A DNA stretch of 64,000 nt, taken from positions 124,001-188,000 of the forward strand of contig NZ_DF820484.1 in assembly GCF_000691805.2 (NCBI RefSeq), written 5' to 3'. The DNA comes from Weissella oryzae SG25 (GTDB taxonomy: Bacteria > Bacillota > Bacilli > Lactobacillales > Lactobacillaceae). Of the stretch, positions 1 to 64,000 are shown one piece after another. The notes below the pieces were generated by a model. It did no database searches and was not told where the DNA came from. It saw only the letters and a list, made by a program, of their open reading frames with translations. A program made the position numbers and the translations under genes. Every line of letters starts with the position of its first letter. Positions within the stretch are counted from its first letter, which is position 1.

Positions 1-420
1 AAATTCAGCTTTAGTCTGTGCCTTATGTCCATAATAAATTTCAGCTCCCGGCGCAGCATCTACCACATACCAAGACTCTGTTTTTCCCAATTCATTCTGG
101 TGCTCAGCTGCATATTCATCATCAGGATGAACCTGTACTGACAAATCTTGATGTGCGTCTAGCAACTTAACTAACAGCGGAAATGGACGATCAACATCCG
201 CATTTTCAAACAATGCTGGTTCTTGTCGCCATAGTTGGGCTAAACTCATGCCAGCAAATCGCCCATTCTTAATTTTTTCAACCCCATTCTGATGTCCAGA
301 TACCATCCAAGCCTCACCGGTTTTTTCACTAGGTAAACTAAAATTATACCGGTCATGTAAAGTCGTACCACCCCATATTTTTTGATGAAAAACTGGCTCT
401 AATATCAATGGTTCACTCAT
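1..420 (-). CDS. manA: Mannose-6-phosphate isomerase, class I (N-terminal part, runs off the window)
   Basis: Cytoplasmic Zn enzyme interconverting mannose-6-phosphate and fructose-6-phosphate. The visible 140 codons start with ATG at 420 behind a strong GGAGG Shine-Dalgarno and stay open to base 1. Family features seen are the IWGG motif (residues 15-18), the metal-binding QVHPDD stretch (96-101) and GKTESWYV (112-119). The first half of a protein of about 320 residues is present; the C-terminal half lies outside the window. Identification from the cupin motifs is firm; activity cannot be judged from a fragment. Confidence 0.88.
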   Translation of the reverse strand, partial: MSEPLILEPVFHQKIWGGTTLHDRYNFSLPSEKTGEAWMVSGHQNGVEKIKNGRFAGMSLAQLWRQEPALFENADVDRPFPLLVKLLDAHQDLSVQVHPDDEYAAEHQNELGKTESWYVVDAAPGAEIYYGHKAQTKAEF

Positions 421-496
421 TTCTACCCTCCAAGTAAGCGTTTGCTTTAATTTTAACAAAATTTGTAAAACTTACAAAAGTTATTGACTATACCAA

Positions 497-536
497 AATA
501 GGTAGGCATTAAATCATCAATCAATGCCTACCTATT
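497..536 (-). terminator. Intrinsic terminator after the MucBP gene
   Basis: A perfect 14-bp inverted repeat (497-510 with 523-536, 12-nt loop) ends in TATTTTGG on the minus strand. It lies between the stop at 574 and manA. Confidence 0.6.
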
Positions 537-573
537 CTTTACATATTTAATTTTAAGCTAAACCAATTTAAAA

Positions 574-1293
574 CTATTCTTCTTGGAATTTTAAATAAAT
601 TCCATTAATCCAACCAGCCGGCTTTAAGTGATACCAATTAACGCCTGACGGATCCTCCATTACCTCAGACACTTCAACTAAACGACCATTAGGCAACATT
701 GCCATCTCACGCCCATAAGGTTGATAGTAAACTGAAACTGCACTATTTGCTACGTAATCGATATTTGCCATTGCCTTCAACGGTTTAGTTGGCCATTTGT
801 TAAGAGCTACATCTCCTTGAGTACTCAACAATGCCTCATTTGGACTATCGACTAATTTAATATTATTTCGTGCATACATAATCCAACGTGAGTCTGCTAG
901 CTGATACCAAAATTTACCATTTTTGGTTGCAACTCTAGTAGTTACCTTCCAAGTTGAGTTTTCCCGCATTACATCGACCGGTTCTTCACCAGTGATTGTT
1001 GCGTAGATGGGCGTATCCTTCATCACAATAATATATTTATTAGTCAAGACCTCAGTTTCAGCCCAATTAGCCTTACGATAATAGAAGGTAATTGTGTGCA
1101 TCGTTTCATCGAAAATACCATTAACTTCGCCCTCAGTTCGTGTCAATTGATAGTTTTCAATCTGATCCGCCTTAATTGAAAAAATCGATCCTAATCCGCC
1201 TTCAACTATTTTTGGAGGTTGAATGGTTGCCTTTGTATCTGAATCCTTATAGTAGACCCAAATAGGTGTCCCCATAATATCATATTCAGCCAT
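574..1293 (-). CDS. MucBP/SH3-like (GW-type) repeat protein without a signal peptide
   Basis: 239 aa starting at an ATG behind AAGGCGG. The N-terminal third (about residues 8-72) has the MucBP pattern: IWVYYKDSD at the start, a GGLGS turn, then NYQLTRTEG and ITFYYRK. The rest looks like two SH3/GW-like modules with recurring WYQL/WYHL and WI motifs (about 80-150 and 165-239). Such modules usually bind mucin or cell wall on exported proteins, yet there is no signal peptide, LPXTG motif or membrane segment here. It stands alone between two terminators. Function is unknown; it may be a truncated surface protein or an intracellular form. The domain call is by pattern only. Confidence 0.6.
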   Translation of the reverse strand: MAEYDIMGTPIWVYYKDSDTKATIQPPKIVEGGLGSIFSIKADQIENYQLTRTEGEVNGIFDETMHTITFYYRKANWAETEVLTNKYIIVMKDTPIYATITGEEPVDVMRENSTWKVTTRVATKNGKFWYQLADSRWIMYARNNIKLVDSPNEALLSTQGDVALNKWPTKPLKAMANIDYVANSAVSVYYQPYGREMAMLPNGRLVEVSEVMEDPSGVNWYHLKPAGWINGIYLKFQEE

Positions 1294-1450
1294 GTTTATA
1301 CCGCCTTTATCTGAAACATCCTATTTATGATTTTACCATAGTAAATAAAATAAACCTGTATTAGAACCAGCCTTTACAAATTTGTTACTTAATTGTCTAT
1401 TTTTACTCTACCGCACTTTTATGAATATTTTTATCCAAATCTATAAAAAA

Positions 1451-1484
1451 ACTGAAAGTATTAGTCTAATCTAACACTTCCAGT
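1451..1484 (-). terminator. Terminator of the ABC exporter operon
   Basis: Arms 1451-1464 and 1471-1484 pair with two G-U wobbles and are followed on the minus strand by seven T. It sits 35 bp after the last ABC gene. Confidence 0.7.
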
Positions 1485-1519
1485 CTTCTATATTATTAAC
1501 AAGGTTTTATTTAGTTAGC

Positions 1520-3304
1520 TTATTCAAAAACCATTTGGTTATTGTATAGTTCTGCATAGAAACCATTTTCTGCTAACAATTCATGATGGCTACCTTGTTC
1601 GATAACCTTTCCGTCCCGTAACACAACAATCATGTCAGCATTCAAAATTGTCTTAAGTCGATGCGCAATCACAAAGCTTGTCCGACCTGCAATCACATTA
1701 TCCATAGCCTTTTGAATTTTTGCCTCAGTGACTGTATCCACGTTTGAAGTTGCTTCATCCAAAATTAACAAATCTGGATTTGTTAGAATTGTCCGTGCAA
1801 TTGAAATCAATTGTTTCTGCCCAGTTGAGAAGACTGAATTTTCATCAGACACCTTAGTATCATAACCATCTTCTAGACTCATAATAAAGTCATGAATATT
1901 GGCTTGCTTCGTTGCCGCAGTTACTTCTTCATCCGTTGCATCCGGCTTTCCATAAACTACATTATCTCGAATCGTTCCAGTAAAGAGCGTTGAGTCTTGC
2001 AAAACGATTCCAACATGGTCGCGTAGACTGGTCAACTTCATATCTCGAACATCAATTCCATCAAAAGTCACTGCGCCAGAATTTACATCATAGAAACGAT
2101 TCAACAAATTCATCACAGTTGTTTTACCTGAACCAGTTGGCCCAACCAAAGCAACCATCTTGCCCTTATCAACCTCAATTGATACACCGTGTAAAATTTC
2201 ACGACTATCATTGTAGCCGAAGTGAACGTCATCTAGCAAAATCTTATCTTTCAGTCCCGTAAACTCAACACCGTCAGCCGGACTAATTTCATCTGCCTGT
2301 TCATGAACTTCATTTAATCTCTTAGCACCTGTAATTGCTTGTTGTAGCATATTGTAGGTTGAAGTAATTTGGGTAATTGGTTGGTAGTACTGTTGTGAAA
2401 ATGACACAAACATAACAATCAATCCCAAGGCCGTAGCACGTTGAGCTAGTGAACCGTCTAATGCTTGCGTTGCTCCATAGTAAATTACAATGGCAACATT
2501 TAACAATGACATTCCTTGCATAACGGGGAACAAAATTCCTGACCAAATTTGACCACGCGTGGTTGCTTGTCGAACCTTCTGATTATGATCTAAAAACTTA
2601 TTAATTGATTGCTCTTGCAAACCATTAGTGATAATTACTTTCTGACCATTAATTTGCTCATTAATGTAACCATTTAAATGACCAACTTCAGCTTGTTGCA
2701 AGTCAACATACTTACGTGCTTGAACAATAAAGACAGCTGCCAAAATAACCGCAATTGGGGTCGAAGCCACCGTAACCCACGCCATTTTATAATCTTGATT
2801 GAACATTTGCCAAACAATTCCAATCATCAAAATTGCTTGGGTAAATAGTTGGAAAATTGCTTGATTCATTGCATTGAAAATATTATCCAAATCAGAAGTA
2901 AATCGAGCTAAAATTTCACCATCTTGATGGTTATCAAAATACTTGATTGTCATTCTTTGCATCTTAGCAAACAATCCTCTACGCATATCGTTGACCGCTT
3001 TAGGTGCAACAATTGACTGCAATAGTGACATTGCAAAGGTCGCAACTGTTGTCATCAATACAAATAAGAAGAACAACCATAGCGCTGAATGGAAGTGACT
3101 CAAACTTGCCTGACTACTTGTCATTGGATTGAGCTTAACCATTAAGTACTTAGAAAGCTCAGTAATTGACTTTCCCATATAGACTGGCGCTTTAACTTGT
3201 AGCCAAGTCGATGCAATTGTAAAAATCAAAATAAAGAGCAACGACATTTTATAACGTTTAAAATAGTGTGCGAAGAAGCGCACAGACTTACTTAAATCTT
3301 TCAT
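1520..3304 (-). CDS. Heterodimeric ABC exporter, catalytic-Walker-B subunit (LmrD-like)
   Basis: 594-aa half transporter: transmembrane domain about 1-320, nucleotide-binding domain about 350-590. Walker A GPTGSGKT (388-395), Walker [10 protein letters not shown] with the catalytic Glu (512-520) and H-loop IAHR (546-549) are intact, but the signature is FSTGQ (492-496) instead of LSGGQ. That is what the partner contributing to the degenerate ATP site of an LmrCD/BmrCD-type heterodimer looks like. I place the start at ATG 3304, 18 codons... precisely 17 codons inside the longest frame, because AGGAGG precedes it; the upstream gene stops 4 bp before. Likely a multidrug or lipid exporter in the membrane, expressed with the PadR and DUF4097 genes. 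Substrate unknown. Confidence 0.88.
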
Positions 3305-3308
3305 CGTC

Positions 3309-5021
3309 TTATGCCTCCTGGGCCTTTTGTGTTTGGTAAATTTCCCGGTAAACATCAGATTGAGTGATTAGTTGTGCATGAGTTCCTTGCGCAACTAACT
3401 TACCTTCATCCATTACAAAAATTCGGTCAGCATTGACTACTGATGAGATTTTTTCAGCAATGACAAAAGTTGTTGTTCCCTTTAACTCGCGATCTAACGC
3501 TTCTTTGACCAACTTTTCGGAGCGAGCATCTAGCGCAGATGTTGAATCATCCAAAATCAAAATCTTAGGTTCACCAATAACACCACGGGCAATTGATAGC
3601 CGTTGCTTCTGACCACCTGAGAAGTTTGCTGAACGCTCTTCAACTACATGTTCATATTGATCATCATAGGCTTCAACGAACTCTGCTGCTTGCGCGATAT
3701 TAGCAGCCCGCTGCATATCAGCCAAATCTGCATCTGCTTTTCCATGGCGCAAATTATCCGCGATTTTACCAGAAAAGAGCGTTGCTCGTTGCAAGACAAA
3801 GGCAACCGTTGACCTTAACGAACGTTGATTAACATCCTTTAAGTTAACTCCGCCTACTTTAACGGTTCCACTAGTTGGATCAAATAATCTTGGGATTAGT
3901 TGCGCCATCGTTGACTTACCTGACCCAGTTGCCCCAACAATTCCAATCATTTCACCTGAATTAACTGAAAAGCTAATGTCTTTTAGCGTTGCCTGATCAT
4001 CACCTGGATAAGTGAATGATACATCATCAAATTCAACTGCTCCGTCCAAGTTTTGCTCAGGAACATCCTTATACAACAAATCTGCTTTCGTATCCAAAAC
4101 TTCCTTGATTCGTCCCATAGAAACAAAGGCACGTGAGGCGAAGGTCATCATCATTCCACCGATAATAATTGCCTGCATAATAATCATCAAGTAATTAATA
4201 AAACCAGTAACTTCGGCCAACATTTTAGGGTGTGCCCCTACCATTTGACCAACAAAATAAATTGCGATAACCATCAAGCCTTGTCCAACGAACATAAAGG
4301 CTGGAATCAGCAAGGAAAAGAGATAGCCAATTTGGATATTAACATTTTGTGTTTCATCAGAAACCACATTAAATCGAGCCTGTTCATTTCCTTCTTGGTT
4401 AAATGACTTAACAACACGTACGCCCTGCAAGTTTTCCTTGGCCTTTAGATTAACTGAATCAATCAAGCCTTGAATCCGACCAAATTTCTTGCCCATTTGG
4501 CTAAAAATTCCAGCAGAAATAATAAAAACTAATAGGACCATGACAACAATTACCCACCATAGTTGGGGAATTGAGTGAACTGCCAACACAAAACCACCAA
4601 TAAATAGGATTGGAGTCCTTAACAAAACAGATAGCATCATCATCAAGACATTTTGAATCTGTGTGACATCATTTGTCATTCGAACAACTAGATTACCGGC
4701 TGAAAATTTCTCAACATTTGAAAATGAAAATGCTTGAATTTTGCGGTAAGTACTCTCACGAATATCCGCAGCAATTCCTTGTGATGCTCGAGCTGAAAAA
4801 ATTGTATTCACAACTCCAGCTAATAATCCTAATCCTGCCAACAACAATAATTGCATACCGATTGTATTAACTGTACTCATTTTATCGTCGGAAATTGCTT
4901 GTACAATCTTTGCTAACAATGTTGGTTGCCACAAAGCTGAAATCGCCATAATAATAACAGCAATTACCGCTAACGTGACATCAAGCTTGTAGCCCTTCCA
5001 ATAGGGTTTAAGAAGCTTCAT
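3309..5021 (-). CDS. Heterodimeric ABC exporter, degenerate-site subunit (LmrC-like)
   Basis: 570-aa half transporter with six predicted membrane spans (about 15-295) and an NBD (about 325-570). Walker A GATGSGKS (363-370) and signature FSGGQ (467-471) are canonical. The Walker B reads ILILDDSTS with Asp492 in place of the catalytic Glu, and the switch histidine is replaced (IAEK, Glu523). These substitutions mark the non-hydrolysing ATP site of heterodimeric exporters and complement the altered signature of the adjacent subunit. Its stop lies 4 bp before the partner's start, so the two are surely co-translated. The DUF4097 gene ends 67 bp upstream. Confidence 0.88.
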
Positions 5022-5088
5022 TTGTATTCTCCTCTTTCAATATTCTAATTTTATAAAAATAGTGAGCTAAAAAATCACTTATCCTTAC

Positions 5089-6207
5089 TTAATCAACTTT
5101 TACAACTCCTGAGGTCACTCGCGCCACAATATTGTACTCAGCTGTGCCAAGCGTTTGGCCTTTAGCATAACCTTGTACTTGAACCTCATAATGCGCATCC
5201 CGCTTCAAACGAACAATTCCAGATTGCGACTGTAAGTTAAATTTAAATTGATCACTCAATGGGACACGAGCTTTAACTGTACCTGATTCTGCAGCAAAAT
5301 TCAAATCACCAATTACCTGACGCCAATTTGTCCGAATATTACCGCTCGTTGCTTTGAAAATACCATGACCAATCGCTGCATCTAAAATTACATTTCCTGA
5401 ACGAACTGCGACATCAAAATCACCTTCGACATCAACTAAGCGGATGTTTCCAGCCCTTGCTACAACTCGCCACTCATCAGCTTTAACTCGATTCGCCCGA
5501 ATGTTACCAGCTTTGGTTCCCAAATCGAAACGATTAACAGTTACTTGTTCGATTCGTAAGCTACCTGCTGTTAAAATCACTGCAATATCTAAGTCAGCTG
5601 TCTTGAAATTATCTAAAACAACTCGACCTGCGCGTGCATCAAGGCGTAAAGTTCCCAAGATGTCTTCAGGGAGCCGTACTTCCAAAAATTGTCGTGGATG
5701 CCGAAAAGGAATCACATAATCCATGAAGCTAGGCCTTGGCAATATTATTCGAATATTACCATCATTTTCATCAATTTGTACTGCTTGGCCATTTATACCA
5801 CGTTGATAATAATCTACCTCTAAATCATCAGTATGACTTGCTACAATTCGTACATCCGCATCTAAGGCATTAATTATTACATTCTGCACCCGGTCAACCG
5901 GTATCGCACGAAAAACCTGTTTTTGTCCTTTTTTAGCCCAATCAATTATTGCTTCATCGCTAATTGGTAATTGTTTGTCTGCCGAATTAGTTTCAGCAAT
6001 CATCAAAGCAACTGCTCGTAAATCTCCCATACCATCTAAAGCGCGATTTACAGCTTCTGCTTTTGTCAAATTCGGTTCAGCTGCTCGGATATTTTGTGCT
6101 GATTCAGCTAAATCACTAGTTAGCTCCCGATAAAAGTCTGCAACTTCACTATTTTGTGATACGCCTTCAAAAATTGGTGCTAAAGCGGTTTGGATTATTT
6201 CATTCAT
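5089..6207 (-). CDS. DUF4097 family beta-strand repeat protein
   Basis: 372 aa. The first 90 residues are helical and resemble the HAAS/DUF1700-like N-terminus found with PadR regulators; the remainder is a run of short repeats of the kind SGNIR, AGNIR and SGNVILD (about 200-370) that form the DUF4097 beta-solenoid. No signal peptide or membrane span is evident. It overlaps the padR stop by 4 bp (ATGA type), so it is translationally coupled, and precedes the ABC exporter genes. In Firmicutes such proteins accompany envelope-stress ABC systems; the precise role, perhaps as adaptor or sensor, is inferred from context only. Confidence 0.72.
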   Translation of the reverse strand: MNEIIQTALAPIFEGVSQNSEVADFYRELTSDLAESAQNIRAAEPNLTKAEAVNRALDGMGDLRAVALMIAETNSADKQLPISDEAIIDWAKKGQKQVFRAIPVDRVQNVIINALDADVRIVASHTDDLEVDYYQRGINGQAVQIDENDGNIRIILPRPSFMDYVIPFRHPRQFLEVRLPEDILGTLRLDARAGRVVLDNFKTADLDIAVILTAGSLRIEQVTVNRFDLGTKAGNIRANRVKADEWRVVARAGNIRLVDVEGDFDVAVRSGNVILDAAIGHGIFKATSGNIRTNWRQVIGDLNFAAESGTVKARVPLSDQFKFNLQSQSGIVRLKRDAHYEVQVQGYAKGQTLGTAEYNIVARVTSGVVKVD

Positions 6208-6548
6208 GGCTCTACAACCTTTCCATTTACTAATTGATCAATAATTGGTTTAGCAACACGCCAAGCTTCTTGGGCACCTTTTAAACTTTCACGACCAAGC
6301 TTGGTAATCGTGTAATATTTCCGCCGCCCCCCTTGCGTTTCATTACCATAATAGGGTGTCACTAAGGCCTCTTTTTGTAATCTTCGAAACACAGTATACA
6401 GCGTGGCTTCATTTAACTCATACTGCCCAGCGGACATTGTACGAATATCTTGCACAATTCGATAACCATACGAATCACCTTGAGCCAAAATATTTAATAT
6501 TATCGCGTCAGTGTGACCCCGAATTAAGTCCTTTGATATTTCTGCCAT
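6204..6548 (-). CDS. PadR family transcriptional regulator
   Basis: 114-aa cytoplasmic regulator with a winged helix: DAIILNILAQGDSYGY, then LNEATLYTVFRRLQKEAL as recognition region, the basic wing GGRRKYYTIT and a C-terminal dimerisation helix. Of two in-frame ATGs the downstream one (6548) is preferred because GGGAG lies 8 nt before it; the earlier ATG at 6560 has no Shine-Dalgarno. First gene of the operon padR-DUF4097-ABC-ABC, the same logic as LadR controlling lmrCD in Lactococcus. A perfect palindrome covers its promoter, suggesting autoregulation lifted by a toxic ligand. Confidence 0.87.
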   Translation of the reverse strand: MAEISKDLIRGHTDAIILNILAQGDSYGYRIVQDIRTMSAGQYELNEATLYTVFRRLQKEALVTPYYGNETQGGRRKYYTITKLGRESLKGAQEAWRVAKPIIDQLVNGKVVEP

Positions 6549-6577
6549 ATTCTCTCCCATTAATCAATTACTGTACA

Positions 6578-6615
6578 ACACATAGTAATATAAGTCATAT
6601 TACTATGTGTGTCAA
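6578..6615 (-). promoter_or_regulatory. padR promoter with a 14-bp palindromic operator
   Basis: Minus-strand -35 TTGACA (6610-6615), 17-bp spacer, -10 TATATT (6587-6592). The perfect inverted repeat ACACATAGTAATAT / ATATTACTATGTGT (6578-6591 and 6597-6610, 5-bp centre) fills the spacer and the -10. PadR operators have ATGT/ACAT half-sites, which are present. Confidence 0.8.
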
Positions 6616-6662
6616 GGTATTATTTAGAGAATAATAATTATTAATTGAATTATAAAGAAAAG

Positions 6663-6697
6663 GCTGGAATAGGATGCCTATTACATCCTATTCCAGC
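6663..6697 (-). terminator. Terminator of the hflX transcript
   Basis: 14-bp perfect stem (6663-6676 with 6684-6697) followed on the minus strand by CTTTTCTTT. Confidence 0.75.
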
Positions 6698-6735
6698 TTA
6701 CTAACAAGTAAGTCTATAAATTCACTTAAGTAAAT

Positions 6736-8019
6736 TTATTTAATTATATAATTATCGTACCGACCGGCTTGTGCCGGTGTTAAAGTTACCACTAATTCTG
6801 TACCTGCTTCACTATAAGTAAGGTCATGTACTGTTGCATTCTCATTCAAGTCAGAAACTAATTGTCCCTCTGAAAATGGAATCAACAATTTAACCTGTAC
6901 ATGATCAGCAAAAATATGTTCACGAACAGTTTCAACTAACAAATCTAATGATGCTTCATCCACAGCTGATAAAGTTAAGATATCGCCAGTTCGCTCTGGA
7001 AAGACTGTATCTGCTCGCAAATCTGCTTTGTTGTAGACGGTAATCATTGGAATATCCCCAACCCCAATTTCATTTAAAGTACTTTGTGTAGTTGCCATCA
7101 TCTCTTGATAATGTGGATCAGCATAATCGACTACCTGAACCAGTAAATCAGCTTGTGCTGCCTCAGCTAACGTTGCCCGAAAGGCAGCAACTAAGTTATG
7201 TGGTAATTGTGAAACGAAACCAACTGTATCAGATAATATAAAGTTTTGTTTATCTGGTAAATTAATCTTTCTAACCGATGTCTCTAGTGTGGCAAACAAC
7301 ATATCCGCTTGAAAAACTAATTTAGCTTGATTTTCTCCGTATCGACTTACCAAACCATTCATTATGGTTGACTTACCCGCATTTGTATAACCAATTAGTG
7401 CAACATTTTTGATATTCTGTTTTGAACGTTGCGCCCGACGAGTATCATCATCAGCCTGAATTTCCGCTAATTCCTTACGTAAGGCCGAAATTTGGTGCTC
7501 AATCAAACGTCGATTGGTTTCCAACTTAGTCTCACCAGCACCACGACTTGTAAAGGAGCTGCCGCCGCCACCAGTCTGTTGATCAAGCCGAATATTCATG
7601 CTGGTTCTTAAACGTGGTAATTGATATTGCAACTGAGCAATCTGAACTTGTAACTTTGCTAGCCGCGTTTTAGCTCGTGAAGCGAAAATATCTAGAATTA
7701 ATGCCGTACGGTCCATTACCGTTGCATTTGTACCTTGTTCGATATTTCGAATCTGCGAAGGTGATAGCTCATCATTAGCCACAACCATTTTCACATCCAG
7801 CGTCTTTAATAGTTCATTTAATTCCTCAATTTTACCCTTACCAAAGTAAGTAGCTGAATTGGGGCGTTCTAGTTTTTGCGTCACTGTATCAACAACAGTC
7901 ATATGATTAGCATTAGCTAAATTAGCTAATTCAATCATTTGATAGTCAAATTGTTCATTACCACGATCTAAGCCAACCAATACAACCGGCTGGAGTGGGG
8001 ACTGTTCATTATCGTACAT
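6736..8019 (-). CDS. hflX: Ribosome-associated GTPase HflX
   Basis: 427 aa. The HflX-specific N-terminal domain (about 10-195, with the glycine-rich GGGGSS loop at 150-155 followed by RGAGETKLE) precedes a TRAFAC GTPase domain: G1 GYTNAGKST (210-218), G3 DTVG (264-267), G4 NKAD (330-333). HflX splits stalled or stressed 70S ribosomes. Length agrees with the family. It follows the histidine phosphatase gene by 9 bp, probably as one transcript, and ends at a strong terminator. No strong Shine-Dalgarno is visible (GGTAG only), consistent with coupling to the upstream gene. Confidence 0.93.
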   Translation of the reverse strand: MYDNEQSPLQPVVLVGLDRGNEQFDYQMIELANLANANHMTVVDTVTQKLERPNSATYFGKGKIEELNELLKTLDVKMVVANDELSPSQIRNIEQGTNATVMDRTALILDIFASRAKTRLAKLQVQIAQLQYQLPRLRTSMNIRLDQQTGGGGSSFTSRGAGETKLETNRRLIEHQISALRKELAEIQADDDTRRAQRSKQNIKNVALIGYTNAGKSTIMNGLVSRYGENQAKLVFQADMLFATLETSVRKINLPDKQNFILSDTVGFVSQLPHNLVAAFRATLAEAAQADLLVQVVDYADPHYQEMMATTQSTLNEIGVGDIPMITVYNKADLRADTVFPERTGDILTLSAVDEASLDLLVETVREHIFADHVQVKLLIPFSEGQLVSDLNENATVHDLTYSEAGTELVVTLTPAQAGRYDNYIIK

Positions 8020-8028
8020 ATATTATTA

Positions 8029-8697
8029 CTACCAATTTCTTTCGTTATCGTTGTAAACCTTTAATTTAATATTATCATCATCAACTTCCCACAACGTAAC
8101 TGAACCATTCGTTATCTTCTGACCAGCAAGGGCTGGATCAGCATAACGAGCTGCCATATTACGGATTAGGGAACCATGGGCAACTAACAAAACATTGTCA
8201 CCATCACGATGCTCTCGTCTTAAAATTTCAAAACCATTCTCTAAACGGGCAAAAAACGTATCTGCATCCTCAGCATCAGCTGTTGGATCTGCAGCTTTAA
8301 AGCCGTCCAGTACTTCGTTGTAAGGAATTGTATTCATTAGCTCAGCATAAGACATTTCAGGCTGTTCTAAAACATTAGATACCATCTTGCCACTCTGATC
8401 AGATGGTAGCCCTTCAAAGAAGCCAAAAAAAACTTCTCGGAATTGGAACAATTGTGTTGGCTCAGTCAACCCAGCTGATTGGCGATTACGCTCGAGAATT
8501 TCTTCAGCTGTATGAATCGCTCTAGATAGGTCAGATGAGTAAGCACCACTAAAACGAATATTGTTTAATCGCGAACCTGCAGAGTAACCATCCGCCACAC
8601 CTTGGTTAGTTAGCGGTGTATCACCCCACCCTTGCATGCGTTCGTATTTGTTAAAAAATGTTTGCCCATGGCGAACCATGTAAAGATTAAATGACAT
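8029..8697 (-). CDS. Histidine phosphatase (phosphoglycerate mutase-like) family protein
   Basis: 222 aa. Catalytic RHGQ is at residues 9-12, the second catalytic His is in LLVAHGSLIRNM (about 170-181), and the intervening FFGFFEGLPSDQ supplies the acid. This is branch 1 of the superfamily, but the sequence lacks the glycolytic-mutase length and loops, so it is more likely a small-molecule phosphatase than the glycolytic enzyme. Cytoplasmic. First gene of a two-gene unit with hflX; GGGTAGAGGG precedes the ATG. Substrate unknown. Confidence 0.85.
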   Translation of the reverse strand: MSFNLYMVRHGQTFFNKYERMQGWGDTPLTNQGVADGYSAGSRLNNIRFSGAYSSDLSRAIHTAEEILERNRQSAGLTEPTQLFQFREVFFGFFEGLPSDQSGKMVSNVLEQPEMSYAELMNTIPYNEVLDGFKAADPTADAEDADTFFARLENGFEILRREHRDGDNVLLVAHGSLIRNMAARYADPALAGQKITNGSVTLWEVDDDNIKLKVYNDNERNW

Positions 8698-8834
8698 TTT
8701 ACCCTCTACCCCTTTTTAATTGTTTGATACTATTATACCTTAGTTTTCCTTTAAACTCTGAGGTTAATTCCTTAATTGCGGTTAGTAGCAATACTCAAGG
8801 TACAAAGAAAAATAGATTATCCTTGCGCAAACAG

Positions 8835-8863
8835 TTGACATAGCAGTTATTGTCCTGTATTAT
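8835..8863 (+). promoter_or_regulatory. Promoter of the tRNA-Glu genes
   Basis: TTGACA (8835-8840), 17 bp, TATTAT (8858-8863), 35 bp before the first tRNA. The context around the -10 (CCTGTATTAT) recurs in the tRNA-Tyr promoter at 27888. Confidence 0.75.
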
Positions 8864-8898
8864 TCTATATTGTTGTTAACTTAACAGAAGATGTTTTT

Positions 8899-8970
8899 GG
8901 CCCATTGGTCAAGTGGTTAAGACGTCGCGTTCTCAGCGCGGAATCCAGAGTTCGATTCTCTGATGGGCTA
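8899..8970 (+). tRNA. tRNA-Glu (anticodon CUC), copy 1
   Basis: 72-nt cloverleaf. Acceptor GGCCCAT pairs with ATGGGCT (G1-U72 wobble), anticodon stem TCGCG/CGCGG, loop TTCTCAG giving anticodon CTC, T-arm CAGAG TTCGATT CTCTG. CCA is not encoded. Identity follows from the B. subtilis-like tRNA-Glu body (GTCAAG..GGTTAAGAC). Confidence 0.9.
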
Positions 8971-8997
8971 TTGCTCGAATTACCAATTATATCTTCT

Positions 8998-9069
8998 GGC
9001 CCATTGGTCAAGTGGTTAAGACGTCGCGTTCTCAGCGCGGAATCCAGAGTTCGATTCTCTGATGGGCTA
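8998..9069 (+). tRNA. tRNA-Glu (anticodon CUC), copy 2
   Basis: Identical in sequence to the copy 99 bp upstream and in the same transcript. Same CTC anticodon loop. Confidence 0.9.
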
Positions 9070-9083
9070 TATTAATTTCAAGT

Positions 9084-9110
9084 AAACGCATAAGAAATTC
9101 TTATGCGTTT
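9084..9110 (+). terminator. Terminator of the tRNA-Glu transcript
   Basis: AAACGCATAAG pairs with CTTATGCGTTT (loop AAATT), then TTATTTTAT on the plus strand. Confidence 0.8.
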
Positions 9111-9194
9111 TTATTTTATCACTATACAAGGACTAGTTAATTATCATTTTCCAATATGCTACAATGATGGTATCGAAGAGAATGAGGTGGAAAT

Positions 9195-10022
9195 ATGGAA
9201 TTTATTTCTTGGAATATTGATAGCCTAAATGCTGCAATCGAACATAAGTCACCCCGTGGTGAACTAACCTGGCAGGTACTTAAGCAAATTGCTGAGCAAA
9301 AACCAGATATTTTAGCCATTCAGGAAACCAAACTAAAGCCCAATGGCCTAACAACTAAGCAAGCCAATGCACTAGATATGCTCTTTCCTAATTATCATCG
9401 CTATCTAAACTATAGTACCGGTCGCGCCGGTTATTCTGGCACGATGATTCTTAGTCGGCATACCCCTCTATCTGTAGAGTACCCTAGTATTTCGGCTCCC
9501 GGTGACATGGACCTTGAAGGACGAATAATCACACTTGAATTTGAAAACACCTTTGTTTCAACGGTCTACACGCCAAACTCAGGTAGCGAATTAGCACGGT
9601 TAGACGATCGACAAGCATGGGATGACGCTTATCGGACCTATGTCCAAAACCTTGATCAGACTAAACCCGTCATTTTCTCTGGCGATTTAAATGTTGCCCA
9701 TAATGAAATTGATTTGAAACACCCAAACTCTAATCATCATAGCGCTGGTTTCACTGATGAAGAACGGCAACACTTTTCAAAATTACTTGCCGCGGGCTTT
9801 ACTGATGCTTTTCGCTATCTAAACCCCACTACTGAAGGTGTTTACACCTGGTGGGCTCAGCGTTCAAAAACCGCCAAAATTAATAATTCTGGTTGGCGAA
9901 TCGACTATTATCTACTATCAGAACGACTAAATAGTTACATTTCCGCTTTTGAAGTTCTCAATACCGGTGCTCGTCAGGACCACGCTCCCATTAAGTTAGT
10001 GCTTAAAGATTATAACCTTTAA
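9195..10022 (+). CDS. exoA: Exodeoxyribonuclease III / AP endonuclease
   Basis: 275-aa Mg-dependent endonuclease/exonuclease/phosphatase-fold DNA repair enzyme acting at abasic sites. Motifs in order: FISWNIDSL (N-term), AIQETKLK with the metal-binding Glu (about 39-46), VYTPNSG (about 120), the catalytic SGDLNVAHNEIDL (about 155-167) and the C-terminal DHAPIKL. ATG has GAGGTGG upstream. Single gene on the plus strand with a convergent terminator after it. Length and motif order match bacterial ExoA. Confidence 0.93.
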   Translation: MEFISWNIDSLNAAIEHKSPRGELTWQVLKQIAEQKPDILAIQETKLKPNGLTTKQANALDMLFPNYHRYLNYSTGRAGYSGTMILSRHTPLSVEYPSISAPGDMDLEGRIITLEFENTFVSTVYTPNSGSELARLDDRQAWDDAYRTYVQNLDQTKPVIFSGDLNVAHNEIDLKHPNSNHHSAGFTDEERQHFSKLLAAGFTDAFRYLNPTTEGVYTWWAQRSKTAKINNSGWRIDYYLLSERLNSYISAFEVLNTGARQDHAPIKLVLKDYNL

Positions 10023-10037
10023 ATCATTATTCTCAAT

Positions 10038-10072
10038 AAAAAACCCACACTTCAAAAAAGTGTGGGTTTTTT
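10038..10072. terminator. Bidirectional terminator between exoA and the DUF4811 gene
   Basis: Perfect 15-bp stem AAAAAACCCACACTT (10038-10052) with its complement at 10058-10072; A and T runs allow use from either strand. Confidence 0.85.
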
Positions 10073-10074
10073 AA

Positions 10075-10806
10075 TTATTTAAGTTCAGTTTGTTGATTTA
10101 AACGCTTAGCTAAAGCTTGCTTAGTCTCATCATTTACCTGATTGGTAACATCTGAAATTGCCTTATCTTGCAAATCTTTTTGCTTGCCTTTATCAGTTAA
10201 GACACTATCATCATCTTTGGCTGCATCTTGGATTGCCTTTGTTGTTTCGCTAGCAACTTTATTTGGAATCTGTTTACTTTGTTCAGTAACAAATTTTTGA
10301 TCGGAAATTAAATCATTTTGATTTATCACATACCAGTCTTGTGGAATCTCAATTTTAGTATAAGATTCGCCTTTAATCATCGTTGGCATACCTACCAAAA
10401 GAATTTGTTGCCAAGGACTTGTAACTTGGTAAGTATTCATTGTTGTATTTAAGACACCTTGCTTACCGACAATTTTCTTCACACTTGGACGCTTATCTGA
10501 GTCAGTTGTCTGATAAGTTTTACCATCACGCCGATAAGTGTAAACTTCTGCTGTGCTATGTGAATTATTTGTAGCAATAATTTTATAGCCCATCAAACTA
10601 GTCGCTGGATCAATTTTTTGTGTCTTTTCAACTGGAATCTTACTCATACCAAAATGTTGACTCTGAGTTAAATGGATACCAATGCCACTGAAAACAACTA
10701 AAATTATTCCAGTAACTATTGTTACCCAATGAAATCTTCCTCTTTGCCAATAACGCACCCCGCTGATTATCAGTAACACTAATCCCAATACTAACAGTAC
10801 AATCAC
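10075..10806 (-). CDS. DUF4811 domain membrane protein
   Basis: 243 aa from a GTG start at 10806. This start is chosen because GGAGG lies 9 nt upstream; an in-frame ATG at 10833 lacks a ribosome site and contains that Shine-Dalgarno within its own coding sequence. Two N-terminal membrane helices (about residues 1-20 and 28-46) are followed by an extracellular part with a Tyr-rich beta-type domain (KTYQTTDSD, SYTKIEIPQDW) and a charged, Lys/Gln/Asp-rich C-terminal helix. The family is common in lactic acid bacteria and has no known function. It stands alone next to xfp but with its own transcription signals. Confidence 0.7.
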   Translation of the reverse strand: MIVLLVLGLVLLIISGVRYWQRGRFHWVTIVTGIILVVFSGIGIHLTQSQHFGMSKIPVEKTQKIDPATSLMGYKIIATNNSHSTAEVYTYRRDGKTYQTTDSDKRPSVKKIVGKQGVLNTTMNTYQVTSPWQQILLVGMPTMIKGESYTKIEIPQDWYVINQNDLISDQKFVTEQSKQIPNKVASETTKAIQDAAKDDDSVLTDKGKQKDLQDKAISDVTNQVNDETKQALAKRLNQQTELK

Positions 10807-10905
10807 AGTCGAATTCCTCCAAAATCGTTCCATTCCAATTGTTTCATTGTAGCAGAGAAAACCATTAACTTACAATCAATTTACTTAACAAATTATTTAC
10901 AAACA

Positions 10906-10941
10906 AAAAAGGCTCTGAACATTTCTGTTCAGAGCCTTTTT
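10906..10941 (-). terminator. Terminator of xfp
   Basis: Perfect 15-bp stem (10906-10920 with 10927-10941) carrying A and T runs; a second bulged hairpin (10941-10967, TAGTAAG..CTTACTA) lies between it and the xfp stop. Confidence 0.85.
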
Positions 10942-10998
10942 AGTAAGCGTTACAAGTAACCTTACTAAACTTTTTTTGAAAAATCTAACGGCAGTAGA

Positions 10999-13458
10999 TT
11001 ATTTCTTCAAAGCAGTCCACTTCCAGTCAGTAAACTCTGGAATATCGTGTCCCTCATTACGAGTAACTTCGAAGTGCTTTGCCAAGATTGCGTCCATCTT
11101 GTTCAAGAACTCTTGACCATCAGCTTCAGCAATAACTCCGTTTGCCATCAAAACAGAAACGGCATCCTTAGCTTGGTTGAAACGATCTAGTTCTGAATAT
11201 ACACGCATATCGTAAGTAGTGGTGATATCACCATCTTCACGGTAACCGTGGACATGCAATCCCAAGTGAGCACGCTCGTAGAAGAATGACTCGATTAGGT
11301 CTTCATAACCGTGGAATCCGAAGACAACAGGTGTTCCAGACTCACCGAAGAACTTTGAGAACTCTTCATCAGACAAAGCACGCTCGTGGTTCATCTTACC
11401 GTGCTTGTTTTGCAAACGGTGCAATTCAACAACGTTTACATAACGCATCTTTACAGATGGGAAGGCAGCGTTAACCAAGTTCAAAGCAGCCAAAGTTTCG
11501 ATTGTTGGCTCAACACCGGCTGAAGCAAAGACGATATCAGCATCCTCACCAGCAGCAACAGTTGAAGCCCAGTCGATAACCTTAAGTCCTTCAGTAGCTA
11601 ACTCTTCAGCTTCAGCAGTTGTAAACCATTGTTGACGTGGTTGCTTTGAAGCAACAACGTGGTTTACCTTGTGACGCTCTGAGAAGGCACGTGAGAAGAC
11701 AGCCAACAAAGTGTTTCCATCAGCTGGCAAGTATTGGCGAACGAAGTCAGACTTCTTTTCAGCCAAGTGTGTCAACATACCAGGATCTTGGTGAGTGTAA
11801 CCGTTGTGATCTTGTTGGAAGACAGTTGAAGTTGAAATAACATTCAATGATGGGTAATCGTTACGCCATGATTGCTCTGAGGCGTGACGCAACCACTTGA
11901 AGTGTTGAGTCAACATTGAATCTACGACACGCAAGAATGATTCGTATGATGCGAATACACCAACACGGCCACTCAAAGTGTAAGCTTCCAACCAACCTTC
12001 AGCTTGGTGCTCTGAAAGTTGTGCATCTAAGATACGACCTTCTGGAGCTTCATGCTGATCAAATGGCTCTTTGACCTCTTCCATCCATTGACGGTTAGTG
12101 ATCTCAAACATTTTCCACAAACGGTTTGACATTGTCTCATCAGGTCCGAAGATACGGAATGATGTTGGGTTCATCTTTGAAACTTCAGCGAAGAACTCTG
12201 ACAATACGTTCATATCCATGTTACGGTTACCATCTGGCAACTCAGTTCCACGGTTATCTTCGTTAATGTCGTTAGTGAATTGCTTCCAATCTGGCAAAGC
12301 CAAATCAGTAGCAGCCTCACCAGCTGCACGTCCACCGTTAGCAACAGGGTTAACAGCCATACGCTTGTCACCCTTTGGTGCCATTTCGGCAACTTCAGCC
12401 TTCAATGAACCATCAACGTTGAACAATTCAGTTGGCTTGTATGAGTTCAACCACTCTTCGAACTCAGGCAAAGTGTCCAACTTTTGTTGTGCCAAAGGAA
12501 GTGGCACTTGGTGGGCACGGAATGAACCTTCAATAGGTGCACCTGATTGGTCGTGTGTAGGTCCACCCCAACCCTTAGGCAAACGGGCGATAATTACAGG
12601 CCAAGCAGCAACTTCACCATCCTCATAACGACCGTTCTCACGGGCGTCTTTTTGGATTGCTTGGATGTCTTCAATAGCTTGGTCCAAAACCTTAGCAGCC
12701 ATCTCATGGTATGCCATGTAGTCATGGATTTCATCGTTTTCGATGAAACGTGGTGAGTAGCCCAAACCTTCGAAGAACTTTGTGATGTGCTCATCGCTCA
12801 TACGTGAGAAAATCGTTGGGTTTGAAATCTTAAATCCGTTAAGATCCAAGATAGGCAAAACTGCACCATCATTCTTAGGGTTGATGAACTTGATTGAGTG
12901 CCAAGCAGTCATAGCTGGACCAGTCTCAACTTCACCATCTCCAACTACAGCAAAGGCGATTTGGTCAGGATTGTCCAAAATTGCACCAGCTGCGTGAGAT
13001 AGTGAGTAACCAAGTTCTCCACCTTCATGCAATGAACCTGGAGTTTGCGCAGTCATGTGTGACCCAATTCCACCAGGGAATGAGAAACGCTTGAACAAAC
13101 GTGACATACCTTCAACATCTTGAGTAATCTCAGGATATGCATCAGTATATGATCCGTCCAAGTATGAGTTAGTAACCATAACTTGTCCACCGTGACCAGG
13201 GCCACCAATGTAGAACATGTTTAGGTTGTACTTGTTGATCAAACGGTTTGCGTGCGCGTAAAGGAATGTCTGTCCTGAGATAGTTCCCCAGTGACCGATT
13301 GGCTTTACCTTAACGTCATCAGCTTGAATAGGTGTGTTTGTAACTGAGAACAATGGATTGCTCTTCAAGAAAATCATACCTGCTGAAAGATAGTTGGTTG
13401 CACGCCACCAGGCGTCAACCTTACCAAGGTATTCCTTGGAATCAAAATCTACTGCCAT
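10999..13458 (-). CDS. xfp: D-xylulose 5-phosphate / fructose 6-phosphate phosphoketolase
   Basis: 819-aa thiamine-diphosphate enzyme that splits xylulose-5-P (or fructose-6-P) with phosphate to acetyl-P plus glyceraldehyde-3-P (or erythrose-4-P), the key step of heterolactic fermentation. Family motifs: IGGPGHGG (about 83-90), the [15 protein letters not shown] region (about 145-160), the ThDP motif GDGEVETGP (about 173-181), then the pyrimidine-binding [12 protein letters not shown] and the C-terminal [33 protein letters not shown] block. Length is typical (about 800). AAGGAGA precedes the ATG. Its long 5' leader carries a small hairpin, and a GntR regulator lies directly upstream. Highly optimised codon use compared with neighbours fits strong expression. 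Confidence 0.97.
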
Positions 13459-13499
13459 TTTGATTAATCTCCTTAAATATTTTGAGAAAGGTTCAATCG

Positions 13500-13515
13500 C
13501 AGAAGTTATCTTCTG
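13500..13515 (-). promoter_or_regulatory. Small hairpin in the xfp 5' leader
   Basis: CAGAAG TTAT CTTCTG lies about 20 nt after the predicted transcription start. It may stabilise the abundant mRNA; no regulatory partner is visible. Confidence 0.35.
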
Positions 13516-13528
13516 GATTACGTTACCT

Positions 13529-13557
13529 ATGATAACAAATTTTAATTATGCCTACAA
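13529..13557 (-). promoter_or_regulatory. xfp promoter
   Basis: Minus strand -35 TTGTAG (13552-13557), 17 bp, -10 TATCAT (13529-13534), about 70 bp before the start codon. Confidence 0.6.
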
Positions 13558-13567
13558 GGATTATTTG

Positions 13568-13589
13568 AAAATTGGTGCGGTCCAATTTT
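13568..13589 (-). promoter_or_regulatory. Inverted repeat upstream of the xfp promoter, possible GntR operator
   Basis: AAAATTGG (13568-13575) and CCAATTTT (13582-13589) are perfectly inverted around 6 bp, about 10 bp upstream of the -35. The minus strand reads TTGGACCGCACC here and TTGGACCAC in front of the gntR gene itself. It could instead be a weak gntR terminator. Confidence 0.4.
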
Positions 13590-13598
13590 TAAGAATTC

Positions 13599-14327
13599 CT
13601 ACTCACCGTCCAGAGAAATGAAACTATTGTAGCGCATGTACTTGTAATGTATCCGCATAGACCCCACTTCAAAGGGAGTTCCGTCATCAAGAAAGAAGAT
13701 TCCTCCCATAATACCAACTGGCTCATTCCGCATTAGTTCCATCAACTCCTGATCTTGCTTAGTTGATGGTTCAACCGTCACCGTCATAAAGGACTTGGTA
13801 ACAGCTTTTTTAGTTTCTTCCTCAGCGTAGTGAAACATTGAATGTTCCATGTCTGCTTCAGTCAAACCAGGCAAAACTTTTTCGGGAATTAAGGCATTCT
13901 CAATCATAAAGGGCTGACCTTGAATCTTACGCAATCGCTTTATTCGATAAACCTTTTCTCCATCTTCTAAAAATAATGCTTGGCGCGTTTCTTGATCAGC
14001 TAATTCTTTTGAAAACTCCAACAGCTCAATGGCTGGTGCTTCACCATCAAAACGATATGAATCAGAAACACCCAAATTATTACCTATCGAGTGGAACATC
14101 GATTGATTTTTTAAATAAATTGGATTTACAAAGGTGCCTGAGCCTCGCTTTTTAAAGATGATTCCTTGCGTTGCTAACAGGGCCAAGGCCCGTTTAATCG
14201 AGCTGCGTGACACATTATATTCACTCGCTAACGAACGTTCATCAGGCAATTTTTGATTAGTAAATTCTGAATTTAAAATACGTTCCTTCAAATTAGAGAA
14301 CACTTTCATATATAGAACTTCAGTCAC
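13599..14327 (-). CDS. GntR/HutC family regulator with UTRA ligand domain
   Basis: 242 aa from a GTG start with GGGAG at proper spacing. The N-terminal winged helix (about 8-66: LPDERSLASEYNVSRSSIK, then the wing FKKRGSGTFV) is followed by a UTRA effector domain (about 90-235: VYRIKRLRKIQGQPFMIENALIP). HutC-type UTRA domains bind sugars, sugar phosphates or amino acids. It lies directly upstream of and co-directional with xfp, so a pentose-phosphate-type ligand and control of phosphoketolase is a reasonable inference, not shown. A separate transcript is likely because xfp has its own promoter. Confidence 0.85.
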   Translation of the reverse strand: MTEVLYMKVFSNLKERILNSEFTNQKLPDERSLASEYNVSRSSIKRALALLATQGIIFKKRGSGTFVNPIYLKNQSMFHSIGNNLGVSDSYRFDGEAPAIELLEFSKELADQETRQALFLEDGEKVYRIKRLRKIQGQPFMIENALIPEKVLPGLTEADMEHSMFHYAEEETKKAVTKSFMTVTVEPSTKQDQELMELMRNEPVGIMGGIFFLDDGTPFEVGSMRIHYKYMRYNSFISLDGE

Positions 14328-14366
14328 AATCTTATCTCCCTAATCATTCATTGCCCCTACTATACC

Positions 14367-14407
14367 ATAAAAGTGGTCCAACCAATAATTGGTTGAACCA
14401 CTTTTAT
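14367..14407 (-). terminator. Terminator after the HD hydrolase operon; overlaps the gntR control region
   Basis: ATAAAAGTGGT (14367-14377) pairs with ACCACTTTTAT (14397-14407), with an inner CAACCA/TGGTTG stem. It lies 5 bp after the stop at 14412 and just upstream of a possible gntR -10 (TATAGT), so it may also hold a regulator site. Confidence 0.65.
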
Positions 14408-14411
14408 TAGT

Positions 14412-15083
14412 TTATAAAAAATCCACACCGGCCCATTCGGCTTCAAAGGCATCCACAAAGTTGTGCATCAAAGTATCACGTTGAAGCGCAATCCGCTTGC
14501 CTTCGGCTGTATTCATATAATCTTTTAGTAAAAATAATTTTTCATAGAAATGGTTAATTACCGTTTCACCCTTGTCAGAACGATAAGCAGCTTTATCTTG
14601 TAAATCACGGGGTGCCATCATTGGATCATAGAGCGGGTGGCCTTTTTTTACACCATACTGAATAACGCGTGCGATGCTAATCGCACCGATTGCCTCTAAG
14701 CGATCAGCATCCTGCACAATTTGCCCATTGATATCTAACGTTTCCGCTTGGCCAAAACGTTGTTTACTCCATGACATATTATCGATGATTTTAAAGATTG
14801 CGATTTGCTTAGCAGGTTCTATTTCAATCTCCGTCATAAATTCAGCTGTTTTTGCTTTAGCTACGCTCGGATCTGTAAAAAGTTTATCATCATAGTTATC
14901 ATGTAGTGTTGCAGCCGCTAAAGTTATAAAAGAATCTGCAGTGGGTTCCGTTGTCAAAATATGTTCTGCCAGATTGACCACTCGCTTAACATGATCATCA
15001 CCGTGTCCAGACTTATCTTGTCCTAACTGATGTTCCATAAATTCTGTTAATTGTACTAACTGCTTTGTTTCAATTGCTATCAT
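14412..15083 (-). CDS. HD domain phosphohydrolase
   Basis: 223-aa cytoplasmic protein of the YedJ/YpgQ-like HD group. The HD motif pieces are visible: SGHGDDHVKRVVNLAEHIL (about 20-38), AATLHDNYDDK (about 57-67) and QDADRLEAIGAI (about 125-136), giving the H...HD...D metal site. The family acts on nucleotides or phosphate esters; substrate not known. It closes a three-gene unit with the M50 protease and YbaK (11-bp gap upstream) and is followed by a terminator. Confidence 0.82.
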   Translation of the reverse strand: MIAIETKQLVQLTEFMEHQLGQDKSGHGDDHVKRVVNLAEHILTTEPTADSFITLAAATLHDNYDDKLFTDPSVAKAKTAEFMTEIEIEPAKQIAIFKIIDNMSWSKQRFGQAETLDINGQIVQDADRLEAIGAISIARVIQYGVKKGHPLYDPMMAPRDLQDKAAYRSDKGETVINHFYEKLFLLKDYMNTAEGKRIALQRDTLMHNFVDAFEAEWAGVDFL

Positions 15084-15094
15084 TACAATCTTCC

Positions 15095-15814
15095 TTAACT
15101 TCTCTCCAAAAGAGTTGCGATTAGATACAGTATTGCTGCAATAACTAGCAAACTACCATAAAAAACCAAGAGTGGCATTAATAATTGTGTATATAAAACT
15201 GGTAAAACTGCACTAAAGCAGCCTAAAACCAAACCAATTACAGTCAAAACAATTGCGTACAGCAACATCCCCGACCGCGTATTTTGCCAATCAGCATCGC
15301 TCATATTCAAAGCGAGACTCAAATTAAGCATTATATATAACCAAAGGGCCACCCGCCAGGGAGCGACAGCTGTAAAAATCGTCCAACCCATGGTCGAAAC
15401 GGCAAATAAGTCCGGCCATAATAATACTGTCATCCCCCACATTACAAAAGCACCACCAAAAATTGGGGCCATACCAATGAAAAAATTACCAACTGTTTGA
15501 TAACGCGAACTTGGATTCCACGCATGTGAGACGTACCCTAAGCGACCATCATGATCTTTTGTGAACGGATTTTGGACTAACTTTACTTGGTCTAAATGAT
15601 GTAAAAAAATCAAGGCCAAAAGTGCATGTGAAAGCTCATGGATAATCACACCAAACCAGCCCAAAGCTAAAGGTGCTTTAGTACCAAATCGGCTCAATAA
15701 TTTTGTATTCGCTCGGGTCGTTAAGGCCGAGATTAATCCCGCAGCTAGTAGGGGAATTACTAATAATGTAGCCAAAACTAAAGCAATCGTACTTAAAATA
15801 TTATTTCCACTCAT
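15095..15814 (-). CDS. M50 family membrane zinc metallopeptidase
   Basis: 239 aa, with about six hydrophobic segments. HELSH (residues 59-63) supplies the zinc ligands within the membrane helix VIIHELSHALLALIF, and NMSDADW (about 168-174) fits the second zinc-binding region of M50 proteases. Site-2-protease-like enzymes cut transmembrane regulators, though some members of this LAB family may be non-regulatory. The first 14 bp overlap the end of ybaK, so the genes are translationally coupled. Confidence 0.75.
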   Translation of the reverse strand: MSGNNILSTIALVLATLLVIPLLAAGLISALTTRANTKLLSRFGTKAPLALGWFGVIIHELSHALLALIFLHHLDQVKLVQNPFTKDHDGRLGYVSHAWNPSSRYQTVGNFFIGMAPIFGGAFVMWGMTVLLWPDLFAVSTMGWTIFTAVAPWRVALWLYIMLNLSLALNMSDADWQNTRSGMLLYAIVLTVIGLVLGCFSAVLPVLYTQLLMPLLVFYGSLLVIAAILYLIATLLERS

Positions 15815-16322
15815 AGGCAGGCGACTCCAAACCAGCCGTTTTTAAGTCAGCAAAACTAGCCTGCACAAAATCGGCTAGAGTTTGCGCATCAATCCGAATA
15901 GACCGACCAATTTCACCAGCTGAAACCGTTATCTCGCCTTGTTCCAAAGCTGTCTTATCAATGTATATCGGGAATTTCTTCGTTTGCCATATACCAACCG
16001 GATTATTTGCACCATGAACATAACCAGTGGTCTTTTGTAAATCACGCGTTGGAATCATATTAACTTTTTTATTACCAGAAACCACTGCAAATTTTTTCTC
16101 ATCAAGGTGCTCATCAATTGGCAAGATACCAATTACCGGTCCAGTTACATTCCCTGTTAAAGCTAAGGTCTTATAAATATAATGTCGTTCTAGCCCATAC
16201 TTTTCCATTCGTTCTGGATCTGGCTCCATCCCCTTAGGAAAATAAATTGTTTCATATGGAACACCAGCTTTATCCAAAATTTGTTCAACCAAGATCTTTT
16301 TAATTCGTTCTTTTTTTGCCAT
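15801..16322 (-). CDS. ybaK: Cys-tRNA(Pro)/aminoacyl-tRNA deacylase, YbaK/EbsC family
   Basis: 173-aa trans-editing protein of the YbaK/ProX fold. Features seen: TLALTGNVTGPVIGILPIDEHLD (central strand and active pocket), NKKVNMIPTRDLQKTTGYVHGANNPVG with the conserved Lys and Gly-rich loop, and a C-terminal IRIDAQTLADFV. The family removes Cys or Ala mischarged on tRNA(Pro). First gene of the ybaK-M50-HD unit. Length is typical (about 160). Confidence 0.85.
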   Translation of the reverse strand: MAKKERIKKILVEQILDKAGVPYETIYFPKGMEPDPERMEKYGLERHYIYKTLALTGNVTGPVIGILPIDEHLDEKKFAVVSGNKKVNMIPTRDLQKTTGYVHGANNPVGIWQTKKFPIYIDKTALEQGEITVSAGEIGRSIRIDAQTLADFVQASFADLKTAGLESPAYEWK

Positions 16323-16420
16323 AATAACGCCATCCCACTCATCTAGTTAATAAAACCACCTATATAGGCGACACAAAGGTCAAACCATATGGGTGGCTGC
16401 ATATCTATTTTTTAATTGAT

Positions 16421-16573
16421 TTAATACACAGAAAACCAAACTATTACACCGAGCAAAGCAACCAGCCCACCAATCCACATTAAATATGGGCGACGGATAT
16501 CCCTACCAACGACAAAGAGGGTCACAGCTATAAAAAGCAGTGCAATTTCTATAATACTTTTTGCTAAGCTCAT
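16421..16573 (-). CDS. Small two-helix membrane protein, unrecognised
   Basis: A 50-codon frame with ATG at 16573 and AAGGTGAG about 12 nt upstream. Two hydrophobic helices (about 7-22 SIIEIALLFIAVTLFV and 31-48) flank a positively charged turn, GRDIRRPY. It sits alone in a 570-bp gap with an AT-rich promoter-like region upstream (TATATA/TATAAA around 16690-16735). I do not recognise the family. The clean frame, ribosome site and membrane pattern make a real gene likely; a chance ORF cannot be excluded. Confidence 0.55.
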   Translation of the reverse strand: MSLAKSIIEIALLFIAVTLFVVGRDIRRPYLMWIGGLVALLGVIVWFSVY

Positions 16574-16809
16574 ACTTTATTTACTCACCTTGGTAAAATA
16601 TTCAAGTTGATTTGCCACCTATAAAATTATAAAAATTCTACTTTCCAACTAATCATCCTGTTTGAAAAATGATACCACTTATTTCCCTTATATAAAATAT
16701 ATCGTTTCTATTCAACTGATTAATATATAACCTAGTCTAACTAAAAACCGCTCTTTTCATCACCGGTAATAAATTTTTAGCCAAGCTAAACAGTTACCAC
16801 TACTAAAAA

Positions 16810-16849
16810 CAGGCGTAATAAAACCCAAAAATGAATTTTATTACGCCTG
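16810..16849 (-). terminator. Terminator of galM
   Basis: Perfect 14-bp stem (16810-16823 with 16836-16849), then TTTTTAG on the minus strand. Confidence 0.85.
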
Positions 16850-16892
16850 CTAAGTAATTAAGCTGATTAATTAAAAATTAAACATCATCACC

Positions 16893-17915
16893 TTATTTCA
16901 AGCCTTTAAAACTATATGATGTTTTGTAAGTTTGTTTATGATTAGCCGGCAAGATGATATTACCCAACGCTGGATAATGAATTGCATCTGACAATGTTTG
17001 TGCTTCAAGCGCAACTGCATTGAAAGGATGTTGTTCCACCCATTTTGCACTATCTGTGTCTTCACGGACTGGGTTAGTAATAAAGAAGACCAAACCGTTG
17101 CGATCAGTTCTCACCTCAATTGCACGACCAGACTTAGGGTCAGACAAAATTGCATTCGCCGTTCCTTCAGTCGTGATTGTCTCAAAGACATCATCAAAGT
17201 GGTCAATCCCTTTATCAAGGTTTGTTGCAATCTTAGTTGCCTTAGTGAAATCGTATGGCGTATCAATTACGTCTAACTTCTCACCCGTTGGAATCAATTC
17301 TCCATCCATTGCTAGGCGCTTAGTAGCTGCAAGCTCCAAGTATAACTCACGAGCATCTGTTCCCTTACCTGCGGGATTCATATAAACGTGTGAGGTTGGA
17401 TTGTAAAGCGTATCAGCATCTGAAAGTCCAGTGAACTCAATTTCAACTACATTATCATCGGTCAAAGTGTACTTAACCGTCGTCGTCAAGTTACCAGGGA
17501 AATGGTCTTCACTTGATGCAATCGCGGTTGAAAATACAACTGCATTCTCCGCCTCTAACACTTGTGTATGCCAATTGCGATCAGCAAAGCCGTGGCTACC
17601 ACCATGCAGCGTATTATTATTTTCGTTGGCCTCAATTTCAACATGTTCACCATTTAGATCAAAACTTGCTGAACCAATCCGTCCACCAACTCGACCAATT
17701 GCATTACCTAAATAGTAAGGATGCTCAATATAATCTGCCAAATTATCAAAACCAATTACTAAATCACGGTACTGCGTTCCTTCATGCTCACGGAAAAATT
17801 GCCAACTTGCTCCATAAGAGATTAAACCTAGTTCATGACCTGCTGCATTTGTAATGATAACCTGCTGTACAGGTTCACCCGCTGGAGTTACTCCAAATTG
17901 CTTTACCGTAATCAT
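16893..17915 (-). CDS. galM: Aldose 1-epimerase (mutarotase)
   Basis: 340 aa. Interconverts alpha and beta anomers of galactose/glucose for sugar kinases. Motifs: NAIGRVGGRIGSASF (about 73-87), NNNTLHGGSHGFADRNW with a catalytic-site His (about 98-114), NPTSHVYMNPAG with the catalytic His (about 178-189) and the C-terminal FNAVALEAQTLSDAIHYP holding the catalytic Glu (about 305-322). Length matches GalM. Monocistronic; the promoter holds a cre-like element, so catabolite repression by CcpA is likely. No gal genes adjoin it. Confidence 0.93.
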   Translation of the reverse strand: MITVKQFGVTPAGEPVQQVIITNAAGHELGLISYGASWQFFREHEGTQYRDLVIGFDNLADYIEHPYYLGNAIGRVGGRIGSASFDLNGEHVEIEANENNNTLHGGSHGFADRNWHTQVLEAENAVVFSTAIASSEDHFPGNLTTTVKYTLTDDNVVEIEFTGLSDADTLYNPTSHVYMNPAGKGTDARELYLELAATKRLAMDGELIPTGEKLDVIDTPYDFTKATKIATNLDKGIDHFDDVFETITTEGTANAILSDPKSGRAIEVRTDRNGLVFFITNPVREDTDSAKWVEQHPFNAVALEAQTLSDAIHYPALGNIILPANHKQTYKTSYSFKGLK

Positions 17916-17950
17916 AATATTTATCGTCCTTTCAAAATACCTTAGCCCTA

Positions 17951-17979
17951 ATTATAGGCAAAGAAAGCGCTTTATTCAA
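17951..17979 (-). promoter_or_regulatory. galM promoter with cre-like site in the spacer
   Basis: -35 TTGAAT (17974-17979), 17 bp, -10 TATAAT (17951-17956). ATAAAGCGCTTTCT (17962-17975 reversed) matches the palindromic core AAAGCGCTTT of catabolite-responsive elements and lies within the spacer, an arrangement that would block RNA polymerase. Confidence 0.7.
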
Positions 17980-18076
17980 TTAGCAATATCAATAAAACAA
18001 CTGTTTTTTAGCTCGTCAAGCTAAAACTCATGAACGCTTATTAACAAGTTAGGTTTTTAAATAAATTATCCAATCA

Positions 18077-19423
18077 TTAATCCTCAATTTTGGCAGCAAT
18101 TTTTAAATTTCGCCAATTACGTAAAGTTGCTGGTAGTAAAAATGCCAATGAAGCAAACCAGGCAATTGGATTAGCAAGTGAGGCTCCAAAGAAGCCAAAA
18201 ATACCGACCAAGGTAAACGAAGCCCCTGTTCGAGCAACTAATTCACCAACCCCAGCTAAGGTTGGTGTTTTAACATCACCCAAGCCCTGCAAAGAATACC
18301 TCAGTACAAAAAGTGCCGCTAAAAAGGCATACAATGGGCCATTTGCCCAGAAATAAAGCTGTGCAAGTTCTACTACATTATCGGCATTCCCACTAATAAA
18401 TAGTCGCACCAGATCACGCCCAAAAACAATTTCGATAATCCCCAATAAGGTACCGATTACCATTGCCATCAGCAAAGCTGCCTTAATCCCGGTAATAATC
18501 CGATCGAATTTTTTAGCACCATAGTTTTGCGCCACAAAAGTTGCCATCGTTATTCCAAAAGACATAATCACCCAGATAACGACTTGGTCTGGTTTAGATG
18601 CTGCGGTATTGGCCGCAACAGCATCGGTACCCAATGTATTAACAGCAGCAGCTAAAGTAATCGAACCAATTGCTATGATTGATTGTTGGAAACCTAATGG
18701 CACACCAGCTAATAAATGCGCCCGTAATTCACGCCAATTAAAGCGTAAGTCGGATAAATTTAAAGCAAGTTGCGGTAATCGATAATTAATGTAAATTAAT
18801 GTTCCCAAGCTAGTTAAGGCTTGGGCTAAAACAGTTGCCCAGGCAGCCCCAGCAACTCCCCAATGCAATTTCAAGATTAAAAATAGTTCAACTGTAACGT
18901 TGATTAATAATCCTGCAATCAAAATATATAAGGGTGTCTTAGCATCACCTAAGGCCCGTAAAACATTAGCAACTATGTTATAGCCCATTGTTGCAAAGGT
19001 TCCTAGCAAAATGATGCCAATAAATATTTGTGCCTGATTGAAAATCTCTGCTGGCGTCTGCATCAAGGTCAAGAGTGGTCGAATCATTGCAAAACTTATT
19101 AAGGTCAAGACAATTGTCATCAAAAAGCCACCCCAAAGATTTGTAGCATAGGATTTTTTGACTCCGTCTAAATCGCCCGCTCCAAAGCGCTGCGCTGTCA
19201 AAATTGACATCCCTGACGAAAAGCCACCGACAAAGCCAAGTACCAAAAACATAATACTACCAGTTGAACCGACTGCCGCCAGCGCATCAACACCCAAGGT
19301 GCGACCAACAATCAAAGTATCCGAAATATTATAAAGTTGCTGCAACAGATTACCAATCAACAAAGGAATTGTAAAACGGACAATTTGTTTCCAAGGCGTC
19401 CCCGTTGTCATATCATTCATCAT
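18077..19423 (-). CDS. MATE family multidrug/Na+ antiporter
   Basis: 448 aa with 12 predicted membrane helices. The N-terminus TPWKQIVRFTIPLLIGNLLQQLYNISDTLIVGR is the usual MATE first half, repeated in weaker form after about residue 225 (HLLAGVPLGFQQSIIAIGS). NorM/DinF-type exporters move cationic compounds in exchange for Na+ or H+. CTGGAG precedes the ATG pair at 19423-19418. Own unit between galM and an ABC-F gene; no regulator nearby. Substrate unknown. Confidence 0.9.
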   Translation of the reverse strand: MMNDMTTGTPWKQIVRFTIPLLIGNLLQQLYNISDTLIVGRTLGVDALAAVGSTGSIMFLVLGFVGGFSSGMSILTAQRFGAGDLDGVKKSYATNLWGGFLMTIVLTLISFAMIRPLLTLMQTPAEIFNQAQIFIGIILLGTFATMGYNIVANVLRALGDAKTPLYILIAGLLINVTVELFLILKLHWGVAGAAWATVLAQALTSLGTLIYINYRLPQLALNLSDLRFNWRELRAHLLAGVPLGFQQSIIAIGSITLAAAVNTLGTDAVAANTAASKPDQVVIWVIMSFGITMATFVAQNYGAKKFDRIITGIKAALLMAMVIGTLLGIIEIVFGRDLVRLFISGNADNVVELAQLYFWANGPLYAFLAALFVLRYSLQGLGDVKTPTLAGVGELVARTGASFTLVGIFGFFGASLANPIAWFASLAFLLPATLRNWRNLKIAAKIED

Positions 19424-19457
19424 CGCTGTCTCCAGTACATAAATATTTATAAAAAAA

Positions 19458-19484
19458 GTGGCACTAGTTTTTGACTAGCACCAC
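19458..19484 (-). terminator. Terminator of the ABC-F gene
   Basis: GTGG..CTAGT pairs with ACTAG..CCAC around a 2-nt internal mismatch; seven T follow on the minus strand. Confidence 0.65.
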
Positions 19485-19498
19485 CCCCGCTGTATTTA

Positions 19499-21130
19499 TT
19501 AAAGTTTAATGTTTTTAGCGGCCAACTGCCTTTGGACTTCTTCATGTCCCATAAAGTCATCATAACTCGTCTCGGCACGATCAACTACACCTTGATCACT
19601 AACCACTACGATATGATCCGCAATTGTCTGTGCAAATGTATGATCATGTGACGTAAAGATTAGTGAACCCTTATAATCAACCAGACCATCATTCAAAGAA
19701 GTAATTGATTCCAAGTCCAAGTGGTTAGTTGGATCATCCAAGATTAGCACATTAGTCTTGGTTAGCATCAACTTTGATAACATAACCCGAACCTTTTCAC
19801 CACCGGAAAGCACATCCAACGTCTTCTCAGCATCCTCACCCTTAAAGAGCATCCGACCTAGTAGACCACGTAGGAATGTATTGTCATTCTCTTCCTTTGA
19901 GGCAAAATCACGCAAGAAATCAAGAATTGGCATCTCAGGCTTAGCAAAGTTTTCACTCATATCCTTAGCAAGGTAGTCACGTGAAGTTGTGACACCCCAA
20001 GTTACTTCGCCACTATCGGCTTCTGCACGACCAGCCAAGATATCCAATAAGAGTGTTGCCGCAACGTCATTTTCAGCCATTACAAGGGTCTTTTCACCGG
20101 GACGCAAAGTGAATGAAATATCATCCAATAGCTTAACCCCGTCAACCGTCTTAGAAAGATTTTCGACCCGTAACAAATCATTACCAATCTCACGTGCAAC
20201 CTCAAACTTAATGTATGGGTATTTACGCGTTGAAGGTTGAATATCATCAAGCGTAATCTTATCTAATTGCTTCTTACGTGAAGTTGCTTGCTTAGACTTA
20301 GAAGCATTGGCTGAGAAACGTGCGATAAAGTCTTGTAACTGTTTGATTTGCTCTTCTTTTTTCGCATTCGCATTTTGTTGCAAACGCAAAGCAAGTTCAG
20401 ATGACTCTTTCCAGAAATCATAATTTCCAACAAAGAGCTTAATCTTACCAAAATCAACATCCAAAATCATCGTTGATACTGCATTCAAAAAATGTCGATC
20501 ATGGGATACCACAATCACTGTATTTTGATAGTCAGCCAAAAAATCCTCTAGCCAAGCAATTGTCTTAGTGTCCAAACCATTAGTTGGCTCATCCAAAATC
20601 AAAATATCAGGATTACCAAAAAGTGCTTGAGCCAACAAAACCTTAACCTTCAAAGCTTCAGGCATATCACCCATTAACGTGTAGTGTTGCGCTTCATCAA
20701 TGCCAAGATTTTGCAACAATTGTGCAGCTTCTGGTTCAGCACTCCAACCATTTAATTCATCAAAGCGGGCGGATAAATCCCCCACCTTGATACCATCTTC
20801 ATCAGTAAAAGGATCATGGGTATAAATTTCATCCATTGCACTCTTTACTTCATAAAGTTCCTTGTGTCCTTGTAAGACAGTATCCAAGACTGTGTAATCG
20901 TCAAAAGCAAAGTGATCTTGAACCAATGAAGACATTCGTTCATTTGCTTCCATGCTTACACGTCCAGTTGTTGGTGCCAACTTACCTTCCAATACCTTTA
21001 AAAAGGTTGATTTTCCAGCCCCATTTGCACCGATTACACCGTAGGTATTCCCTGGTGTGAATTTTAAATTAACATCGTCATATAACTTTTTACCTGAAAA
21101 AGCTACTGACACATCTGAAACTGTTAGCAT
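19499..21130 (-). CDS. ABC-F family ATPase (YdiF/EttA-like ribosome-associated)
   Basis: 543 aa from ATG 21130 (AAAGGA upstream; a longer frame to 21187 has no ribosome site). Soluble protein with two NBDs joined by a charged linker: Walker A GANGAGKST (about 35-43), Walker B ILILDEPTNGLD (about 165), linker rich in Lys/Gln about 240-300, second NBD with a degenerate P-loop region VMAENDVAATLL (about 345), SGGEKVRVML and ILDDPTNHLD near 450-480. The second Walker A lacks the GxxxxGK(S/T) consensus, so site 2 is probably unable to bind ATP normally. ABC-F proteins act at the ribosomal E site; some protect from antibiotics. Role here unknown. Confidence 0.85.
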   Translation of the reverse strand: MLTVSDVSVAFSGKKLYDDVNLKFTPGNTYGVIGANGAGKSTFLKVLEGKLAPTTGRVSMEANERMSSLVQDHFAFDDYTVLDTVLQGHKELYEVKSAMDEIYTHDPFTDEDGIKVGDLSARFDELNGWSAEPEAAQLLQNLGIDEAQHYTLMGDMPEALKVKVLLAQALFGNPDILILDEPTNGLDTKTIAWLEDFLADYQNTVIVVSHDRHFLNAVSTMILDVDFGKIKLFVGNYDFWKESSELALRLQQNANAKKEEQIKQLQDFIARFSANASKSKQATSRKKQLDKITLDDIQPSTRKYPYIKFEVAREIGNDLLRVENLSKTVDGVKLLDDISFTLRPGEKTLVMAENDVAATLLLDILAGRAEADSGEVTWGVTTSRDYLAKDMSENFAKPEMPILDFLRDFASKEENDNTFLRGLLGRMLFKGEDAEKTLDVLSGGEKVRVMLSKLMLTKTNVLILDDPTNHLDLESITSLNDGLVDYKGSLIFTSHDHTFAQTIADHIVVVSDQGVVDRAETSYDDFMGHEEVQRQLAAKNIKL

Positions 21131-21234
21131 ATCTTTTTCCTTTGTTTCTCTAGCGTTAGTCAGTATACATAATAACAGAAAGCCCAACCGGTTGCGAATA
21201 AATCATAATTTTATTTGCAATACCTGCTCACACT

Positions 21235-22617
21235 TTATTTTTTATTCTGGACAACACGATACAAAACCAACCATTGCAAAAACGCCAAAATTGCAAACAT
21301 TAGCAAAACCAATTGTGACCCGATTGCTGTTGCATGCCCTTGACTACTAGTAGCGTGAGCTTGACTTAAAGCCACAATTGCTGCTGGAATCGCCGTTCCT
21401 AAAGCACCAGCAAATTGTTGAACTGTCGTCAACAGCGCATTACCATCAGCCCGCTCTCTTGGTTCAATTTGGCTCAAACCACTAGTCATCACATTTCCAA
21501 GACTAAGTCCAAAACCGGCCATAAAGATTAGGTCAACTAGTAAAATTGTTAGCAACTGTAAATGTTGTCCAAAAATCGCAAATATTGCTAAGGATAGTAA
21601 TACTAAAGCGCCACCAATCAAGATTGGCCGCCGTGAACCAAAACGATCTAGAATTCGACCACCCAAAGGCGCAAATATTGCCCCTACAATTGAGCCTGGC
21701 AAAACAATTAAACCAGCGGTTGTTGCACTCGACCCATTTACCAATTGAATATAATTAGGTAATACGAAGGATAAGCCTAAAACCATCGATTGTAAGATTG
21801 CAAAGCTAAAGGTATGACCTAAAAAGGCACGATTCTTCAACAAACGAACATCAACTACCGGTTGAGCACCCTGATTAACGCGGAAGAAACCAAGGACACC
21901 AAAAATCCCAATAATTAATGGTAGATAGAACTGTACCGGTTGCTCAACGATTAGACTCAACTTGCTAGCTGCAAAAATTAAACCAACAAACATTAAAACA
22001 ACATAAAATAAGTTCCAACCATTAAATTTACTTGGCGCAAGCGCACTCTTTTGGTCAATGGTTCGTAAACCAATTATTAAAGCGATTACCAGGAATGGTA
22101 TCAAACTAATAAAAATATAGCGCCATCCTAGACTAGTGACCATGATACCGCCAAAAGTTGGTCCAATTGCTGGTGCAATCGAGGTAATTAACGTACCAAC
22201 CCCCATCATCAAACCCAATTTGGCTTTAGGTACTTGTTCCAAAATGATATTAAACATTAATGGTAGCGCAACACCAACCCCTAAGCCTTGAATTAAGCGA
22301 CCCAATAAGAGAATTGGGAAGCTTAATGCTAGCGCATCAATAATTACACCAGAAATAAATAGCAAAATTGCAAGTAAAAATAAATTGCGCATCTTAATAT
22401 TACGTTTTAACCAAGATGACAAAGGTACAACAATCGCCACCATTAATAGATAGATTGTGGTCATCCATTGTACCAAGTCGATTGAAACACTAAATTCCCG
22501 CATCAAGGCCGGGAAGGTCACATTCATGGCCGTTTCAACCAAAACCCCACTAAATGACATAATTCCCGTTGCAACAATAGCGCCGACAACGCGACGCGAA
22601 ATCTTCTCTGTTTCCAT
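21235..22617 (-). CDS. DHA2-type MFS multidrug exporter (14 TMS)
   Basis: 460 aa from ATG 22617, chosen for the GGGGG Shine-Dalgarno; the longer frame to 22710 lacks one. Pattern of 14-TMS drug:H+ antiporters (LmrB/EmrB/QacA): motif C-like region TAIAPAIGPTFGGIMV (about 140), motif D-like LVETAMNVTFPALMREF at the start, motif A-like GRLIQGLGVGVALPLM (about 105). Periplasm-free Gram-positive exporter in the membrane. Single gene. Substrate unknown. Confidence 0.87.
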   Translation of the reverse strand: METEKISRRVVGAIVATGIMSFSGVLVETAMNVTFPALMREFSVSIDLVQWMTTIYLLMVAIVVPLSSWLKRNIKMRNLFLLAILLFISGVIIDALALSFPILLLGRLIQGLGVGVALPLMFNIILEQVPKAKLGLMMGVGTLITSIAPAIGPTFGGIMVTSLGWRYIFISLIPFLVIALIIGLRTIDQKSALAPSKFNGWNLFYVVLMFVGLIFAASKLSLIVEQPVQFYLPLIIGIFGVLGFFRVNQGAQPVVDVRLLKNRAFLGHTFSFAILQSMVLGLSFVLPNYIQLVNGSSATTAGLIVLPGSIVGAIFAPLGGRILDRFGSRRPILIGGALVLLSLAIFAIFGQHLQLLTILLVDLIFMAGFGLSLGNVMTSGLSQIEPRERADGNALLTTVQQFAGALGTAIPAAIVALSQAHATSSQGHATAIGSQLVLLMFAILAFLQWLVLYRVVQNKK

Positions 22618-22808
22618 TTGTCCCCCAAATAAAATTTTATTCTGCCCGACTAAGAACCTTTTCTTAGCCCAAAAAGCTACGTCAAATTTATAGTTAATCC
22701 CACCCGTCAATTAACTATTTTGCTAAAGCTGTACCTTTCCAAGCAAATAACATGCATTTAGCAAACCCATTAGTACTTTTAATATTTAAGAATTAAGCCC
22801 ACATAAAA

Positions 22809-22844
22809 GAGGGAGCGTGACCGTCTAAATTAGCCCTCTCCCTC
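22809..22844 (-). terminator. Terminator of the adc operon
   Basis: GAGGGAG and CTCCCTC arms with a 22-nt loop, then TTTTATG on the minus strand, about 50 bp after adcB. Confidence 0.55.
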
Positions 22845-22896
22845 AATTTAACAAATATTATTATTAGCATACTTACCCAGTAAATTTCAAGTAAGC

Positions 22897-23691
22897 TTAG
22901 CGGCGTTGAGTCCAAGCCAAACTCAAAAAATAAATTCCAGCCTCAATGATTGCAATATAGAAACTGACAGGCACATTAGTCCAGTAAGAGAATACCAGAG
23001 CTAACCAGACACCCAAAATTGCAAAGAAAATTGATAAACCAATCATTTGCCAGACTGTACGTCCTAGACGCATCGCGGCTGAGGCAGGTAAGGTCATCAA
23101 AATAAAAATCAATAATGATCCAACTACCTGGGCTGATACCGCAACCGTTGTTGCCATAATTACTAGAAAGGCCACCTGAATAAATGTAATATTTTTCAAA
23201 GAAAAGACGGCCGTTGAATAATCAAAAGCAAAGTGTCTTAATTGACGGAATAAGAGCATTACTAAAACTAAAACTAACATTGCTAAAATAATCACTTCAA
23301 AGATATTACTAGTTGAGATACTAAAAATCGAACCAAATAAAATTCCAGTTGCCGCTGAAGCATTTTTTTGCGATAGAGACAAAAAAGCAATTCCTAAACC
23401 GATTGCAACTCCAGAAACCGAAGAAATCAATGACTCCGACCGATCTTCCTTAATACCAAGTTGACCAATGGTTGTTGAGGCAAAGATGCTAAAAATTAAC
23501 ATTCCAATCAATGGGTTCCAGCCCATAAAGAGACCGAAAGAAGCACCAGCAAAGCCGATTTCACTTAAGGTATGAGCTAAAAAAGACATCGAGCGCGCAA
23601 CAATAAAGACACCAACAATCCCAGCAACAATTGCAATTAGCGTTCCTACCAAGTAGGCGTTTTGCATAAAGGGGTAACTAAACATTGGCAT
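22897..23691 (-). CDS. adcB: Zinc ABC transporter permease (AdcB/ZnuB-like)
   Basis: 264-aa polytopic protein of the ABC-3 permease family, about eight helices. The start MPMFSYPFMQNAYLVGTLIAIVAGIVGVFIV and the GFAGASFGLFMGWNP loop are typical of ZnuB/AdcB/MntB permeases. It overlaps the adcC stop by 14 bp. As last gene of adcR-adcA-adcC-adcB it forms the membrane channel for Zn(II) uptake. Metal assignment rests on the AdcR-type repressor and its boxes, since Zn and Mn permeases look alike. Confidence 0.88.
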   Translation of the reverse strand: MPMFSYPFMQNAYLVGTLIAIVAGIVGVFIVARSMSFLAHTLSEIGFAGASFGLFMGWNPLIGMLIFSIFASTTIGQLGIKEDRSESLISSVSGVAIGLGIAFLSLSQKNASAATGILFGSIFSISTSNIFEVIILAMLVLVLVMLLFRQLRHFAFDYSTAVFSLKNITFIQVAFLVIMATTVAVSAQVVGSLLIFILMTLPASAAMRLGRTVWQMIGLSIFFAILGVWLALVFSYWTNVPVSFYIAIIEAGIYFLSLAWTQRR

Positions 23692-24376
23692 TATACCTCG
23701 CTTTCAACTTAGTTAAATCAGCATCGGCACTATGTCCAAATTCACTGCCACTCGGTGTTAATAATAAATAATCATCTGCGTAGTCGCTCACAATATCAAA
23801 ATCATGACTAACCATAATGATTGATAAGTCATGATGATCACGATAATGCCGTACAACATTCATTAGTTCATACTTAGCCCCATTATCAAGATTAGCTGTT
23901 GCTTCATCTAACACCAAAACCTGCGGATTACGTACTAAAGCTTGCGCCAAGTAAGCACGCTGGCGTTCCCCACCAGAAGCTGTATCAATCGGCCGATCAG
24001 CTAGTTCAACCAAATTAGTATCTTTTAAAATATGTGTCAACTGTTGTTTTTCTTTTGCAGATAACCAAGGACGAAGCCCATTGTCGAAGCTTAAAGCAAC
24101 AAAGTCTCTAATATACAACGGAAAGGCCTGCATGTCAGGCCGATATTGGGGAACATAACGAATCGTTGGCTTAACACCATCAATTGTCTGCCAAGTTAGA
24201 CTTCCTTCAGTTAATTCTCGTTGACCTAAGATTGCATTTAACAAGGTTGTTTTACCTACCCCATTATCACCAACCAAAGCTAACATTTTTTGTTGTCGTA
24301 AATCAAAATTCACCCCCTGATATAGCCAGCGACCTTCAACTTTAATTCCAATATCACGTCCCGTTAATAAATTCAT
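23678..24376 (-). CDS. adcC: Zinc ABC transporter ATP-binding protein (AdcC/ZnuC-like)
   Basis: 232-aa ATPase: Walker A GDNGVGKT (36-43), Q-loop VPQYRPDMQ (about 84), signature ASGGERQRAYLAQAL (about 133-147), Walker B QVLVLDEATANLD (about 153-165), H-loop SHDFD (about 187). Energises Zn uptake with AdcB and AdcA. Overlaps adcA by 4 bp and adcB by 14 bp, indicating tight coupling. Confidence 0.9.
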   Translation of the reverse strand: MNLLTGRDIGIKVEGRWLYQGVNFDLRQQKMLALVGDNGVGKTTLLNAILGQRELTEGSLTWQTIDGVKPTIRYVPQYRPDMQAFPLYIRDFVALSFDNGLRPWLSAKEKQQLTHILKDTNLVELADRPIDTASGGERQRAYLAQALVRNPQVLVLDEATANLDNGAKYELMNVVRHYRDHHDLSIIMVSHDFDIVSDYADDYLLLTPSGSEFGHSADADLTKLKARYNANV

Positions 24377-25278
24377 CGTGATAAAGCCTCCTCAACTGCT
24401 AATAATTGTCTTTTTTGCCAAGTTAAAAAAGTTTGACCGTCTGGTTTTGTTTCAGTTACACCAACAACTGGCACATGCTTTGTTTTAGCATAAGCAACCG
24501 CTTGATTAACTAACTTGCTACTTGTTTGGGTATTCTTAATTACTAACGCCACTTTGCCTTGATCAATCGCATCATGCCAAGCTTTAATATCCGCCGATGA
24601 TGGATCATTTCCATCCTCAACCGCCTGCGCAAATTCAGGCACGATTATCTTGGCACCTAGTGGTTCTAAAGTATTATCCATAACTGGTTCAGTTGTTAAA
24701 ACACTCTTCCCAACTAATTTTTCACCTAAATCTTTACGTAACTTTGTCAAAGGAGCCAAACTTGCTAAATAATGCTGCCCATTTGTCTTAAATTGTGTGG
24801 CTTTGGTCGGTTCCAAACTTGAAAACGTTGTTATCAGTTCATCAACCAGCAACTTTGGTGTTGCTGGCTTGTACCAAAAATGTTCATTGTCACCCTGTTG
24901 ATAACCGACCAAAGTTCCAACATTAATACTTTTTGCCTGCTGATTAGCTCTAGCAAAAGCCGTACTCCATGGATCATAGCCGCCGCCATTGCTGATAATT
25001 ACCTGGGCATTTTGATAATCTTTTGCTAACTGAGCCGTTGGTTCAAATTCATGCGGATCAATACTTGCCTTATTGATTGCACTTGTTACTTCAACCGCAT
25101 TACCCCCAACGGCCTGAGCCATTTCACCATAAAAATTTAATGAGGTCACAACTTTAATTTTGTTACTGGTAATCTGCTTTCCCTGATTCTGACGAATACC
25201 AGTAACAATAACTAAAACAATTAAAAATAAAACAAAAATAATCGGTATCGCTAGTAATAGTTTTCTCGCTTTAAACAT
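24373..25278 (-). CDS. adcA: Zinc-binding ABC substrate-binding protein (AdcA/ZnuA-like), membrane-anchored
   Basis: 301-aa cluster-9 binding protein. SLNFYGEMAQAVGG opens the mature domain (about 46-59); metal-site candidates are the His in IDPHEFEPT (about 73-81), the His in NEHFWYKP (about 131-138) and later acidic residues. Unlike most Gram-positive homologues there is no lipobox Cys: residues 6-28 (LLLAIPIIFVLFLIVLVIV) form an uncleaved anchor instead. No His-rich loop is present. Located 2 bp after adcR. Zinc specificity inferred from operon context. Confidence 0.85.
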   Translation of the reverse strand: MFKARKLLLAIPIIFVLFLIVLVIVTGIRQNQGKQITSNKIKVVTSLNFYGEMAQAVGGNAVEVTSAINKASIDPHEFEPTAQLAKDYQNAQVIISNGGGYDPWSTAFARANQQAKSINVGTLVGYQQGDNEHFWYKPATPKLLVDELITTFSSLEPTKATQFKTNGQHYLASLAPLTKLRKDLGEKLVGKSVLTTEPVMDNTLEPLGAKIIVPEFAQAVEDGNDPSSADIKAWHDAIDQGKVALVIKNTQTSSKLVNQAVAYAKTKHVPVVGVTETKPDGQTFLTWQKRQLLAVEEALSR

Positions 25279-25280
25279 CC

Positions 25281-25736
25281 TTAGCCCCTAACACACCGTG
25301 CTTCTAATTCTGTCAAAAAGCGACTAATTACAGCAACTTCATTTTCAGGAAAATCATTCAACATCTCTACATAAGCCATCCGCGTATTTTGATGGTCCTT
25401 TTCATGCAACTGAGCCAAACTAACACCAGTATGGGTCAATGACCATCGTTTAATTCGTGCGTCTTCAGGGTCTGAGATTGCACTCACAACTGGATCAGCT
25501 CGGTGATTTAAACTCTTCATTGCTTTAGTCATAGCTGCTGGTGAGATGGCTAGTGTTCGTGCCAATTCTGCATTGGTTTGTGGGCCATTTTGCGCAAGTA
25601 ACATCAAAATATGTCCCTGCGTATTTGTTAGCTCAATTTCTTCCGGTGCAACTAATACTTCACGTTTATTTTCCGCAGCTAGGTGAATCTCATTCAAACA
25701 CCGATCTAATTGCTTAGCGACTTCTTCATTCTGCAT
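25281..25736 (-). CDS. adcR: Zinc-responsive MarR family repressor (AdcR/ZitR-like)
   Basis: 151 aa. Winged helix about 35-105 (TNAELARTLAISPAAMTKAMKSL as helix-turn-helix, then RADPVVSAISDPEDARIKRWSLT as wing). MarR-family AdcR/ZitR proteins repress zinc uptake when zinc-loaded; the several His and Glu residues in the N- and C-terminal helices (HLAAENKRE, LHEKDHQN) are candidate ligands. First gene of the zinc operon; GAGGTG precedes the ATG and AdcR boxes lie in its promoter. Confidence 0.87.
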   Translation of the reverse strand: MQNEEVAKQLDRCLNEIHLAAENKREVLVAPEEIELTNTQGHILMLLAQNGPQTNAELARTLAISPAAMTKAMKSLNHRADPVVSAISDPEDARIKRWSLTHTGVSLAQLHEKDHQNTRMAYVEMLNDFPENEVAVISRFLTELEARCVRG

Positions 25737-25759
25737 AATTTCACCTCAAACTCATATAA

Positions 25760-25799
25760 TTAACCAGTAAAGTATACCGGTTAATTATTTATTCTGCAA
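25760..25799 (-). promoter_or_regulatory. adcR promoter with two AdcR/ZitR boxes
   Basis: -35 TTGCAG (25794-25799), 17 bp, -10 TATACT (25771-25776). TTAACCAGTAAA (25760-25771) matches the TTAACYRGTTAA box at 11 of 12 bases; TTAACCGGTATA (25784-25773, reverse) matches at 10. They flank and overlap the -10. Confidence 0.8.
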
Positions 25800-25913
25800 G
25801 CCCTAATTAAAAGTAAGCTAAAACTAATATATTTCCTTACTCTTGTTGTTTTCTTTAAAAGACATTGGCCTTCTATCAACAACCTATTCAGTCCTGACTT
25901 ATTCAAGCAAAAA

Positions 25914-25951
25914 GACTGGGACAAAACGCTTAGATACGTTTTATCCCAGTC
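25914..25951 (-). terminator. Terminator of the DUF975 gene
   Basis: GACTGGGACAAAACG pairs with CGTTTTATCCCAGTC (one wobble), followed by TTTTTG on the minus strand. Confidence 0.8.
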
Positions 25952-25973
25952 CTTTATTTAATCCAATCGTTTT

Positions 25974-26738
25974 TTAAAGTTCGTCGTCTTTATTAGTCTT
26001 AGGTTGCAAAACCTGGACATCAACGACTTGTTCAGCTGAATTAGTATTTTTCTGTAAATTAATAAAAAATTCTGCTCGTGCTGCTGTGTAGTATGGCAAG
26101 ACGTAAATTGATAACAGACCAAAGGTAAGACCAACTAAAATCCACCAGCCAATAAAGGTCAAATCCAAGATGAATAACTCAAGTTTATGTCCTTGCATCA
26201 TTTCACGGGATTCAGTTAAGTATTCAGTTGCGCTAGCAATTTGGCGACCATTTTTCACATCTTGAGCATAAATCAAAGCTGCCTGGGAATATGAGTAATT
26301 CTTGATAATTCCTGGGACAATCAACAATAAAGTCCACAAGAAGGTCAAAATAAAGCGGACACCAAGGACAACCACTGTATCGCGAATGGTATCACCGTGC
26401 CAAAAACGCACACTTTGTGCGTACGGCTGACTTGGTGCTTCCTTAGTCCTTTGCCATTCGATGAACCCCCAAGTTGTTCCTAGTGTAAAAATACCAACTA
26501 CTACGGCACTAAGTAGTGATGATGTTACTGTACCACCTGAATAACTAACCAAACCAGCAAAGTAGTGCTCTCGGCTCAAATCAAAAAGCAATGCGGGATT
26601 AGTATTTTGGTCACCATAATTCAAACCAACTTGTAAAATATAGCAGATGATAATAAATGCTGATAATTTCAAAGCCGTCTTAAAATCAAGCTTCATTAAA
26701 GCACGTGCGCGCTTACGAATTGTATAACTGCTACTCAT
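25974..26738 (-). CDS. DUF975 family membrane protein
   Basis: 254 aa with about five membrane helices. The basic N-terminus (YTIRKRARALMK), the TLLLIVPGIIKNYSYSQA segment and the RQIASATEYLTESREMMQGHK loop are the recognisable DUF975 signature. The family, widespread in low-GC Gram-positives, has no established function. Monocistronic, with AGGAGA upstream and a terminator after it. Confidence 0.8.
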   Translation of the reverse strand: MSSSYTIRKRARALMKLDFKTALKLSAFIIICYILQVGLNYGDQNTNPALLFDLSREHYFAGLVSYSGGTVTSSLLSAVVVGIFTLGTTWGFIEWQRTKEAPSQPYAQSVRFWHGDTIRDTVVVLGVRFILTFLWTLLLIVPGIIKNYSYSQAALIYAQDVKNGRQIASATEYLTESREMMQGHKLELFILDLTFIGWWILVGLTFGLLSIYVLPYYTAARAEFFINLQKNTNSAEQVVDVQVLQPKTNKDDEL

Positions 26739-26821
26739 ATTGTTTCTCCTAAAATTCCAAAGTAATCAATATCCACCCAATTTTATCATATTGATCAATC
26801 GCAAATGTGGGCAATAAAAAA

Positions 26822-26840
26822 CTGGAACAAACTGTCCCAG
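26822..26840 (-). terminator. Terminator after the third tRNA-Gln
   Basis: CTGGGACA pairs with TGTTCCAG (one wobble), then TTTTTTA on the minus strand. Confidence 0.7.
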
Positions 26841-26912
26841 CATTCTTTAGCCAATCGTGCACTAGGCATATGCTGCCAACCCTCGTCATTCAATCAGGCT
26901 CCTACCTAACAA

Positions 26913-26984
26913 TTGGGGTAGCTGGGATCGAACCAGCGCATGTTGGTACCAAAAACCAATGCCTTACCACTTGGCGATACCCCA
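26913..26984 (-). tRNA. tRNA-Gln (UUG), copy 1
   Basis: 72 nt; acceptor TGGGGTA/TACCCCA, anticodon loop TTTTGGT (anticodon TTG), T-arm GCTGG TTCGATC CCAGC, CCA not encoded. Confidence 0.92.
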
Positions 26985-27061
26985 AATAAGTCAACAAAAA
27001 TATGTTAGCAAAACTTTTAGACCTATGTCAAATTTTACTAAAAACCCACGATAATATAAAA

Positions 27062-27089
27062 AGCCGGCAAGCGCACGCACTCACCGACT
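27062..27089 (-). terminator. Terminator after the second tRNA-Gln
   Basis: AGTCGGTGAG..CTTGCCGGCT hairpin with wobbles, followed by TTTTTATA on the minus strand. Confidence 0.6.
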
Positions 27090-27095
27090 CTTCTA

Positions 27096-27167
27096 TTGGG
27101 GTAGCTGGGATCGAACCAGCGCATGTTGGTACCAAAAACCAATGCCTTACCACTTGGCGATACCCCA
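27096..27167 (-). tRNA. tRNA-Gln (UUG), copy 2
   Basis: Identical to the copy at 26913-26984; follows tRNA-Tyr by 5 bp. Confidence 0.92.
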
Positions 27168-27172
27168 ATCAA

Positions 27173-27255
27173 TGGGGGCTATAGGATTCGAACCTATGAA
27201 CCCGAAGGAATGGATTTACAGTCCATCGCGTTTAACCAGACTTCGCTAAACCCCC
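27173..27255 (-). tRNA. tRNA-Tyr (GUA), copy 1
   Basis: 83-nt class II tRNA with long variable arm; acceptor GGGGGTT/AGCCCCC, anticodon loop CTGTAAA (anticodon GTA). Confidence 0.92.
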
Positions 27256-27270
27256 GCAACAACAAATAAC

Positions 27271-27299
27271 ATATTACCAACATCAAAGCTGAAAAGCAA
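27271..27299 (-). promoter_or_regulatory. Promoter of the tRNA-Tyr/Gln copy 1 unit
   Basis: TTGCTT (27294-27299), 17 bp, TAATAT (27271-27276) on the minus strand. Confidence 0.5.
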
Positions 27300-27651
27300 T
27301 ACTTTTTTCAAAAAAAAGTCAAACTTTCTCAATCCAATTGTTAAGCGCTTTAAAAATAGCTTCTTCCTCACTACATAAGGCAATATGGCGGGCTTAATTT
27401 ACTAATTATTTTGCCAACAATGTTCCATTATCATGCTTACTTGTCCTCTTGATAATCAAAATGAACATCTTACATTAAGTCCTTGTAAAACAAGCAGTTT
27501 TTAACAGTGGCAACTCATGAATTACTAGTGTTCCATTAATGCCTAAGTAATATCACATTCAAGTATATGGCCAGCTTAGTTTCTATATGAAACTAAGCTA
27601 TGTTAAAAATTGCTAACTAATCGCTTAATTGCTAAATTTTTAAACAAAAAA
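27300..27651. other. Non-coding spacer between tRNA units
   Basis: About 350 bp without a supported gene. It holds a perfect 11-bp inverted repeat AGCTTAGTTTC / GAAACTAAGCT (27573-27583 and 27589-27599, loop TATAT) with no T run, of unknown role. Confidence 0.5.
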
Positions 27652-27674
27652 AGCAACGACCTAAAGTCGTTGCT
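27652..27674 (-). terminator. Terminator of the tRNA-Tyr/Gln copy 2 unit
   Basis: AGCAACGAC pairs with GTCGTTGCT (loop CTAAA on plus), then seven T on the minus strand. Confidence 0.85.
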
Positions 27675-27679
27675 CAATA

Positions 27680-27751
27680 TTGGGGTAGCTGGGATCGAAC
27701 CAGCGCATGTTGGTACCAAAAACCAATGCCTTACCACTTGGCGATACCCCA
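27680..27751 (-). tRNA. tRNA-Gln (UUG), copy 3
   Basis: Identical to the other two copies; 5 bp after tRNA-Tyr copy 2. Confidence 0.92.
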
Positions 27752-27756
27752 ATCAA

Positions 27757-27839
27757 TGGGGGCTATAGGATTCGAACCTATGAACCCGAAGGAATGGATT
27801 TACAGTCCATCGCGTTTAACCAGACTTCGCTAAACCCCC
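27757..27839 (-). tRNA. tRNA-Tyr (GUA), copy 2
   Basis: Identical to the copy at 27173-27255, within a 161-bp exact duplication. Confidence 0.92.
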
Positions 27840-27887
27840 ATCATTAACTGCGAACAGTTAGTTAAACATTACGTTCAACAGATATTT

Positions 27888-27916
27888 ATAATACAGGAAG
27901 TCTATCACTTCGTCAA
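27888..27916 (-). promoter_or_regulatory. Promoter of the tRNA-Tyr/Gln copy 2 unit
   Basis: TTGACG (27911-27916), 17 bp, TATTAT (27888-27893). The -35 lies inside the 3' end of the phosphoesterase gene. Confidence 0.7.
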
Positions 27917-28726
27917 CACTTTTATCGCAAGTTTGTCCTGCCAAGTTGCCAGGAAAGTTTCTTTGGTCCATTCGCGTAATCGACGATGGTTATAGCCAAC
28001 ACTTGGATTGTAATAACTAACGCCTTGATGCTGTCGTGGCAGCTTAGATATATGAATATGCCCATAATAAACATTATGCACATTTTCATACCTTTCAATT
28101 AATTCACCTAACCGTGGTGAACCAAGAACGCCATTAACTAAAAGCCACCGTGGATTATTAACTGGATAGAGAATGTCATCATCAATTGGCGCAAAATGAG
28201 TAAATAACAGCACTTTTTTCTGTGCTTGATTAGATTTATCTAATAATGTCTTTGTTTGACTTAATACAAGATCCATCCGTTCATAATCTGTCATCGGTTG
28301 TTTGATTTGGCGATCATAGTAGAGTCCGCGACGGAAAGTTGCCACCGCAGCAGGGTCGACCCCCTTTGCAAATAAGTAATCATACCAACCATTATTACCA
28401 ATAATCCGCCAATCAGTGCCAGGTACATCTAAGCTCTTATTATGTAGATATAAGGGATCTATTGAGGATTCCAATTCTTCAAAGTCAATTCCACGTCCCA
28501 TGTCATGATTACCAGCAATAAAGCGTACCTGCATTGCTAATCCAACCAGTGTTTGTAGCTCTCTAACGTAGGCTAGACTTTTATTAAAATCATTGAACAA
28601 ATCACCGGCAATTAAGTAAATATCAATTTTTTGAGTAAGTAGATACTGTGCCTGTTGTTCGAGAACCTCGGTAATGTCTACCTTATTGATGTCAAGGTGA
28701 TTATCAGAACTAATAGCGATTCGCAT
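27905..28726 (-). CDS. Calcineurin-type metallophosphoesterase
   Basis: 273 aa from ATG 28726, preferred over a longer frame because of TTAGGAGA upstream. Metal-site motifs in order: SSDNHLD (about 5-11), AGDLFND (about 41-47), GNHDMGRG (about 72-79), LFTHFAP (about 177-183) and YGHIHISKLP (about 225-234). The family cleaves phosphomono- or diesters in the cytoplasm; substrate not predictable. Its 3' end contains the promoter of the following tRNA unit. Confidence 0.85.
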   Translation of the reverse strand: MRIAISSDNHLDINKVDITEVLEQQAQYLLTQKIDIYLIAGDLFNDFNKSLAYVRELQTLVGLAMQVRFIAGNHDMGRGIDFEELESSIDPLYLHNKSLDVPGTDWRIIGNNGWYDYLFAKGVDPAAVATFRRGLYYDRQIKQPMTDYERMDLVLSQTKTLLDKSNQAQKKVLLFTHFAPIDDDILYPVNNPRWLLVNGVLGSPRLGELIERYENVHNVYYGHIHISKLPRQHQGVSYYNPSVGYNHRRLREWTKETFLATWQDKLAIKVLTK

Positions 28727-28892
28727 TGTTTTATCTCCTAAGCTATATAGAATATTAATTCTAACAAATTCTTTATAAAAAGGTCTAAAAATGAGCAAAT
28801 ATTCAGATTATCGTTTACAAATAGACTAAAAATAAGTTAGAGTATTAAAGATAACTTATAAATCGATTATATAATTAAGGGGTTTAACTTTT

Positions 28893-30335
28893 ATGGAAGA
28901 AAAGAAATTCTTGGGACAGCCGCGAGCGCTCTCAACATTATTTATGACTGAAATGTGGGAGCGTTTCTCTTACTACGGTATGCGGGCAATCCTCCTTTTC
29001 TATATGTGGCACTTAATCTCAATTGGCGATCTCCACATTTCAAGGACAACCGCTGCTTCTGTTATGGCTATCTATGCTTCAATGGTTTACCTATCAGGTG
29101 CCGTTGGTGGTTACATTGCTGATCGAATCCTTGGTGCCCGTCGAACAGTCTTTTGGGGTGGTGTTTTGATTATGCTGGGACACATCGCTTTGGCACTACC
29201 TTTTGGTGCTAGCGCTTTGTTCTCATCAATTGGTCTAATTATCATTGGTACTGGTCTTTTGAAGCCAAATGTTTCATCACTTGTTGGTACGCTCTACAAA
29301 CCAAATGATAGTAGTCGTGATGCTGGTTTTTCAATCTTCGTTTTCGGAATTAATCTAGGTGCCTTTATTGCGCCACTTTTGGTTGGTGCAACTCAGCGTG
29401 CCGCTGGTTATCACCTTGCCTTTGGACTCGCTGCAATTGGAATGTTCTTTGGCCTTCTACAATACCACTTTGGTGGTAAGCGTTTAGGTGAGGATACTAA
29501 TTATCCTGGTGACCCAATTCAAGCCGAAGAAATTAAGCCTCTAATACTTAAAATTGTTGCTAGCTTGGTTTTGTTTGGCCTAGTTGTTGCCTTGATGTTT
29601 GCAATGGGCTGGAATGATGTTGCGTCATTCATTCGACTACTAACCATAATCGCAGTAATTATCCCGGTTTCATATTTTGTAACGATGATTACCTCACGTA
29701 AAATCACTAAAGCTGAACGCTCACACGTTTGGGCCTATCTTCCCCTATTTTTGGCAGCTGTCCTCTTTTGGGCCATTGAAGAACAAGGTTCAATCGTCTT
29801 AGCCACTTTTGCGGCTGAACGAGTTGATACTTCTTGGTTCCCTGCAGCTTGGTTCCAATCACTTAATCCCCTATTCATCATGCTTTACACGCCATTTTTC
29901 GCTTGGTTATGGACTAAATGGCGTAAAAACCAACCTTCATCACCAACTAAATTTGCGGTTGGTTTGATGTTTGCTGGAGCTTCTTTCCTACTAATGGCAC
30001 TACCTGGAACTCTATTCGGAACTGCTACCCGTGTCTCACCACTTTGGCTAGTTGGTTCTTGGGCTTTAGTTATCATTGGTGAAATGTTAATCTCGCCCGT
30101 CGGTCTTTCGGTTACTACCAAATTAGCGCCAAAGGCTTTCATGTCACAAATGATGTCAATGTGGTTCTTATCAGCAGCGGCTGGTTCAGCTTTGAACGCC
30201 GAATTGGTTACTTTGTACAATCCAGCAAATGAAGTTCAATACTTCTTCTGGTTTGGTACAGCCTCAGTTGCCTTGGGAATCGTCTTGGTCTTCTTATCAC
30301 GTTACATTCAAAAGCTTATGTTAGGTATTAAGTAA
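28893..30335 (+). CDS. dtpT: Proton-dependent di/tripeptide transporter (POT/PTR family)
   Basis: 480-aa MFS-type oligopeptide symporter. PTR signatures: the ExxER motif in [16 protein letters not shown] (about 20-35), [19 protein letters not shown] (about 72-90) and [20 protein letters not shown] (about 148-167). About 12-14 helices. Imports peptides with protons, important for amino-acid-requiring lactic acid bacteria. AAGGGG precedes the ATG; a perfect terminator follows. Monocistronic. Confidence 0.93.
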
Positions 30336-30343
30336 ACTAATAT

Positions 30344-30370
30344 AAAAGCAGCGACTAAGTCGCTGCTTTT
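30344..30370. terminator. Bidirectional terminator between dtpT and the DUF1836 gene
   Basis: AAAAGCAGCGAC / GTCGCTGCTTTT with loop TAA; T runs on both strands. Confidence 0.85.
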
Positions 30371-30375
30371 TTGTT

Positions 30376-30876
30376 TTATTGTTTAGCCTGCATTAAAGCT
30401 AATAACTTTTCAGATTCCATCTTTTGATAAACGATACTAGCTGCATCTTGCATTAAGCGATTTGCTAAATCGTCTGCCGCTGGTGCTAGCTCCTCTTTTT
30501 CTGTTGGGCCTTGCAATCGGGTCAAAAGACTATCTACAAAACGATTATAAGCAGCTTTAGGATAATCATTAGCCGTTATTACATCAATGGCTGCCCGAAC
30601 TTCCTCTAAAGAAAAGACCGGTTTCATAAGTGAAATTACCAATAAATCCGCAATGTGAATGGTTTGATATTTCTTTTTAATCGGTGCTGGTAAAACTTTC
30701 TTTTTAACATAATTGTTTACCATCGTTGACGTTACCTCAGGTAACTCCAAGGGTTTAATCACACTATTTACATACTCTACTAGCTGATCCATATATAAAT
30801 CAATTAAAGGCAAATCATCCCAGCCCGGAAAACTAATTAATTTTAAATGTTCCCGCCACTCTGTGTACTCTTCCAT
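30376..30876 (-). CDS. DUF1836 domain protein
   Basis: 166 aa from ATG 30876 with GGGGAGG 9 nt upstream; an in-frame TTG two codons earlier is too close to it. The segment LPEVTSTMVNNYVKKKVLPAPIKKKYQTIHIADLLVI (about 45-80) is MerR/HTH-like and characteristic of DUF1836, followed by a helical C-terminal half. Probably a DNA-binding regulator by resemblance, targets unknown. Cytoplasmic. Own unit. Confidence 0.75.
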   Translation of the reverse strand: MEEYTEWREHLKLISFPGWDDLPLIDLYMDQLVEYVNSVIKPLELPEVTSTMVNNYVKKKVLPAPIKKKYQTIHIADLLVISLMKPVFSLEEVRAAIDVITANDYPKAAYNRFVDSLLTRLQGPTEKEELAPAADDLANRLMQDAASIVYQKMESEKLLALMQAKQ

Positions 30877-30952
30877 AAACAATGTCCTCCCCTTATGTTA
30901 TTATATCCATATTCTACCACATCTAGACCATAAAACCAGATAATCAAAGAAA

Positions 30953-30974
30953 AAAGACTGGTTACCCAGTCTTT
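30953..30974 (-). terminator. Terminator of the osmC-like gene
   Basis: AAAGACTGG / CCAGTCTTT with loop TTAC, and a T run on the minus strand. Confidence 0.75.
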
Positions 30975-30984
30975 CATTAGAATT

Positions 30985-31422
30985 CTAATTCATGCTAGCA
31001 TCTAAAGTAATTGCTACACCTGTTAAAGCCTTTGATACAGGACAAGTTGTTTTGACTTGCTCAGCTAAACGCTGAAAATCAGCTTCAGCTAAGCCAGCTA
31101 GATTTACATGGCTTGTTAAGTGAATACTAGTGATTGCTGGCCCGGCTGATGTGACGCTAAAAGTCACATCAGCCGTTGTATCTATACTATCAGCTTTTAG
31201 ACCCTGCTGAGCTAAAACCATTGAAAATGCCATACTAAAGCAGGCTGCGTGCGCTGCCCCCAATAATTCTTCTGGCGTTGTAATACTAACGCTATGCTCA
31301 GCTCGTGCCTTAAAGTTATAGGGACTTTCTGTCAATACTTGCGATGATTCCAAACTGATTGTACCAAAACCATGCTCTAAATCACCCTGCCATTGTGCCG
31401 AAGCTGTTGATACATTTGCCAT
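30985..31422 (-). CDS. OsmC/Ohr family organic hydroperoxide reductase
   Basis: 145 aa. The two redox cysteines are Cys61 (HAACFSMAFS) and Cys127 (TTCPVSKAL), with the EELLGAAHAAC helix typical of the OsmC branch. Thiol peroxidase using lipoyl or other dithiols to reduce organic peroxides in the cytoplasm. Length typical (about 140). AAGGAGA precedes the ATG. No OhrR-type regulator adjoins. Confidence 0.88.
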   Translation of the reverse strand: MANVSTASAQWQGDLEHGFGTISLESSQVLTESPYNFKARAEHSVSITTPEELLGAAHAACFSMAFSMVLAQQGLKADSIDTTADVTFSVTSAGPAITSIHLTSHVNLAGLAEADFQRLAEQVKTTCPVSKALTGVAITLDASMN

Positions 31423-31549
31423 CTCATTTTCTCCTTTAACTTCACTCAGTGCAACTAAGATACACTAAGATTTTAGGTCAAACCCCTTCCAATGTAAACG
31501 CATTCATTAGCGTTTTTTCTGCAAAGCTTAGCCCCACCAAACCTTGCAC

Positions 31550-31627
31550 TTATATGTCATCACTCAGATGAACCTCACCCTTTATAAAGCGCATGGCTAG
31601 ATAATAAATAACCCCAATCACAAGCTA
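31550..31627 (-). pseudogene. Separated 3' end of the permease gene beyond an in-frame amber codon
   Basis: The permease frame meets TAG at 31627-31625 and then stays open for 24 codons, LVIGVIYYLAMRF.. to SDDI, ending in TAA at 31550. This reads as the missing last transmembrane helix and tail. A TGG (Trp) to TAG change explains it. Either the permease is truncated, the codon is suppressed, or the base is a sequencing error. Confidence 0.7.
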
Positions 31628-32890
31628 AGTCCCACCAACAATATAAGCCAAACTTTGGAAACTAAGCCAAACATAGAAAATAATTACAAAACCAACCAGG
31701 GGTAACACTAAATGTTTGAAATAAGCCTTTGACTTCTTACGGAAAATAAAATGGTTTATAACCGACAAATGTAGCACTAAGAAAGCGGTCATTGCCCCAA
31801 AATTAACCATCGTCGAAAGATTTGCAATATCATTTTGAAAACCTAATCCAACCAGCAAAGAAATTATTGCAATTACAAAAGTACTTACATATGGTGTTTT
31901 ACGTACTGGATGCACTTTGGCCAAAGCTTTAGGTAAGAAGCCATCACGCGACATACTATAAAGAATTCGGGCTACGGCCGCTTGTGCTGCTAGAGCATTG
32001 GCAATTCCCCATGAAATTACTGTCGAAATCATTGCAACTTTACTCAAGAAAACTCCGCCAACTGCTTGCGCAATTTGATAAAAAGCATTATTAGGATCAA
32101 GACTTTGAAAATGTGGCCAAACTGAAGCAGCGATATAGGTTTGCAACATGAAAAGCGTTCCAATTACAAATAAAGCCCACAAACAAGCTTTACCGACTGA
32201 CTTGGGACCGTCTTTAGCTTCTTCTGCCAAAGTTGAAATTCCATCAAAACCTAGAAAAGATAGGACCGCCAAGGAGACTGACCCCATCACTAACTTCATT
32301 GAAAAATAGTGTGGATCATAGAAAGGCTTTAAGGTAAACCCGCCACCAAGTCCATTCACAATCGCAATAATACCTAAAGAAATAAAAATAATTAAAACGA
32401 CTAATTCAAAGGCCAAAATAACAAAATTAGCCTTGGCTGTAAACTCAATTCCCATGATATTTACAACAGTATTAAAAAGCACAAAAATGATAATCCAAAC
32501 CCAAGCCGGAACTACTGGTACAATCCCCGTCAAGGCCACCGCGGCCACCACATAAAGCAAGGATGGAACTAACACATAGTCCAACAACATCGCCCAACCG
32601 GCAAAGAAACCAATTATCGGATGAATGCCGCGTTGAGCATATGAATAGACCGAACCAGCTACCGGAAATTCTTCAGATAATTGCTTATAACTGAGCGCTG
32701 TAAAGACCATTGCAATCATACCAATCAAATAGGCTAGGGGCACCATCCCCTTGGCCTGACTGGCAACTTGACCATAAATTCCAAATGGCGCAATTGGCAC
32801 CATAAAAATCATGCCATAAATTACCATATCACGTACCGACAAAGTTCTTTTTAATTCTTGTTTATACCCAAAGTTTGTACTTTCTGCCAT
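31625..32890 (-). CDS. APC family permease, probably truncated at helix 12
   Basis: 421 aa before an amber codon. APC fold with about 11 helices: the start SVRDMVIYGMIFMVPIAPFGIYGQV, FPVAGSVYSYAQRGIHPIIGFFAGWAMLLDY (about 75-105) and LGFDGISTLAEEAKDGPKSVGKA (about 213-235) match the YfnA/PuuP-like amino acid, polyamine or amide permeases. Second gene after a formamidase-type amidase (11-bp gap), so the pair may import and hydrolyse a small amide. The last helix lies beyond the stop, so function may be impaired. Confidence 0.78.
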   Translation of the reverse strand: MAESTNFGYKQELKRTLSVRDMVIYGMIFMVPIAPFGIYGQVASQAKGMVPLAYLIGMIAMVFTALSYKQLSEEFPVAGSVYSYAQRGIHPIIGFFAGWAMLLDYVLVPSLLYVVAAVALTGIVPVVPAWVWIIIFVLFNTVVNIMGIEFTAKANFVILAFELVVLIIFISLGIIAIVNGLGGGFTLKPFYDPHYFSMKLVMGSVSLAVLSFLGFDGISTLAEEAKDGPKSVGKACLWALFVIGTLFMLQTYIAASVWPHFQSLDPNNAFYQIAQAVGGVFLSKVAMISTVISWGIANALAAQAAVARILYSMSRDGFLPKALAKVHPVRKTPYVSTFVIAIISLLVGLGFQNDIANLSTMVNFGAMTAFLVLHLSVINHFIFRKKSKAYFKHLVLPLVGFVIIFYVWLSFQSLAYIVGGT

Positions 32891-32901
32891 ACACTACTCC
32901 T

Positions 32902-33807
32902 TTAAAATTCCGTGGGAACATTTAACTGCTGCAAAACATCCTTTGGAATTTCCATTCTGACCGTCTTTAACGGATCAACCATCTGACAATTTGCTAATTC
33001 ACCAACTAAAGACAACAACATTGTTGCATGTGCCAAAGATAAATCACTATAATCCACTAAAAATTGACTTGCCCGCAAAGTTGCTTCTGTGGCGGCAGCA
33101 TCTAAGTCTTCACCAACAGCAATTGGCATCAATGCATCAGCGGTCACAAGGAGCGGCGTTGGCAGCGTTAGATTTTTAATGACCGAAAGCCTGGTAGTTA
33201 CTTGTCCAGCAATTTCTGCTCCCGATACACCAACTTCACCATCGGCCATTAGGGCATGTAAGTCACCCATCGCTAACAAGGCACCGAGAACATTAACCGT
33301 AAAGTACAACGTTGTCGCTGCACCAATTTTTTTTACGTCCATGTTGCCACCATGTACGCCAGGTGTACCTGTATTCACCGGCTCACCAGCTGGTGCCACT
33401 CCAATAACCCCAATCATGGTCCGTTTTTGCAAGCGGACTTGGTCAGAAAAATGGACCGTCGTTTCATCTACAGGTAGCGCTTTGATTATATTACCAAATA
33501 GATGGCCGCCATTAACACCCAGATTTTCACCAGTCAACATAATTGCCTGCTGATCCACATTAACCGCTTGAATTTCAACCTTTAAAATATCACCAGGTAA
33601 TGCGTCTTCGATATAAACTGGCCCGGTTGCAGGATTAATATGCTCCCAGTCCAAACCCGTAAATTCAAAATTTTCATCCTTAATCTGATTACCAAAACAA
33701 TCCTGTGTATTAAAAACAACCGTTGCACCGCTTTGTACAGTTAAGACTGGTTGGTTACTGGCAGAAAATTCATAAATTACATCTGTACTCTCAACAACAT
33801 GGCCCAT
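32902..33807 (-). CDS. Acetamidase/formamidase family protein
   Basis: 301 aa. FmdA-type fold: VVFNTQDCFGNQI (about 28-40), the PATGPVYIEDALPGDILKVEI segment (about 57-77), GVIGVAPAGEPVNTGTPGVHGGNMDVKKIGAATTLYFTVNVLGALLAMGDLHALMADGEV (about 133-195) with the metal/catalytic residues, and EVGVSGAEIAG. Hydrolyses formamide or acetamide to ammonia and acid in the family; here it forms an operon with an APC permease. Substrate is inferred only to be a short amide. AGGTATTG precedes the ATG at moderate strength. Confidence 0.87.
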   Translation of the reverse strand: MGHVVESTDVIYEFSASNQPVLTVQSGATVVFNTQDCFGNQIKDENFEFTGLDWEHINPATGPVYIEDALPGDILKVEIQAVNVDQQAIMLTGENLGVNGGHLFGNIIKALPVDETTVHFSDQVRLQKRTMIGVIGVAPAGEPVNTGTPGVHGGNMDVKKIGAATTLYFTVNVLGALLAMGDLHALMADGEVGVSGAEIAGQVTTRLSVIKNLTLPTPLLVTADALMPIAVGEDLDAAATEATLRASQFLVDYSDLSLAHATMLLSLVGELANCQMVDPLKTVRMEIPKDVLQQLNVPTEF

Positions 33808-33941
33808 AGCAATACCTCCAAGATTAAATTTAAATGTGTTTTTTCACATTATATTCTCATAATAAGATTAAAGCAATCTAATTTCGGCTTAATTGCGCGA
33901 TTTCCTTGATTAAAAAATATAAATATATTGTTTTAATCAAA

Positions 33942-33982
33942 AAAAGCACCTAAAACTTATGCGTTAAGTTTTAGGTGCTTTT
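33942..33982 (-). terminator. Terminator of the rsmG-par-ychF-TCS operon
   Basis: 18-bp perfect stem (33942-33959 with 33965-33982) directly after the kinase stop; A/T runs on both sides. Confidence 0.85.
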
Positions 33983-33987
33983 AATTT

Positions 33988-35106
33988 TTAAACGATTTCA
34001 TTCTGATCTTGCAAGGGCAAACGAATAATGAAACTAGTTAGCTCACTATCTGATTCTACGCGAACTGAACCACCATGGGCTTCAATCACACTGCTGACAA
34101 TTGCCAAGCCTAGGCCGGTACCGCCAGTCTTTGTATTCCGCGAACGCTCAACTCGATAAAAACGGTCAAAGAGGCGTTCAACTGACTCAGTTGGAATTGC
34201 TTCACCATTGTTGGTAACCCGAACTTCCACAACCTTGCCTTCGTCGACAATCCGGGCAGCCAAGCGAATAAACGTGGCCCCTTCGCCATACTTTAAAGCA
34301 TTGCTAATCAGGTTCATAAAGACCCGAGCTAAGCGATCAGGATCACCTACCATCTCAATGGTCGCCGGCTTGGTAATCGCTGAAATTACCAAACCTCGAT
34401 TCTTAGCTTCTAATTCATAATTTACTGCTAATTGTTGCAGCATAGCGGCTAAATCTAACGGCGCCCAATGCAATTGAAAATCGACCTGTCGCACTTGTGT
34501 GTAATCAAACAAATCTTCAACTAAAGACTTCATTTGACCAGCCTTATTGTACGCAATGTCTGCATACTTAGCCATTTCGCTCTTTGAAAGTTTATCATCA
34601 ACATCATTTTCAATTAAGCCTAAATAACCTAAAATCGACGTCAATGGGGTTCGTAAATCATGTGAGACATTCGTAATCATTTCATCTTTTGAACGTTCAA
34701 TCGCCCGCTCCTCAATCATGGCAGTTTGAGCTGAATCAAAAACGCCATTGATTGCGCTCGTCAAAGGGCGAAGTCGCCAACCATATTTACCTAAATCTAA
34801 CCCTGTACTCTTTGTTTCACGGGCCTGGACTTCTAAGTTTTGTACTTCTTCGGCCAATTTTACCAGTAACACCTGGCTATAAAATTCGCGTACCGTCAAC
34901 AACCACATTGCACATACTGCAATAGCCACAGCCAAGAAAACCATGGGGTCATGTTGCCAACTAATTCGTAATTGATTCAAAACCAGTTCTGACATCCATT
35001 GACGTTCCAAAACTAATAAAACACCGACACCCGCAAAAACAAAGAGTAGGGCCGAAACAAAGGTCTTGACCCAAAAACCGAGCCAAACTAATCTACCTTG
35101 TTGCAT
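33988..35106 (-). CDS. Two-component sensor histidine kinase (VanS-like architecture)
   Basis: 372-aa membrane kinase. Two helices (about 11-33 and 55-72) bracket a short external loop of about 20 residues, followed by a linker and the kinase core: H-box NVSHDLRTPLTSILGYL with His149, N-box NLISNALKYGEG (about 267-278), G-boxes in DRFYRVERSRNTKTGGTGLGLAIV (about 312-335). The small external loop suggests sensing within the membrane. Last gene of a long operon with chromosome-partition genes; cognate regulator is the preceding gene (22-bp gap). Signal unknown. Confidence 0.87.
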   Translation of the reverse strand: MQQGRLVWLGFWVKTFVSALLFVFAGVGVLLVLERQWMSELVLNQLRISWQHDPMVFLAVAIAVCAMWLLTVREFYSQVLLVKLAEEVQNLEVQARETKSTGLDLGKYGWRLRPLTSAINGVFDSAQTAMIEERAIERSKDEMITNVSHDLRTPLTSILGYLGLIENDVDDKLSKSEMAKYADIAYNKAGQMKSLVEDLFDYTQVRQVDFQLHWAPLDLAAMLQQLAVNYELEAKNRGLVISAITKPATIEMVGDPDRLARVFMNLISNALKYGEGATFIRLAARIVDEGKVVEVRVTNNGEAIPTESVERLFDRFYRVERSRNTKTGGTGLGLAIVSSVIEAHGGSVRVESDSELTSFIIRLPLQDQNEIV

Positions 35107-35128
35107 CCCTACTCACCTGCATTCTATT

Positions 35129-35818
35129 TTATAAAACTTCAATCTTATAACCAACGCCCCAAACCGTTTGCACAACTTGATTGCCACCAGTTGCAGCTTC
35201 TAGTTTGTCACGTAAGTGTGAGACGTGAACCATCACCGTCTTAGCTGAAACAACTGATTCTTGTTGCCAAACCCGTTCGAAAATATCGTCGGCCGAGAAA
35301 ACGCGGTTCGGATGTGAGGCGAGCAAATACAAAATACCAAATTCAAGCGCCGTCAAACTAACATCAGATCCGTCAGCAGTCTTGACTTCATGGCTATCTT
35401 TGTTGATTGTCAACGCACCAATATCCAAAACTTCCGGTGTGATTTGTTGCATCGCATTCGTTGAACGTCGCAAAAGCGCGCGTACACGGGCCATTACCTC
35501 TAAGGGGTTAAACGGCTTCGTAACGTAATCATCCGCACCAGTAATCAAACCTTGAATCTTATCCATGGCCCCTGATTTAGCTGACAACAACAAGATTGGT
35601 ACTGGATTATCCTTACGGACTTCCTTAACCACCTCTGTCCCGTTCATTTCTGGCATCATAATATCCAAAATCACTAAGCCAATGTCTGGGGTTGTCCGGA
35701 GGTGCATCATTGCTTCTTTACCGTCACTAGCAATTACTGGTTCATATCCTTCATTTTTTACGTAAATTTCGAGGAGTTCAGCAATTTCGTGATCATCATC
35801 TACAATCAAAATTTTCAT
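35129..35818 (-). CDS. OmpR/PhoB family response regulator
   Basis: 229 aa. Receiver domain 1-115 with acidic pair DDD (7-9), phosphoacceptor Asp52 (VILDIMMPEMNG), Ser/Lys switch residues LLLSAKSG (about 75-82) and TKPF; C-terminal winged helix 130-229 (LTALEFGILYLLASHPNRVFSADDIFERVW). AAAGGAAG precedes the ATG. Partner of the downstream kinase. It starts 17 bp after the DUF1129 stop, so it appears to be expressed with the rsmG-par operon. Confidence 0.9.
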   Translation of the reverse strand: MKILIVDDDHEIAELLEIYVKNEGYEPVIASDGKEAMMHLRTTPDIGLVILDIMMPEMNGTEVVKEVRKDNPVPILLLSAKSGAMDKIQGLITGADDYVTKPFNPLEVMARVRALLRRSTNAMQQITPEVLDIGALTINKDSHEVKTADGSDVSLTALEFGILYLLASHPNRVFSADDIFERVWQQESVVSAKTVMVHVSHLRDKLEAATGGNQVVQTVWGVGYKIEVL

Positions 35819-35835
35819 TGTTGCTTCCTTTCACT

Positions 35836-36552
35836 TTAACGCTTTACTGGCCGACGTGCTCCACCCATAAAGCCACCAACTAACTTTGTTCGTACACGCC
35901 AGTAGCGGAATCCGAAGAAAGTAATCACTGCCAAAACCAAGTAGACCCAGCCCGGTAGAATTGGATTAATAATGGCCGGTAGCGCAGCTAGACCAAGATA
36001 AATACCGAACCAGAGCAAGAATAGTAAGATTGCGCCCCCAAACTTAACTAGTTTTGAGCCTTCTTTGGCTGCCATGATCTTCGTTACAATTGAGAAGAAC
36101 AAGCCACCAAAAACTGCAGTCCCAATTAGGGAAACCAAGCCAGCCGCACCAGCTGACTCACGTGAAACATTGCTAAACATCAACATAAAGCCAAACATTA
36201 CCATGAATAACATACCAAAGGCCAAAGCATTATCAACAATTAGTTGCCAAAGTGGATGGGCTGCATAGATTTGGTTTGGAGTTAGTTCAGAATTGTCCTC
36301 GCTTGCTACTTTCTTAACCAAGCCCAAAGCTTGAGCTGGACTACCAAAAATTTGCTTGGCAGTTTGCCCAGTCTTCTGGCCGGCCAACAGTTGCGTTTGC
36401 ACTTCCGCAACCAAGGCCGCTTGACTTGTTTCAGTAACTAGCTCAACAACTTGGTGCATGAACTCCTGATTACGCTTTGTCAGCCCTGAAGCGGCCAATT
36501 CAGCGCGACTTGGTAGCGTTGGTACTGTTTTTTCTTCCGTTGCTTCCGTCAT
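35836..36552 (-). CDS. DUF1129 family membrane protein
   Basis: 238 aa. An N-terminal helical region (about 1-90: LTKRNQEFMHQVVELV, GQTAKQIFGSPAQAL) precedes four or five membrane helices (about 100-225) and a basic tail RRPVKR. DUF1129 is a lactic-acid-bacterial family with no assigned function and commonly sits next to ychF. A parS-like sequence lies within the coding region at 36154-36169. Gap to ychF is 14 bp. Confidence 0.8.
   Translation of the reverse strand: MTEATEEKTVPTLPSRAELAASGLTKRNQEFMHQVVELVTETSQAALVAEVQTQLLAGQKTGQTAKQIFGSPAQALGLVKKVASEDNSELTPNQIYAAHPLWQLIVDNALAFGMLFMVMFGFMLMFSNVSRESAGAAGLVSLIGTAVFGGLFFSIVTKIMAAKEGSKLVKFGGAILLFLLWFGIYLGLAALPAIINPILPGWVYLVLAVITFFGFRYWRVRTKLVGGFMGGARRPVKR
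36154..36169. promoter_or_regulatory. parS-like site inside the DUF1129 gene
   Basis: TGACTCACGTGAAACA matches the Spo0J/ParB consensus TGTTNCACGTGAAACA at 14 of 16 positions, about 1.7 kb from parB. Confidence 0.6.
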
Positions 36553-36566
36553 TTTCTAATACTCCC

Positions 36567-37679
36567 TTAAACATTAAATCGGAATTCTATAATGTCACCG
36601 TCTTGTACAGCGTATTCTTTACCTTCTGAACGCCACCGACCAGCTTCTTTAACCGCTTTCATTGTCTCATATTTATCCAAATCCGCAAAAGCCACCGTCT
36701 CAGCCCGAATAAAGCCACGTTCAAAATCAGAATGGATTACACCAGCGGCTTGTGGCGCCTTAAAGCCTGCGCGGAAAGTCCAAGCTCGGGTTTCCTTACC
36801 ACCAGCCGTAAAGAATGTTCGCAAATCAAGTAGATGGTAAGCACTGCGAATCAAACGATTCAAACCAGGCTCTTCAATCCCTTGTAGTTCCATAAATTCA
36901 GCCTTATCGGCGTCATCCATTTCAGCAATTTCTTCTTCAGCTCGTGCAGAAATTCCGATAACCTCAGCTCCATCGGCTAAGGCAAATTTTTCAATCTGTT
37001 GATAATACTTCGACTGACTAGGATTAGCCATATCATCTTCGGCAACGTTGGCTACATATAGCGTTGGCTTCGATGTCAGTAAGAATAGACCCCGTACAAT
37101 TTTTTGCTCGTCATCATTCCATTCGATTGAACGGGCTGGTTTACCAGCTTCAAGCACTGGCTTTAGTTGCTCCAAGACTTTAAATTCGGCAATTGCGTCC
37201 TTATCCTTAGCACTCTTAGCCATCTTTTCAACCCGAGCATACCGCTTTTCAACTGCCTCTAAATCAGCCAAAACCAACTCTGTATTAATCGTATCAATGT
37301 CATCTAAGGGATTAATCACCCCATTAACATGGGTAATGTCATCATCATCAAAGGCACGAACTACGTGTACAATCGCATTGACTTGCCGGATATTTTCTAA
37401 AAACTTGTTTCCAAGTCCCTCACCCTTTGAAGCACCCTTAACAATTCCTGCAATATCTGTAAATTCAAAGGTTGTTGGTACAACCTTATCAGCGGGAATC
37501 AACTCTTGGATTCGCGCCAAACGAGCATCAGGGACTTCAACCATCCCAACATTGGGTTCAATTGTCGCAAAAGGATAGTTTGCCATCTCGGCGCCAGCCT
37601 TTGTAATTGCGTTAAATAGCGTTGATTTTCCAACATTGGGTAAACCAACGATTCCTGCTGTAAGTGCCACTTCATTCAC
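36567..37679 (-). CDS. ychF: Redox-regulated ATPase YchF
   Basis: 370-aa Obg-family protein with ATP preference. G1 GLPNVGKSTLFNA (about 11-23), G3 DIAGIVKGASKGEGLGN (about 75-91), the altered NxxE G4 motif in YVANVAEDD (about 205-213), coiled-coil arm about 140-180, and the C-terminal TGS-like domain (about 285-370) ending EFRFNV. Binds ribosomes and the proteasome or proteases in other organisms; general stress role. Length and motif set typical. Embedded in the partition operon as in many Lactobacillales. Confidence 0.95.
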   Translation of the reverse strand: MNEVALTAGIVGLPNVGKSTLFNAITKAGAEMANYPFATIEPNVGMVEVPDARLARIQELIPADKVVPTTFEFTDIAGIVKGASKGEGLGNKFLENIRQVNAIVHVVRAFDDDDITHVNGVINPLDDIDTINTELVLADLEAVEKRYARVEKMAKSAKDKDAIAEFKVLEQLKPVLEAGKPARSIEWNDDEQKIVRGLFLLTSKPTLYVANVAEDDMANPSQSKYYQQIEKFALADGAEVIGISARAEEEIAEMDDADKAEFMELQGIEEPGLNRLIRSAYHLLDLRTFFTAGGKETRAWTFRAGFKAPQAAGVIHSDFERGFIRAETVAFADLDKYETMKAVKEAGRWRSEGKEYAVQDGDIIEFRFNV

Positions 37680-37694
37680 CTTTTTCTATAAAAT

Positions 37695-37880
37695 CTAATC
37701 TGCTTTGCGTAAAACTTTCTTTAAACGCTTGTTAAAATCATTTCTAAGCATCATCACTTGATGACCACAGCCCTGACATTCAAGACGAATTTCCATCCCA
37801 AGCCGCTTGATTTCCCATTCATTTGTGCCACAAGCATGTGGCTTTTTCATCATCACAATATCGTGTAAATCATAATCCAT
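37695..37880 (-). CDS. DUF951 family small protein
   Basis: 61 aa. MDYDLHDIVMMKKPHACGTNEW start with a Cys/His pair and a later CQGCG motif suggest a small zinc ribbon, ending in a basic segment (RLKKVLRK). DUF951 genes lie between parB and ychF in many Firmicutes. Possibly nucleic-acid binding; function not established. 12 bp after parB. Confidence 0.88.
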   Translation of the reverse strand: MDYDLHDIVMMKKPHACGTNEWEIKRLGMEIRLECQGCGHQVMMLRNDFNKRLKKVLRKAD

Positions 37881-37892
37881 AAGCTACCTCAG

Positions 37893-38789
37893 TTAATTTT
37901 CATCAAAAGAAATATCTAGAATCTGGAAAATGCGATCCAAATCATCGTTTGATAGATAGTTAATCTCAATCTTTCCCGCTCCTTTACGGTTACGGGTGAC
38001 GTTAACCTTCGTACCAAATTTATCTTCTAAAGCATTAGTTGTTGCTTTGATGAAACTAGCATTTTCCGGCTTCTTTTGATTTCTTTTAGCATCGGCTTGT
38101 TCATTTAATTGATTAACTAATTGCTCAACTTGCCTAACCGTCATACCTTCAGCAACGGCTCGCTTAGCAACCGGTAGAATCCGCCGCTTATTGTGTAGAC
38201 CGAGCAAAGTTCTTGCCTGTCCCATTGATAAATCGCCAGCATCTAAAAGTGCTTTAACTTCTTCTGGTAGATTTAACAACCGTAAAAAGTTAGCTACTAC
38301 AGAGCGCGCTTTACCTAACCTTTTAGCAACCTGTTCTTGTGTTAAGTGCAAGGTATCAATCATCGAACGGTAAGCTTGGGCTTCTTCCAATGGTGATAGG
38401 TTTTCTCTTTGCAAGTTTTCTAAGATTGCCGCTTGCATCATAATATCATCATCATACTTACGTACAATGGTTGGGATTTCAGTCAGATGCGCAATTTGCG
38501 CTGCACGCCAACGACGTTCACCTGCTAAAATCTGGTAGCGCGCATTATCCTTTGGGTCATGGCGCACAATAATCGGTTGTAAAACACCATTACTTTCAAT
38601 TGAATTAGCTAATTCACGTAAAGCATCGGTATCAAAGACATGTCTTGGTTGAAAAGGGTTGGCTGATATTTTACTCAGCGCAATATGCCTAACCGTATCA
38701 TTGCTTGCAGCCGTCGTATCTACACCTTGTTCAGCAAATAGGGCACCAAGACCTCCACCCAGTGCTGATTTCTTTTTACTTGTCACCAT
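37893..38789 (-). CDS. parB: Chromosome partitioning protein ParB (Spo0J)
   Basis: 298 aa. N-terminal CTPase/ParB box (IALSKISANPFQPRHVFD; LANSIESNGVLQPIIVR; YQILAGERRWRAA, about 35-95), central HTH for parS (LTQEQVAKRLGKARSVVANFLRLL, about 142-165), C-terminal dimerisation region. CTP-dependent clamp that loads at parS and spreads, organising the origin region. Overlaps the parA stop by 14 bp. Two parS-like sites occur in this window. Confidence 0.95.
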   Translation of the reverse strand: MVTSKKKSALGGGLGALFAEQGVDTTAASNDTVRHIALSKISANPFQPRHVFDTDALRELANSIESNGVLQPIIVRHDPKDNARYQILAGERRWRAAQIAHLTEIPTIVRKYDDDIMMQAAILENLQRENLSPLEEAQAYRSMIDTLHLTQEQVAKRLGKARSVVANFLRLLNLPEEVKALLDAGDLSMGQARTLLGLHNKRRILPVAKRAVAEGMTVRQVEQLVNQLNEQADAKRNQKKPENASFIKATTNALEDKFGTKVNVTRNRKGAGKIEINYLSNDDLDRIFQILDISFDEN

Positions 38790-39546
38790 GGGCCAACAAA
38801 ACCTCCTCTGCTAGATCCATATAAACTTCGGATCCTTTTGATTTTGGATCATAATCAATGATTGCCATCCCGTGTGAAGGCGCTTCTGATAGTCTTACAT
38901 TTCGTGGAATGTAGGTTTTATAAACTTGGTTGCCAAAGTACTCACGGACATTTTCAACCACTTCATTTGAAAGGTTTGTTCGTCCATCAACCATCGTCAA
39001 TAAGACCCCTTCAATTTCTAGGTCTGGATTATAGAAGCTTTGTACTTGTTTGACGGTATTTAATAACTGTCCCAATCCTTCTAAGGCATAGTATTCAGCC
39101 TGTACGGGAATTAAGATACTGTCAGCCGCTGTAAACGAATTAATCGTAATCACTCCAATGGCTGGTGGATTATCAATCAAAACATAATCATATTGATTGC
39201 GAATGTCCTTTAGCGCATTCTTTAGCCGCATTTCGCGTGCCATGGCTGGTGCTAATTCAAGTTCTGCTCCAGCAAGTCGAATCGTTGCCGGGACAATATC
39301 CATGCCGGCATGTGAAGTTGGTAAAATCACATTGTCAATTGGCTCATCATGCACTAAAACATCATAGATATCTTTTTCAATTGTGGACTTCTGAACACCA
39401 GATCCGCTTGTTGCATTTCCTTGTGCATCAGTATCAACAATCAAAACCTTCTTACCTTTAGTCGCTAATGAAGCTGCTAAATTGACAGTTGTAGTTGTCT
39501 TACCAACCCCACCTTTTTGATTGGCCAAAGCGATTACAATTCCCAT
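38776..39546 (-). CDS. parA: Chromosome partitioning ATPase ParA (Soj)
   Basis: 256 aa. Deviant Walker A KGGVGKTTTTVNLA (about 10-23), Walker A' DTDAQGNATSG (about 39-49), Walker B VLIDNPPAIG (about 117-126). Soj-type ATPase that acts with Spo0J on origin segregation and DnaA control. Short N-terminus (no HTH) places it with chromosomal Soj rather than plasmid ParA. 9 bp after rsmG. Confidence 0.95.
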   Translation of the reverse strand: MGIVIALANQKGGVGKTTTTVNLAASLATKGKKVLIVDTDAQGNATSGSGVQKSTIEKDIYDVLVHDEPIDNVILPTSHAGMDIVPATIRLAGAELELAPAMAREMRLKNALKDIRNQYDYVLIDNPPAIGVITINSFTAADSILIPVQAEYYALEGLGQLLNTVKQVQSFYNPDLEIEGVLLTMVDGRTNLSNEVVENVREYFGNQVYKTYIPRNVRLSEAPSHGMAIIDYDPKSKGSEVYMDLAEEVLLAHGDK

Positions 39547-39555
39547 GTTTACCTC

Positions 39556-40275
39556 CTATAATGGTTTCCGCACGGGATCTCCCGGCTTACGTGGATATTT
39601 CATTGGTGTTTTTTTAAGTTTGTTTATAATAATAACTGACCGTGGATCACCATTTGGCAAGTTAAGGTCAACTTGCTCGCCAATTTTGCCCCCTAGGGTT
39701 GTGATTGCCTGTTTGGCTTGAGCTAACTCATCACCTGCTTGACTCCCCTTCATAGCTAACAAAACCCCACCAACCTTAACAAAAGGTAAAGTTAGCTCGC
39801 CCAAAACATTTAGGCGGGCTAGGGCACGGGCCGTCGCCAAGTCATACTGCTCTCTTGCTGGTGCAGTTTTAGCGCCAAATTCTTCAGCCCGGGCATGCTC
39901 AATTGTCACGTTTGATAAGCCAAGTTTTGTAACCAAATCCTTCAAAAAATTAACTCGCTTGTTTAAAGCATCGATAATCGTGATTTCCAACTGTGGAAAA
40001 GCAATTTTTAATGGTAACGATGGAAAGCCTGCCCCTGCACCTACATCAATCATCTTTAAAGGCTCAGTTTGCAAGGCTGGATAGGCCCAAGCCAAGGTCA
40101 ATGAATCATAGAAATGCTTCAAATAAACCTCATCTTTAGCGGTAATTGCCGTTAAATTCATATGCTCATTTACAGTCACTAATTCTTGATAGTACTGTTC
40201 ATATTGGGCCATTTGCTTGGCACTTAGTTCTACTTGATGTGTGCGTAATGCCGCCGCAAATTCTTCTGGGGTCAT
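39556..40275 (-). CDS. rsmG: 16S rRNA (guanine-527-N7)-methyltransferase
   Basis: 239 aa from ATG 40275 with GTGGAG 8 nt upstream; an in-frame ATG at 40290 would contain that ribosome site in its own codons. SAM motif DVGAGAGFPSLPLKI (about 71-85), YDLATARALARLNVL (about 140-154). Methylates G527 in the 530 loop; loss gives low-level streptomycin resistance in other bacteria. Length equals that of B. subtilis RsmG. First gene of the operon continuing into parA. Confidence 0.95.
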   Translation of the reverse strand: MTPEEFAAALRTHQVELSAKQMAQYEQYYQELVTVNEHMNLTAITAKDEVYLKHFYDSLTLAWAYPALQTEPLKMIDVGAGAGFPSLPLKIAFPQLEITIIDALNKRVNFLKDLVTKLGLSNVTIEHARAEEFGAKTAPAREQYDLATARALARLNVLGELTLPFVKVGGVLLAMKGSQAGDELAQAKQAITTLGGKIGEQVDLNLPNGDPRSVIIINKLKKTPMKYPRKPGDPVRKPL

Positions 40276-40308
40276 CTTATTTCTCCACATTAATCTACAA
40301 TTAGATTA

Positions 40309-40353
40309 AGCATACCGCAAAAGCAATGGCAATTCAATGTTTCACAAACATTG
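40309..40353 (-). promoter_or_regulatory. rsmG-par operon promoter with parS-like palindrome at the -35
   Basis: -35 TTGAAT (40332-40337), 17 bp, -10 TATGCT (40309-40314). The inverted repeat CAATGTTT CAC AAACATTG (40335-40353) overlaps the -35; its centre TGTTTCACAAACA equals parS without the central GTG. Confidence 0.6.
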
Positions 40354-40441
40354 TTCCACAATCTATTAAGCTAGTGCCAGCTAGCTTCACAAAACTTCTT
40401 AATCAACTAGTTTATTCTTTCAAGACCTTTGAAACGACAAA

Positions 40442-40515
40442 AAAACCGTTGAATTATAGATAACCTTAAAGCCAATTATGATTAGCTTTAAAGTTGCCTT
40501 ATCCAGACGGTTTTT
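40442..40515 (-). terminator. Terminator of the second two-component system
   Basis: Long imperfect hairpin: outer ACCGT/ACGGT, inner GGATAA..CTTTAAAGC with GCTTTAAGGTTATC, then seven T on the minus strand. Confidence 0.6.
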
Positions 40516-40552
40516 ATAAATCATCAGATTGATTTCCCATTAGGAAACGTAC

Positions 40553-41797
40553 CTACTTTTGGGGATTAACTTTCTTTTGACTACGTGGTAATACAATTTC
40601 AAAGGTTGTGCCATGTGGTTTGGTATCTTTAACATTGATTACCCCACGATGTCCCTGCACTACCCATTTAGCAATTGAGAGGCCCAATCCATGACCACCA
40701 GTTGACCGTGAACGCGCCTTATCGACACGATAAAAGCGATCAAAGAGATGCTTTTTATCAAAATCTGAAACACCTTTTCCGGTATCACTAATAAGAATTC
40801 TTACATTATTACCAGCCAACTCGGCTTGTAGTTTCACCTGTGAATCTTCACCAGCATATTTTAAAGCATTGTCAATTAGGATTACCAAAAGCTGCCGAAT
40901 CCGTTGCTCATCGCCAACCATTTTTAACTGCTCTGGTACCGACAAACTGATTGACTGGTTGCGCTCTTCTGCACTAAAGCGAAAAATCCCACACACCTCA
41001 GTCATCATCTTAGCTAAATCAAAGTCTGCAAAGGCGAATAGTGGAATATCAGCATCGGCCTGTGCTAGAGTCAACAAGTCACCAACTAACTGATTTAAAT
41101 GGCGAACTTCTGTTAATGTATTGGCAACACTTTCAACTTGGTCCATAACCGTATCGTTAGGGCGTTCCAACATCCGTTCCATATTGTTTTGGATTACTGT
41201 CATGGGCGTTTTAAATTCATGAGCTGCATCAGCCACAAAGGTCCGTTGTTGACGCCAGGACCGCATAATAGGGCGCATATTAGCTCGTGACAAGGTCAAT
41301 GATATGACGAGCAAGGCCACCGCTGCCAATGAAAAAATCCAAATTAAGCGGGTCTGGTAAACTTCAACGGTCTGGTGTTCAACTGTAATATCTACGAAAG
41401 ACACAACGTCTTTTTGACGATAGAACATAAACCAGCGCCCTTCAATTTTTTGCATATAAATGGTGTTTTCATGCGGTAAGTCAATTTTAGATTTCATGGT
41501 CGCCGTATAATCTAACGTATTATTATAAGTACCTTGTCCAGAAACATCTGTCTGAAAGGGTGCCAATACTTGATTACGAGCGCGTCCATATAGAACTTCT
41601 TGAAACTGACTTAAAACAAAAATTCCCACTAAGCCAAAAACGAAAGCAAAACCTAAAATTGTTAAGATTGTCATCTTAACTTGTTGTGGTAAAGCGTTAC
41701 GAATTTTTTGAAGTCGCTTGGGTAACTTCATTTTAGGAATTAAGTCTCCACTTGATTCATCACCCACTTTTTGCGACTGCTTTTTTTTGCGGTTCAT
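40553..41797 (-). CDS. Two-component sensor histidine kinase
   Basis: 414 aa from ATG 41797 (GGAAG upstream, 4 bp after the regulator stop); a longer frame to 41821 has no ribosome site. A basic cytoplasmic start (about 1-40), helix 1 (about 45-65), an external region of about 110 residues with YGRARNQVLAPFQTDVSG and FMFYRQKDVVSFVD, helix 2 (about 150-170), then FVADAAHEFKTPMTVI with the phospho-His (about 196), LLVILIDNALKYAGED and DRFYRVDKARSRSTGGHGLGLSI. Resembles CiaH/ArlS-type kinases. Signal unknown. Confidence 0.88.
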   Translation of the reverse strand: MNRKKKQSQKVGDESSGDLIPKMKLPKRLQKIRNALPQQVKMTILTILGFAFVFGLVGIFVLSQFQEVLYGRARNQVLAPFQTDVSGQGTYNNTLDYTATMKSKIDLPHENTIYMQKIEGRWFMFYRQKDVVSFVDITVEHQTVEVYQTRLIWIFSLAAVALLVISLTLSRANMRPIMRSWRQQRTFVADAAHEFKTPMTVIQNNMERMLERPNDTVMDQVESVANTLTEVRHLNQLVGDLLTLAQADADIPLFAFADFDLAKMMTEVCGIFRFSAEERNQSISLSVPEQLKMVGDEQRIRQLLVILIDNALKYAGEDSQVKLQAELAGNNVRILISDTGKGVSDFDKKHLFDRFYRVDKARSRSTGGHGLGLSIAKWVVQGHRGVINVKDTKPHGTTFEIVLPRSQKKVNPQK

Positions 41798-41801
41798 AAG
41801 T

Positions 41802-42497
41802 TTAATCTTCCGTGACTTCATTTAAAGTATAGCCAACATTACGCAAAGTCTTAATATTGATCTTTGCATCAGCATTACGGAGATTTTTTCTTAAATTACT
41901 CATGTAAACCTCGACCACAGTCAAACTTGTATCTGAATCAAAGCCCCACAAACGATCAAAAATTTGGTCTTTGGTTACAATTTGCCCAACGTGTTGCATC
42001 AAATAGACAAGTAGACCAAATTCACGACCTTGCAGATTAATTTCCTCTTCGTTGACCAATACCTTGTGTTGGTCAACATAGACTGCTACATTACCAACCT
42101 CTAGTGCACCGTCTTGACCCAAAACGCCAGTATGGCGCAAGAGGGTCTTCAAACGTGCCAACAGCTCTTCTTTATAGAAAGGTTTTGTAATATATTCATC
42201 AGCACCTAGATTAAAACCAGCCATTTTATCTGCTAGTTCACCTTTAGCTGTCAACATTAAAATTGGTAGATTAGGATATTGTTCCTTGGCACTTTTCAAA
42301 ATTGATAGACCATCACGGCCAGGTAACATCACATCTAAAATTATTGCATCATAAATACCTGATTCAATTTCAAACATTCCTTCATCGCCATCATGAACTT
42401 GCGTTACCTCACCTAAATCAAGGATGGTTTCCTTAATCGTATCGTTCAAGGCATAATCGTCCTCGACTACTAATAACTTAATTGTATTTCCAGACAT
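41802..42497 (-). CDS. OmpR/PhoB family response regulator (ArlR/CiaR-like)
   Basis: 231 aa. Receiver about 5-120 with acidic EDD (12-14), phosphoacceptor Asp55 in AIILDVMLPGRDG, LTAKGE and TKPFYKEEL; winged helix about 135-228 (INLQGREFGLLVYLMQHVGQIVTKDQIFDRLWGFDSDTSLTVV). Operon with the following kinase. The 5' side is unusual: a structured leader-like region ending in a strong terminator lies upstream (42621-42837). Confidence 0.9.
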   Translation of the reverse strand: MSGNTIKLLVVEDDYALNDTIKETILDLGEVTQVHDGDEGMFEIESGIYDAIILDVMLPGRDGLSILKSAKEQYPNLPILMLTAKGELADKMAGFNLGADEYITKPFYKEELLARLKTLLRHTGVLGQDGALEVGNVAVYVDQHKVLVNEEEINLQGREFGLLVYLMQHVGQIVTKDQIFDRLWGFDSDTSLTVVEVYMSNLRKNLRNADAKINIKTLRNVGYTLNEVTED

Positions 42498-42620
42498 AAG
42501 CTAGGCCCTTCTTTATTTGACTTATTATAACTACCCATATTCTACTATAAAAGTAATCAGACAAGGTTGATTAAACCTTAAAACTGATCCAACCAGGCTA
42601 AATCTTAAGCAAAATAAGCA

Positions 42621-42650
42621 AAAAGGACTTGGTAAAAACCAAGTCCTTTT
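42621..42650. terminator. Strong terminator upstream of the RR/HK operon
   Basis: AAAAGGACTTGGT (42621-42633) and ACCAAGTCCTTTT (42638-42650) form a perfect 13-bp stem with loop AAAA; T runs on both strands. Confidence 0.85.
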
Positions 42651-42837
42651 CACGATTTTTACCTGAAATCAGAATAAAAATCTCTGTTTGGTGGTTGGCC
42701 ACCAAGCTATACAAGATGTATCGCCCTTGTTTCCTTACAAGGGCGATACACTTTGTTGATTACTTAAATCTACCAAAATGTATCACCCCCTTTCCTAGAT
42801 TACTTACTATTATACAGTCCCGTACTAAGAATGCCAA
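42651..42837 (-). ncRNA. Candidate small transcript or leader: promoter, SD, 13-codon ORF, two hairpins
   Basis: Minus strand: -35 TTGGCA (42832-42837), 17 bp, -10 TATAAT (42809-42814); SD GGAAAGGGGGTGAT (42795-42782); TTG-initiated 13-codon ORF (42776-42735, VDLSNQQSVSPL after the start); a perfect 14-bp hairpin (42737-42750 with 42717-42730, 6-nt loop); a TTGGTGG/CCACCAA hairpin (42688-42705); then the terminator at 42650-42621. The 5' arm of the large hairpin can also pair with the SD, so two exclusive folds exist. Could be an attenuating leader of the downstream regulator gene, a decayed type I toxin locus, or a small RNA. Confidence 0.45.
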
Positions 42838-42900
42838 GTCGACTTTTAAAATCACTAAACGTAACGGGATTTGCATTATACATTTTGTACGATAAATCTA

Positions 42901-43503
42901 TCAGTACATTAATCTGACGTCTGACTTGTCATAGTTATAAATTCGAACATCTAAGTTATATTTTGCCAGTAGTTGGTAATTTGTTAGTCCGCTAATTTGG
43001 GTCACTTTGGTAATTTCTTTTAAAGAACAAGCATGCCAGCCCATGTTAGAAAAGAAAGGTTTACTCTTCATAGGGACAAATAATAACGTTAAATTAAGCT
43101 GACTATGCAGATAGTCCAGAACAACTTGACCATCATGTGCAATCGACAAACGGCGTGCCCCAATTTCAGCAAAAGCCAAACTTAAGCTTGGCAGTTGAAG
43201 CACTCGCAAGTAACGACCGACCCTTTCAAAATTATCTTGTCCTACAAACTCCCGCTCCCATTGTCGGTCTAAGTGCTGCTTACTCAGTAATTGAATGATT
43301 AAATCCGAACCGTAATTAATCAAGCCAATTTGTGAATAATCTAGTTGTTCATAAACTTGTGAGAATATCTGTAATCCTTCTAAAGTAAAATCAATACATC
43401 TGATGAAAACAATTATGACATCAAATTCATAGCTACGCACCTGCTCGATTAAGTCAAAATCAGCGACATGCTTCAAATTGAAATTTAGTAGTAAAACCTG
43501 CAT
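42901..43503 (-). CDS. Unrecognised cytoplasmic protein
   Basis: 200 aa from ATG 43503 (GGGAGG upstream; the longer frame to 43578 is less likely). Begins MQVLLLNFNLKHVADFDLIEQ and continues with FDVIIVFIRCIDF and SQIGLINYGSDLIIQLL, an alternating beta/alpha pattern reminiscent of a receiver or Rossmann-like fold, followed by helical segments and an Arg/Tyr-rich tail. No membrane segment, signal or catalytic motif stands out and I cannot assign a family. It follows the YdbC gene after a terminator and runs toward the leader-like region at 42837. Confidence 0.55.
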   Translation of the reverse strand: MQVLLLNFNLKHVADFDLIEQVRSYEFDVIIVFIRCIDFTLEGLQIFSQVYEQLDYSQIGLINYGSDLIIQLLSKQHLDRQWEREFVGQDNFERVGRYLRVLQLPSLSLAFAEIGARRLSIAHDGQVVLDYLHSQLNLTLLFVPMKSKPFFSNMGWHACSLKEITKVTQISGLTNYQLLAKYNLDVRIYNYDKSDVRLMY

Positions 43504-43589
43504 CTTGGCTGCCCTCCCACCCCATAAATCACCTTGAGCATACCAAAGAAAAAGCCAACTACCCAACCTTTTATGCAAAGAAGCATAAA

Positions 43590-43613
43590 AGCAGCGATAA
43601 AACTATCGCTGCT
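43590..43613 (-). terminator. Terminator of the ydbC gene
   Basis: AGCAGCGATA / TATCGCTGCT (loop AAAC) followed by TTTTATG on the minus strand. Confidence 0.75.
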
Positions 43614-43627
43614 TCTCTGGATATTAT

Positions 43628-43960
43628 TTACAACCGGCGCAACACGCCAAATTCGTTATCGTCATCAACCTCAGGACTTTGAGAAGTTTCAACTGGTGGA
43701 TTAGTTCCTGAATTAACCTGTCCTTGACCGCCTTGTTCAAAAGCCAGTATCTGTTCAGTCAACTTATTCAAATTAACTAAATCATCATGCGTCAATGTCA
43801 GCCCCTTACCCATTTTACTGTGATCAGCCGACCAACTACGCAAATCAAATTTAGGTTTCGCCTCTCCCCACTGGACAAAGTTTAACTCCAAATTCCACCC
43901 TGATTTACTAGTTGATAAAACGCCAAATTTTTCTAGAATTTCATACTTTAAATCTGCCAT
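43628..43960 (-). CDS. ydbC: YdbC family PC4-like ssDNA/nucleic acid-binding protein
   Basis: 110 aa. The first 70 residues, with VLSTSKSGWNLELNFVQW, PKFDLRSWS and MGKGLTL, match the Lactococcus YdbC fold, a homodimeric homologue of the eukaryotic coactivator PC4 that binds single-stranded DNA. The C-terminal 40 residues (Gln/Gly/Pro/Glu/Asp-rich, ending EFGVLRRL) are a disordered acidic tail not needed for the fold; its final hydrophobic-basic residues resemble the C-terminal partner-recruitment tip of SSB-like proteins only loosely. Own unit with terminator. Confidence 0.8.
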   Translation of the reverse strand: MADLKYEILEKFGVLSTSKSGWNLELNFVQWGEAKPKFDLRSWSADHSKMGKGLTLTHDDLVNLNKLTEQILAFEQGGQGQVNSGTNPPVETSQSPEVDDDNEFGVLRRL

Positions 43961-44017
43961 TAGCTAGCCTCCTATCTGATACAACTGTAACGCGTAATTT
44001 CAGTCACATGATTTGCA

Positions 44018-45010
44018 TTATACAAAATCCAAATCATGTGCAATTGTCGTTTGCATAAATTGTAAGATTGTCTCACGGTCGTTAGTTACAGCCAGTACCC
44101 ACATCAATTTAGCAATAATAGCCTCTGTATTCATGTCACCCGCCGTAATTCCACCAGCTTCAACAACACGCTGACCAACTTCATAGCGGTAAATATCCTG
44201 GCCCTCTTCTAAAATCTGCGTGGTAATAATCACTGGGATACCCGCTTTGGTCAACTTTTCAATGCTTGGAATTAGATTACGCCGTTCAAATGGTAAGCCA
44301 CCATTACCAAAACTTTCAATAATGACACCTTCAAACTGACGTTCGATTAGATAATCAAAAATATGCGTATCCAGGCCTGGATATGCCTTTAAAACGAAGA
44401 CATTTGGATTCAATGATACATGCTTAGTAATGCCCTTATTTTCAACCTGCGGCTCATATAGGGGCACCATCATGCCATCTGAAATACTAGCAATGTAAGG
44501 AAAGTTAATGCTCTCAAAAGCATTATAACTGCGAGTCTTGGTCTTAACTGCCCGCGTCCCCATCATTGCCAAACCATTAAAGACCACAAAAACGCCTCGT
44601 AAGGTCGTCTGGCTTGCAAAAGTTAGTGCATCATGCAAATTTCTAACGGCATCTGTTTCAGATACACCCAAGGGTACCTGTGAGCCAGTTAAAACAACTG
44701 GCTTATCAATACCATACAAGAGGTAAGATAAGGCTGCTGCCGTATAGGCCATCGTATCGGTCCCGTGTGTCACAATAAAAGCATCATAACGCTCACGATT
44801 CCGCATAACGTGTTTTGCAATTTCAACCCAGTCTTCAGGCTGCATATTAGTGGAATCTTTACTCATCACCGATTCGATTGAAAGATTAACACCCGGACGG
44901 CGCTCAAAATAAGAAATCAATACTTCGTCCGCCATACTAGGCGCCAAGCCACGCTCAGTCTGGATTGAAGCAATTGTCCCTCCAGTTGTCAAAACAAGCA
45001 CTTCCATCAT
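44018..45010 (-). CDS. ansA: L-asparaginase, type I (AnsA-like)
   Basis: 330 aa. N-terminal catalytic TTGGTIAS (about 8-15) with the nucleophilic Thr, second motif VTHGTDTMAYTA (about 83-94) and the C-terminal domain from about 215 (FEGVIIESFGNGGLP). No signal peptide, hence cytoplasmic. Converts asparagine to aspartate and ammonia. AGAGGAG precedes two consecutive ATGs at 45010 and 45007. Monocistronic. Confidence 0.92.
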   Translation of the reverse strand: MMEVLVLTTGGTIASIQTERGLAPSMADEVLISYFERRPGVNLSIESVMSKDSTNMQPEDWVEIAKHVMRNRERYDAFIVTHGTDTMAYTAAALSYLLYGIDKPVVLTGSQVPLGVSETDAVRNLHDALTFASQTTLRGVFVVFNGLAMMGTRAVKTKTRSYNAFESINFPYIASISDGMMVPLYEPQVENKGITKHVSLNPNVFVLKAYPGLDTHIFDYLIERQFEGVIIESFGNGGLPFERRNLIPSIEKLTKAGIPVIITTQILEEGQDIYRYEVGQRVVEAGGITAGDMNTEAIIAKLMWVLAVTNDRETILQFMQTTIAHDLDFV

Positions 45011-45126
45011 CTTGCTCCTCTGTTCTTAAAAATTTGCTACTGCTAACTTAGCTTAGCCCAAAAAAGTACTTGAAACAAGTTGTTTTGGTGGCAAATTTGG
45101 TGTTTAACTACAACACTACAAAAGAT

Positions 45127-45173
45127 TAAAATAACGGTTACCGTCTAAACTTTCGACGGTAACCGTTATTTTA
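45127..45173. terminator. Terminator of the APC permease gene
   Basis: A perfect 19-bp inverted repeat (45127-45145 with 45155-45173), ending in T/A-rich arms usable in both directions, 7 bp after the permease stop. Confidence 0.85.
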
Positions 45174-45179
45174 CTTTTC

Positions 45180-46607
45180 TTATTTCTTATGATAATTAAT
45201 TGAATGGCGCCGACTATAGAATAGATAGAAGGCAGCTCCCAAAATTAACCAGCCAATCATTAAGATTTGTGCATCTGCATTTAGTGAGATTAACAAAGCT
45301 AATGATGATAAGGCGGCCAAAATTGGCAACACTGGGTAAAATGGCAACTTATAACCAGAATGGTCAATATCCTTACGCTGCCGTAAGAAAATCACCCCAA
45401 CTGAAGCAACTACGAAAGCAATCAAAGTTCCAGCTGAAACCAGATTAGCTAAGACTGCTACTGGGAAGATTGCCCCCAATACTACTCCAACAATGGTCAA
45501 TAGCCAAACAGCATTCGTTGGTAACTTATTTTTATCTAACTTACCAAAGGTCTTTGGCAACATGCTATCACGCCCAAATGAATAAACTAAACGTGAACCA
45601 CCGACCATCAAACCAATTAAGCCAGCAAACATACCCACCAAGGCCACTAGCGACAACAAGTTGGCCGTAAAGACATGACCAGCCTGACGCAAAGCCCAAG
45701 CAGCTGGTTCAGCATTACCAGCATATTTAGAATAATGGAACATTCCAGTCAAAACACTGGCAACAGCGATAAAGAGTAAGGTTGCAATTACCAACGTTCC
45801 AATAATAGCCTTTGGCATCGTCTTTTGAGCATCTTTAACTTCGGCCGAATTAGCAGCCAACATATCAAAACCAAGGTAGGCAAAGAATACCTGTGAAGCA
45901 CCCATCATAATTCCGTGCCAACCACCAAAATTAGTACCTGGCCGATGTGCTGGAATAAATGGTTGCCAGTTTTGGACGTGTACAGCTGTCAAACCAACCG
46001 CCACGAAAATCAAGATAACGGCAACTTTACCAATTACCAACCAATTTTCAATAATTGCTACACCCTTCATACCACGGGCAACCAAATATCCTACCCCAAT
46101 TAAGGCCAAAGCACCAAATAAATCAAACCAACTTCCCGTTGAAAGATTAAAAGAGGCGCCGATGATTGTTGGTACTTTAAAGCCTAAACTACCAACAAAG
46201 CCTTGGAAGTAGGCTGACCATGACGAAGACACTAAGGCTAAGGCCACGACATATTCAGCCAAAATTGCCCAACCAACCATCCAACCAGTAAATTCACCAA
46301 AAATTACGTTCGCCCAAGTATAAACCGAACCGGCAAAAGGCATCGCCGACGCAAATTCTGAGTAAGCCAAGGCTGATAGACCAGCTATCAAGGCTGCGAC
46401 TACAAAGGATAGGACCACCGCTGGCCCAGCATATTCTGCGGCCACAATTCCCGGCATGGTAAAGATTCCAGCACCAACAACCGTTCCAATCCCCATGGCA
46501 ATCATCTCTTTAGTACCCAAAACTGGCTTTAACTTACCATCTTTATCAGCATAAGTCTGTGGATTTTCCTTGACCCAAAACTGTGCAAAAAAACTCTGTT
46601 TTCCCAT
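45180..46607 (-). CDS. APC family amino acid permease (BcaP/CAT-like)
   Basis: 475 aa, about 12-13 helices. Start region LGTKEMIAMGIGTVVGAGIFTMPG (about 29-52), MPFAGSVYTWANVIFGEFTGWMVGWAILAEYVVA (about 91-124), FFAYLGFDMLAANSAEVKDAQKTMPKAIIGTL (about 240-270). Clearly paralogous to the permease at 48603-50009, which it faces across a divergent control region. Likely a branched-chain or cationic amino acid carrier; exact substrate unknown. GGAGAG precedes the ATG. Confidence 0.85.
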   Translation of the reverse strand: MGKQSFFAQFWVKENPQTYADKDGKLKPVLGTKEMIAMGIGTVVGAGIFTMPGIVAAEYAGPAVVLSFVVAALIAGLSALAYSEFASAMPFAGSVYTWANVIFGEFTGWMVGWAILAEYVVALALVSSSWSAYFQGFVGSLGFKVPTIIGASFNLSTGSWFDLFGALALIGVGYLVARGMKGVAIIENWLVIGKVAVILIFVAVGLTAVHVQNWQPFIPAHRPGTNFGGWHGIMMGASQVFFAYLGFDMLAANSAEVKDAQKTMPKAIIGTLVIATLLFIAVASVLTGMFHYSKYAGNAEPAAWALRQAGHVFTANLLSLVALVGMFAGLIGLMVGGSRLVYSFGRDSMLPKTFGKLDKNKLPTNAVWLLTIVGVVLGAIFPVAVLANLVSAGTLIAFVVASVGVIFLRQRKDIDHSGYKLPFYPVLPILAALSSLALLISLNADAQILMIGWLILGAAFYLFYSRRHSINYHKK

Positions 46608-46913
46608 AATCTCTCCATTCGATCTGCGTTACTGTTAGAAGCAAACTTTACTAAGCTCCAAATTCTTGCGAAAACTCCATCAATAATTATTATAAGAAGT
46701 TAAATGAAATTGCATATCTTGTATTTTATCATAAAATCCATTTTAATCTAAGCTAAATCTAATTGATTGAAGCTTTATTCGAGCATTTTACCTGTTTTTT
46801 TGTAAAAATATCTAAGCGTCAATTCAAACGACAGCCTTTTATAAAAGGCTTTATTAGCCAATTAACAATACATCAAAACGAAAATCTTTGTAAATCAGCC
46901 TTATCAAGCTTAA
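46608..46913. other. Divergent intergenic region
   Basis: About 300 bp without a supported gene. It contains a short perfect palindrome GCCTTTT AT AAAAGGC (46834-46849) of unknown role. Confidence 0.4.
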
Positions 46914-46965
46914 ATTAGAAAAAGATTAGAAAAAAGCTTGTATTATTAAAAAATGAGCGTAATAT
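46914..46965 (+). promoter_or_regulatory. Leader promoter with A-rich shared element
   Basis: -35 TTGTAT (46938-46943), 16 bp, -10 TAATAT (46960-46965). Just upstream, 46914-46940 carries two TTAGAAAAA repeats spaced 11 bp then GCTTG; nearly the same sequence precedes the leader at 53521. UP-element or activator site. Confidence 0.6.
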
Positions 46966-46996
46966 GTTAAACATCAAAGCAAAGGAGGACGTATTT

Positions 46997-47089
46997 ATGT
47001 TTACAACAGCAAGTGTTAATTATACTAAGACTCAAGTTATGGACGTCGTCCTCCCAATTATTATTATTGTCATTACTGTACTTCAATAA
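46997..47089 (+). CDS. 30-aa branched-chain-rich leader peptide
   Basis: ATG at 46997 with AAAGGAGG 8 nt upstream and TAA at 47087-47089. The C-terminal 14 residues, VVLPIIIIVITVLQ minus nothing else, hold eleven Val, Leu or Ile, with four consecutive ATT codons. This is the composition of ilv/leu attenuator leader peptides such as E. coli IlvL. About 155 nt further, past competing RNA stems and an intrinsic terminator, lies the gene for an isoleucine 2-epimerase-like enzyme. A regulatory peptide is the best reading; a small membrane peptide is the alternative because the same run could insert in a bilayer. Confidence 0.65.
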   Translation: MFTTASVNYTKTQVMDVVLPIIIIVITVLQ

Positions 47090-47109
47090 TAATGATTGGC
47101 TTTTAGACG

Positions 47110-47216
47110 TGGCTAATCATAAACTATTTTGTTTTTGTTAGCCAAGTTTAAACCACTTTTTTAATTAACGTGTTTATTCTTGAAAGCTAACATCAACCAT
47201 GGTGTTAGCTTTTTTT
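47110..47216 (+). promoter_or_regulatory. Attenuator: competing stems and intrinsic terminator
   Basis: Terminator AAAGCTAACA (47183-47192) with TGTTAGCTTT (47203-47212) and a T run to 47216. The same GCTAACA (47186-47192) pairs with TGTTAGC at 47136-47142, an antiterminator; that segment in turn pairs with TGGCTAA at 47110-47116. Confidence 0.65.
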
Positions 47217-47244
47217 ATCCCCATTATCACGAAAGGAGCTTATT

Positions 47245-48579
47245 ATGCAGAGTAATAACCAAGTCCTTGCAGCCGAAGCAGACTGCCTACCCACAAGTTC
47301 ACGGATTAAGTATTTTGATATGGTCCTCGACCATGGTCAAGGTGCAATCCTGGTAGATGTAGAGGGTCATGAATATATTGACTTGCTAGCTAGTGCATCT
47401 TCAGCAAATACTGGGCATGCCCACCCCAAAGTTGTTCAGGCCATCCAGCAGCAAGCCGCCAAGTTAATCCATTTCACCCCTGCTTACTATGCTAATGAAG
47501 TTACGGCTAGCCTGCTCAATCGTTTAGCCGCGTTAGCACCTGGTGACTTCCCTAAGAAAGTTGCCTTTGGTACTTCCGGTTCTGATGCTAACGACGCCAT
47601 GATTAAATATTCACGGGCCTATACGGGGCGCCATTATATTATTTCTTTCACTGGTGCGTATCACGGCTCAACTTACGGTGCAATCAGCCTATCGGGCGTC
47701 AGCTTAAATATGGCGCGTAAAATTGGTCCACTCCTACCAGACATCATCAAGATGCCCTTCCCCGACCCACATCTTAAATTAGCCGGTGAAAGTGAAGCGG
47801 CCTTTGTTGACCGTATGTGGCAAATGTTCATGCTCCCCTTTGAAAACTGGCTCCCGGTTGAAGAAGTTGCTGGGATTCTTATCGAACCAATTCAAGGTGA
47901 TGGTGGCTTGGTCGCTACCCCACACGCTTATATGGATAAACTTTATCAATTTACACGTGCACACAACATCGTTTTCGCCGTTGATGAAATTAATCAAGGT
48001 TTTGGTCGCTCTGGTAAGATGTGGTCAATTGATCATTATCAGATTGCTCCTGATTTAATGAGTATTGGTAAATCCCTCGCTTCAGGTATGCCAATTTCAG
48101 CTTTGATCGGCCGCAAAGAAATCCTTGATAGCCTTGATGCACCAGCGCATCTATTTACAACCTCCGGCAATCCCGTTTGTGCTGCTGCAGCACATGCGAC
48201 ATTGGACGTAATTGAAGCAGAACACTTAGTGGAACGTTCCGCCAAGCTTGGTCAAATGGCCAGTACATTTTTTACCCGGATGCAACAAAAGTTCTCCTTT
48301 GTGGGTGCCGTCCGGATGTTTGGCCTTAATGGTGGAATCGATATTGTGGATCAAGATGGTCAAGCCGATGTCGACGCAACAACCGAAATTATTTATCATC
48401 TTTTCAAAGCCGGCGTCATCATGATTTCGCTCCGGGGTAATATCCTGCGTTTTCAACCACCACTAGTTATTTCAGAAACTCAACTTGAAACCGCCTTTCA
48501 ACGAATTGAAGCCGTTTTTGAGGCCAAAGCTAAGAATCAACTCACCCTACCAAACGATGCTGACGCAATTGGTTGGTAA
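47245..48579 (+). CDS. Isoleucine 2-epimerase-like PLP-dependent aminotransferase class III
   Basis: 444-aa fold-type I PLP enzyme. It follows the Lactobacillus isoleucine 2-epimerase pattern, as I recall it, almost throughout: VDVEGHEYIDLLASASSANTG, TPAYY, GTSGSDANDA (109-118, cofactor phosphate), YHGSTYG (139-145), EPIQGDGG (214-221), AVDEINQG (245-252), PLP-lysine Lys276 in LMSIGKSLASGMP, FTTSGNPVC and the C-terminal IGW. That enzyme racemises the alpha carbon of Ile, Leu and Val, giving D-allo-Ile. AAAGGAGC precedes the ATG. Operon with a BcaP-like permease and controlled by a BCAA-rich leader. A GABA- or ornithine-type transaminase is the less likely alternative. Confidence 0.8.
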   Translation: MQSNNQVLAAEADCLPTSSRIKYFDMVLDHGQGAILVDVEGHEYIDLLASASSANTGHAHPKVVQAIQQQAAKLIHFTPAYYANEVTASLLNRLAALAPGDFPKKVAFGTSGSDANDAMIKYSRAYTGRHYIISFTGAYHGSTYGAISLSGVSLNMARKIGPLLPDIIKMPFPDPHLKLAGESEAAFVDRMWQMFMLPFENWLPVEEVAGILIEPIQGDGGLVATPHAYMDKLYQFTRAHNIVFAVDEINQGFGRSGKMWSIDHYQIAPDLMSIGKSLASGMPISALIGRKEILDSLDAPAHLFTTSGNPVCAAAAHATLDVIEAEHLVERSAKLGQMASTFFTRMQQKFSFVGAVRMFGLNGGIDIVDQDGQADVDATTEIIYHLFKAGVIMISLRGNILRFQPPLVISETQLETAFQRIEAVFEAKAKNQLTLPNDADAIGW

Positions 48580-48602
48580 CTCTCAAACCAAAGGAGCACA
48601 AT

Positions 48603-50009
48603 ATGCAATTTACTCGTAATGTTAATTTTAATGATTATAGTCGTAAAGATGAAAAACTAGCCAAAGTCTTGAAAACCCGCGACTTCCTAGCCTTAGGGGT
48701 TGGAACAATCATCTCAACCTCCATTTTTACCCTTCCTGGTGTGGTTGCTGCTAGCTACGCTGGACCCGCCGTCGTATTTTCTTTTTTGATTGCCGCCGTC
48801 ATTGCCGGTATGGTTGCCTTCGCTTACGCTGAAATGTCAACAGTGATGCCCGTTGCTGGTTCGGCTTATTCTTGGATTTCAGTCCTCTTCGGTGAAGGTT
48901 TCGGCTGGATTGCTGGTTGGGCACTCCTAGCCGAATACTTCATTGCCGTTGCCTTTGTTGGTTCTGGTTTTTCAGCTACCTTCCAACAATTGATGGGAAC
49001 TTTAGGCCTTAAACTTCCCGCCGCACTGGCCAGCCCCTTTGGTACTAATGGCGGTGTGGTTGATTTGACCTCATTTCTTGTTATCATCATCTCAGCCTTA
49101 ATCGTCTGGCGTGGCGCTTCTGATGCCGGTCGCGTTAGCCAGGTATTGGTTGTCCTAAAAGTATTAGCAATCGTCGCTTTCGTTATCGTTGGTGCCCTTG
49201 TTATCAAGCCACATAACTATGTACCCTTTGTGCCGGCTCACAATCCTAAGACTGGCTTCGGTGGACTTGCTGGTATCTTAAGTGGTGTTTCCACAATCTT
49301 CTTGGCCTATATCGGCTTTGATTCAATCGCTGCCAATGCGGCTGAAGCTGCGGATGCTCGTAAAACGATGCCGCGTGGTATCTTAGGTTCACTATTAATT
49401 GCGGTTGTCCTATTTTCTGCTGTTACCTTGGTCCTTGTTGGTATGCACCCTTATAGTGACTATGCCAACAATGCTGCTCCTGTTTCATGGGCCTTGAGCA
49501 AGGCCGGCTTTGTCCTTTTGTCACAAGTTGTATCTGTGGTCGCCGATGCCGGTATGTTTGTCGCCTTACTAGGTATGGAACTAGCTGGTTCACGTTTACT
49601 CTACTCGTTTGGTCGTGATGGTATGTTGCCAAAGGCGCTAGGTAAGCTTGATAATAAGCATTTACCAAGCAATGGACTCCTTGTCCTTACAATCGTTGCC
49701 GTTGTTATCGGCGCTTTCTTCCCCTTTGTCTTCTTGGCAAAATTAATCTCAGCTGGTACTTTGGTTGCCTTCGCCTTCGTTTCTTTGGGAATGTTTGCGC
49801 TAAGACGCCGTGAAGGTAAAGATTTACCAGAAGCAAGTTATAAGATGCCTTTCTATCCGGTCCTACCTGCGCTTGGCTTCCTAGGCTCACTTTGGGTCTT
49901 TTACTTACTAGATACTCCTGCTAAGTTGTACACCGCCGTCTGGTTCGTACTTGGTCTGGTTATCTACTTTGTTTATGGTAGTCGTCATAGTAAATTGCAC
50001 CATGATTAA
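48603..50009 (+). CDS. Branched-chain amino acid permease (BcaP-like, APC family)
   Basis: 468 aa from ATG 48603 (AAAGGAGC upstream); the frame is open further 5' without a ribosome site. About 12-13 helices: TRDFLALGVGTIISTSIFTLPG (about 25-46), MPVAGSAYSWISVLFGEGFGWIAGWALLAEYFIAV (about 82-116), FLAYIGFDSIAANAAEAADARKTMPRGI (about 238-265). Very close to Lactococcus-type BcaP permeases by my reading. It starts 24 bp after the epimerase gene, so import or exchange of BCAA is coupled to their epimerisation. Operon ends at a perfect terminator. Confidence 0.85.
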   Translation: MQFTRNVNFNDYSRKDEKLAKVLKTRDFLALGVGTIISTSIFTLPGVVAASYAGPAVVFSFLIAAVIAGMVAFAYAEMSTVMPVAGSAYSWISVLFGEGFGWIAGWALLAEYFIAVAFVGSGFSATFQQLMGTLGLKLPAALASPFGTNGGVVDLTSFLVIIISALIVWRGASDAGRVSQVLVVLKVLAIVAFVIVGALVIKPHNYVPFVPAHNPKTGFGGLAGILSGVSTIFLAYIGFDSIAANAAEAADARKTMPRGILGSLLIAVVLFSAVTLVLVGMHPYSDYANNAAPVSWALSKAGFVLLSQVVSVVADAGMFVALLGMELAGSRLLYSFGRDGMLPKALGKLDNKHLPSNGLLVLTIVAVVIGAFFPFVFLAKLISAGTLVAFAFVSLGMFALRRREGKDLPEASYKMPFYPVLPALGFLGSLWVFYLLDTPAKLYTAVWFVLGLVIYFVYGSRHSKLHHD

Positions 50010-50014
50010 AAAAT

Positions 50015-50042
50015 AAAGAGCCAGCCCAAGGGCTGGCTCTTT
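50015..50042. terminator. Terminator of the epimerase-permease operon
   Basis: AAAGAGCCAGCCC / GGGCTGGCTCTTT, loop AA, then T run. Confidence 0.9.
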
Positions 50043-50098
50043 TTAATATGTCGTCTAATAAATTTTAAGCATAGCTTCTACTGTTGGTCTTTTCTTTA

Positions 50099-50215
50099 CT
50101 ACAAGCTGATTTCGCATATAAAAAGGCCCAAACTCAATAAAACACCGAGAAGAGGCCGAACATTTTTTAAATAAATGTACTCTATTACGTAGCGCCAGAA
50201 AATCAATATAATCAT
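50099..50215 (-). CDS. Possible 38-aa membrane peptide or gene remnant
   Basis: An AT-rich frame open from about 50320 to TAG at 50099. Taking ATG 50215 gives MIILIFWRYVIEYIYLKNVR followed by a second helix PLLGVLLSLGLFI; an in-frame TTG at 50230 is also possible. The two-helix pattern looks protein-like, but no Shine-Dalgarno stands before either start, so it may be the remnant of a longer gene. It lies downstream of the CHAP gene in a region poor in other signals. Confidence 0.25.
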   Translation of the reverse strand: MIILIFWRYVIEYIYLKNVRPLLGVLLSLGLFICEISL

Positions 50216-50345
50216 AAAGAAATAAATCAATTTATTTAATGATAAAAGGCAATCAAAATGTGTAAATGCTCCTTGAGCTTTAAAGTAAAGAGCATTAATA
50301 ACAAATTGGTAGGGACATCTAGCTTATCATTCAATTCATACTACT

Positions 50346-51488
50346 TTAATGAATATATTCGTAATCATTGGCATTATCTACCCAGCGGTAATCTGTTTTA
50401 CCGAAGCCCGCTGTTCCATCCATTTCTTGTATTAATATCCTATTACCTTCAATTTTTCGAACAATGGCAACGCAACCAAATGTTGGATCTGCTCCAGCTT
50501 GACCTCCAGCAAACACAACAACAATATTCTCTGCTGGAATATTGTTTACAGTATACCCATGTCTACGCGCTGTATCAGCCCACTGGTTTGCATTACCCCA
50601 ACCATTACCTATATAGGGAGCTTGTTGTTTAGCATAGTAAGTGCAATATCCATAGAAGTAAGTATTTGCATCCGTTGCATCTGGATGGTTATATTTAACG
50701 GCGTATGACATATCTTGTTCAGCAACATGCTCATTGTGTTCTCCATCAAGGTATTTAACGTCGTATTCCCAAGCAGAATTAGCATGAGCCTTTGGGGATG
50801 CTGAAACAATGGTACCAACCCAATTACGGTGATTTACTAACAAATAACCATTCGTTTCACTTTCAGCATTACTATTTATTTGAACGACATCGCCAATTTT
50901 ATATTTGGCCGGAATAGTAACTATATCCTGCTCTGCAACATACTCATTGTGTTCGCCATCAGGGTATTCAATATCATATTCCCAAGCAGAGCTTGCGTGA
51001 GCCTTTGGGGATGCTGAGACAACAGTACCAACCCAATTGCGATGATTTACTAATGAATAGCCATTCGTTTCACTTTCAGCATTACTATTTATTTGAACGA
51101 CATCGCCAATTTTACATTTAGCTGGGATAGTAGCTATATCCTGCTCTGCAACATGTACATTGTGTTCGCCATCGGGATATTCAATATCATATTCCCAAGC
51201 AGAACTACTAGCTTGATTCTCAGGTGACACTGAAACAATAGTACCAATCCAATTACGATGATTTACTAATGAATAGCCATTCGTTTCACTTTCAGCATTA
51301 CTGCTTATTTGAACGACGTCACCAATTTTGTATTTTGCAGCTATGTTATTATATGCAGCTTGATTATTAACAAGCGAATCTGCATTAATACCAGCAAAAT
51401 TTGCATTAAGTGATGTAAGTATAAATGCGCCTATCATCATTAGTGCGAAGACTGTTGTTTTTTTGAAAAAACGTATCAATACGTTCAT
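50346..51488 (-). CDS. Secreted CHAP-domain protein with three tandem repeats; active-site His replaced
   Basis: 380 aa from ATG 51488 (GGGGGA upstream; longer frame to 51530 less likely). Signal peptide about 1-36 (FFKKTT then a hydrophobic core). Three repeats at 52-123, 124-194 and 195-260, each containing KIGDVVQI, NAESETNGY, VNHRNW and AWEYD, look like SH3/KOW-type wall-binding modules. CHAP domain about 270-380 with the nucleophile in YGYCTYYAKQQ and GNANQWADTARRHGYTVNN. Where CHAP enzymes have GHVA with the catalytic His, this has GCVA (TGC codon), so peptidoglycan hydrolysis is doubtful. AT-rich flanks suggest acquisition. Confidence 0.85.
   Translation of the reverse strand: MNVLIRFFKKTTVFALMMIGAFILTSLNANFAGINADSLVNNQAAYNNIAAKYKIGDVVQISSNAESETNGYSLVNHRNWIGTIVSVSPENQASSSAWEYDIEYPDGEHNVHVAEQDIATIPAKCKIGDVVQINSNAESETNGYSLVNHRNWVGTVVSASPKAHASSAWEYDIEYPDGEHNEYVAEQDIVTIPAKYKIGDVVQINSNAESETNGYLLVNHRNWVGTIVSASPKAHANSAWEYDVKYLDGEHNEHVAEQDMSYAVKYNHPDATDANTYFYGYCTYYAKQQAPYIGNGWGNANQWADTARRHGYTVNNIPAENIVVVFAGGQAGADPTFGCVAIVRKIEGNRILIQEMDGTAGFGKTDYRWVDNANDYEYIH
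50709..51335 (-). repeat. Three tandem coding repeats in the CHAP protein gene
   Basis: Units at 51120-51335, 50907-51119 and 50709-50906, nearly identical in DNA over long stretches such as the part encoding NAESETNGY and VNHRNW. Such repeats change number readily by recombination. Confidence 0.85.
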
Positions 51489-51530
51489 TTTATAAATCCC
51501 CCAATATACTACTTGTATTACCAATAGCAT

Positions 51531-51997
51531 TGTATCACTTTATGTGAAAATAAACACAATAATTGAGAGAAAATTCACAATAAATGTTAAACCACTTAAG
51601 TTCTATATAAAAATAGGAAATAATCTTAAGTTGACCAAGAGAACCACTAAGTTATTCAAAATATATTACCCAGAATATTTGGTTTAGGTGATACAGCTAA
51701 AAATTTTGATAAACAAAATCCTCAAAAACATTCACCATACCAAACAACAATTGAAGCTTTAAATAACTAGGAGACTTATTACAATAATCAACAAATTCAA
51801 ATTATATTAGTAAAATAAATAATCATTGGATATTTACCTCAGAGCACATGGAAGTCGTCAAAGTTGTACCCATCTAACAACTCTTAGTGGCTGATAAAAA
51901 CAAGTAGAACAAAAAAACCGCTTGAAATAAATTTCAAACGGCTAAAGTATATTAGTTTAAATTTTTAATTATATCTAGAAAAGCAGTACTAAATTAT
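51531..51997. other. AT-rich intergenic region with a possible decayed coding fragment
   Basis: About 470 bp without an intact gene. Plus-strand codons 51651-51767 (VIQNILPRIFGLGDT.., ending in TAG) have no start and read like a fragment of an unknown gene. The terminator of the next operon lies at its end. Confidence 0.35.
51918..51941 (-). terminator. Terminator of the SteT-like permease gene
   Basis: CCGTTTGAAA / TTTCAAGCGG (one wobble), loop TTTA, seven T on the minus strand. Confidence 0.8.
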
Positions 51998-53338
51998 TTA
52001 TTGCCGATTAGCTTGCTTTTTCATGTAGTAGAAATAAATTGGTACACCAATTAAAACAAAGACAAATGAAGTAAGTACCATCGTAAATTCTGATAAGAGC
52101 GTGTTAATTTCAATGAAGAGAGCCCCAAAAATTGCGACCAAAGGTACGATTGGATACAAAGGTACTTGGAAAATTTCCGGGTCATTGAGCAAACCAGCTT
52201 GTTTTGCTTGCTTGCGTAGTTTAAAGACCCCGAAGAAGACTGCTAAGTAGAATACCCAGATTATAAAGACCACCATATCTGAAAGCCAGTTAGCAGCCGC
52301 CGTAAAGCCGAGGGCTGCGCCCAATACCGCTGTAATCCATAAAGCCATGTAGGGCTCTTGGTAACGATTAAGCTTCTTAAATGATTTTGGCATAACACCA
52401 TCTTCGGCCATGGCAAAAATCATTCTTGGGAAGGCCAACATTTTACCATTAAGGGTTCCTAACATTGAAACCATGATACCAATTGAAAGTAAGCGACCAC
52501 CTAGATTTCCAAAAGCGGTCATGGCTACCTTATAAGGCACATTATCGCCAAGACGCACAATTTCATTCGCCGGTAATGAGCGATATACACCGTAAGACAC
52601 ACCAACGTAGGCTAACATGACGACCAAGACACCAATGATAATTGAACGTGGAATAGTCCGGCGTGGATTTTTAAGTTCACCACCAAGATTTGTCAAAGTA
52701 GCCCAACCATCGTAAGCAAAAAGGGTTGCCAAAACTGCCATACCAATATTGCCTGATGTTGAACCGCCCGCAGCGGTTGTTATGACGTGGTTAAGAACAT
52801 GTTCCTTACCAAAAAACAAACCGAAAATAATTAAACCAGCGATTGGAATTAATTTAATACTAGTCGTTAAAATCTGAAAAGCTGAAGGAATCCGATTTTC
52901 TAATGAATTCATGCCAGTAACTAAGAAGATTGTAATTAAGGCAATCCAGGGTACATAGGTTGTTGAAATGCCAAAAAAGTTAGCAAACAATAATGCAAAA
53001 TATGTTGCCAAAGCTGCAACGATGCCAGGGGCGTAGATTGCAACCTGTGTCCACCCTGTTAAAAAGCCCCAAAACTTACCATATAATCGTGTAACATAAA
53101 CATACAAACCACCAGTTTCAGGAATCCTGGCACCAACTTCAGCAATTGTTAAACCAGCTGCTAATGTAATTAGCCCACCAATAATCCAAGCAAGTAAGCC
53201 AGCAGTTGTACCACCAGCGGTTGTTAGAACTTCCGCTTGCTTAAAAAAGATTCCTGAACCAATCACTGTACCAATCACAATCGAAACACCAGTCATTACA
53301 CCCATCGATCGTCGTAAATGTTGTCCTTGCTGCTCCAT
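51998..53338 (-). CDS. APC family serine/threonine exchanger-like permease (SteT/LAT-like)
   Basis: 446 aa from ATG 53338 (AAAAGGAG upstream). The long 5' extension of the frame to 53452 is the attenuator region and not coding. About 12 helices: MGVMTGVSIVIGTVIGSGIFF (about 13-33), EVGARIPETGGLYVYVTRLYGKFWGFLTGWTQV (about 69-101) and LFAYDGWATLTNLGGELKNPRRTIPRSI (about 212-240) are typical of LAT-type transporters including B. subtilis SteT. Control by a Ser/Thr-rich leader supports a Ser/Thr substrate, but both assignments are inferential. Monocistronic. Confidence 0.82.
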   Translation of the reverse strand: MEQQGQHLRRSMGVMTGVSIVIGTVIGSGIFFKQAEVLTTAGGTTAGLLAWIIGGLITLAAGLTIAEVGARIPETGGLYVYVTRLYGKFWGFLTGWTQVAIYAPGIVAALATYFALLFANFFGISTTYVPWIALITIFLVTGMNSLENRIPSAFQILTTSIKLIPIAGLIIFGLFFGKEHVLNHVITTAAGGSTSGNIGMAVLATLFAYDGWATLTNLGGELKNPRRTIPRSIIIGVLVVMLAYVGVSYGVYRSLPANEIVRLGDNVPYKVAMTAFGNLGGRLLSIGIMVSMLGTLNGKMLAFPRMIFAMAEDGVMPKSFKKLNRYQEPYMALWITAVLGAALGFTAAANWLSDMVVFIIWVFYLAVFFGVFKLRKQAKQAGLLNDPEIFQVPLYPIVPLVAIFGALFIEINTLLSEFTMVLTSFVFVLIGVPIYFYYMKKQANRQ

Positions 53339-53362
53339 TTCAACCAACTCCTTTTCTGTAAA

Positions 53363-53466
53363 ACAAAATAAAAAGCCACCCAACCCGTCAATAATTGCCC
53401 TAATGGTAATTATTATGGTTGAGTGGCTTATCTTAGCCTTATTTCCATTCAAAAATTCTCAACCAA
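53363..53466 (-). promoter_or_regulatory. Attenuator: competing stems and intrinsic terminator
   Basis: Terminator AGCCACTCAACC (53428-53417) with GGTTGGGTGGCT (53385-53374), 12 pairs, then TTTTATTTT. Segment TGGTTGAG (53465-53458) can pair with CTCAACCA in the terminator arm, or with CTCAACC (53483-53477) inside the leader ORF. Confidence 0.7.
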
Positions 53467-53467
53467 T

Positions 53468-53521
53468 TTAAACTGAGGTTGAGCGGGAGGTAATGTTGTT
53501 TAGTCCATGTCGATAATCCAT
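53468..53521 (-). CDS. 17-aa Thr/Ser-rich leader peptide
   Basis: ATG at 53521 with AAAAGGGAG 9 nt upstream; TAA at 53470-53468. Sequence MDYRHGLNNITSRSTSV: five of the last seven residues before Val are Thr or Ser (codons ACC TCC CGC TCA ACC TCA). Those codons contain segment 1 of the RNA pairing series (53483-53477), the layout of classical amino-acid attenuators. It precedes a SteT-like Ser/Thr permease by about 130 nt that include an intrinsic terminator. Confidence 0.65.
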   Translation of the reverse strand: MDYRHGLNNITSRSTSV

Positions 53522-53558
53522 AATGATAAACTCCCTTTTCTTTAATAATTAGAACTTT

Positions 53559-53605
53559 ATCATTAAAATTCAACTAAAGCAAGCTTTTTCTTATCTTTTT
53601 CTAAT
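53559..53605 (-). promoter_or_regulatory. Leader promoter with A-rich shared element
   Basis: On the minus strand 53605-53580 reads ATTAGAAAAAGATAAG then AAAAAGCTTG, matching 46914-46940 with one substitution and one deletion. A -35 TTGCTT (53582-53577) with -10 TAAAGT 17 bp on is the likely promoter. Confidence 0.55.
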
Positions 53606-53722
53606 AAAAGTGCATTCATAGCTAGCACATTCAACTTCACTAGCCATAACCATTGCCTACCTAAGCACTTTTAGTTAAAGCATTTGAATGTATCGGTTAA
53701 TCTAGTTTATCGTTAAAATACT

Positions 53723-54637
53723 TCAGGCAAAAGTTAGTACAATTTTGCCGGGCGCCTGATGGTCTCGCATGGCTTGATGCGCCCAGCGCAAATTACCAAG
53801 TGTGAACGGCCGTACTGTGCCAATGCGAATTTTAACGGTTTGTTGCGCAAGTAATGCCAATAATTCTGCTAGTTCCTTTCCCTTGCCCTTAAGAAAAATG
53901 CTAGTTGCGTCAAGCTCATAAGTAGCTAAAAGGTTCGCTTCAAAATTTTGTAAAGTACGTAGCTTACCACCTGGGCGCAAAACTTTAGCGGCCTTAACCA
54001 AAAAAGCTCCACCAACTGTATCTAAAACACCGTCAAAATCACTTAGATTCTGCTCATAATCACTCTGATAATCAATTGGCGTTACTGGCCCCAACGATTT
54101 TAGATAAGCAAAGTCTTTTGGTGATGCCGTTGCAAAAACGGTTGCCCCAGCCAAAAGAGCCATTTGAACTGCAACTGAACCAACCGCACCAGCACCACCT
54201 TGAATCAAGATTTTTTCTCCGGCTTGAACCGCTAAATCATACTTAATCGCCTGATACCCCATTGCCCCACCCAAACTCGCTGCGGCAGCAATTTCATCAC
54301 TAAGCTCATTTGGCACCAGTGCCAAAGCTGATTGGCCGACTGCAACTTCTTGAGCATAAGTTTGATGGTGTCGGGTTGCGGCGACGCGATCACCAACCTT
54401 AAAAGCACTAACCGCACTACCAACCGCTAAAATTTTACCAACTACCGTCGAACCAGGCACCAAGGGTAGCTTATCAGCTTCACCCATCTGACCGGCAACA
54501 AATTTAACATCATAAGGGTCAATTGCCACCGCCTGATTAGCGATTAAAACTTGCTTTGAATTTAGAATAGGTTGCACTTTTTCTACTGATTCTAAAACAT
54601 CGACACTACCAAATTTCTTTAGTTCAACTGCTTGCAT
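53723..54637 (-). CDS. Zinc-free MDR-family NADP-dependent oxidoreductase (quinone oxidoreductase-like)
   Basis: 304 aa. GroES-like N-terminal part (about 1-120: ANQAVAIDPYDVKFVAGQMG, GSTVVGKILAVGSAVSAFKVGDRVAA) and Rossmann domain with GGAGAVGSVAVQMALLAGATVFATAS (about 145-170). Catalytic zinc ligands of alcohol dehydrogenases are absent. Such enzymes reduce quinones or enones in the cytoplasm. AAGGGGGAAG precedes the ATG. Single gene next to an aquaporin gene. Confidence 0.87.
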   Translation of the reverse strand: MQAVELKKFGSVDVLESVEKVQPILNSKQVLIANQAVAIDPYDVKFVAGQMGEADKLPLVPGSTVVGKILAVGSAVSAFKVGDRVAATRHHQTYAQEVAVGQSALALVPNELSDEIAAAASLGGAMGYQAIKYDLAVQAGEKILIQGGAGAVGSVAVQMALLAGATVFATASPKDFAYLKSLGPVTPIDYQSDYEQNLSDFDGVLDTVGGAFLVKAAKVLRPGGKLRTLQNFEANLLATYELDATSIFLKGKGKELAELLALLAQQTVKIRIGTVRPFTLGNLRWAHQAMRDHQAPGKIVLTFA

Positions 54638-54673
54638 CTCACTTCCCCCTTTTCCATGTAAAAACGGTTAATA

Positions 54674-54705
54674 AAAAGGCAGCATTATTAGCAATGCTGC
54701 CTTTT
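54674..54705. terminator. Terminator of the aquaporin gene
   Basis: AAAAGGCAGCATT / AATGCTGCCTTTT, loop ATTAGC; usable in both directions. Confidence 0.85.
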
Positions 54706-54714
54706 ATTAATCGA

Positions 54715-55407
54715 TTATTCTTCTGAGCCAAGACCGTACTTAGCAACCACGGCTGCCAAAGCACCACCAAGCAAAGGTCCAACTAGGTATGCTGCGTAGT
54801 TAGCCAAAGCTGTGCTTGAACCAACCAAAGCCATTCCCAAAGCTGGTCCAAATGAACGAGCTGGGTTCAATGAACCACCAGTTGATGACAAACCAATCAT
54901 CACCAAACCACCAAGAACCAAACCAATCGCAACTGGCGCTACGTTAGCCAAAGCGGCATTTTGCTTAGCAGTTGTCATCAAAGCAACCAAGACCAAGAAG
55001 AAGGTCAAAACTAACTCGATACCAGCCGCTGAGAAGAAGTTCAAAGATGCTGTATATGAAGTTTGTCCGAAACCAACTTGAGCAATCGTAGCAGCCTTAG
55101 CTCCAAAGGCTTTCATGAAGCCAAATAGAATTCCAGTTGCCACAATACCACCAAGGAATTGTGATACTAGATAACCAGCGAATTCAACCCAGGTAATGCG
55201 TCCAACAATGGCCGCTCCCAAAGAGATAGCTGGATTAAAGTGAGCACCTGAGATTTTACCAAGAGCTGCTGCTCCAGCAATAACTGAGATGGCAAAGGCC
55301 ATTGCGATTGGCAATGGACCGTAACTAGTACCCGCAAAAACAACTGCACCGGTACCCATAAGGACAAGTAATAGTGTTCCAATGAACTCTGCAATATACT
55401 TCCGCAT
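54715..55407 (-). CDS. MIP family aquaporin (AqpZ/GlpF-like channel)
   Basis: 230 aa, six helices and two half-helices. Both NPA boxes are present: SGAHFNPAISLG (about 53-64) and GGSLNPARSFGPAL (about 177-190). The LNPARSFGPA version of the second box is typical of water-selective or mixed aquaporins rather than GlpF (which has NPARD). Membrane channel for water or small solutes such as lactic acid or glycerol. CTCCTTA complement (AAGGAG) precedes the ATG. Codon use is optimised, fitting high expression. Confidence 0.92.
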   Translation of the reverse strand: MRKYIAEFIGTLLLVLMGTGAVVFAGTSYGPLPIAMAFAISVIAGAAALGKISGAHFNPAISLGAAIVGRITWVEFAGYLVSQFLGGIVATGILFGFMKAFGAKAATIAQVGFGQTSYTASLNFFSAAGIELVLTFFLVLVALMTTAKQNAALANVAPVAIGLVLGGLVMIGLSSTGGSLNPARSFGPALGMALVGSSTALANYAAYLVGPLLGGALAAVVAKYGLGSEE

Positions 55408-55536
55408 AAAATAATTTCTCCTTAAATCTAAATAAAAATGTTTCCACTTAAAATAGTAACATAAATCAATAGTGTTTATATTACATATTAGGAATTAAAA
55501 TCAACTTAAATAGGTTGTACCATAAAATATTTTAAT

Positions 55537-55875
55537 TTACCGTCCAATAAAGTTACCGGCGGCTTTGTCAAAATAAAACCAAACTTGATCAGCATTCTCT
55601 TTGAACTGGTCGATAAAGTTATCTTGTTCGCTAATTGGTTGTACTTGACCAACCAATTCATCAACAAGGTCTAATACATCCAACCCCCAAAACTTCTCAT
55701 CCCAACGAACATAATAGTAATTACCTTCCATTCGCTCATCAACAATCGCCTGTAAACCAGCCTTCAAAGTTTCTTTGATCACATCATCCGTTGAAACGGG
55801 AAAACCGCGATCTGTCATCATTTGTACCCGGGCTGCTACGGCCGTCATATCCTCTGGAATCTGACTTTCATCCAT
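55537..55875 (-). CDS. Conserved-looking small acidic protein, unrecognised
   Basis: 112 aa from ATG 55875, the start with proper spacing (10 nt) to GGGAG; the two earlier in-frame starts overlap that Shine-Dalgarno. Acidic and mostly helical: ESQIPEDMTAVAARVQMM, DDVIKETLKAGLQAIVDER, then YYYVRWDEKFWGLDVLDLVDELVGQVQP with several aromatic residues. No membrane segment or known motif. Alone between two terminated units. Function unknown. Confidence 0.6.
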   Translation of the reverse strand: MDESQIPEDMTAVAARVQMMTDRGFPVSTDDVIKETLKAGLQAIVDERMEGNYYYVRWDEKFWGLDVLDLVDELVGQVQPISEQDNFIDQFKENADQVWFYFDKAAGNFIGR

Positions 55876-56042
55876 AATTAACATGCTCCCTTTCACTTTT
55901 TTACCCTAACAATAGGATAGCATAAATAATTGCACTTATGTTTTATTAGCATTTTCATAAGCTAAATTCATCGCTAAATGATCCTAATGTTATAATAGGA
56001 TTGTCGTAAAAAAATAATGTATATATAGAAAAGGAGCTATGC

Positions 56043-56690
56043 ATGGTACATGCTGTAACTGCTCAAGAGATGCAACAATATGACCGTTACACCATTGAAG
56101 AAATTGGTGTCCCTGGGCTTGTATTAATGGAACGTGCGGCGCTGGCCGTCACCGATGTCCTTGGAGCTGGTAATTTTGATCTATCAAACGTTTTAGTTAT
56201 TGCCGGTCTAGGTAATAACGGTGGTGACGGTGTGGCAGTTGCCCGTTTGTTGTCACAAAAAGGTATCTTAGTTGACTTGCTTGTTGTTGGTGATGAAAAA
56301 CGTGCTTCGCAAAGCACAACAACCCAATTAAAAATTGCACGTAACTATGGTTTAGAGCCACAAAGCCGGGTTCGCGACTTCCGCCAATACTCTGTAGTGG
56401 TTGACGCACTTTTTGGTATTGGTTTATCTAAGCCTGTGCCAGTTAAATTAGCTGAAATGATTAAAAGAGTCAACGCCGCCAATATCCCGGTTGTTTCTGT
56501 TGACGTACCTTCAGGTCTAAATGCAACAACTGGTGAAATTATGGGTTCAGCCATTCGTGCAGCAGCAACTGTCACTTTCGGCTACCCCAAGCAAGGTTTA
56601 ATCAAAAACGAAGGCATTAAACGCTCTGGTGCTATTTACGTTAAAGATATTGGTATCTACTCAATAGAAGACTTACAGGGGGATATTTAG
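56043..56690 (+). CDS. nnrE: NAD(P)H-hydrate epimerase (YjeF N-terminal domain)
   Basis: 215 aa, single YjeF_N domain. VTAQEMQQYDRYTIEEIGVPGLVLMERAA (about 4-32) and the nucleotide-site GLGNNGGDGVAVARLL (about 55-70), VVDALFGIGLS (about 118-128) and VSVDVPSGLNATTGE (about 150-164) are diagnostic. Epimerises R- and S-NADHX so that the dehydratase NnrD can repair them; NnrD is not fused or adjacent here. AAAAGGAG precedes the ATG. Three bp upstream of an FAD/NAD(P)-binding protein gene. Confidence 0.93.
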   Translation: MVHAVTAQEMQQYDRYTIEEIGVPGLVLMERAALAVTDVLGAGNFDLSNVLVIAGLGNNGGDGVAVARLLSQKGILVDLLVVGDEKRASQSTTTQLKIARNYGLEPQSRVRDFRQYSVVVDALFGIGLSKPVPVKLAEMIKRVNAANIPVVSVDVPSGLNATTGEIMGSAIRAAATVTFGYPKQGLIKNEGIKRSGAIYVKDIGIYSIEDLQGDI

Positions 56691-56693
56691 TCT

Positions 56694-58544
56694 ATGGAAA
56701 TTGCTTTAGTTGGGGCTGGGCCACGCAATCTTGTTCTCTTAGAAAGCCTAATCGCAAATGCTAAGACGACGACCCAACCAATTAATGTTAAAATTTATGA
56801 TTCTGCCCCAATTGGTGGTCGTGTTTGGCAACCTAATCAAAACCCTATTTTTTTGATGAATACAGTTACACAACAATTAACCCTTTTTACTGATGATTCA
56901 GTAAAGCATACAACTAAAAATTGGCTTAGTGGGCCAAACTTTTATGAATGGTTAATTAAGTATGGACGTAGCTATATTCTTGCAAAAAATTATCAAAATA
57001 CCACGGCTTTTTTGGATGAAATAACCCAAGTTAGCCCCAATCGATTTGTTTCACGTGCACTTTTCGGGGTCTATGCCGAATGGTTCTTTGAAAAAATTGT
57101 GCAGACCGCACCCAAAAATCTGACAATCGAGCATATTAAAACTAACGTAATTGATATTATCGAAACTAAGGCTGGTTTTGAACTCACCTTAGCTAATCAA
57201 ACTAAGGTGCCAGCTAGTCAAGTAATCATGGCTTTGGGACTAGTTGAACAAGACCTAAATCCTGAGGAAATTAATTTCTCACAAGCTGCAAAAAGCAATG
57301 ATGATTTACTTTATTTGCCACCAACCTTTCCCGCAGAAGCTAGTTTGGATCAAATTCCAGCTAAGGCTGATGTCATCTTACGTGGGCTAGGCCTTAGTTT
57401 CTTTGATTATATGGCTAAACTTAGTATTGGTCGAAAAGGGCGTTTCGTCCGAGCTGATAATGGTAAATTAGTCTACATTCCCTCTGGTTTTGAGCCGCAC
57501 ATCATTGCTGGGTCTCGTTCTGGTATGCCTATGCACGCTCGTGGAATTAACCAAAAAAATGATTCTAACAGTTACCAACCAGCTTTCTTTACACAAGAAA
57601 ACTTAGATGAACTTGCTCATACTAATGCTGACCATATTTCTTTTAACCAGTTTTTTGCCTTATTACAAAAGGAAATTGAATTTAAACACTATCAAAATGT
57701 CATTGCTGATTTAGCAGTCACTTGGCCATTTAATGTCACTAGCTTCATTGAAGCATTGACAACAAGCAATGATTTAAATCAAACAGCGCGTGCTTTTGAT
57801 TTACCAGAAGAATATATTTTAGATTGGCCTAACTTATTAAATCCCGTAGCCAGCTTAACAAAAGAGATTGACTACAACGCCGCAATGTTACGCTACCTGA
57901 TTTGGACTCTTCGTGATGCTAGTAAAGGTAATGTTGACGCTCCTTATGCCGGTGCTTTTGATATTCTACGTGATGTTCGTAGCACGATTCGTCATGTCAT
58001 TGAAGCCAACTATTTTACCGGTGATGACTACCAACAATTCCTCAAGGTCTTCAATCCTTGGAATTCAATTATCTCCGTTGGCCCACCACTACTAAGGACT
58101 GAACAAATGATTGCCTTAATTGAGGCCAAAGTCCTAACAGTTACCGGACCGGGTCTGGCAGTCGAAGTTAAAGACAATGCTTTTATCGCTCATGATAATC
58201 GTGGTAGTTACTGGACTGCAAAAAGTCTAGTTGAAGCCCGCTTATTTAGTAATGGTTTAGCTAAGGCTAGTAATCCACTAGTCGCTAGTTTACGTGACCG
58301 TGGTATCCTAAGCCCCGCTAGCTTTGCTAATCCAAATGGTCAACCCTTTGTTCTTAATACTGCTTTAATGGACCGGTCAAGTAAGCAAGTTATCAACCAA
58401 GATGGTGAAATTATTGCTGGCCTGTATATTTGGGGTGTACCAACAGAAGGATGGGACTGGTTTACAACCTCTGCCCCTCGTCCCAACATCAACGATCAGA
58501 ACTTTCAAGATGCTGAAGCAATTGCTTACAATATTTTTAAGTAG
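56694..58544 (+). CDS. FAD/NAD(P)-binding domain protein
   Basis: 616 aa. The N-terminus EIALVGAGPRNLVLLESL (2-19) is a dinucleotide-binding fold with GxGxxN; NPIFLMNTVTQQLTLFTDDS (about 53-72) and VIMALGLVEQ (about 176-185) fit the Gly/Ala-rich oxidoreductase family often annotated FAD-NAD(P)-binding or lysine-N-oxygenase-like. The middle and C-terminal parts (about 300-616) are a family-specific helical region ending PRPNINDQNFQDAEAIAYNIF. Substrate unknown. Co-transcription with nnrE (3-bp gap) suggests a link to pyridine-nucleotide metabolism, unproven. Confidence 0.78.
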   Translation: MEIALVGAGPRNLVLLESLIANAKTTTQPINVKIYDSAPIGGRVWQPNQNPIFLMNTVTQQLTLFTDDSVKHTTKNWLSGPNFYEWLIKYGRSYILAKNYQNTTAFLDEITQVSPNRFVSRALFGVYAEWFFEKIVQTAPKNLTIEHIKTNVIDIIETKAGFELTLANQTKVPASQVIMALGLVEQDLNPEEINFSQAAKSNDDLLYLPPTFPAEASLDQIPAKADVILRGLGLSFFDYMAKLSIGRKGRFVRADNGKLVYIPSGFEPHIIAGSRSGMPMHARGINQKNDSNSYQPAFFTQENLDELAHTNADHISFNQFFALLQKEIEFKHYQNVIADLAVTWPFNVTSFIEALTTSNDLNQTARAFDLPEEYILDWPNLLNPVASLTKEIDYNAAMLRYLIWTLRDASKGNVDAPYAGAFDILRDVRSTIRHVIEANYFTGDDYQQFLKVFNPWNSIISVGPPLLRTEQMIALIEAKVLTVTGPGLAVEVKDNAFIAHDNRGSYWTAKSLVEARLFSNGLAKASNPLVASLRDRGILSPASFANPNGQPFVLNTALMDRSSKQVINQDGEIIAGLYIWGVPTEGWDWFTTSAPRPNINDQNFQDAEAIAYNIFK

Positions 58545-58560
58545 GCATTCTTAACTTTTA

Positions 58561-58607
58561 AAACCAGTTCATCAGTGCAAATTATTCTTAAGCACTGGAA
58601 CTGGTTT
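58561..58607 (+). terminator. Terminator of the nnrE operon
   Basis: Outer stem AAACCAGTTC/GAACTGGTTT and inner CAGTGC/GCACTG, followed by a T run. Confidence 0.8.
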
Positions 58608-58753
58608 TTATTTTCCAATATACTTTCGGCTTGCTTATCAAAGCTATTAGCTTTATATTAGTAGCTGAACTTTTTATTAATAAGTGTTTTCACTACACCA
58701 CTCAACTAATTATTTAAAATATAAGCAAATTTTATTTTGCGAAAGGAACTTCC

Positions 58754-59806
58754 ATGATTAAAGCAAAATCTGCCTTCTGGCAAAAAGTTGTTGATGATGC
58801 GCAAGTCCATCCAGTTGACGGATTGACACAAACGCCTTTCTTCACACTCGCCCCAATGGAAGCTGTTACCGATACAGTTTTTCGTCGGGTAGTCGCTAAA
58901 GCAGCTGAGCCGGATGCTTACTATACAGAATTCACGAACGCTCGTAGTATTTCTCACCCCAAGGCCAAGTTCACGGTACAAGGTCGCCTTGCTTATGTTG
59001 CTGATGAAAAGAAACCCATCGTTCAACTATGGGGTAATCGCGAGATTGATTTCTCAAAGGCTGCCTTGGATTTACGTGAGCGCGGGTTTGAAGCAATCGA
59101 TATCAATATGGGGTGTCCAGATAGCACGGTTGTTAAAAATGGTGGTGGTTCTGACTTGATTCGCCACTTTGATTCAGCCAAAGAAGTTATTCAGGGTGCT
59201 AAGGCGGCCGGTTTACCAGTTTCTGTTAAAACCCGCCTTGGCTTTAACGATTTAGAAACATTTCGAACGTGGCTTCCCTTCTTGCTCGAACAAGATGTGC
59301 AAGTCTTGACGGTCCACCTTCGAACAAGAAAAGAAATGTCAAAAGTTGCGCCTCACTATGAGTTTATTGATGAAATCATCAAAATGCGTGATGAAATCGC
59401 ACCTAATACCTTGATTCAATTTAATGGTGATATTAAAGATCGTGCTGCTGGTCTTGAATTGGCGCGCCTTCACCCTGGAATCGACGGATTTATGATTGGC
59501 CGTGGTATCTTTGAAAATCCGTTTGCCTTTGAAGTTGAGCCTACTGTCCATACCCTTGATGAAACATTAGCGCTATTACGCCTTCAATTAGATTTGTATG
59601 ACCAATTTACTGAAAAATTCGGGCCAATGCACTTCCAAAAGTTAAAGCGCTTTTTCAAAATATACGTTCGTAGTTTCTCCTATGCTTCAGACTTACGCTT
59701 AGCCTTGATGGAAACTAAAACAACCGCTGAGGTTCGCGAAATTCTTAAGGAATTTGACCGGCAATGGGCTGCTAAAGCAGCTGAAAAGCTAAAACCTAAT
59801 GCATAA
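58754..59806 (+). CDS. dus: tRNA-dihydrouridine synthase
   Basis: 350 aa, FMN-dependent TIM barrel plus helical tRNA-binding domain. FTLAPMEAVTDTVFRRVV (about 30-47), DINMGCPDSTVVKNGGGSDLI with the catalytic Cys (about 116-136), VKTRLGF (about 156-162), DGFMIGRGIFENPF (about 243-256). The insertion after GCPD and the length place it with DusA/DusC-like or short-linker family members; target uridine not predictable. GAAAGGAAC precedes the ATG. Monocistronic; a parS site follows the terminator. Confidence 0.93.
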   Translation: MIKAKSAFWQKVVDDAQVHPVDGLTQTPFFTLAPMEAVTDTVFRRVVAKAAEPDAYYTEFTNARSISHPKAKFTVQGRLAYVADEKKPIVQLWGNREIDFSKAALDLRERGFEAIDINMGCPDSTVVKNGGGSDLIRHFDSAKEVIQGAKAAGLPVSVKTRLGFNDLETFRTWLPFLLEQDVQVLTVHLRTRKEMSKVAPHYEFIDEIIKMRDEIAPNTLIQFNGDIKDRAAGLELARLHPGIDGFMIGRGIFENPFAFEVEPTVHTLDETLALLRLQLDLYDQFTEKFGPMHFQKLKRFFKIYVRSFSYASDLRLALMETKTTAEVREILKEFDRQWAAKAAEKLKPNA

Positions 59807-59858
59807 AAATAGCATGATTCATATAGCAATTAAATTGCTATGCGAATCATGCTATTTT
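59806..59858 (+). terminator. Terminator of dus
   Basis: AAAATAGCATGATTC (59806-59820) with GAATCATGCTATTTT (59844-59858), plus inner ATAGCAAT/ATTGCTAT; T run follows and runs into the parS sequence. Confidence 0.85.
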
Positions 59859-59873
59859 GTTTCACGTGAAACT
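59858..59873. promoter_or_regulatory. parS centromere site
   Basis: TGTTTCACGTGAAACT matches the Spo0J consensus TGTTNCACGTGAAACA at 15 of 16 positions and is palindromic over 14 bp. Intergenic, about 21 kb from parB. Confidence 0.85.
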
Positions 59874-59875
59874 TT

Positions 59876-60073
59876 TTATCGTTTTGCTTTTATATAATTC
59901 CAAAATGAACCCACCGCAGAAATCAAATCCATCCCTGGTAAAAAAGCAATAAAAATCAAAACAGCCCATGAACCTTGTGGTTGAAAAACATACCACCATA
60001 ACCAGTCAATTAGCATTTGAAAAAATAAAGTTTGCGGTTTCGCTCTAAAAAAGGAAAATTTAAATAATGCCAT
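59876..60073 (-). CDS. Small membrane protein
   Basis: 65 aa from ATG 60073, the start with GGGGG upstream. MALFKFSFFRAK is followed by an amphipathic aromatic segment (FFQMLIDWLWWYVFQP) and one clear helix (WAVLIFIAFLPGMDLISAVGSFW), ending in a basic tail YIKAKR. I do not recognise the family. It follows the esterase gene by about 12 bp and is probably co-transcribed with it. The parS site lies 3 bp beyond its stop. Confidence 0.6.
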   Translation of the reverse strand: MALFKFSFFRAKPQTLFFQMLIDWLWWYVFQPQGSWAVLIFIAFLPGMDLISAVGSFWNYIKAKR

Positions 60074-60084
60074 CTTTGCCCCCT

Positions 60085-60990
60085 CTATAACCATCGCTGC
60101 AAAAACTCTGCTTTTATCTCCGTATCTTCAGGTGTCATATAATCATGTGGACCGTGTACACCATTTGCATGTGTTATTATTTTAGCACGCTTTGGGTCCA
60201 AAAATTGCTGTGCACTTTTCATCATATTAACCGTCTGTTGATAAGGTACAACTGGATCAGCCTTACCCACAAAAGCCAAAATTGGTGGCATCTTATGACT
60301 AAAATAGCTAACTGGATTATAGGCCGCAACTAATTCAGGCCGACTAGCAGGGGCCTTTCCTCCAAAAAGCTGTCCTTCAAAAGAGGTAGCTTGCCCAGTT
60401 TCTTGATATTTTGGCGTAACGCCACTAGATTTAAATTGTGCTTGAAACTTATCAAATTCATACGGACCATAAAGTACAATTACCGCTTGAACCTTTTCGG
60501 ATAGCTGGGGATTTAAACCAAATTCGCGATTACTAAAGTTATCGCTGTCAGCTGTTACAGCCGTTAATAAGGCTAAGTGTGCTCCTGATGACTCTCCCAT
60601 CAATGCCAAACGATTCTCTGCTAATTGATACTCATGAGCATGTGCCTTAACCCAACGGATGACTGCTTTTAACTCTAAGATCTGTTGCGGAAACGACGCT
60701 TGCCATATCAGAGAATAATTAGGACTTACAACTGCATAGCCCTTAGCTAATAGCTTTAAAGCTGGTTCAAGTTTATGAGAACTTTTATTACCAAAATAAA
60801 GACCCCCACCAAAAACATCAATAATCGTTGGAAAAGGTCCCACCCCTTCATTGGGTAGATAGATGTCTAAGGTATGACGTTGCGGATACTTGGCGTCAGC
60901 AGCCATATAAGGGACATCTAACCATTGTTTTTTTATCCAAGCTGTTTGCGCAGGTATAAAATCAAGCGTGCGCTCAATGAATTTTTCCAT
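60085..60990 (-). CDS. Alpha/beta hydrolase, BD-FAE/HSL-like esterase
   Basis: 301 aa. Nucleophile elbow GESSG (about 155-159), C-terminal acid in GKADPVVPYQQTV (about 245-257) and His in GVHGPHDY (about 282-289). The oxyanion-hole HGGG of the hormone-sensitive-lipase group reads VFGGGLYFG here, so the His is Phe. Cytoplasmic carboxylesterase by family; substrate unknown. AAAGGAAG precedes the ATG. Likely transcribed with the small membrane protein downstream. Confidence 0.85.
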   Translation of the reverse strand: MEKFIERTLDFIPAQTAWIKKQWLDVPYMAADAKYPQRHTLDIYLPNEGVGPFPTIIDVFGGGLYFGNKSSHKLEPALKLLAKGYAVVSPNYSLIWQASFPQQILELKAVIRWVKAHAHEYQLAENRLALMGESSGAHLALLTAVTADSDNFSNREFGLNPQLSEKVQAVIVLYGPYEFDKFQAQFKSSGVTPKYQETGQATSFEGQLFGGKAPASRPELVAAYNPVSYFSHKMPPILAFVGKADPVVPYQQTVNMMKSAQQFLDPKRAKIITHANGVHGPHDYMTPEDTEIKAEFLQRWL

Positions 60991-61016
60991 TATTATTTAC
61001 TTCCTTTACAAAGAAT

Positions 61017-61049
61017 AAAGGTGGTCGAGTCATAAACCCTACCACCTTT
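61017..61049. terminator. Terminator of the APC permease gene
   Basis: AAAGGTGGT / ACCACCTTT with a 15-nt loop; T-rich on both strands. Confidence 0.65.
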
Positions 61050-61060
61050 ATTTTACATTA

Positions 61061-62404
61061 TTATCTTAACTTCTTAACCCGGAAACTAACTGCAATCATG
61101 ACGATAAACCAAATGATTGCTAAGATTGTCGTTAAACGTGTTTCCTGACGTGAAAGTAAAATCACAAAAATCCCACTTAAAAAGGCAATTGTCAGGTAAT
61201 CCGTTACCGGAGCACCTGGCATCTTAAATAGCTGCTCAGACTTAAGAAAATCCTGTGAATGCCGATATCTCAAATGAGCCAACATTAGCATCGCATAAAT
61301 TACGATAAAGGCTGCTGAAGCAACTGATGTAATCAGTTCAAAAGCATTTGTTGGGAAAATATAATTGACCAAAACTGCCAAGGCAATCAAAATTACCGAA
61401 ACATTAGTTGCATGCATTGGTACATTTCGCCGGTTTAACTTACCAAAATATCCCTTAGCTCCTGATAATGCAAAAAGCATTCGTCCAGTCGCAAATAATG
61501 ATGAATTCAAAGACGAAGCTGCTGCAGTCAAAACAACAAAGTTAATTAATCCGGCAGCTGCTGTGATACCAATACCGGCAAAGACTTGCACGAATGGTGA
61601 TTGATTAGCACTATAATCCATCCAAGGTTGAATTGACATAATTGCAATCAGTGCGCCAACGTAGAAAATCAAAATTCGATAAATAATATTATTGATTGAA
61701 TTTGGAATTGTTTTAAGTGGGTCCTTAGCTTCCGCCGCAGTCATACCCACAAATTCAATCCCTAAGAAAGCAAAAAATACCATTTGAAAGGCTGCTAACA
61801 TATTATGCCCATGATTAGCTACAAAACCAAAACGCCAAAGATTTGAAATTTCGGTTACCCCAGCTTCCGTCTTAAAATGGCCAATCACCATCACAATCCC
61901 GGTAACAATCATTGCAACAATGGCGACAATTTTAATCATTGCAAACCAAAATTCCATCTCACCAAAGAGTCCAACTGCAATTATGTTGACACTATAGAGC
62001 GCCGCTAAGAAAACTACTTCCCAAATCCAAACTGGCACCGATGGAAACCAGTAGCGCATGTAAATTCCTGCCGCTGTTAGTTCCGCCATGGCAATGGTAA
62101 TCCAACCAATCCAATAGGTCCAGCCAATCACAAAGCCCGTCCTTTTCCCTAAATATTTCTCAATAAAGGCAACGAAAGTCGTTTGGCTCGTATCTGTCAA
62201 CAGTAACTCACCTAAGGCTCGCATCATCCAAAACATGAATAGCCCTGTAACCATATAAACAATTAGGATTGCTGGACCAGCCATCTTGATTGAACTTCCT
62301 GCCCCCAAAAACAAACCAGTCCCAATTGTCCCACCCAAGGCAATCATTTCCACATGGCGTGGCGATAATCCTCGCTCAAGGGTCGGCCTTTTTGCTTCAG
62401 CCAT
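61061..62404 (-). CDS. Amino acid permease, AAT subfamily of APC (GabP/AnsP/ProY-like)
   Basis: 447 aa from ATG 62404; the frame extends to a TTG at 62425 that overlaps the Shine-Dalgarno GGGAG. The AAT signature RGLSPRHVEMIALGGTIGTGLFLGAGSSIKMAGPAI (about 12-47) is clear, with FLGIEFVGMTAAEAKDPLKTIPNSIN (about 212-237). 12 helices. Imports an amino acid such as proline, asparagine, GABA or aromatic ones; which one cannot be told. Monocistronic, terminator after it. Confidence 0.88.
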   Translation of the reverse strand: MAEAKRPTLERGLSPRHVEMIALGGTIGTGLFLGAGSSIKMAGPAILIVYMVTGLFMFWMMRALGELLLTDTSQTTFVAFIEKYLGKRTGFVIGWTYWIGWITIAMAELTAAGIYMRYWFPSVPVWIWEVVFLAALYSVNIIAVGLFGEMEFWFAMIKIVAIVAMIVTGIVMVIGHFKTEAGVTEISNLWRFGFVANHGHNMLAAFQMVFFAFLGIEFVGMTAAEAKDPLKTIPNSINNIIYRILIFYVGALIAIMSIQPWMDYSANQSPFVQVFAGIGITAAAGLINFVVLTAAASSLNSSLFATGRMLFALSGAKGYFGKLNRRNVPMHATNVSVILIALAVLVNYIFPTNAFELITSVASAAFIVIYAMLMLAHLRYRHSQDFLKSEQLFKMPGAPVTDYLTIAFLSGIFVILLSRQETRLTTILAIIWFIVMIAVSFRVKKLR

Positions 62405-62563
62405 ACTCTTTATTACTCCCTTCAATCTCGTACATTAAAACTTCAGTATTCCTTAGTTTAAGACTTTTCTCATATCGCTTCAAGGTAAACTACACTTTTT
62501 ATGAGATAATTTTAATGATAATTCTAGTAAATAGTCACAAATAACCGAACTTTTTAAATTAAA

Positions 62564-62594
62564 AAGGCTTACTTTCTGGCAGAAAGTAAGCCTT
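62564..62594 (-). terminator. Terminator of the 62614-63024 gene
   Basis: AAGGCTTACTTTCT (62564-62577) with AGAAAGTAAGCCTT (62581-62594), loop GGC, T run on the minus strand. Confidence 0.85.
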
Positions 62595-62613
62595 AAAATA
62601 AAATCCCATAAAT

Positions 62614-63024
62614 TTAATACTGCTCAGGAAAATCCCCAGGCGTTAATTTTTCTAAACGAACTAACAAGCGCAGTAAGATGCCTTTTTCTAGCATTGCCGC
62701 CCACATCCCCTCTAGACGACTTTCACCGTGAATAATCACTGAAACAACCGCCCGTAAATCACGAAAATTATCGCTAGTTCGTGCTAATTCTTCCAATTGA
62801 TCTTCAGAAAGCTCACGATGGTCATGCTGTCTTAAAGTCCGATCATAATTTCGATCATAGTAATCTGACCATTCAAAGGCCTTGGCGAGCTCATACATTT
62901 GTGGGTCATATTGTGGGTGCTCCATGGAACTATCGTCTACACTTTTCCAAACTACCCGATGTCCTGCAACTCCTGTTAAGTATTGGTTCCATTTTTCAAA
63001 ATCAAAAGGATGTTCTTTGCGCAT
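62614..63024 (-). CDS. Hypothetical protein, possibly DUF6508
   Basis: 136 aa from ATG 63024 with GGGAGG 7 nt upstream; two earlier in-frame starts overlap that site. Helical and charged: FDFEKWNQYLTGVAGHRVVW, WSDYYDRNYDRT, then LRAVVSVIIHGESRLEGMWAAMLEKGILLRLLVRLEKL. The second half resembles the DUF6508 helical family (a single Gly-Glu-Arg.. His motif), which I state with low confidence. Cytoplasmic, function unknown. Confidence 0.6.
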   Translation of the reverse strand: MRKEHPFDFEKWNQYLTGVAGHRVVWKSVDDSSMEHPQYDPQMYELAKAFEWSDYYDRNYDRTLRQHDHRELSEDQLEELARTSDNFRDLRAVVSVIIHGESRLEGMWAAMLEKGILLRLLVRLEKLTPGDFPEQY

Positions 63025-63175
63025 CGTCATGCCTCCCACCTAATAACTAATTTAGCTTTTTCTATTTTAACACATCACTTACTTTTAGTCAGGCTGTTCT
63101 TAATTTCAGCTCTTTTAGATAGAAAGACAGCACCATGCTATACTAAAAGTAACAACATTTCCCTCGAGGCTCATT

Positions 63176-63898
63176 ATGGAATTTGAAACAACTGATAAGA
63201 GTCGGATTGCCTATAGTACATATGGTGACCCCACCAATCCGCCTTTAGTAATTATCCACGGTAACAGTGGATCTCAAAAAAATTTTCGACGACATGTAAA
63301 AGATTATGTTTCTGACTACTGGGTCATCACCTATGACGACCGTGGTCATGGCAAATCAAGCAATACACAAGCAAATATTACCTATAAAGAATTAACATCC
63401 GATTTAGTTGAATTATGTGACCACTTATCAATTAACGCTTGGAATATCGTTGGCTATAGTGATGGTGCCAATGTTGCTTTAAAGTTTGCCTACCTTTTTC
63501 CAAATAAAACCATCAGTTTAGTTCTAGCAGCGCCTAATCTAAACTTTTTAGGTATTATTTTTCCAATCCGCATACTAGCCCTACTACTAATTTGGCTATT
63601 GAATTTAGTCCGCTGGTTACCAGGACTAAAGCGCCGCATTAATCAAGTAAATATTATCTTTGAGACCCCACAGCTCACTTGGCAAGACCTCGAAAAAATC
63701 AAGCAACCCGCTTTAATTATCGTTGGTCAGTATGATTTTATCAGCTCTAGTCATACACAAACCATTGCTAATCATCTAATTAACAGTAAATTACTAGTCC
63801 TACCAAATCGCAGTCATCTAGTCATTTTTACAGCCCCCCACTATTTCACAAAATTGACCAAACAATTTCTGAATAAGGAGAATGGTATTCATGATTAA
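63176..63898 (+). CDS. Alpha/beta hydrolase
   Basis: 240 aa. Oxyanion region VIIHGNSGSQKNF (about 25-37), DDRGHGKSS (about 56-64), nucleophile elbow GYSDG (about 94-98), acid in VGQYDFI (about 184-190) and His in NRSHLVIF (about 213-220). The lid region (about 122-150) is unusually hydrophobic (IRILALLLIWLLNLV), suggesting contact with membranes or lipid substrates. GAGGC precedes the ATG. Overlaps the next gene's start by 8 bp. Confidence 0.85.
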   Translation: MEFETTDKSRIAYSTYGDPTNPPLVIIHGNSGSQKNFRRHVKDYVSDYWVITYDDRGHGKSSNTQANITYKELTSDLVELCDHLSINAWNIVGYSDGANVALKFAYLFPNKTISLVLAAPNLNFLGIIFPIRILALLLIWLLNLVRWLPGLKRRINQVNIIFETPQLTWQDLEKIKQPALIIVGQYDFISSSHTQTIANHLINSKLLVLPNRSHLVIFTAPHYFTKLTKQFLNKENGIHD

Positions 63899-64000
63899 TT
63901 TTATAAAACAAAAATCTATCTTCTTTAGACGAATTTTTATCATTTCAATGACTTTTATTGGCATCTATGAATTTGGCTCACTCTTCACCCGCCTACCTAA
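63891..64000 (+). CDS. N-terminal fragment of an unidentified membrane-anchored protein
   Basis: ATG at 63891, with AAGGAG 10 nt upstream, overlaps the hydrolase stop; the frame runs off the window. The visible 36 codons give a basic start (INFIKQKSIFFRR) and a hydrophobic helix (IFIISMTFIGIYEFG). An in-frame ATG at 63882 is too close to the ribosome site. Probably co-expressed with the hydrolase. Function cannot be judged. Confidence 0.5.
   Translation, partial: MINFIKQKSIFFRRIFIISMTFIGIYEFGSLFTRLP

Follow-up and report, generated by a model that had tools for sequence, protein, structure and literature searches.

A putative leader-peptide attenuator ahead of an isoleucine 2-epimerase–permease operon in Weissella oryzae, and related leaders before uptake genes of Lactobacillaceae

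How is an operon for the salvage of branched-chain amino acids (BCAA) regulated in a member of the Lactobacillaceae, a family in which regulation of this sort is usually ascribed to T-boxes and CodY? The question is raised by a 64-kb stretch of the Weissella oryzae SG25 genome (the window, to which all coordinates refer), where a short ORF ending in Ile, Val and Leu codons lies ahead of an isoleucine 2-epimerase-like gene. The original prediction had proposed leader-peptide attenuation of this gene and the permease gene behind it. We found this reading well supported. In homologous leaders from four same-genus genomes the mutually exclusive helices persist through compensatory changes, and we put at roughly 0.87 the probability that the region is a ribosome-mediated transcription attenuator, which would read the supply of charged tRNA-Ile (and of the Val and Leu tRNAs) and allow read-through when Ile or BCAA are short.

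The operon and its leader region

The operon comprises the following features.

47245..48579, + strand: isoleucine 2-epimerase-like gene, first of the operon, with the Shine-Dalgarno (SD) sequence AAAGGAG at 47232-47238 (sequence, family and structural relatives)
48600..50009, + strand: BcaP/AAP-like APC permease gene, second of the operon (family scan and relatives)
50015..50042, no strand assigned (listed for the - strand): inverted repeat of 12 bp, likely operon end (pattern scan)

The closest solved relatives of the first product were the isoleucine 2-epimerases 5wya, 4ysn and 5ll2, over residues 14-444, and on the strength of these nearly full-length matches it is a putative isoleucine 2-epimerase. 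The predicted resemblance of the permease to BcaP was confirmed, yet both neighbouring APC permeases (48600-50009 and 45180-46607, the latter gene oriented divergently from the epimerase operon) scored under the NCBIfam BcaP cut-off. In the organism's own genome (99.55% complete) we found no match to PF01450 (ketol-acid reductoisomerase, IlvC) or to PF06018 (CodY), and the positive controls worked. The organism is probably a BCAA auxotroph, and the operon likely serves the salvage of BCAA and D-BCAA in a cell without a recognisable ketol-acid reductoisomerase or CodY.

The order epimerase then permease is common to the window and Lactococcus, and in most relatives the permease comes first. Lactococcus epimerases were 69-74% identical to that of the window, and the window permease was 77.6-77.8% identical to those of loci L001 and L002. 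In the seven same-genus genomes where the epimerase search gave a strong match, identity was only 56-60% and the permease came first. Because gene order and identity are closer to Lactococcus than to same-genus genomes, the operon may have been acquired. Searches of plasmid and viral collections gave no close relative, the best plasmid epimerase being 57.5% identical. Thirteen Pediococcus plasmid records were among the matches to the epimerase. In three plasmid loci the gene order alone was examined, and a permease–epimerase pair was seen on a Weissella confusa plasmid (L117) and on a Pediococcus pentosaceus plasmid (L119), in one record each.

Upstream of the epimerase gene we read the following elements.

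46912..46936, + strand: ATTAGA(G)AAA / ATTAGAAAA-type element, possible operator, adjoining the promoter (read from sequence and pattern search)
46938..46965, + strand: promoter-like pair TTGTAT (46938-46943) and TAATAT (46960-46965), 16 nt spacing (by eye)
46981..46988, + strand: SD AAAGGAGG of the leader ORF (read directly)
46997..47089, + strand: leader peptide ORF of 30 codons, MFTTASVNYTKTQVMDVVLPIIIIVITVLQ, ATG at 46997, stop at 47087-47089 (read directly)
47182..47216, + strand: intrinsic terminator 4:5, 14-bp stem 47182-47195/47200-47213 and T run (sequence, fold and stem list)

The ORF, its SD, its BCAA-rich end and the terminator before the epimerase gene can all be read directly, as had been claimed. 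The end of the ORF reads VVLPIIIIVITVLQ, placing an Ile/Val/Leu run at the C-terminal end of the peptide, with five Ile, four Val and two Leu in codons 17-29. Among the 48 short ORFs with an SD in the 64 kb (distinct stops, both strands), this was the only one whose C-terminal half was at least 60% Ile, Leu and Val. A spacer of 92 nt separates the ORF from the intrinsic terminator. The locus has the layout of an attenuator: a leader ORF with a strong ribosome-binding site between the promoter-like pair and the epimerase gene, regulatory codons within the leader, and an intrinsic terminator ahead of the first gene. The promoter-like pair is absent from the list of window promoters given by a consensus scan. 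A simple terminator pattern scan omits 47182-47216, perhaps because the extended stem uses part of the T run.

The ATTAGA(G)AAA element stands beside TTGAC or TTGTAT at 14 of 23 related loci (L080-L085, L089, L133-L135, L170 and L172-L174), and its single occurrence in the window is 46912-46936. A spaced ATTAGAAAA-TTG pattern gave no match in the 64-kb window; the ATTAGA(G)AAA matches came from a looser pattern. Directly beside the -35 box, the element recurs at promoters of permease–epimerase operons and at oppA attenuator loci. Given that CodY is not recognised in the window genome, the element may be the operator of another regulator.

Exclusive helices and the modelled ribosome

Besides the terminator, the leader RNA can form these helices, named by the segments that they join.

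47054..47099, + strand: protector helix B:1, 47054-47069 (codons Pro20-Val25) with 47084-47099, 16 bp (stem list)
47092..47120, + strand: helix 1:2, 47092-47101 with 47111-47120, 10 bp (stem list)
47110..47144, + strand: helix 2:3, 47110-47117 with 47137-47144, 8 bp (stem list)
47136..47192, + strand: antiterminator 3:4, 47136-47142 with 47186-47192, 7 bp (stem list)
47096..47190, + strand: alternative antiterminator 1:4, 47096-47106 with 47180-47190 (stem list and folding; window only)

The strongest stems in 46978-47217 were 4:5, B:1, the SD with codons 17-20 (46984-46991 with 47047-47054), 1:2, 1:4, 2:3 and 3:4. B:1, second in strength to the terminator, joins the Ile codons to bases around and past the stop. 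Two pairings had been predicted, and both are present essentially as described: TGGCTAA (47110-47116) pairs with TTAGCCA (47138-47144), and TGTTAGC (47136-47142) with GCTAACA (47186-47192). The prediction had overlooked B:1, 1:2, 1:4 and the pairing of the SD with leader codons. In the series B:1, 1:2, 2:3, 3:4 and 4:5, the formation of any one helix rules out the one that follows it. Against shuffles, the fold of the leader is non-random (z = -7.18). A four-link exclusive chain ending on the terminator arm was absent from all 4000 spacer shuffles and from all 4000 wider ones, by a statistic defined after the sequence had been seen.

Helix probabilities were then computed for each position of a modelled ribosome, folding only the RNA downstream of it (A site +14) at a stage when segment 5 has yet to be transcribed. 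Without a ribosome, B:1 had a probability of 0.92; with stalls at codons 2-15, it reached 0.98-1.00 and 3:4 stayed at or below 0.18. Stalls at I22-V25 gave 1:2 with 3:4 at about 0.49, plus 1:4 at about 0.42, and a ribosome at the stop gave 2:3 at 0.87 and 3:4 at 0.00. Pairing of the 5' arm of the terminator with anything upstream was 0.60-0.86 for stalls in codons 16-29. In the off states this blocking was 0.36 without a ribosome, 0.01-0.36 at codons 2-8, 0.56 at codon 9, 0.19-0.31 at codons 10-15, 0.47 at Q30 and 0.30 at the stop. The contrast between on and off states was 0.52, compared with 0.008 ± 0.104 in 960 spacer shuffles, of which one was as high; footprints from +11 to +17 moved the profile by about two codons. 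These results suggest that the formation of the exclusive structures depends on ribosome position in the window, in computation, and the picture for relatives is mixed (see below). When the whole RNA including segment 5 was folded at equilibrium, the terminator 4:5 had a probability of 0.85-0.96 in every ribosome state. Since the terminator wins all equilibrium states, and 3:4 has only 7 bp, the switch would have to be kinetic, by capture of segment 4.

In the mechanism that we propose, the Ile-codon arm would pair with segment 1 when no ribosome is present or when one stalls in codons 2-15, so that 2 would pair with 3 and leave 4:5 free. With ample BCAA, a ribosome at the stop would cover segment 1, 2:3 and 4:5 would form, and transcription would end. 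When Ile, or neighbouring Val or Leu, is short, the ribosome would stall in the BCAA-rich stretch and block B:1; segment 1, once released, would pair either with 2, freeing 3 for 4, or with 4 directly. RNA polymerase would then read through into the epimerase and permease genes, leading to the salvage of BCAA, including D-BCAA. The sequence elements, a pairing network beyond chance, compensatory changes and the return of the module in other genomes with another codon run are observed; we infer that the promoter-like pair is used, that the leader is translated and ribosomes stall on it, that segment 4 is captured kinetically and that starvation leads to read-through. The original prediction held that the sign of the response could not be read from the fold alone. 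With modelled ribosome positions the sign becomes arguable: without a ribosome, in most early stalls or with a ribosome at the stop, the terminator is kept largely free by B:1 and 2:3, and antitermination is favoured by stalls in about codons 16-29. Blocking in the off states stays above zero, and both the sign and the response are predictions.

The same RNA switch could be triggered by general ribosome stalling or nascent-peptide arrest, under drug or stress, and not by aminoacyl-tRNA supply. Leader-peptide switches that respond to drugs exist, and a stall anywhere in about codons 16-29, non-BCAA codons included, gives similar folds. Runs of a single amino acid (Ile, Phe or Trp) before amino-acid and peptide uptake genes, described in the next section, argue against such a trigger, which we consider quite unlikely.

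Relatives of the leader at other uptake genes

For the attenuator reading charged tRNA supply, conservation upstream of epimerase homologues had been named as a test that could refute it. The outcome was negative: no leader was found at 38 inspected epimerase loci (some genomes twice), nor ahead of the first gene in 27 loci, by inspection of printed sequence with coarse ORF and terminator filters. As the attenuator was not seen at epimerase relatives, conservation gives no test of its association with this gene pair. In 397 genomes, a DNA similarity search with the leader gave, beyond its own locus, only short matches, the best with an E value of 8.9e-5 and judged to be chance. Relatives of the leader were detected by covariance model and missed by the DNA search; the conservation lies in the RNA module, before other uptake genes.

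A one-sequence covariance model, R1, holding B:1, 2:3 and 4:5 with 1:2 left out, matched strongly in four same-genus genomes, at five loci with leaders. Their peptides (MKNVSVEKLNVMTLVAPIIIA) have four or five Ile followed by SQ or LQ, and the loci precede a gene for an OppA-like binding protein. Where scanned, the gene after oppA encodes a hydrolase of the proline-iminopeptidase type (L134) or an amidohydrolase of the Xaa-Pro-dipeptidase type (L132). In its own genome R1 found one copy, the remaining matches being antisense to the attenuator or having E >1. Low R1 matches L125-L127 had no leader, and L128-L131 were left out of inspection.

In a MAFFT alignment of the window with its closest relatives (six sequences, five distinct), 11 of 42 pairs had changed on both sides, compared with 2.5 ± 1.4 in shuffles (0/500 reaching 11) and 0-2 with slid structures; this is essentially one window sequence set against one clade, retrieved by a model holding three of the helices. 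Against the oppA leaders, 5 of the 16 pairs of B:1 had changed on both sides, with 100% of lettered cells paired, and likewise 4 of 15 aligned pairs of the terminator 4:5. Helix 1:2 kept all nine aligned pairs, one of them changed on both sides, a value reached by 92 of 500 shuffles. Helix 3:4 has 7 bp in the window and in the oppA leaders, with one pair changed on both sides (register set by hand). Judged from these alignments, the RNA module is conserved in relatives with compensatory changes, though it was not seen ahead of epimerase relatives.

The module recurs elsewhere with its codon run exchanged. Two further covariance models, R2 and R3, were run over 397 Lactobacillaceae genomes, and a locus was counted when, besides a model match, it had a leader ORF whose amino-acid run stood where expected. 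This gave 31 leader-bearing loci with homologous or look-alike attenuators in 22 of the 397 genomes and 8 genera, window included. The run was of Ile in 25, Phe in three and Trp in three. Ile leaders precede genes for the epimerase (1), OppA (7), BrnQ (9), PTS_EIIC_2-type proteins (4), metabolite/H+ symporters (3) and a hydratase-like protein (1), and all three Phe and all three Trp leaders precede oppA; examples of each target family were scanned and the others assigned by visible similarity. Five leaders (L183, L185, L186, L191 and L192) lack an SD by the pattern used, and that of L177 starts with GTG. Weak model matches mean little alone: within the window there are four from R2, of 21-26 bits. 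No leader ORF was found at 12 of 21 inspected R2 loci, which were dropped; 16 of 18 new R3 loci had a leader (L187 none, L189 ambiguous). Antisense and partial matches, such as L165, L166 and L169, fell outside the inspected set.

The Trp-run leaders, ISWWWPTR or ISWWWPAR before an OppA-like gene (L178, L179 and L180), resemble the textbook trp leader but are placed on peptide uptake, and L178 and L180 show the four-link chain. The Phe-run leader FAFFFFKKR stands before another OppA-like gene (L172, L173 and L174) in three genomes that also carry the Ile version, and an Xaa-Pro-dipeptidase-type gene is found at these oppA loci (family scan: L172). Ile-run leaders before PTS_EIIC_2 membrane proteins (L150, L155, L156 and L193; L150 and L193 scanned, the others by similarity) hint that these proteins may be linked to BCAA. 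An Ile-run leader precedes a 2-keto-4-pentenoate-hydratase-like gene in L192 (Leuconostoc gelidum genus group), and at L189 a longer Ile-rich ORF lies before a gene similar to it.

The exclusive chain was found in many, not all, members. A four-link chain exceeded all shuffles in the window and four OppA loci (0/300 each) and in L171 and L156 (0/300 each), and a three-link chain was detected in L149 and L155 (0/300) and L150 (1/300); none was detected in the three Phe leaders. When the thresholds were loosened, four links were seen in 10 of 18 members (0/400 each; L149, L150 and L156 among them) and three in L192 (2/400); detection failed in L176, L177, L184, L188 and L190 and was weak in L183 and L185. 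In an alignment of 12 sequences (A4), which was fitted to the structure, both sides had changed in 29 of 42 pairs. Of the 11 members folded with a ribosome, all had 2:3 at 0.87 or more at the stop. On a stall, 1:2 climbed above its value without a ribosome and reached 0.4 or more in seven (L182 also had 0.48 at codon 4), reached only 0.18 in L149, did not rise in L178 and L156, and in L181 had formed already without a ribosome. Helix 3:4 was at least 0.4 on a stall in five (window, L150, L181, L182 and L186), one of which shows it without a stall as well; L181 also reached this level at codons 4 and 8. It stayed at 0.00 in L134 and L136. The arm-blocking profile was fairly clean in the window and not clean in the five OppA relatives folded.

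These relatives also bear on the reading of the ORF as a functional small hydrophobic peptide, such as a membrane peptide or type I toxin, that has a terminator to itself and to which the enzyme gene would be incidental. The hydrophobic C-terminal half and the downstream terminator are in keeping with such a peptide, and the lack of an NCBIfam family match is uninformative at 30 aa. Other members, however, have FFFF and KKR, or WWW and PTR, in the same place in peptides that are otherwise little alike, and the codons also serve as one arm of a helix whose partner beyond the stop shows compensatory changes, making a functional peptide very unlikely. Control by a T-box or another tRNA- or metabolite-binding leader is barely credible here: the genome has 12 T-box (RF00230) matches, three over the family cut-off and one, by eye, preceding an apparent isoleucyl-tRNA synthetase gene, but none lies in the window, and no Rfam family matched the site at gathering score. 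A Qrr match at the site in an Rfam search with E up to 1 was sub-threshold (20 bits against a gathering score of 50, E 0.4) and was rejected. At the attenuators of 14 other loci Rfam gave sub-threshold noise only, a partial T-box at L193 lying at the far upstream end; in the relatives' operons (10 of the 20 loci fetched) a single T-box was found, in L078, about 2.3 kb ahead of the permease. That the pairings are incidental in AT-rich DNA, with only a constitutive promoter, an ORF due to chance and a partial terminator present, has negligible probability even with a chain statistic designed after viewing the sequence, given the shuffle tests, the covariation and the recurrence of leader and chain in other genera.

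Comparison with known attenuators and meaning for amino-acid scavenging

The enterobacterial ilvGMEDA and leu attenuators (PMC6123439, as far as cited here), and likewise that of trp, resemble the window in layout: they have a leader with regulatory codons, protector and terminator hairpins, and the read-through on starvation that is predicted here. They control biosynthetic operons, and the window adds the link 1:2, which would free 3 for 4, between protector and terminator. According to the parts of PMC5794164 and PMC6123439 used here, BCAA leader-peptide attenuation of biosynthetic operons has been established for enterobacteria; there is support for it in S. aureus and L. monocytogenes, and it has been predicted for L. 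lactis, corynebacteria and streptococci. The S. aureus ilv-leu attenuator, backed by mutants and reporters, shares with the window a short BCAA-rich ORF, a terminator before the first gene and the predicted read-through on shortage (PMC5794164, relevant parts). It differs in serving biosynthesis, with CodY as main regulator and a Leu response, whereas the window has salvage and uptake genes and no CodY was found; its antiterminator, as described there, pairs with the poly-U tail, whereas the window network is B:1, 1:2, 2:3, 3:4 and 4:5 (same parts of PMC5794164). The His leaders of Firmicutes resemble the window in being regular leader-peptide attenuation that replaces T-boxes, but read histidine where the Lactobacillaceae leaders have Ile, Phe or Trp runs; Lactobacillales his genes use T-boxes (PMC9413887 and PMC2965389, in the parts drawn on).

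The ILEP-AAP operon of lactic acid bacteria encodes the same types of enzyme and transporter as the window, with proposed production, storage and re-use of D-BCAA (PMC11907396 and PMC6053490, sections cited). We found no regulation described for it in those sections, and the main text of PMC11907396 contains neither 'regulat' nor 'upstream'. Other leader-ORF motifs are reported in a survey of 26 genomes, and 'lactobacill', 'leuconostoc' and 'weissella' are absent from its main text (PMC8632094). Among the open-licence papers that our searches listed we found no description of an attenuator before the epimerase, as the original prediction had also stated, or before BrnQ or OppA in Lactobacillaceae. 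This kind of attenuator is known; its targets, its lineage and the codon-swapped class were not found described in those papers.

We think it fairly probable that the leaders form a class of codon-swappable leader-peptide attenuators (Ile, Phe or Trp) in Lactobacillaceae, which would control acquisition and not biosynthesis and would stand in for CodY and T-boxes. Its proposed targets are BrnQ, OppA with proline peptidases, the D-BCAA epimerase with its importer, PTS_EIIC_2-type proteins and symporters. Leader-peptide attenuation would thereby be extended to amino-acid scavenging genes in this family. The codons of each leader point to the amino acid that its uptake gene may serve, and poorly understood transporters, such as the PTS_EIIC_2-type proteins and the symporters, gain a testable link to isoleucine. 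In leader-bearing lactic acid bacteria, the D-BCAA enzyme is predicted to be made on BCAA shortage, a timing that fits the re-use of stored D-BCAA. Induction of an importer and a racemase on Ile shortage in a probable auxotroph would fit the storage and re-use role proposed for ILEP-AAP (PMC11907396, in the part cited).
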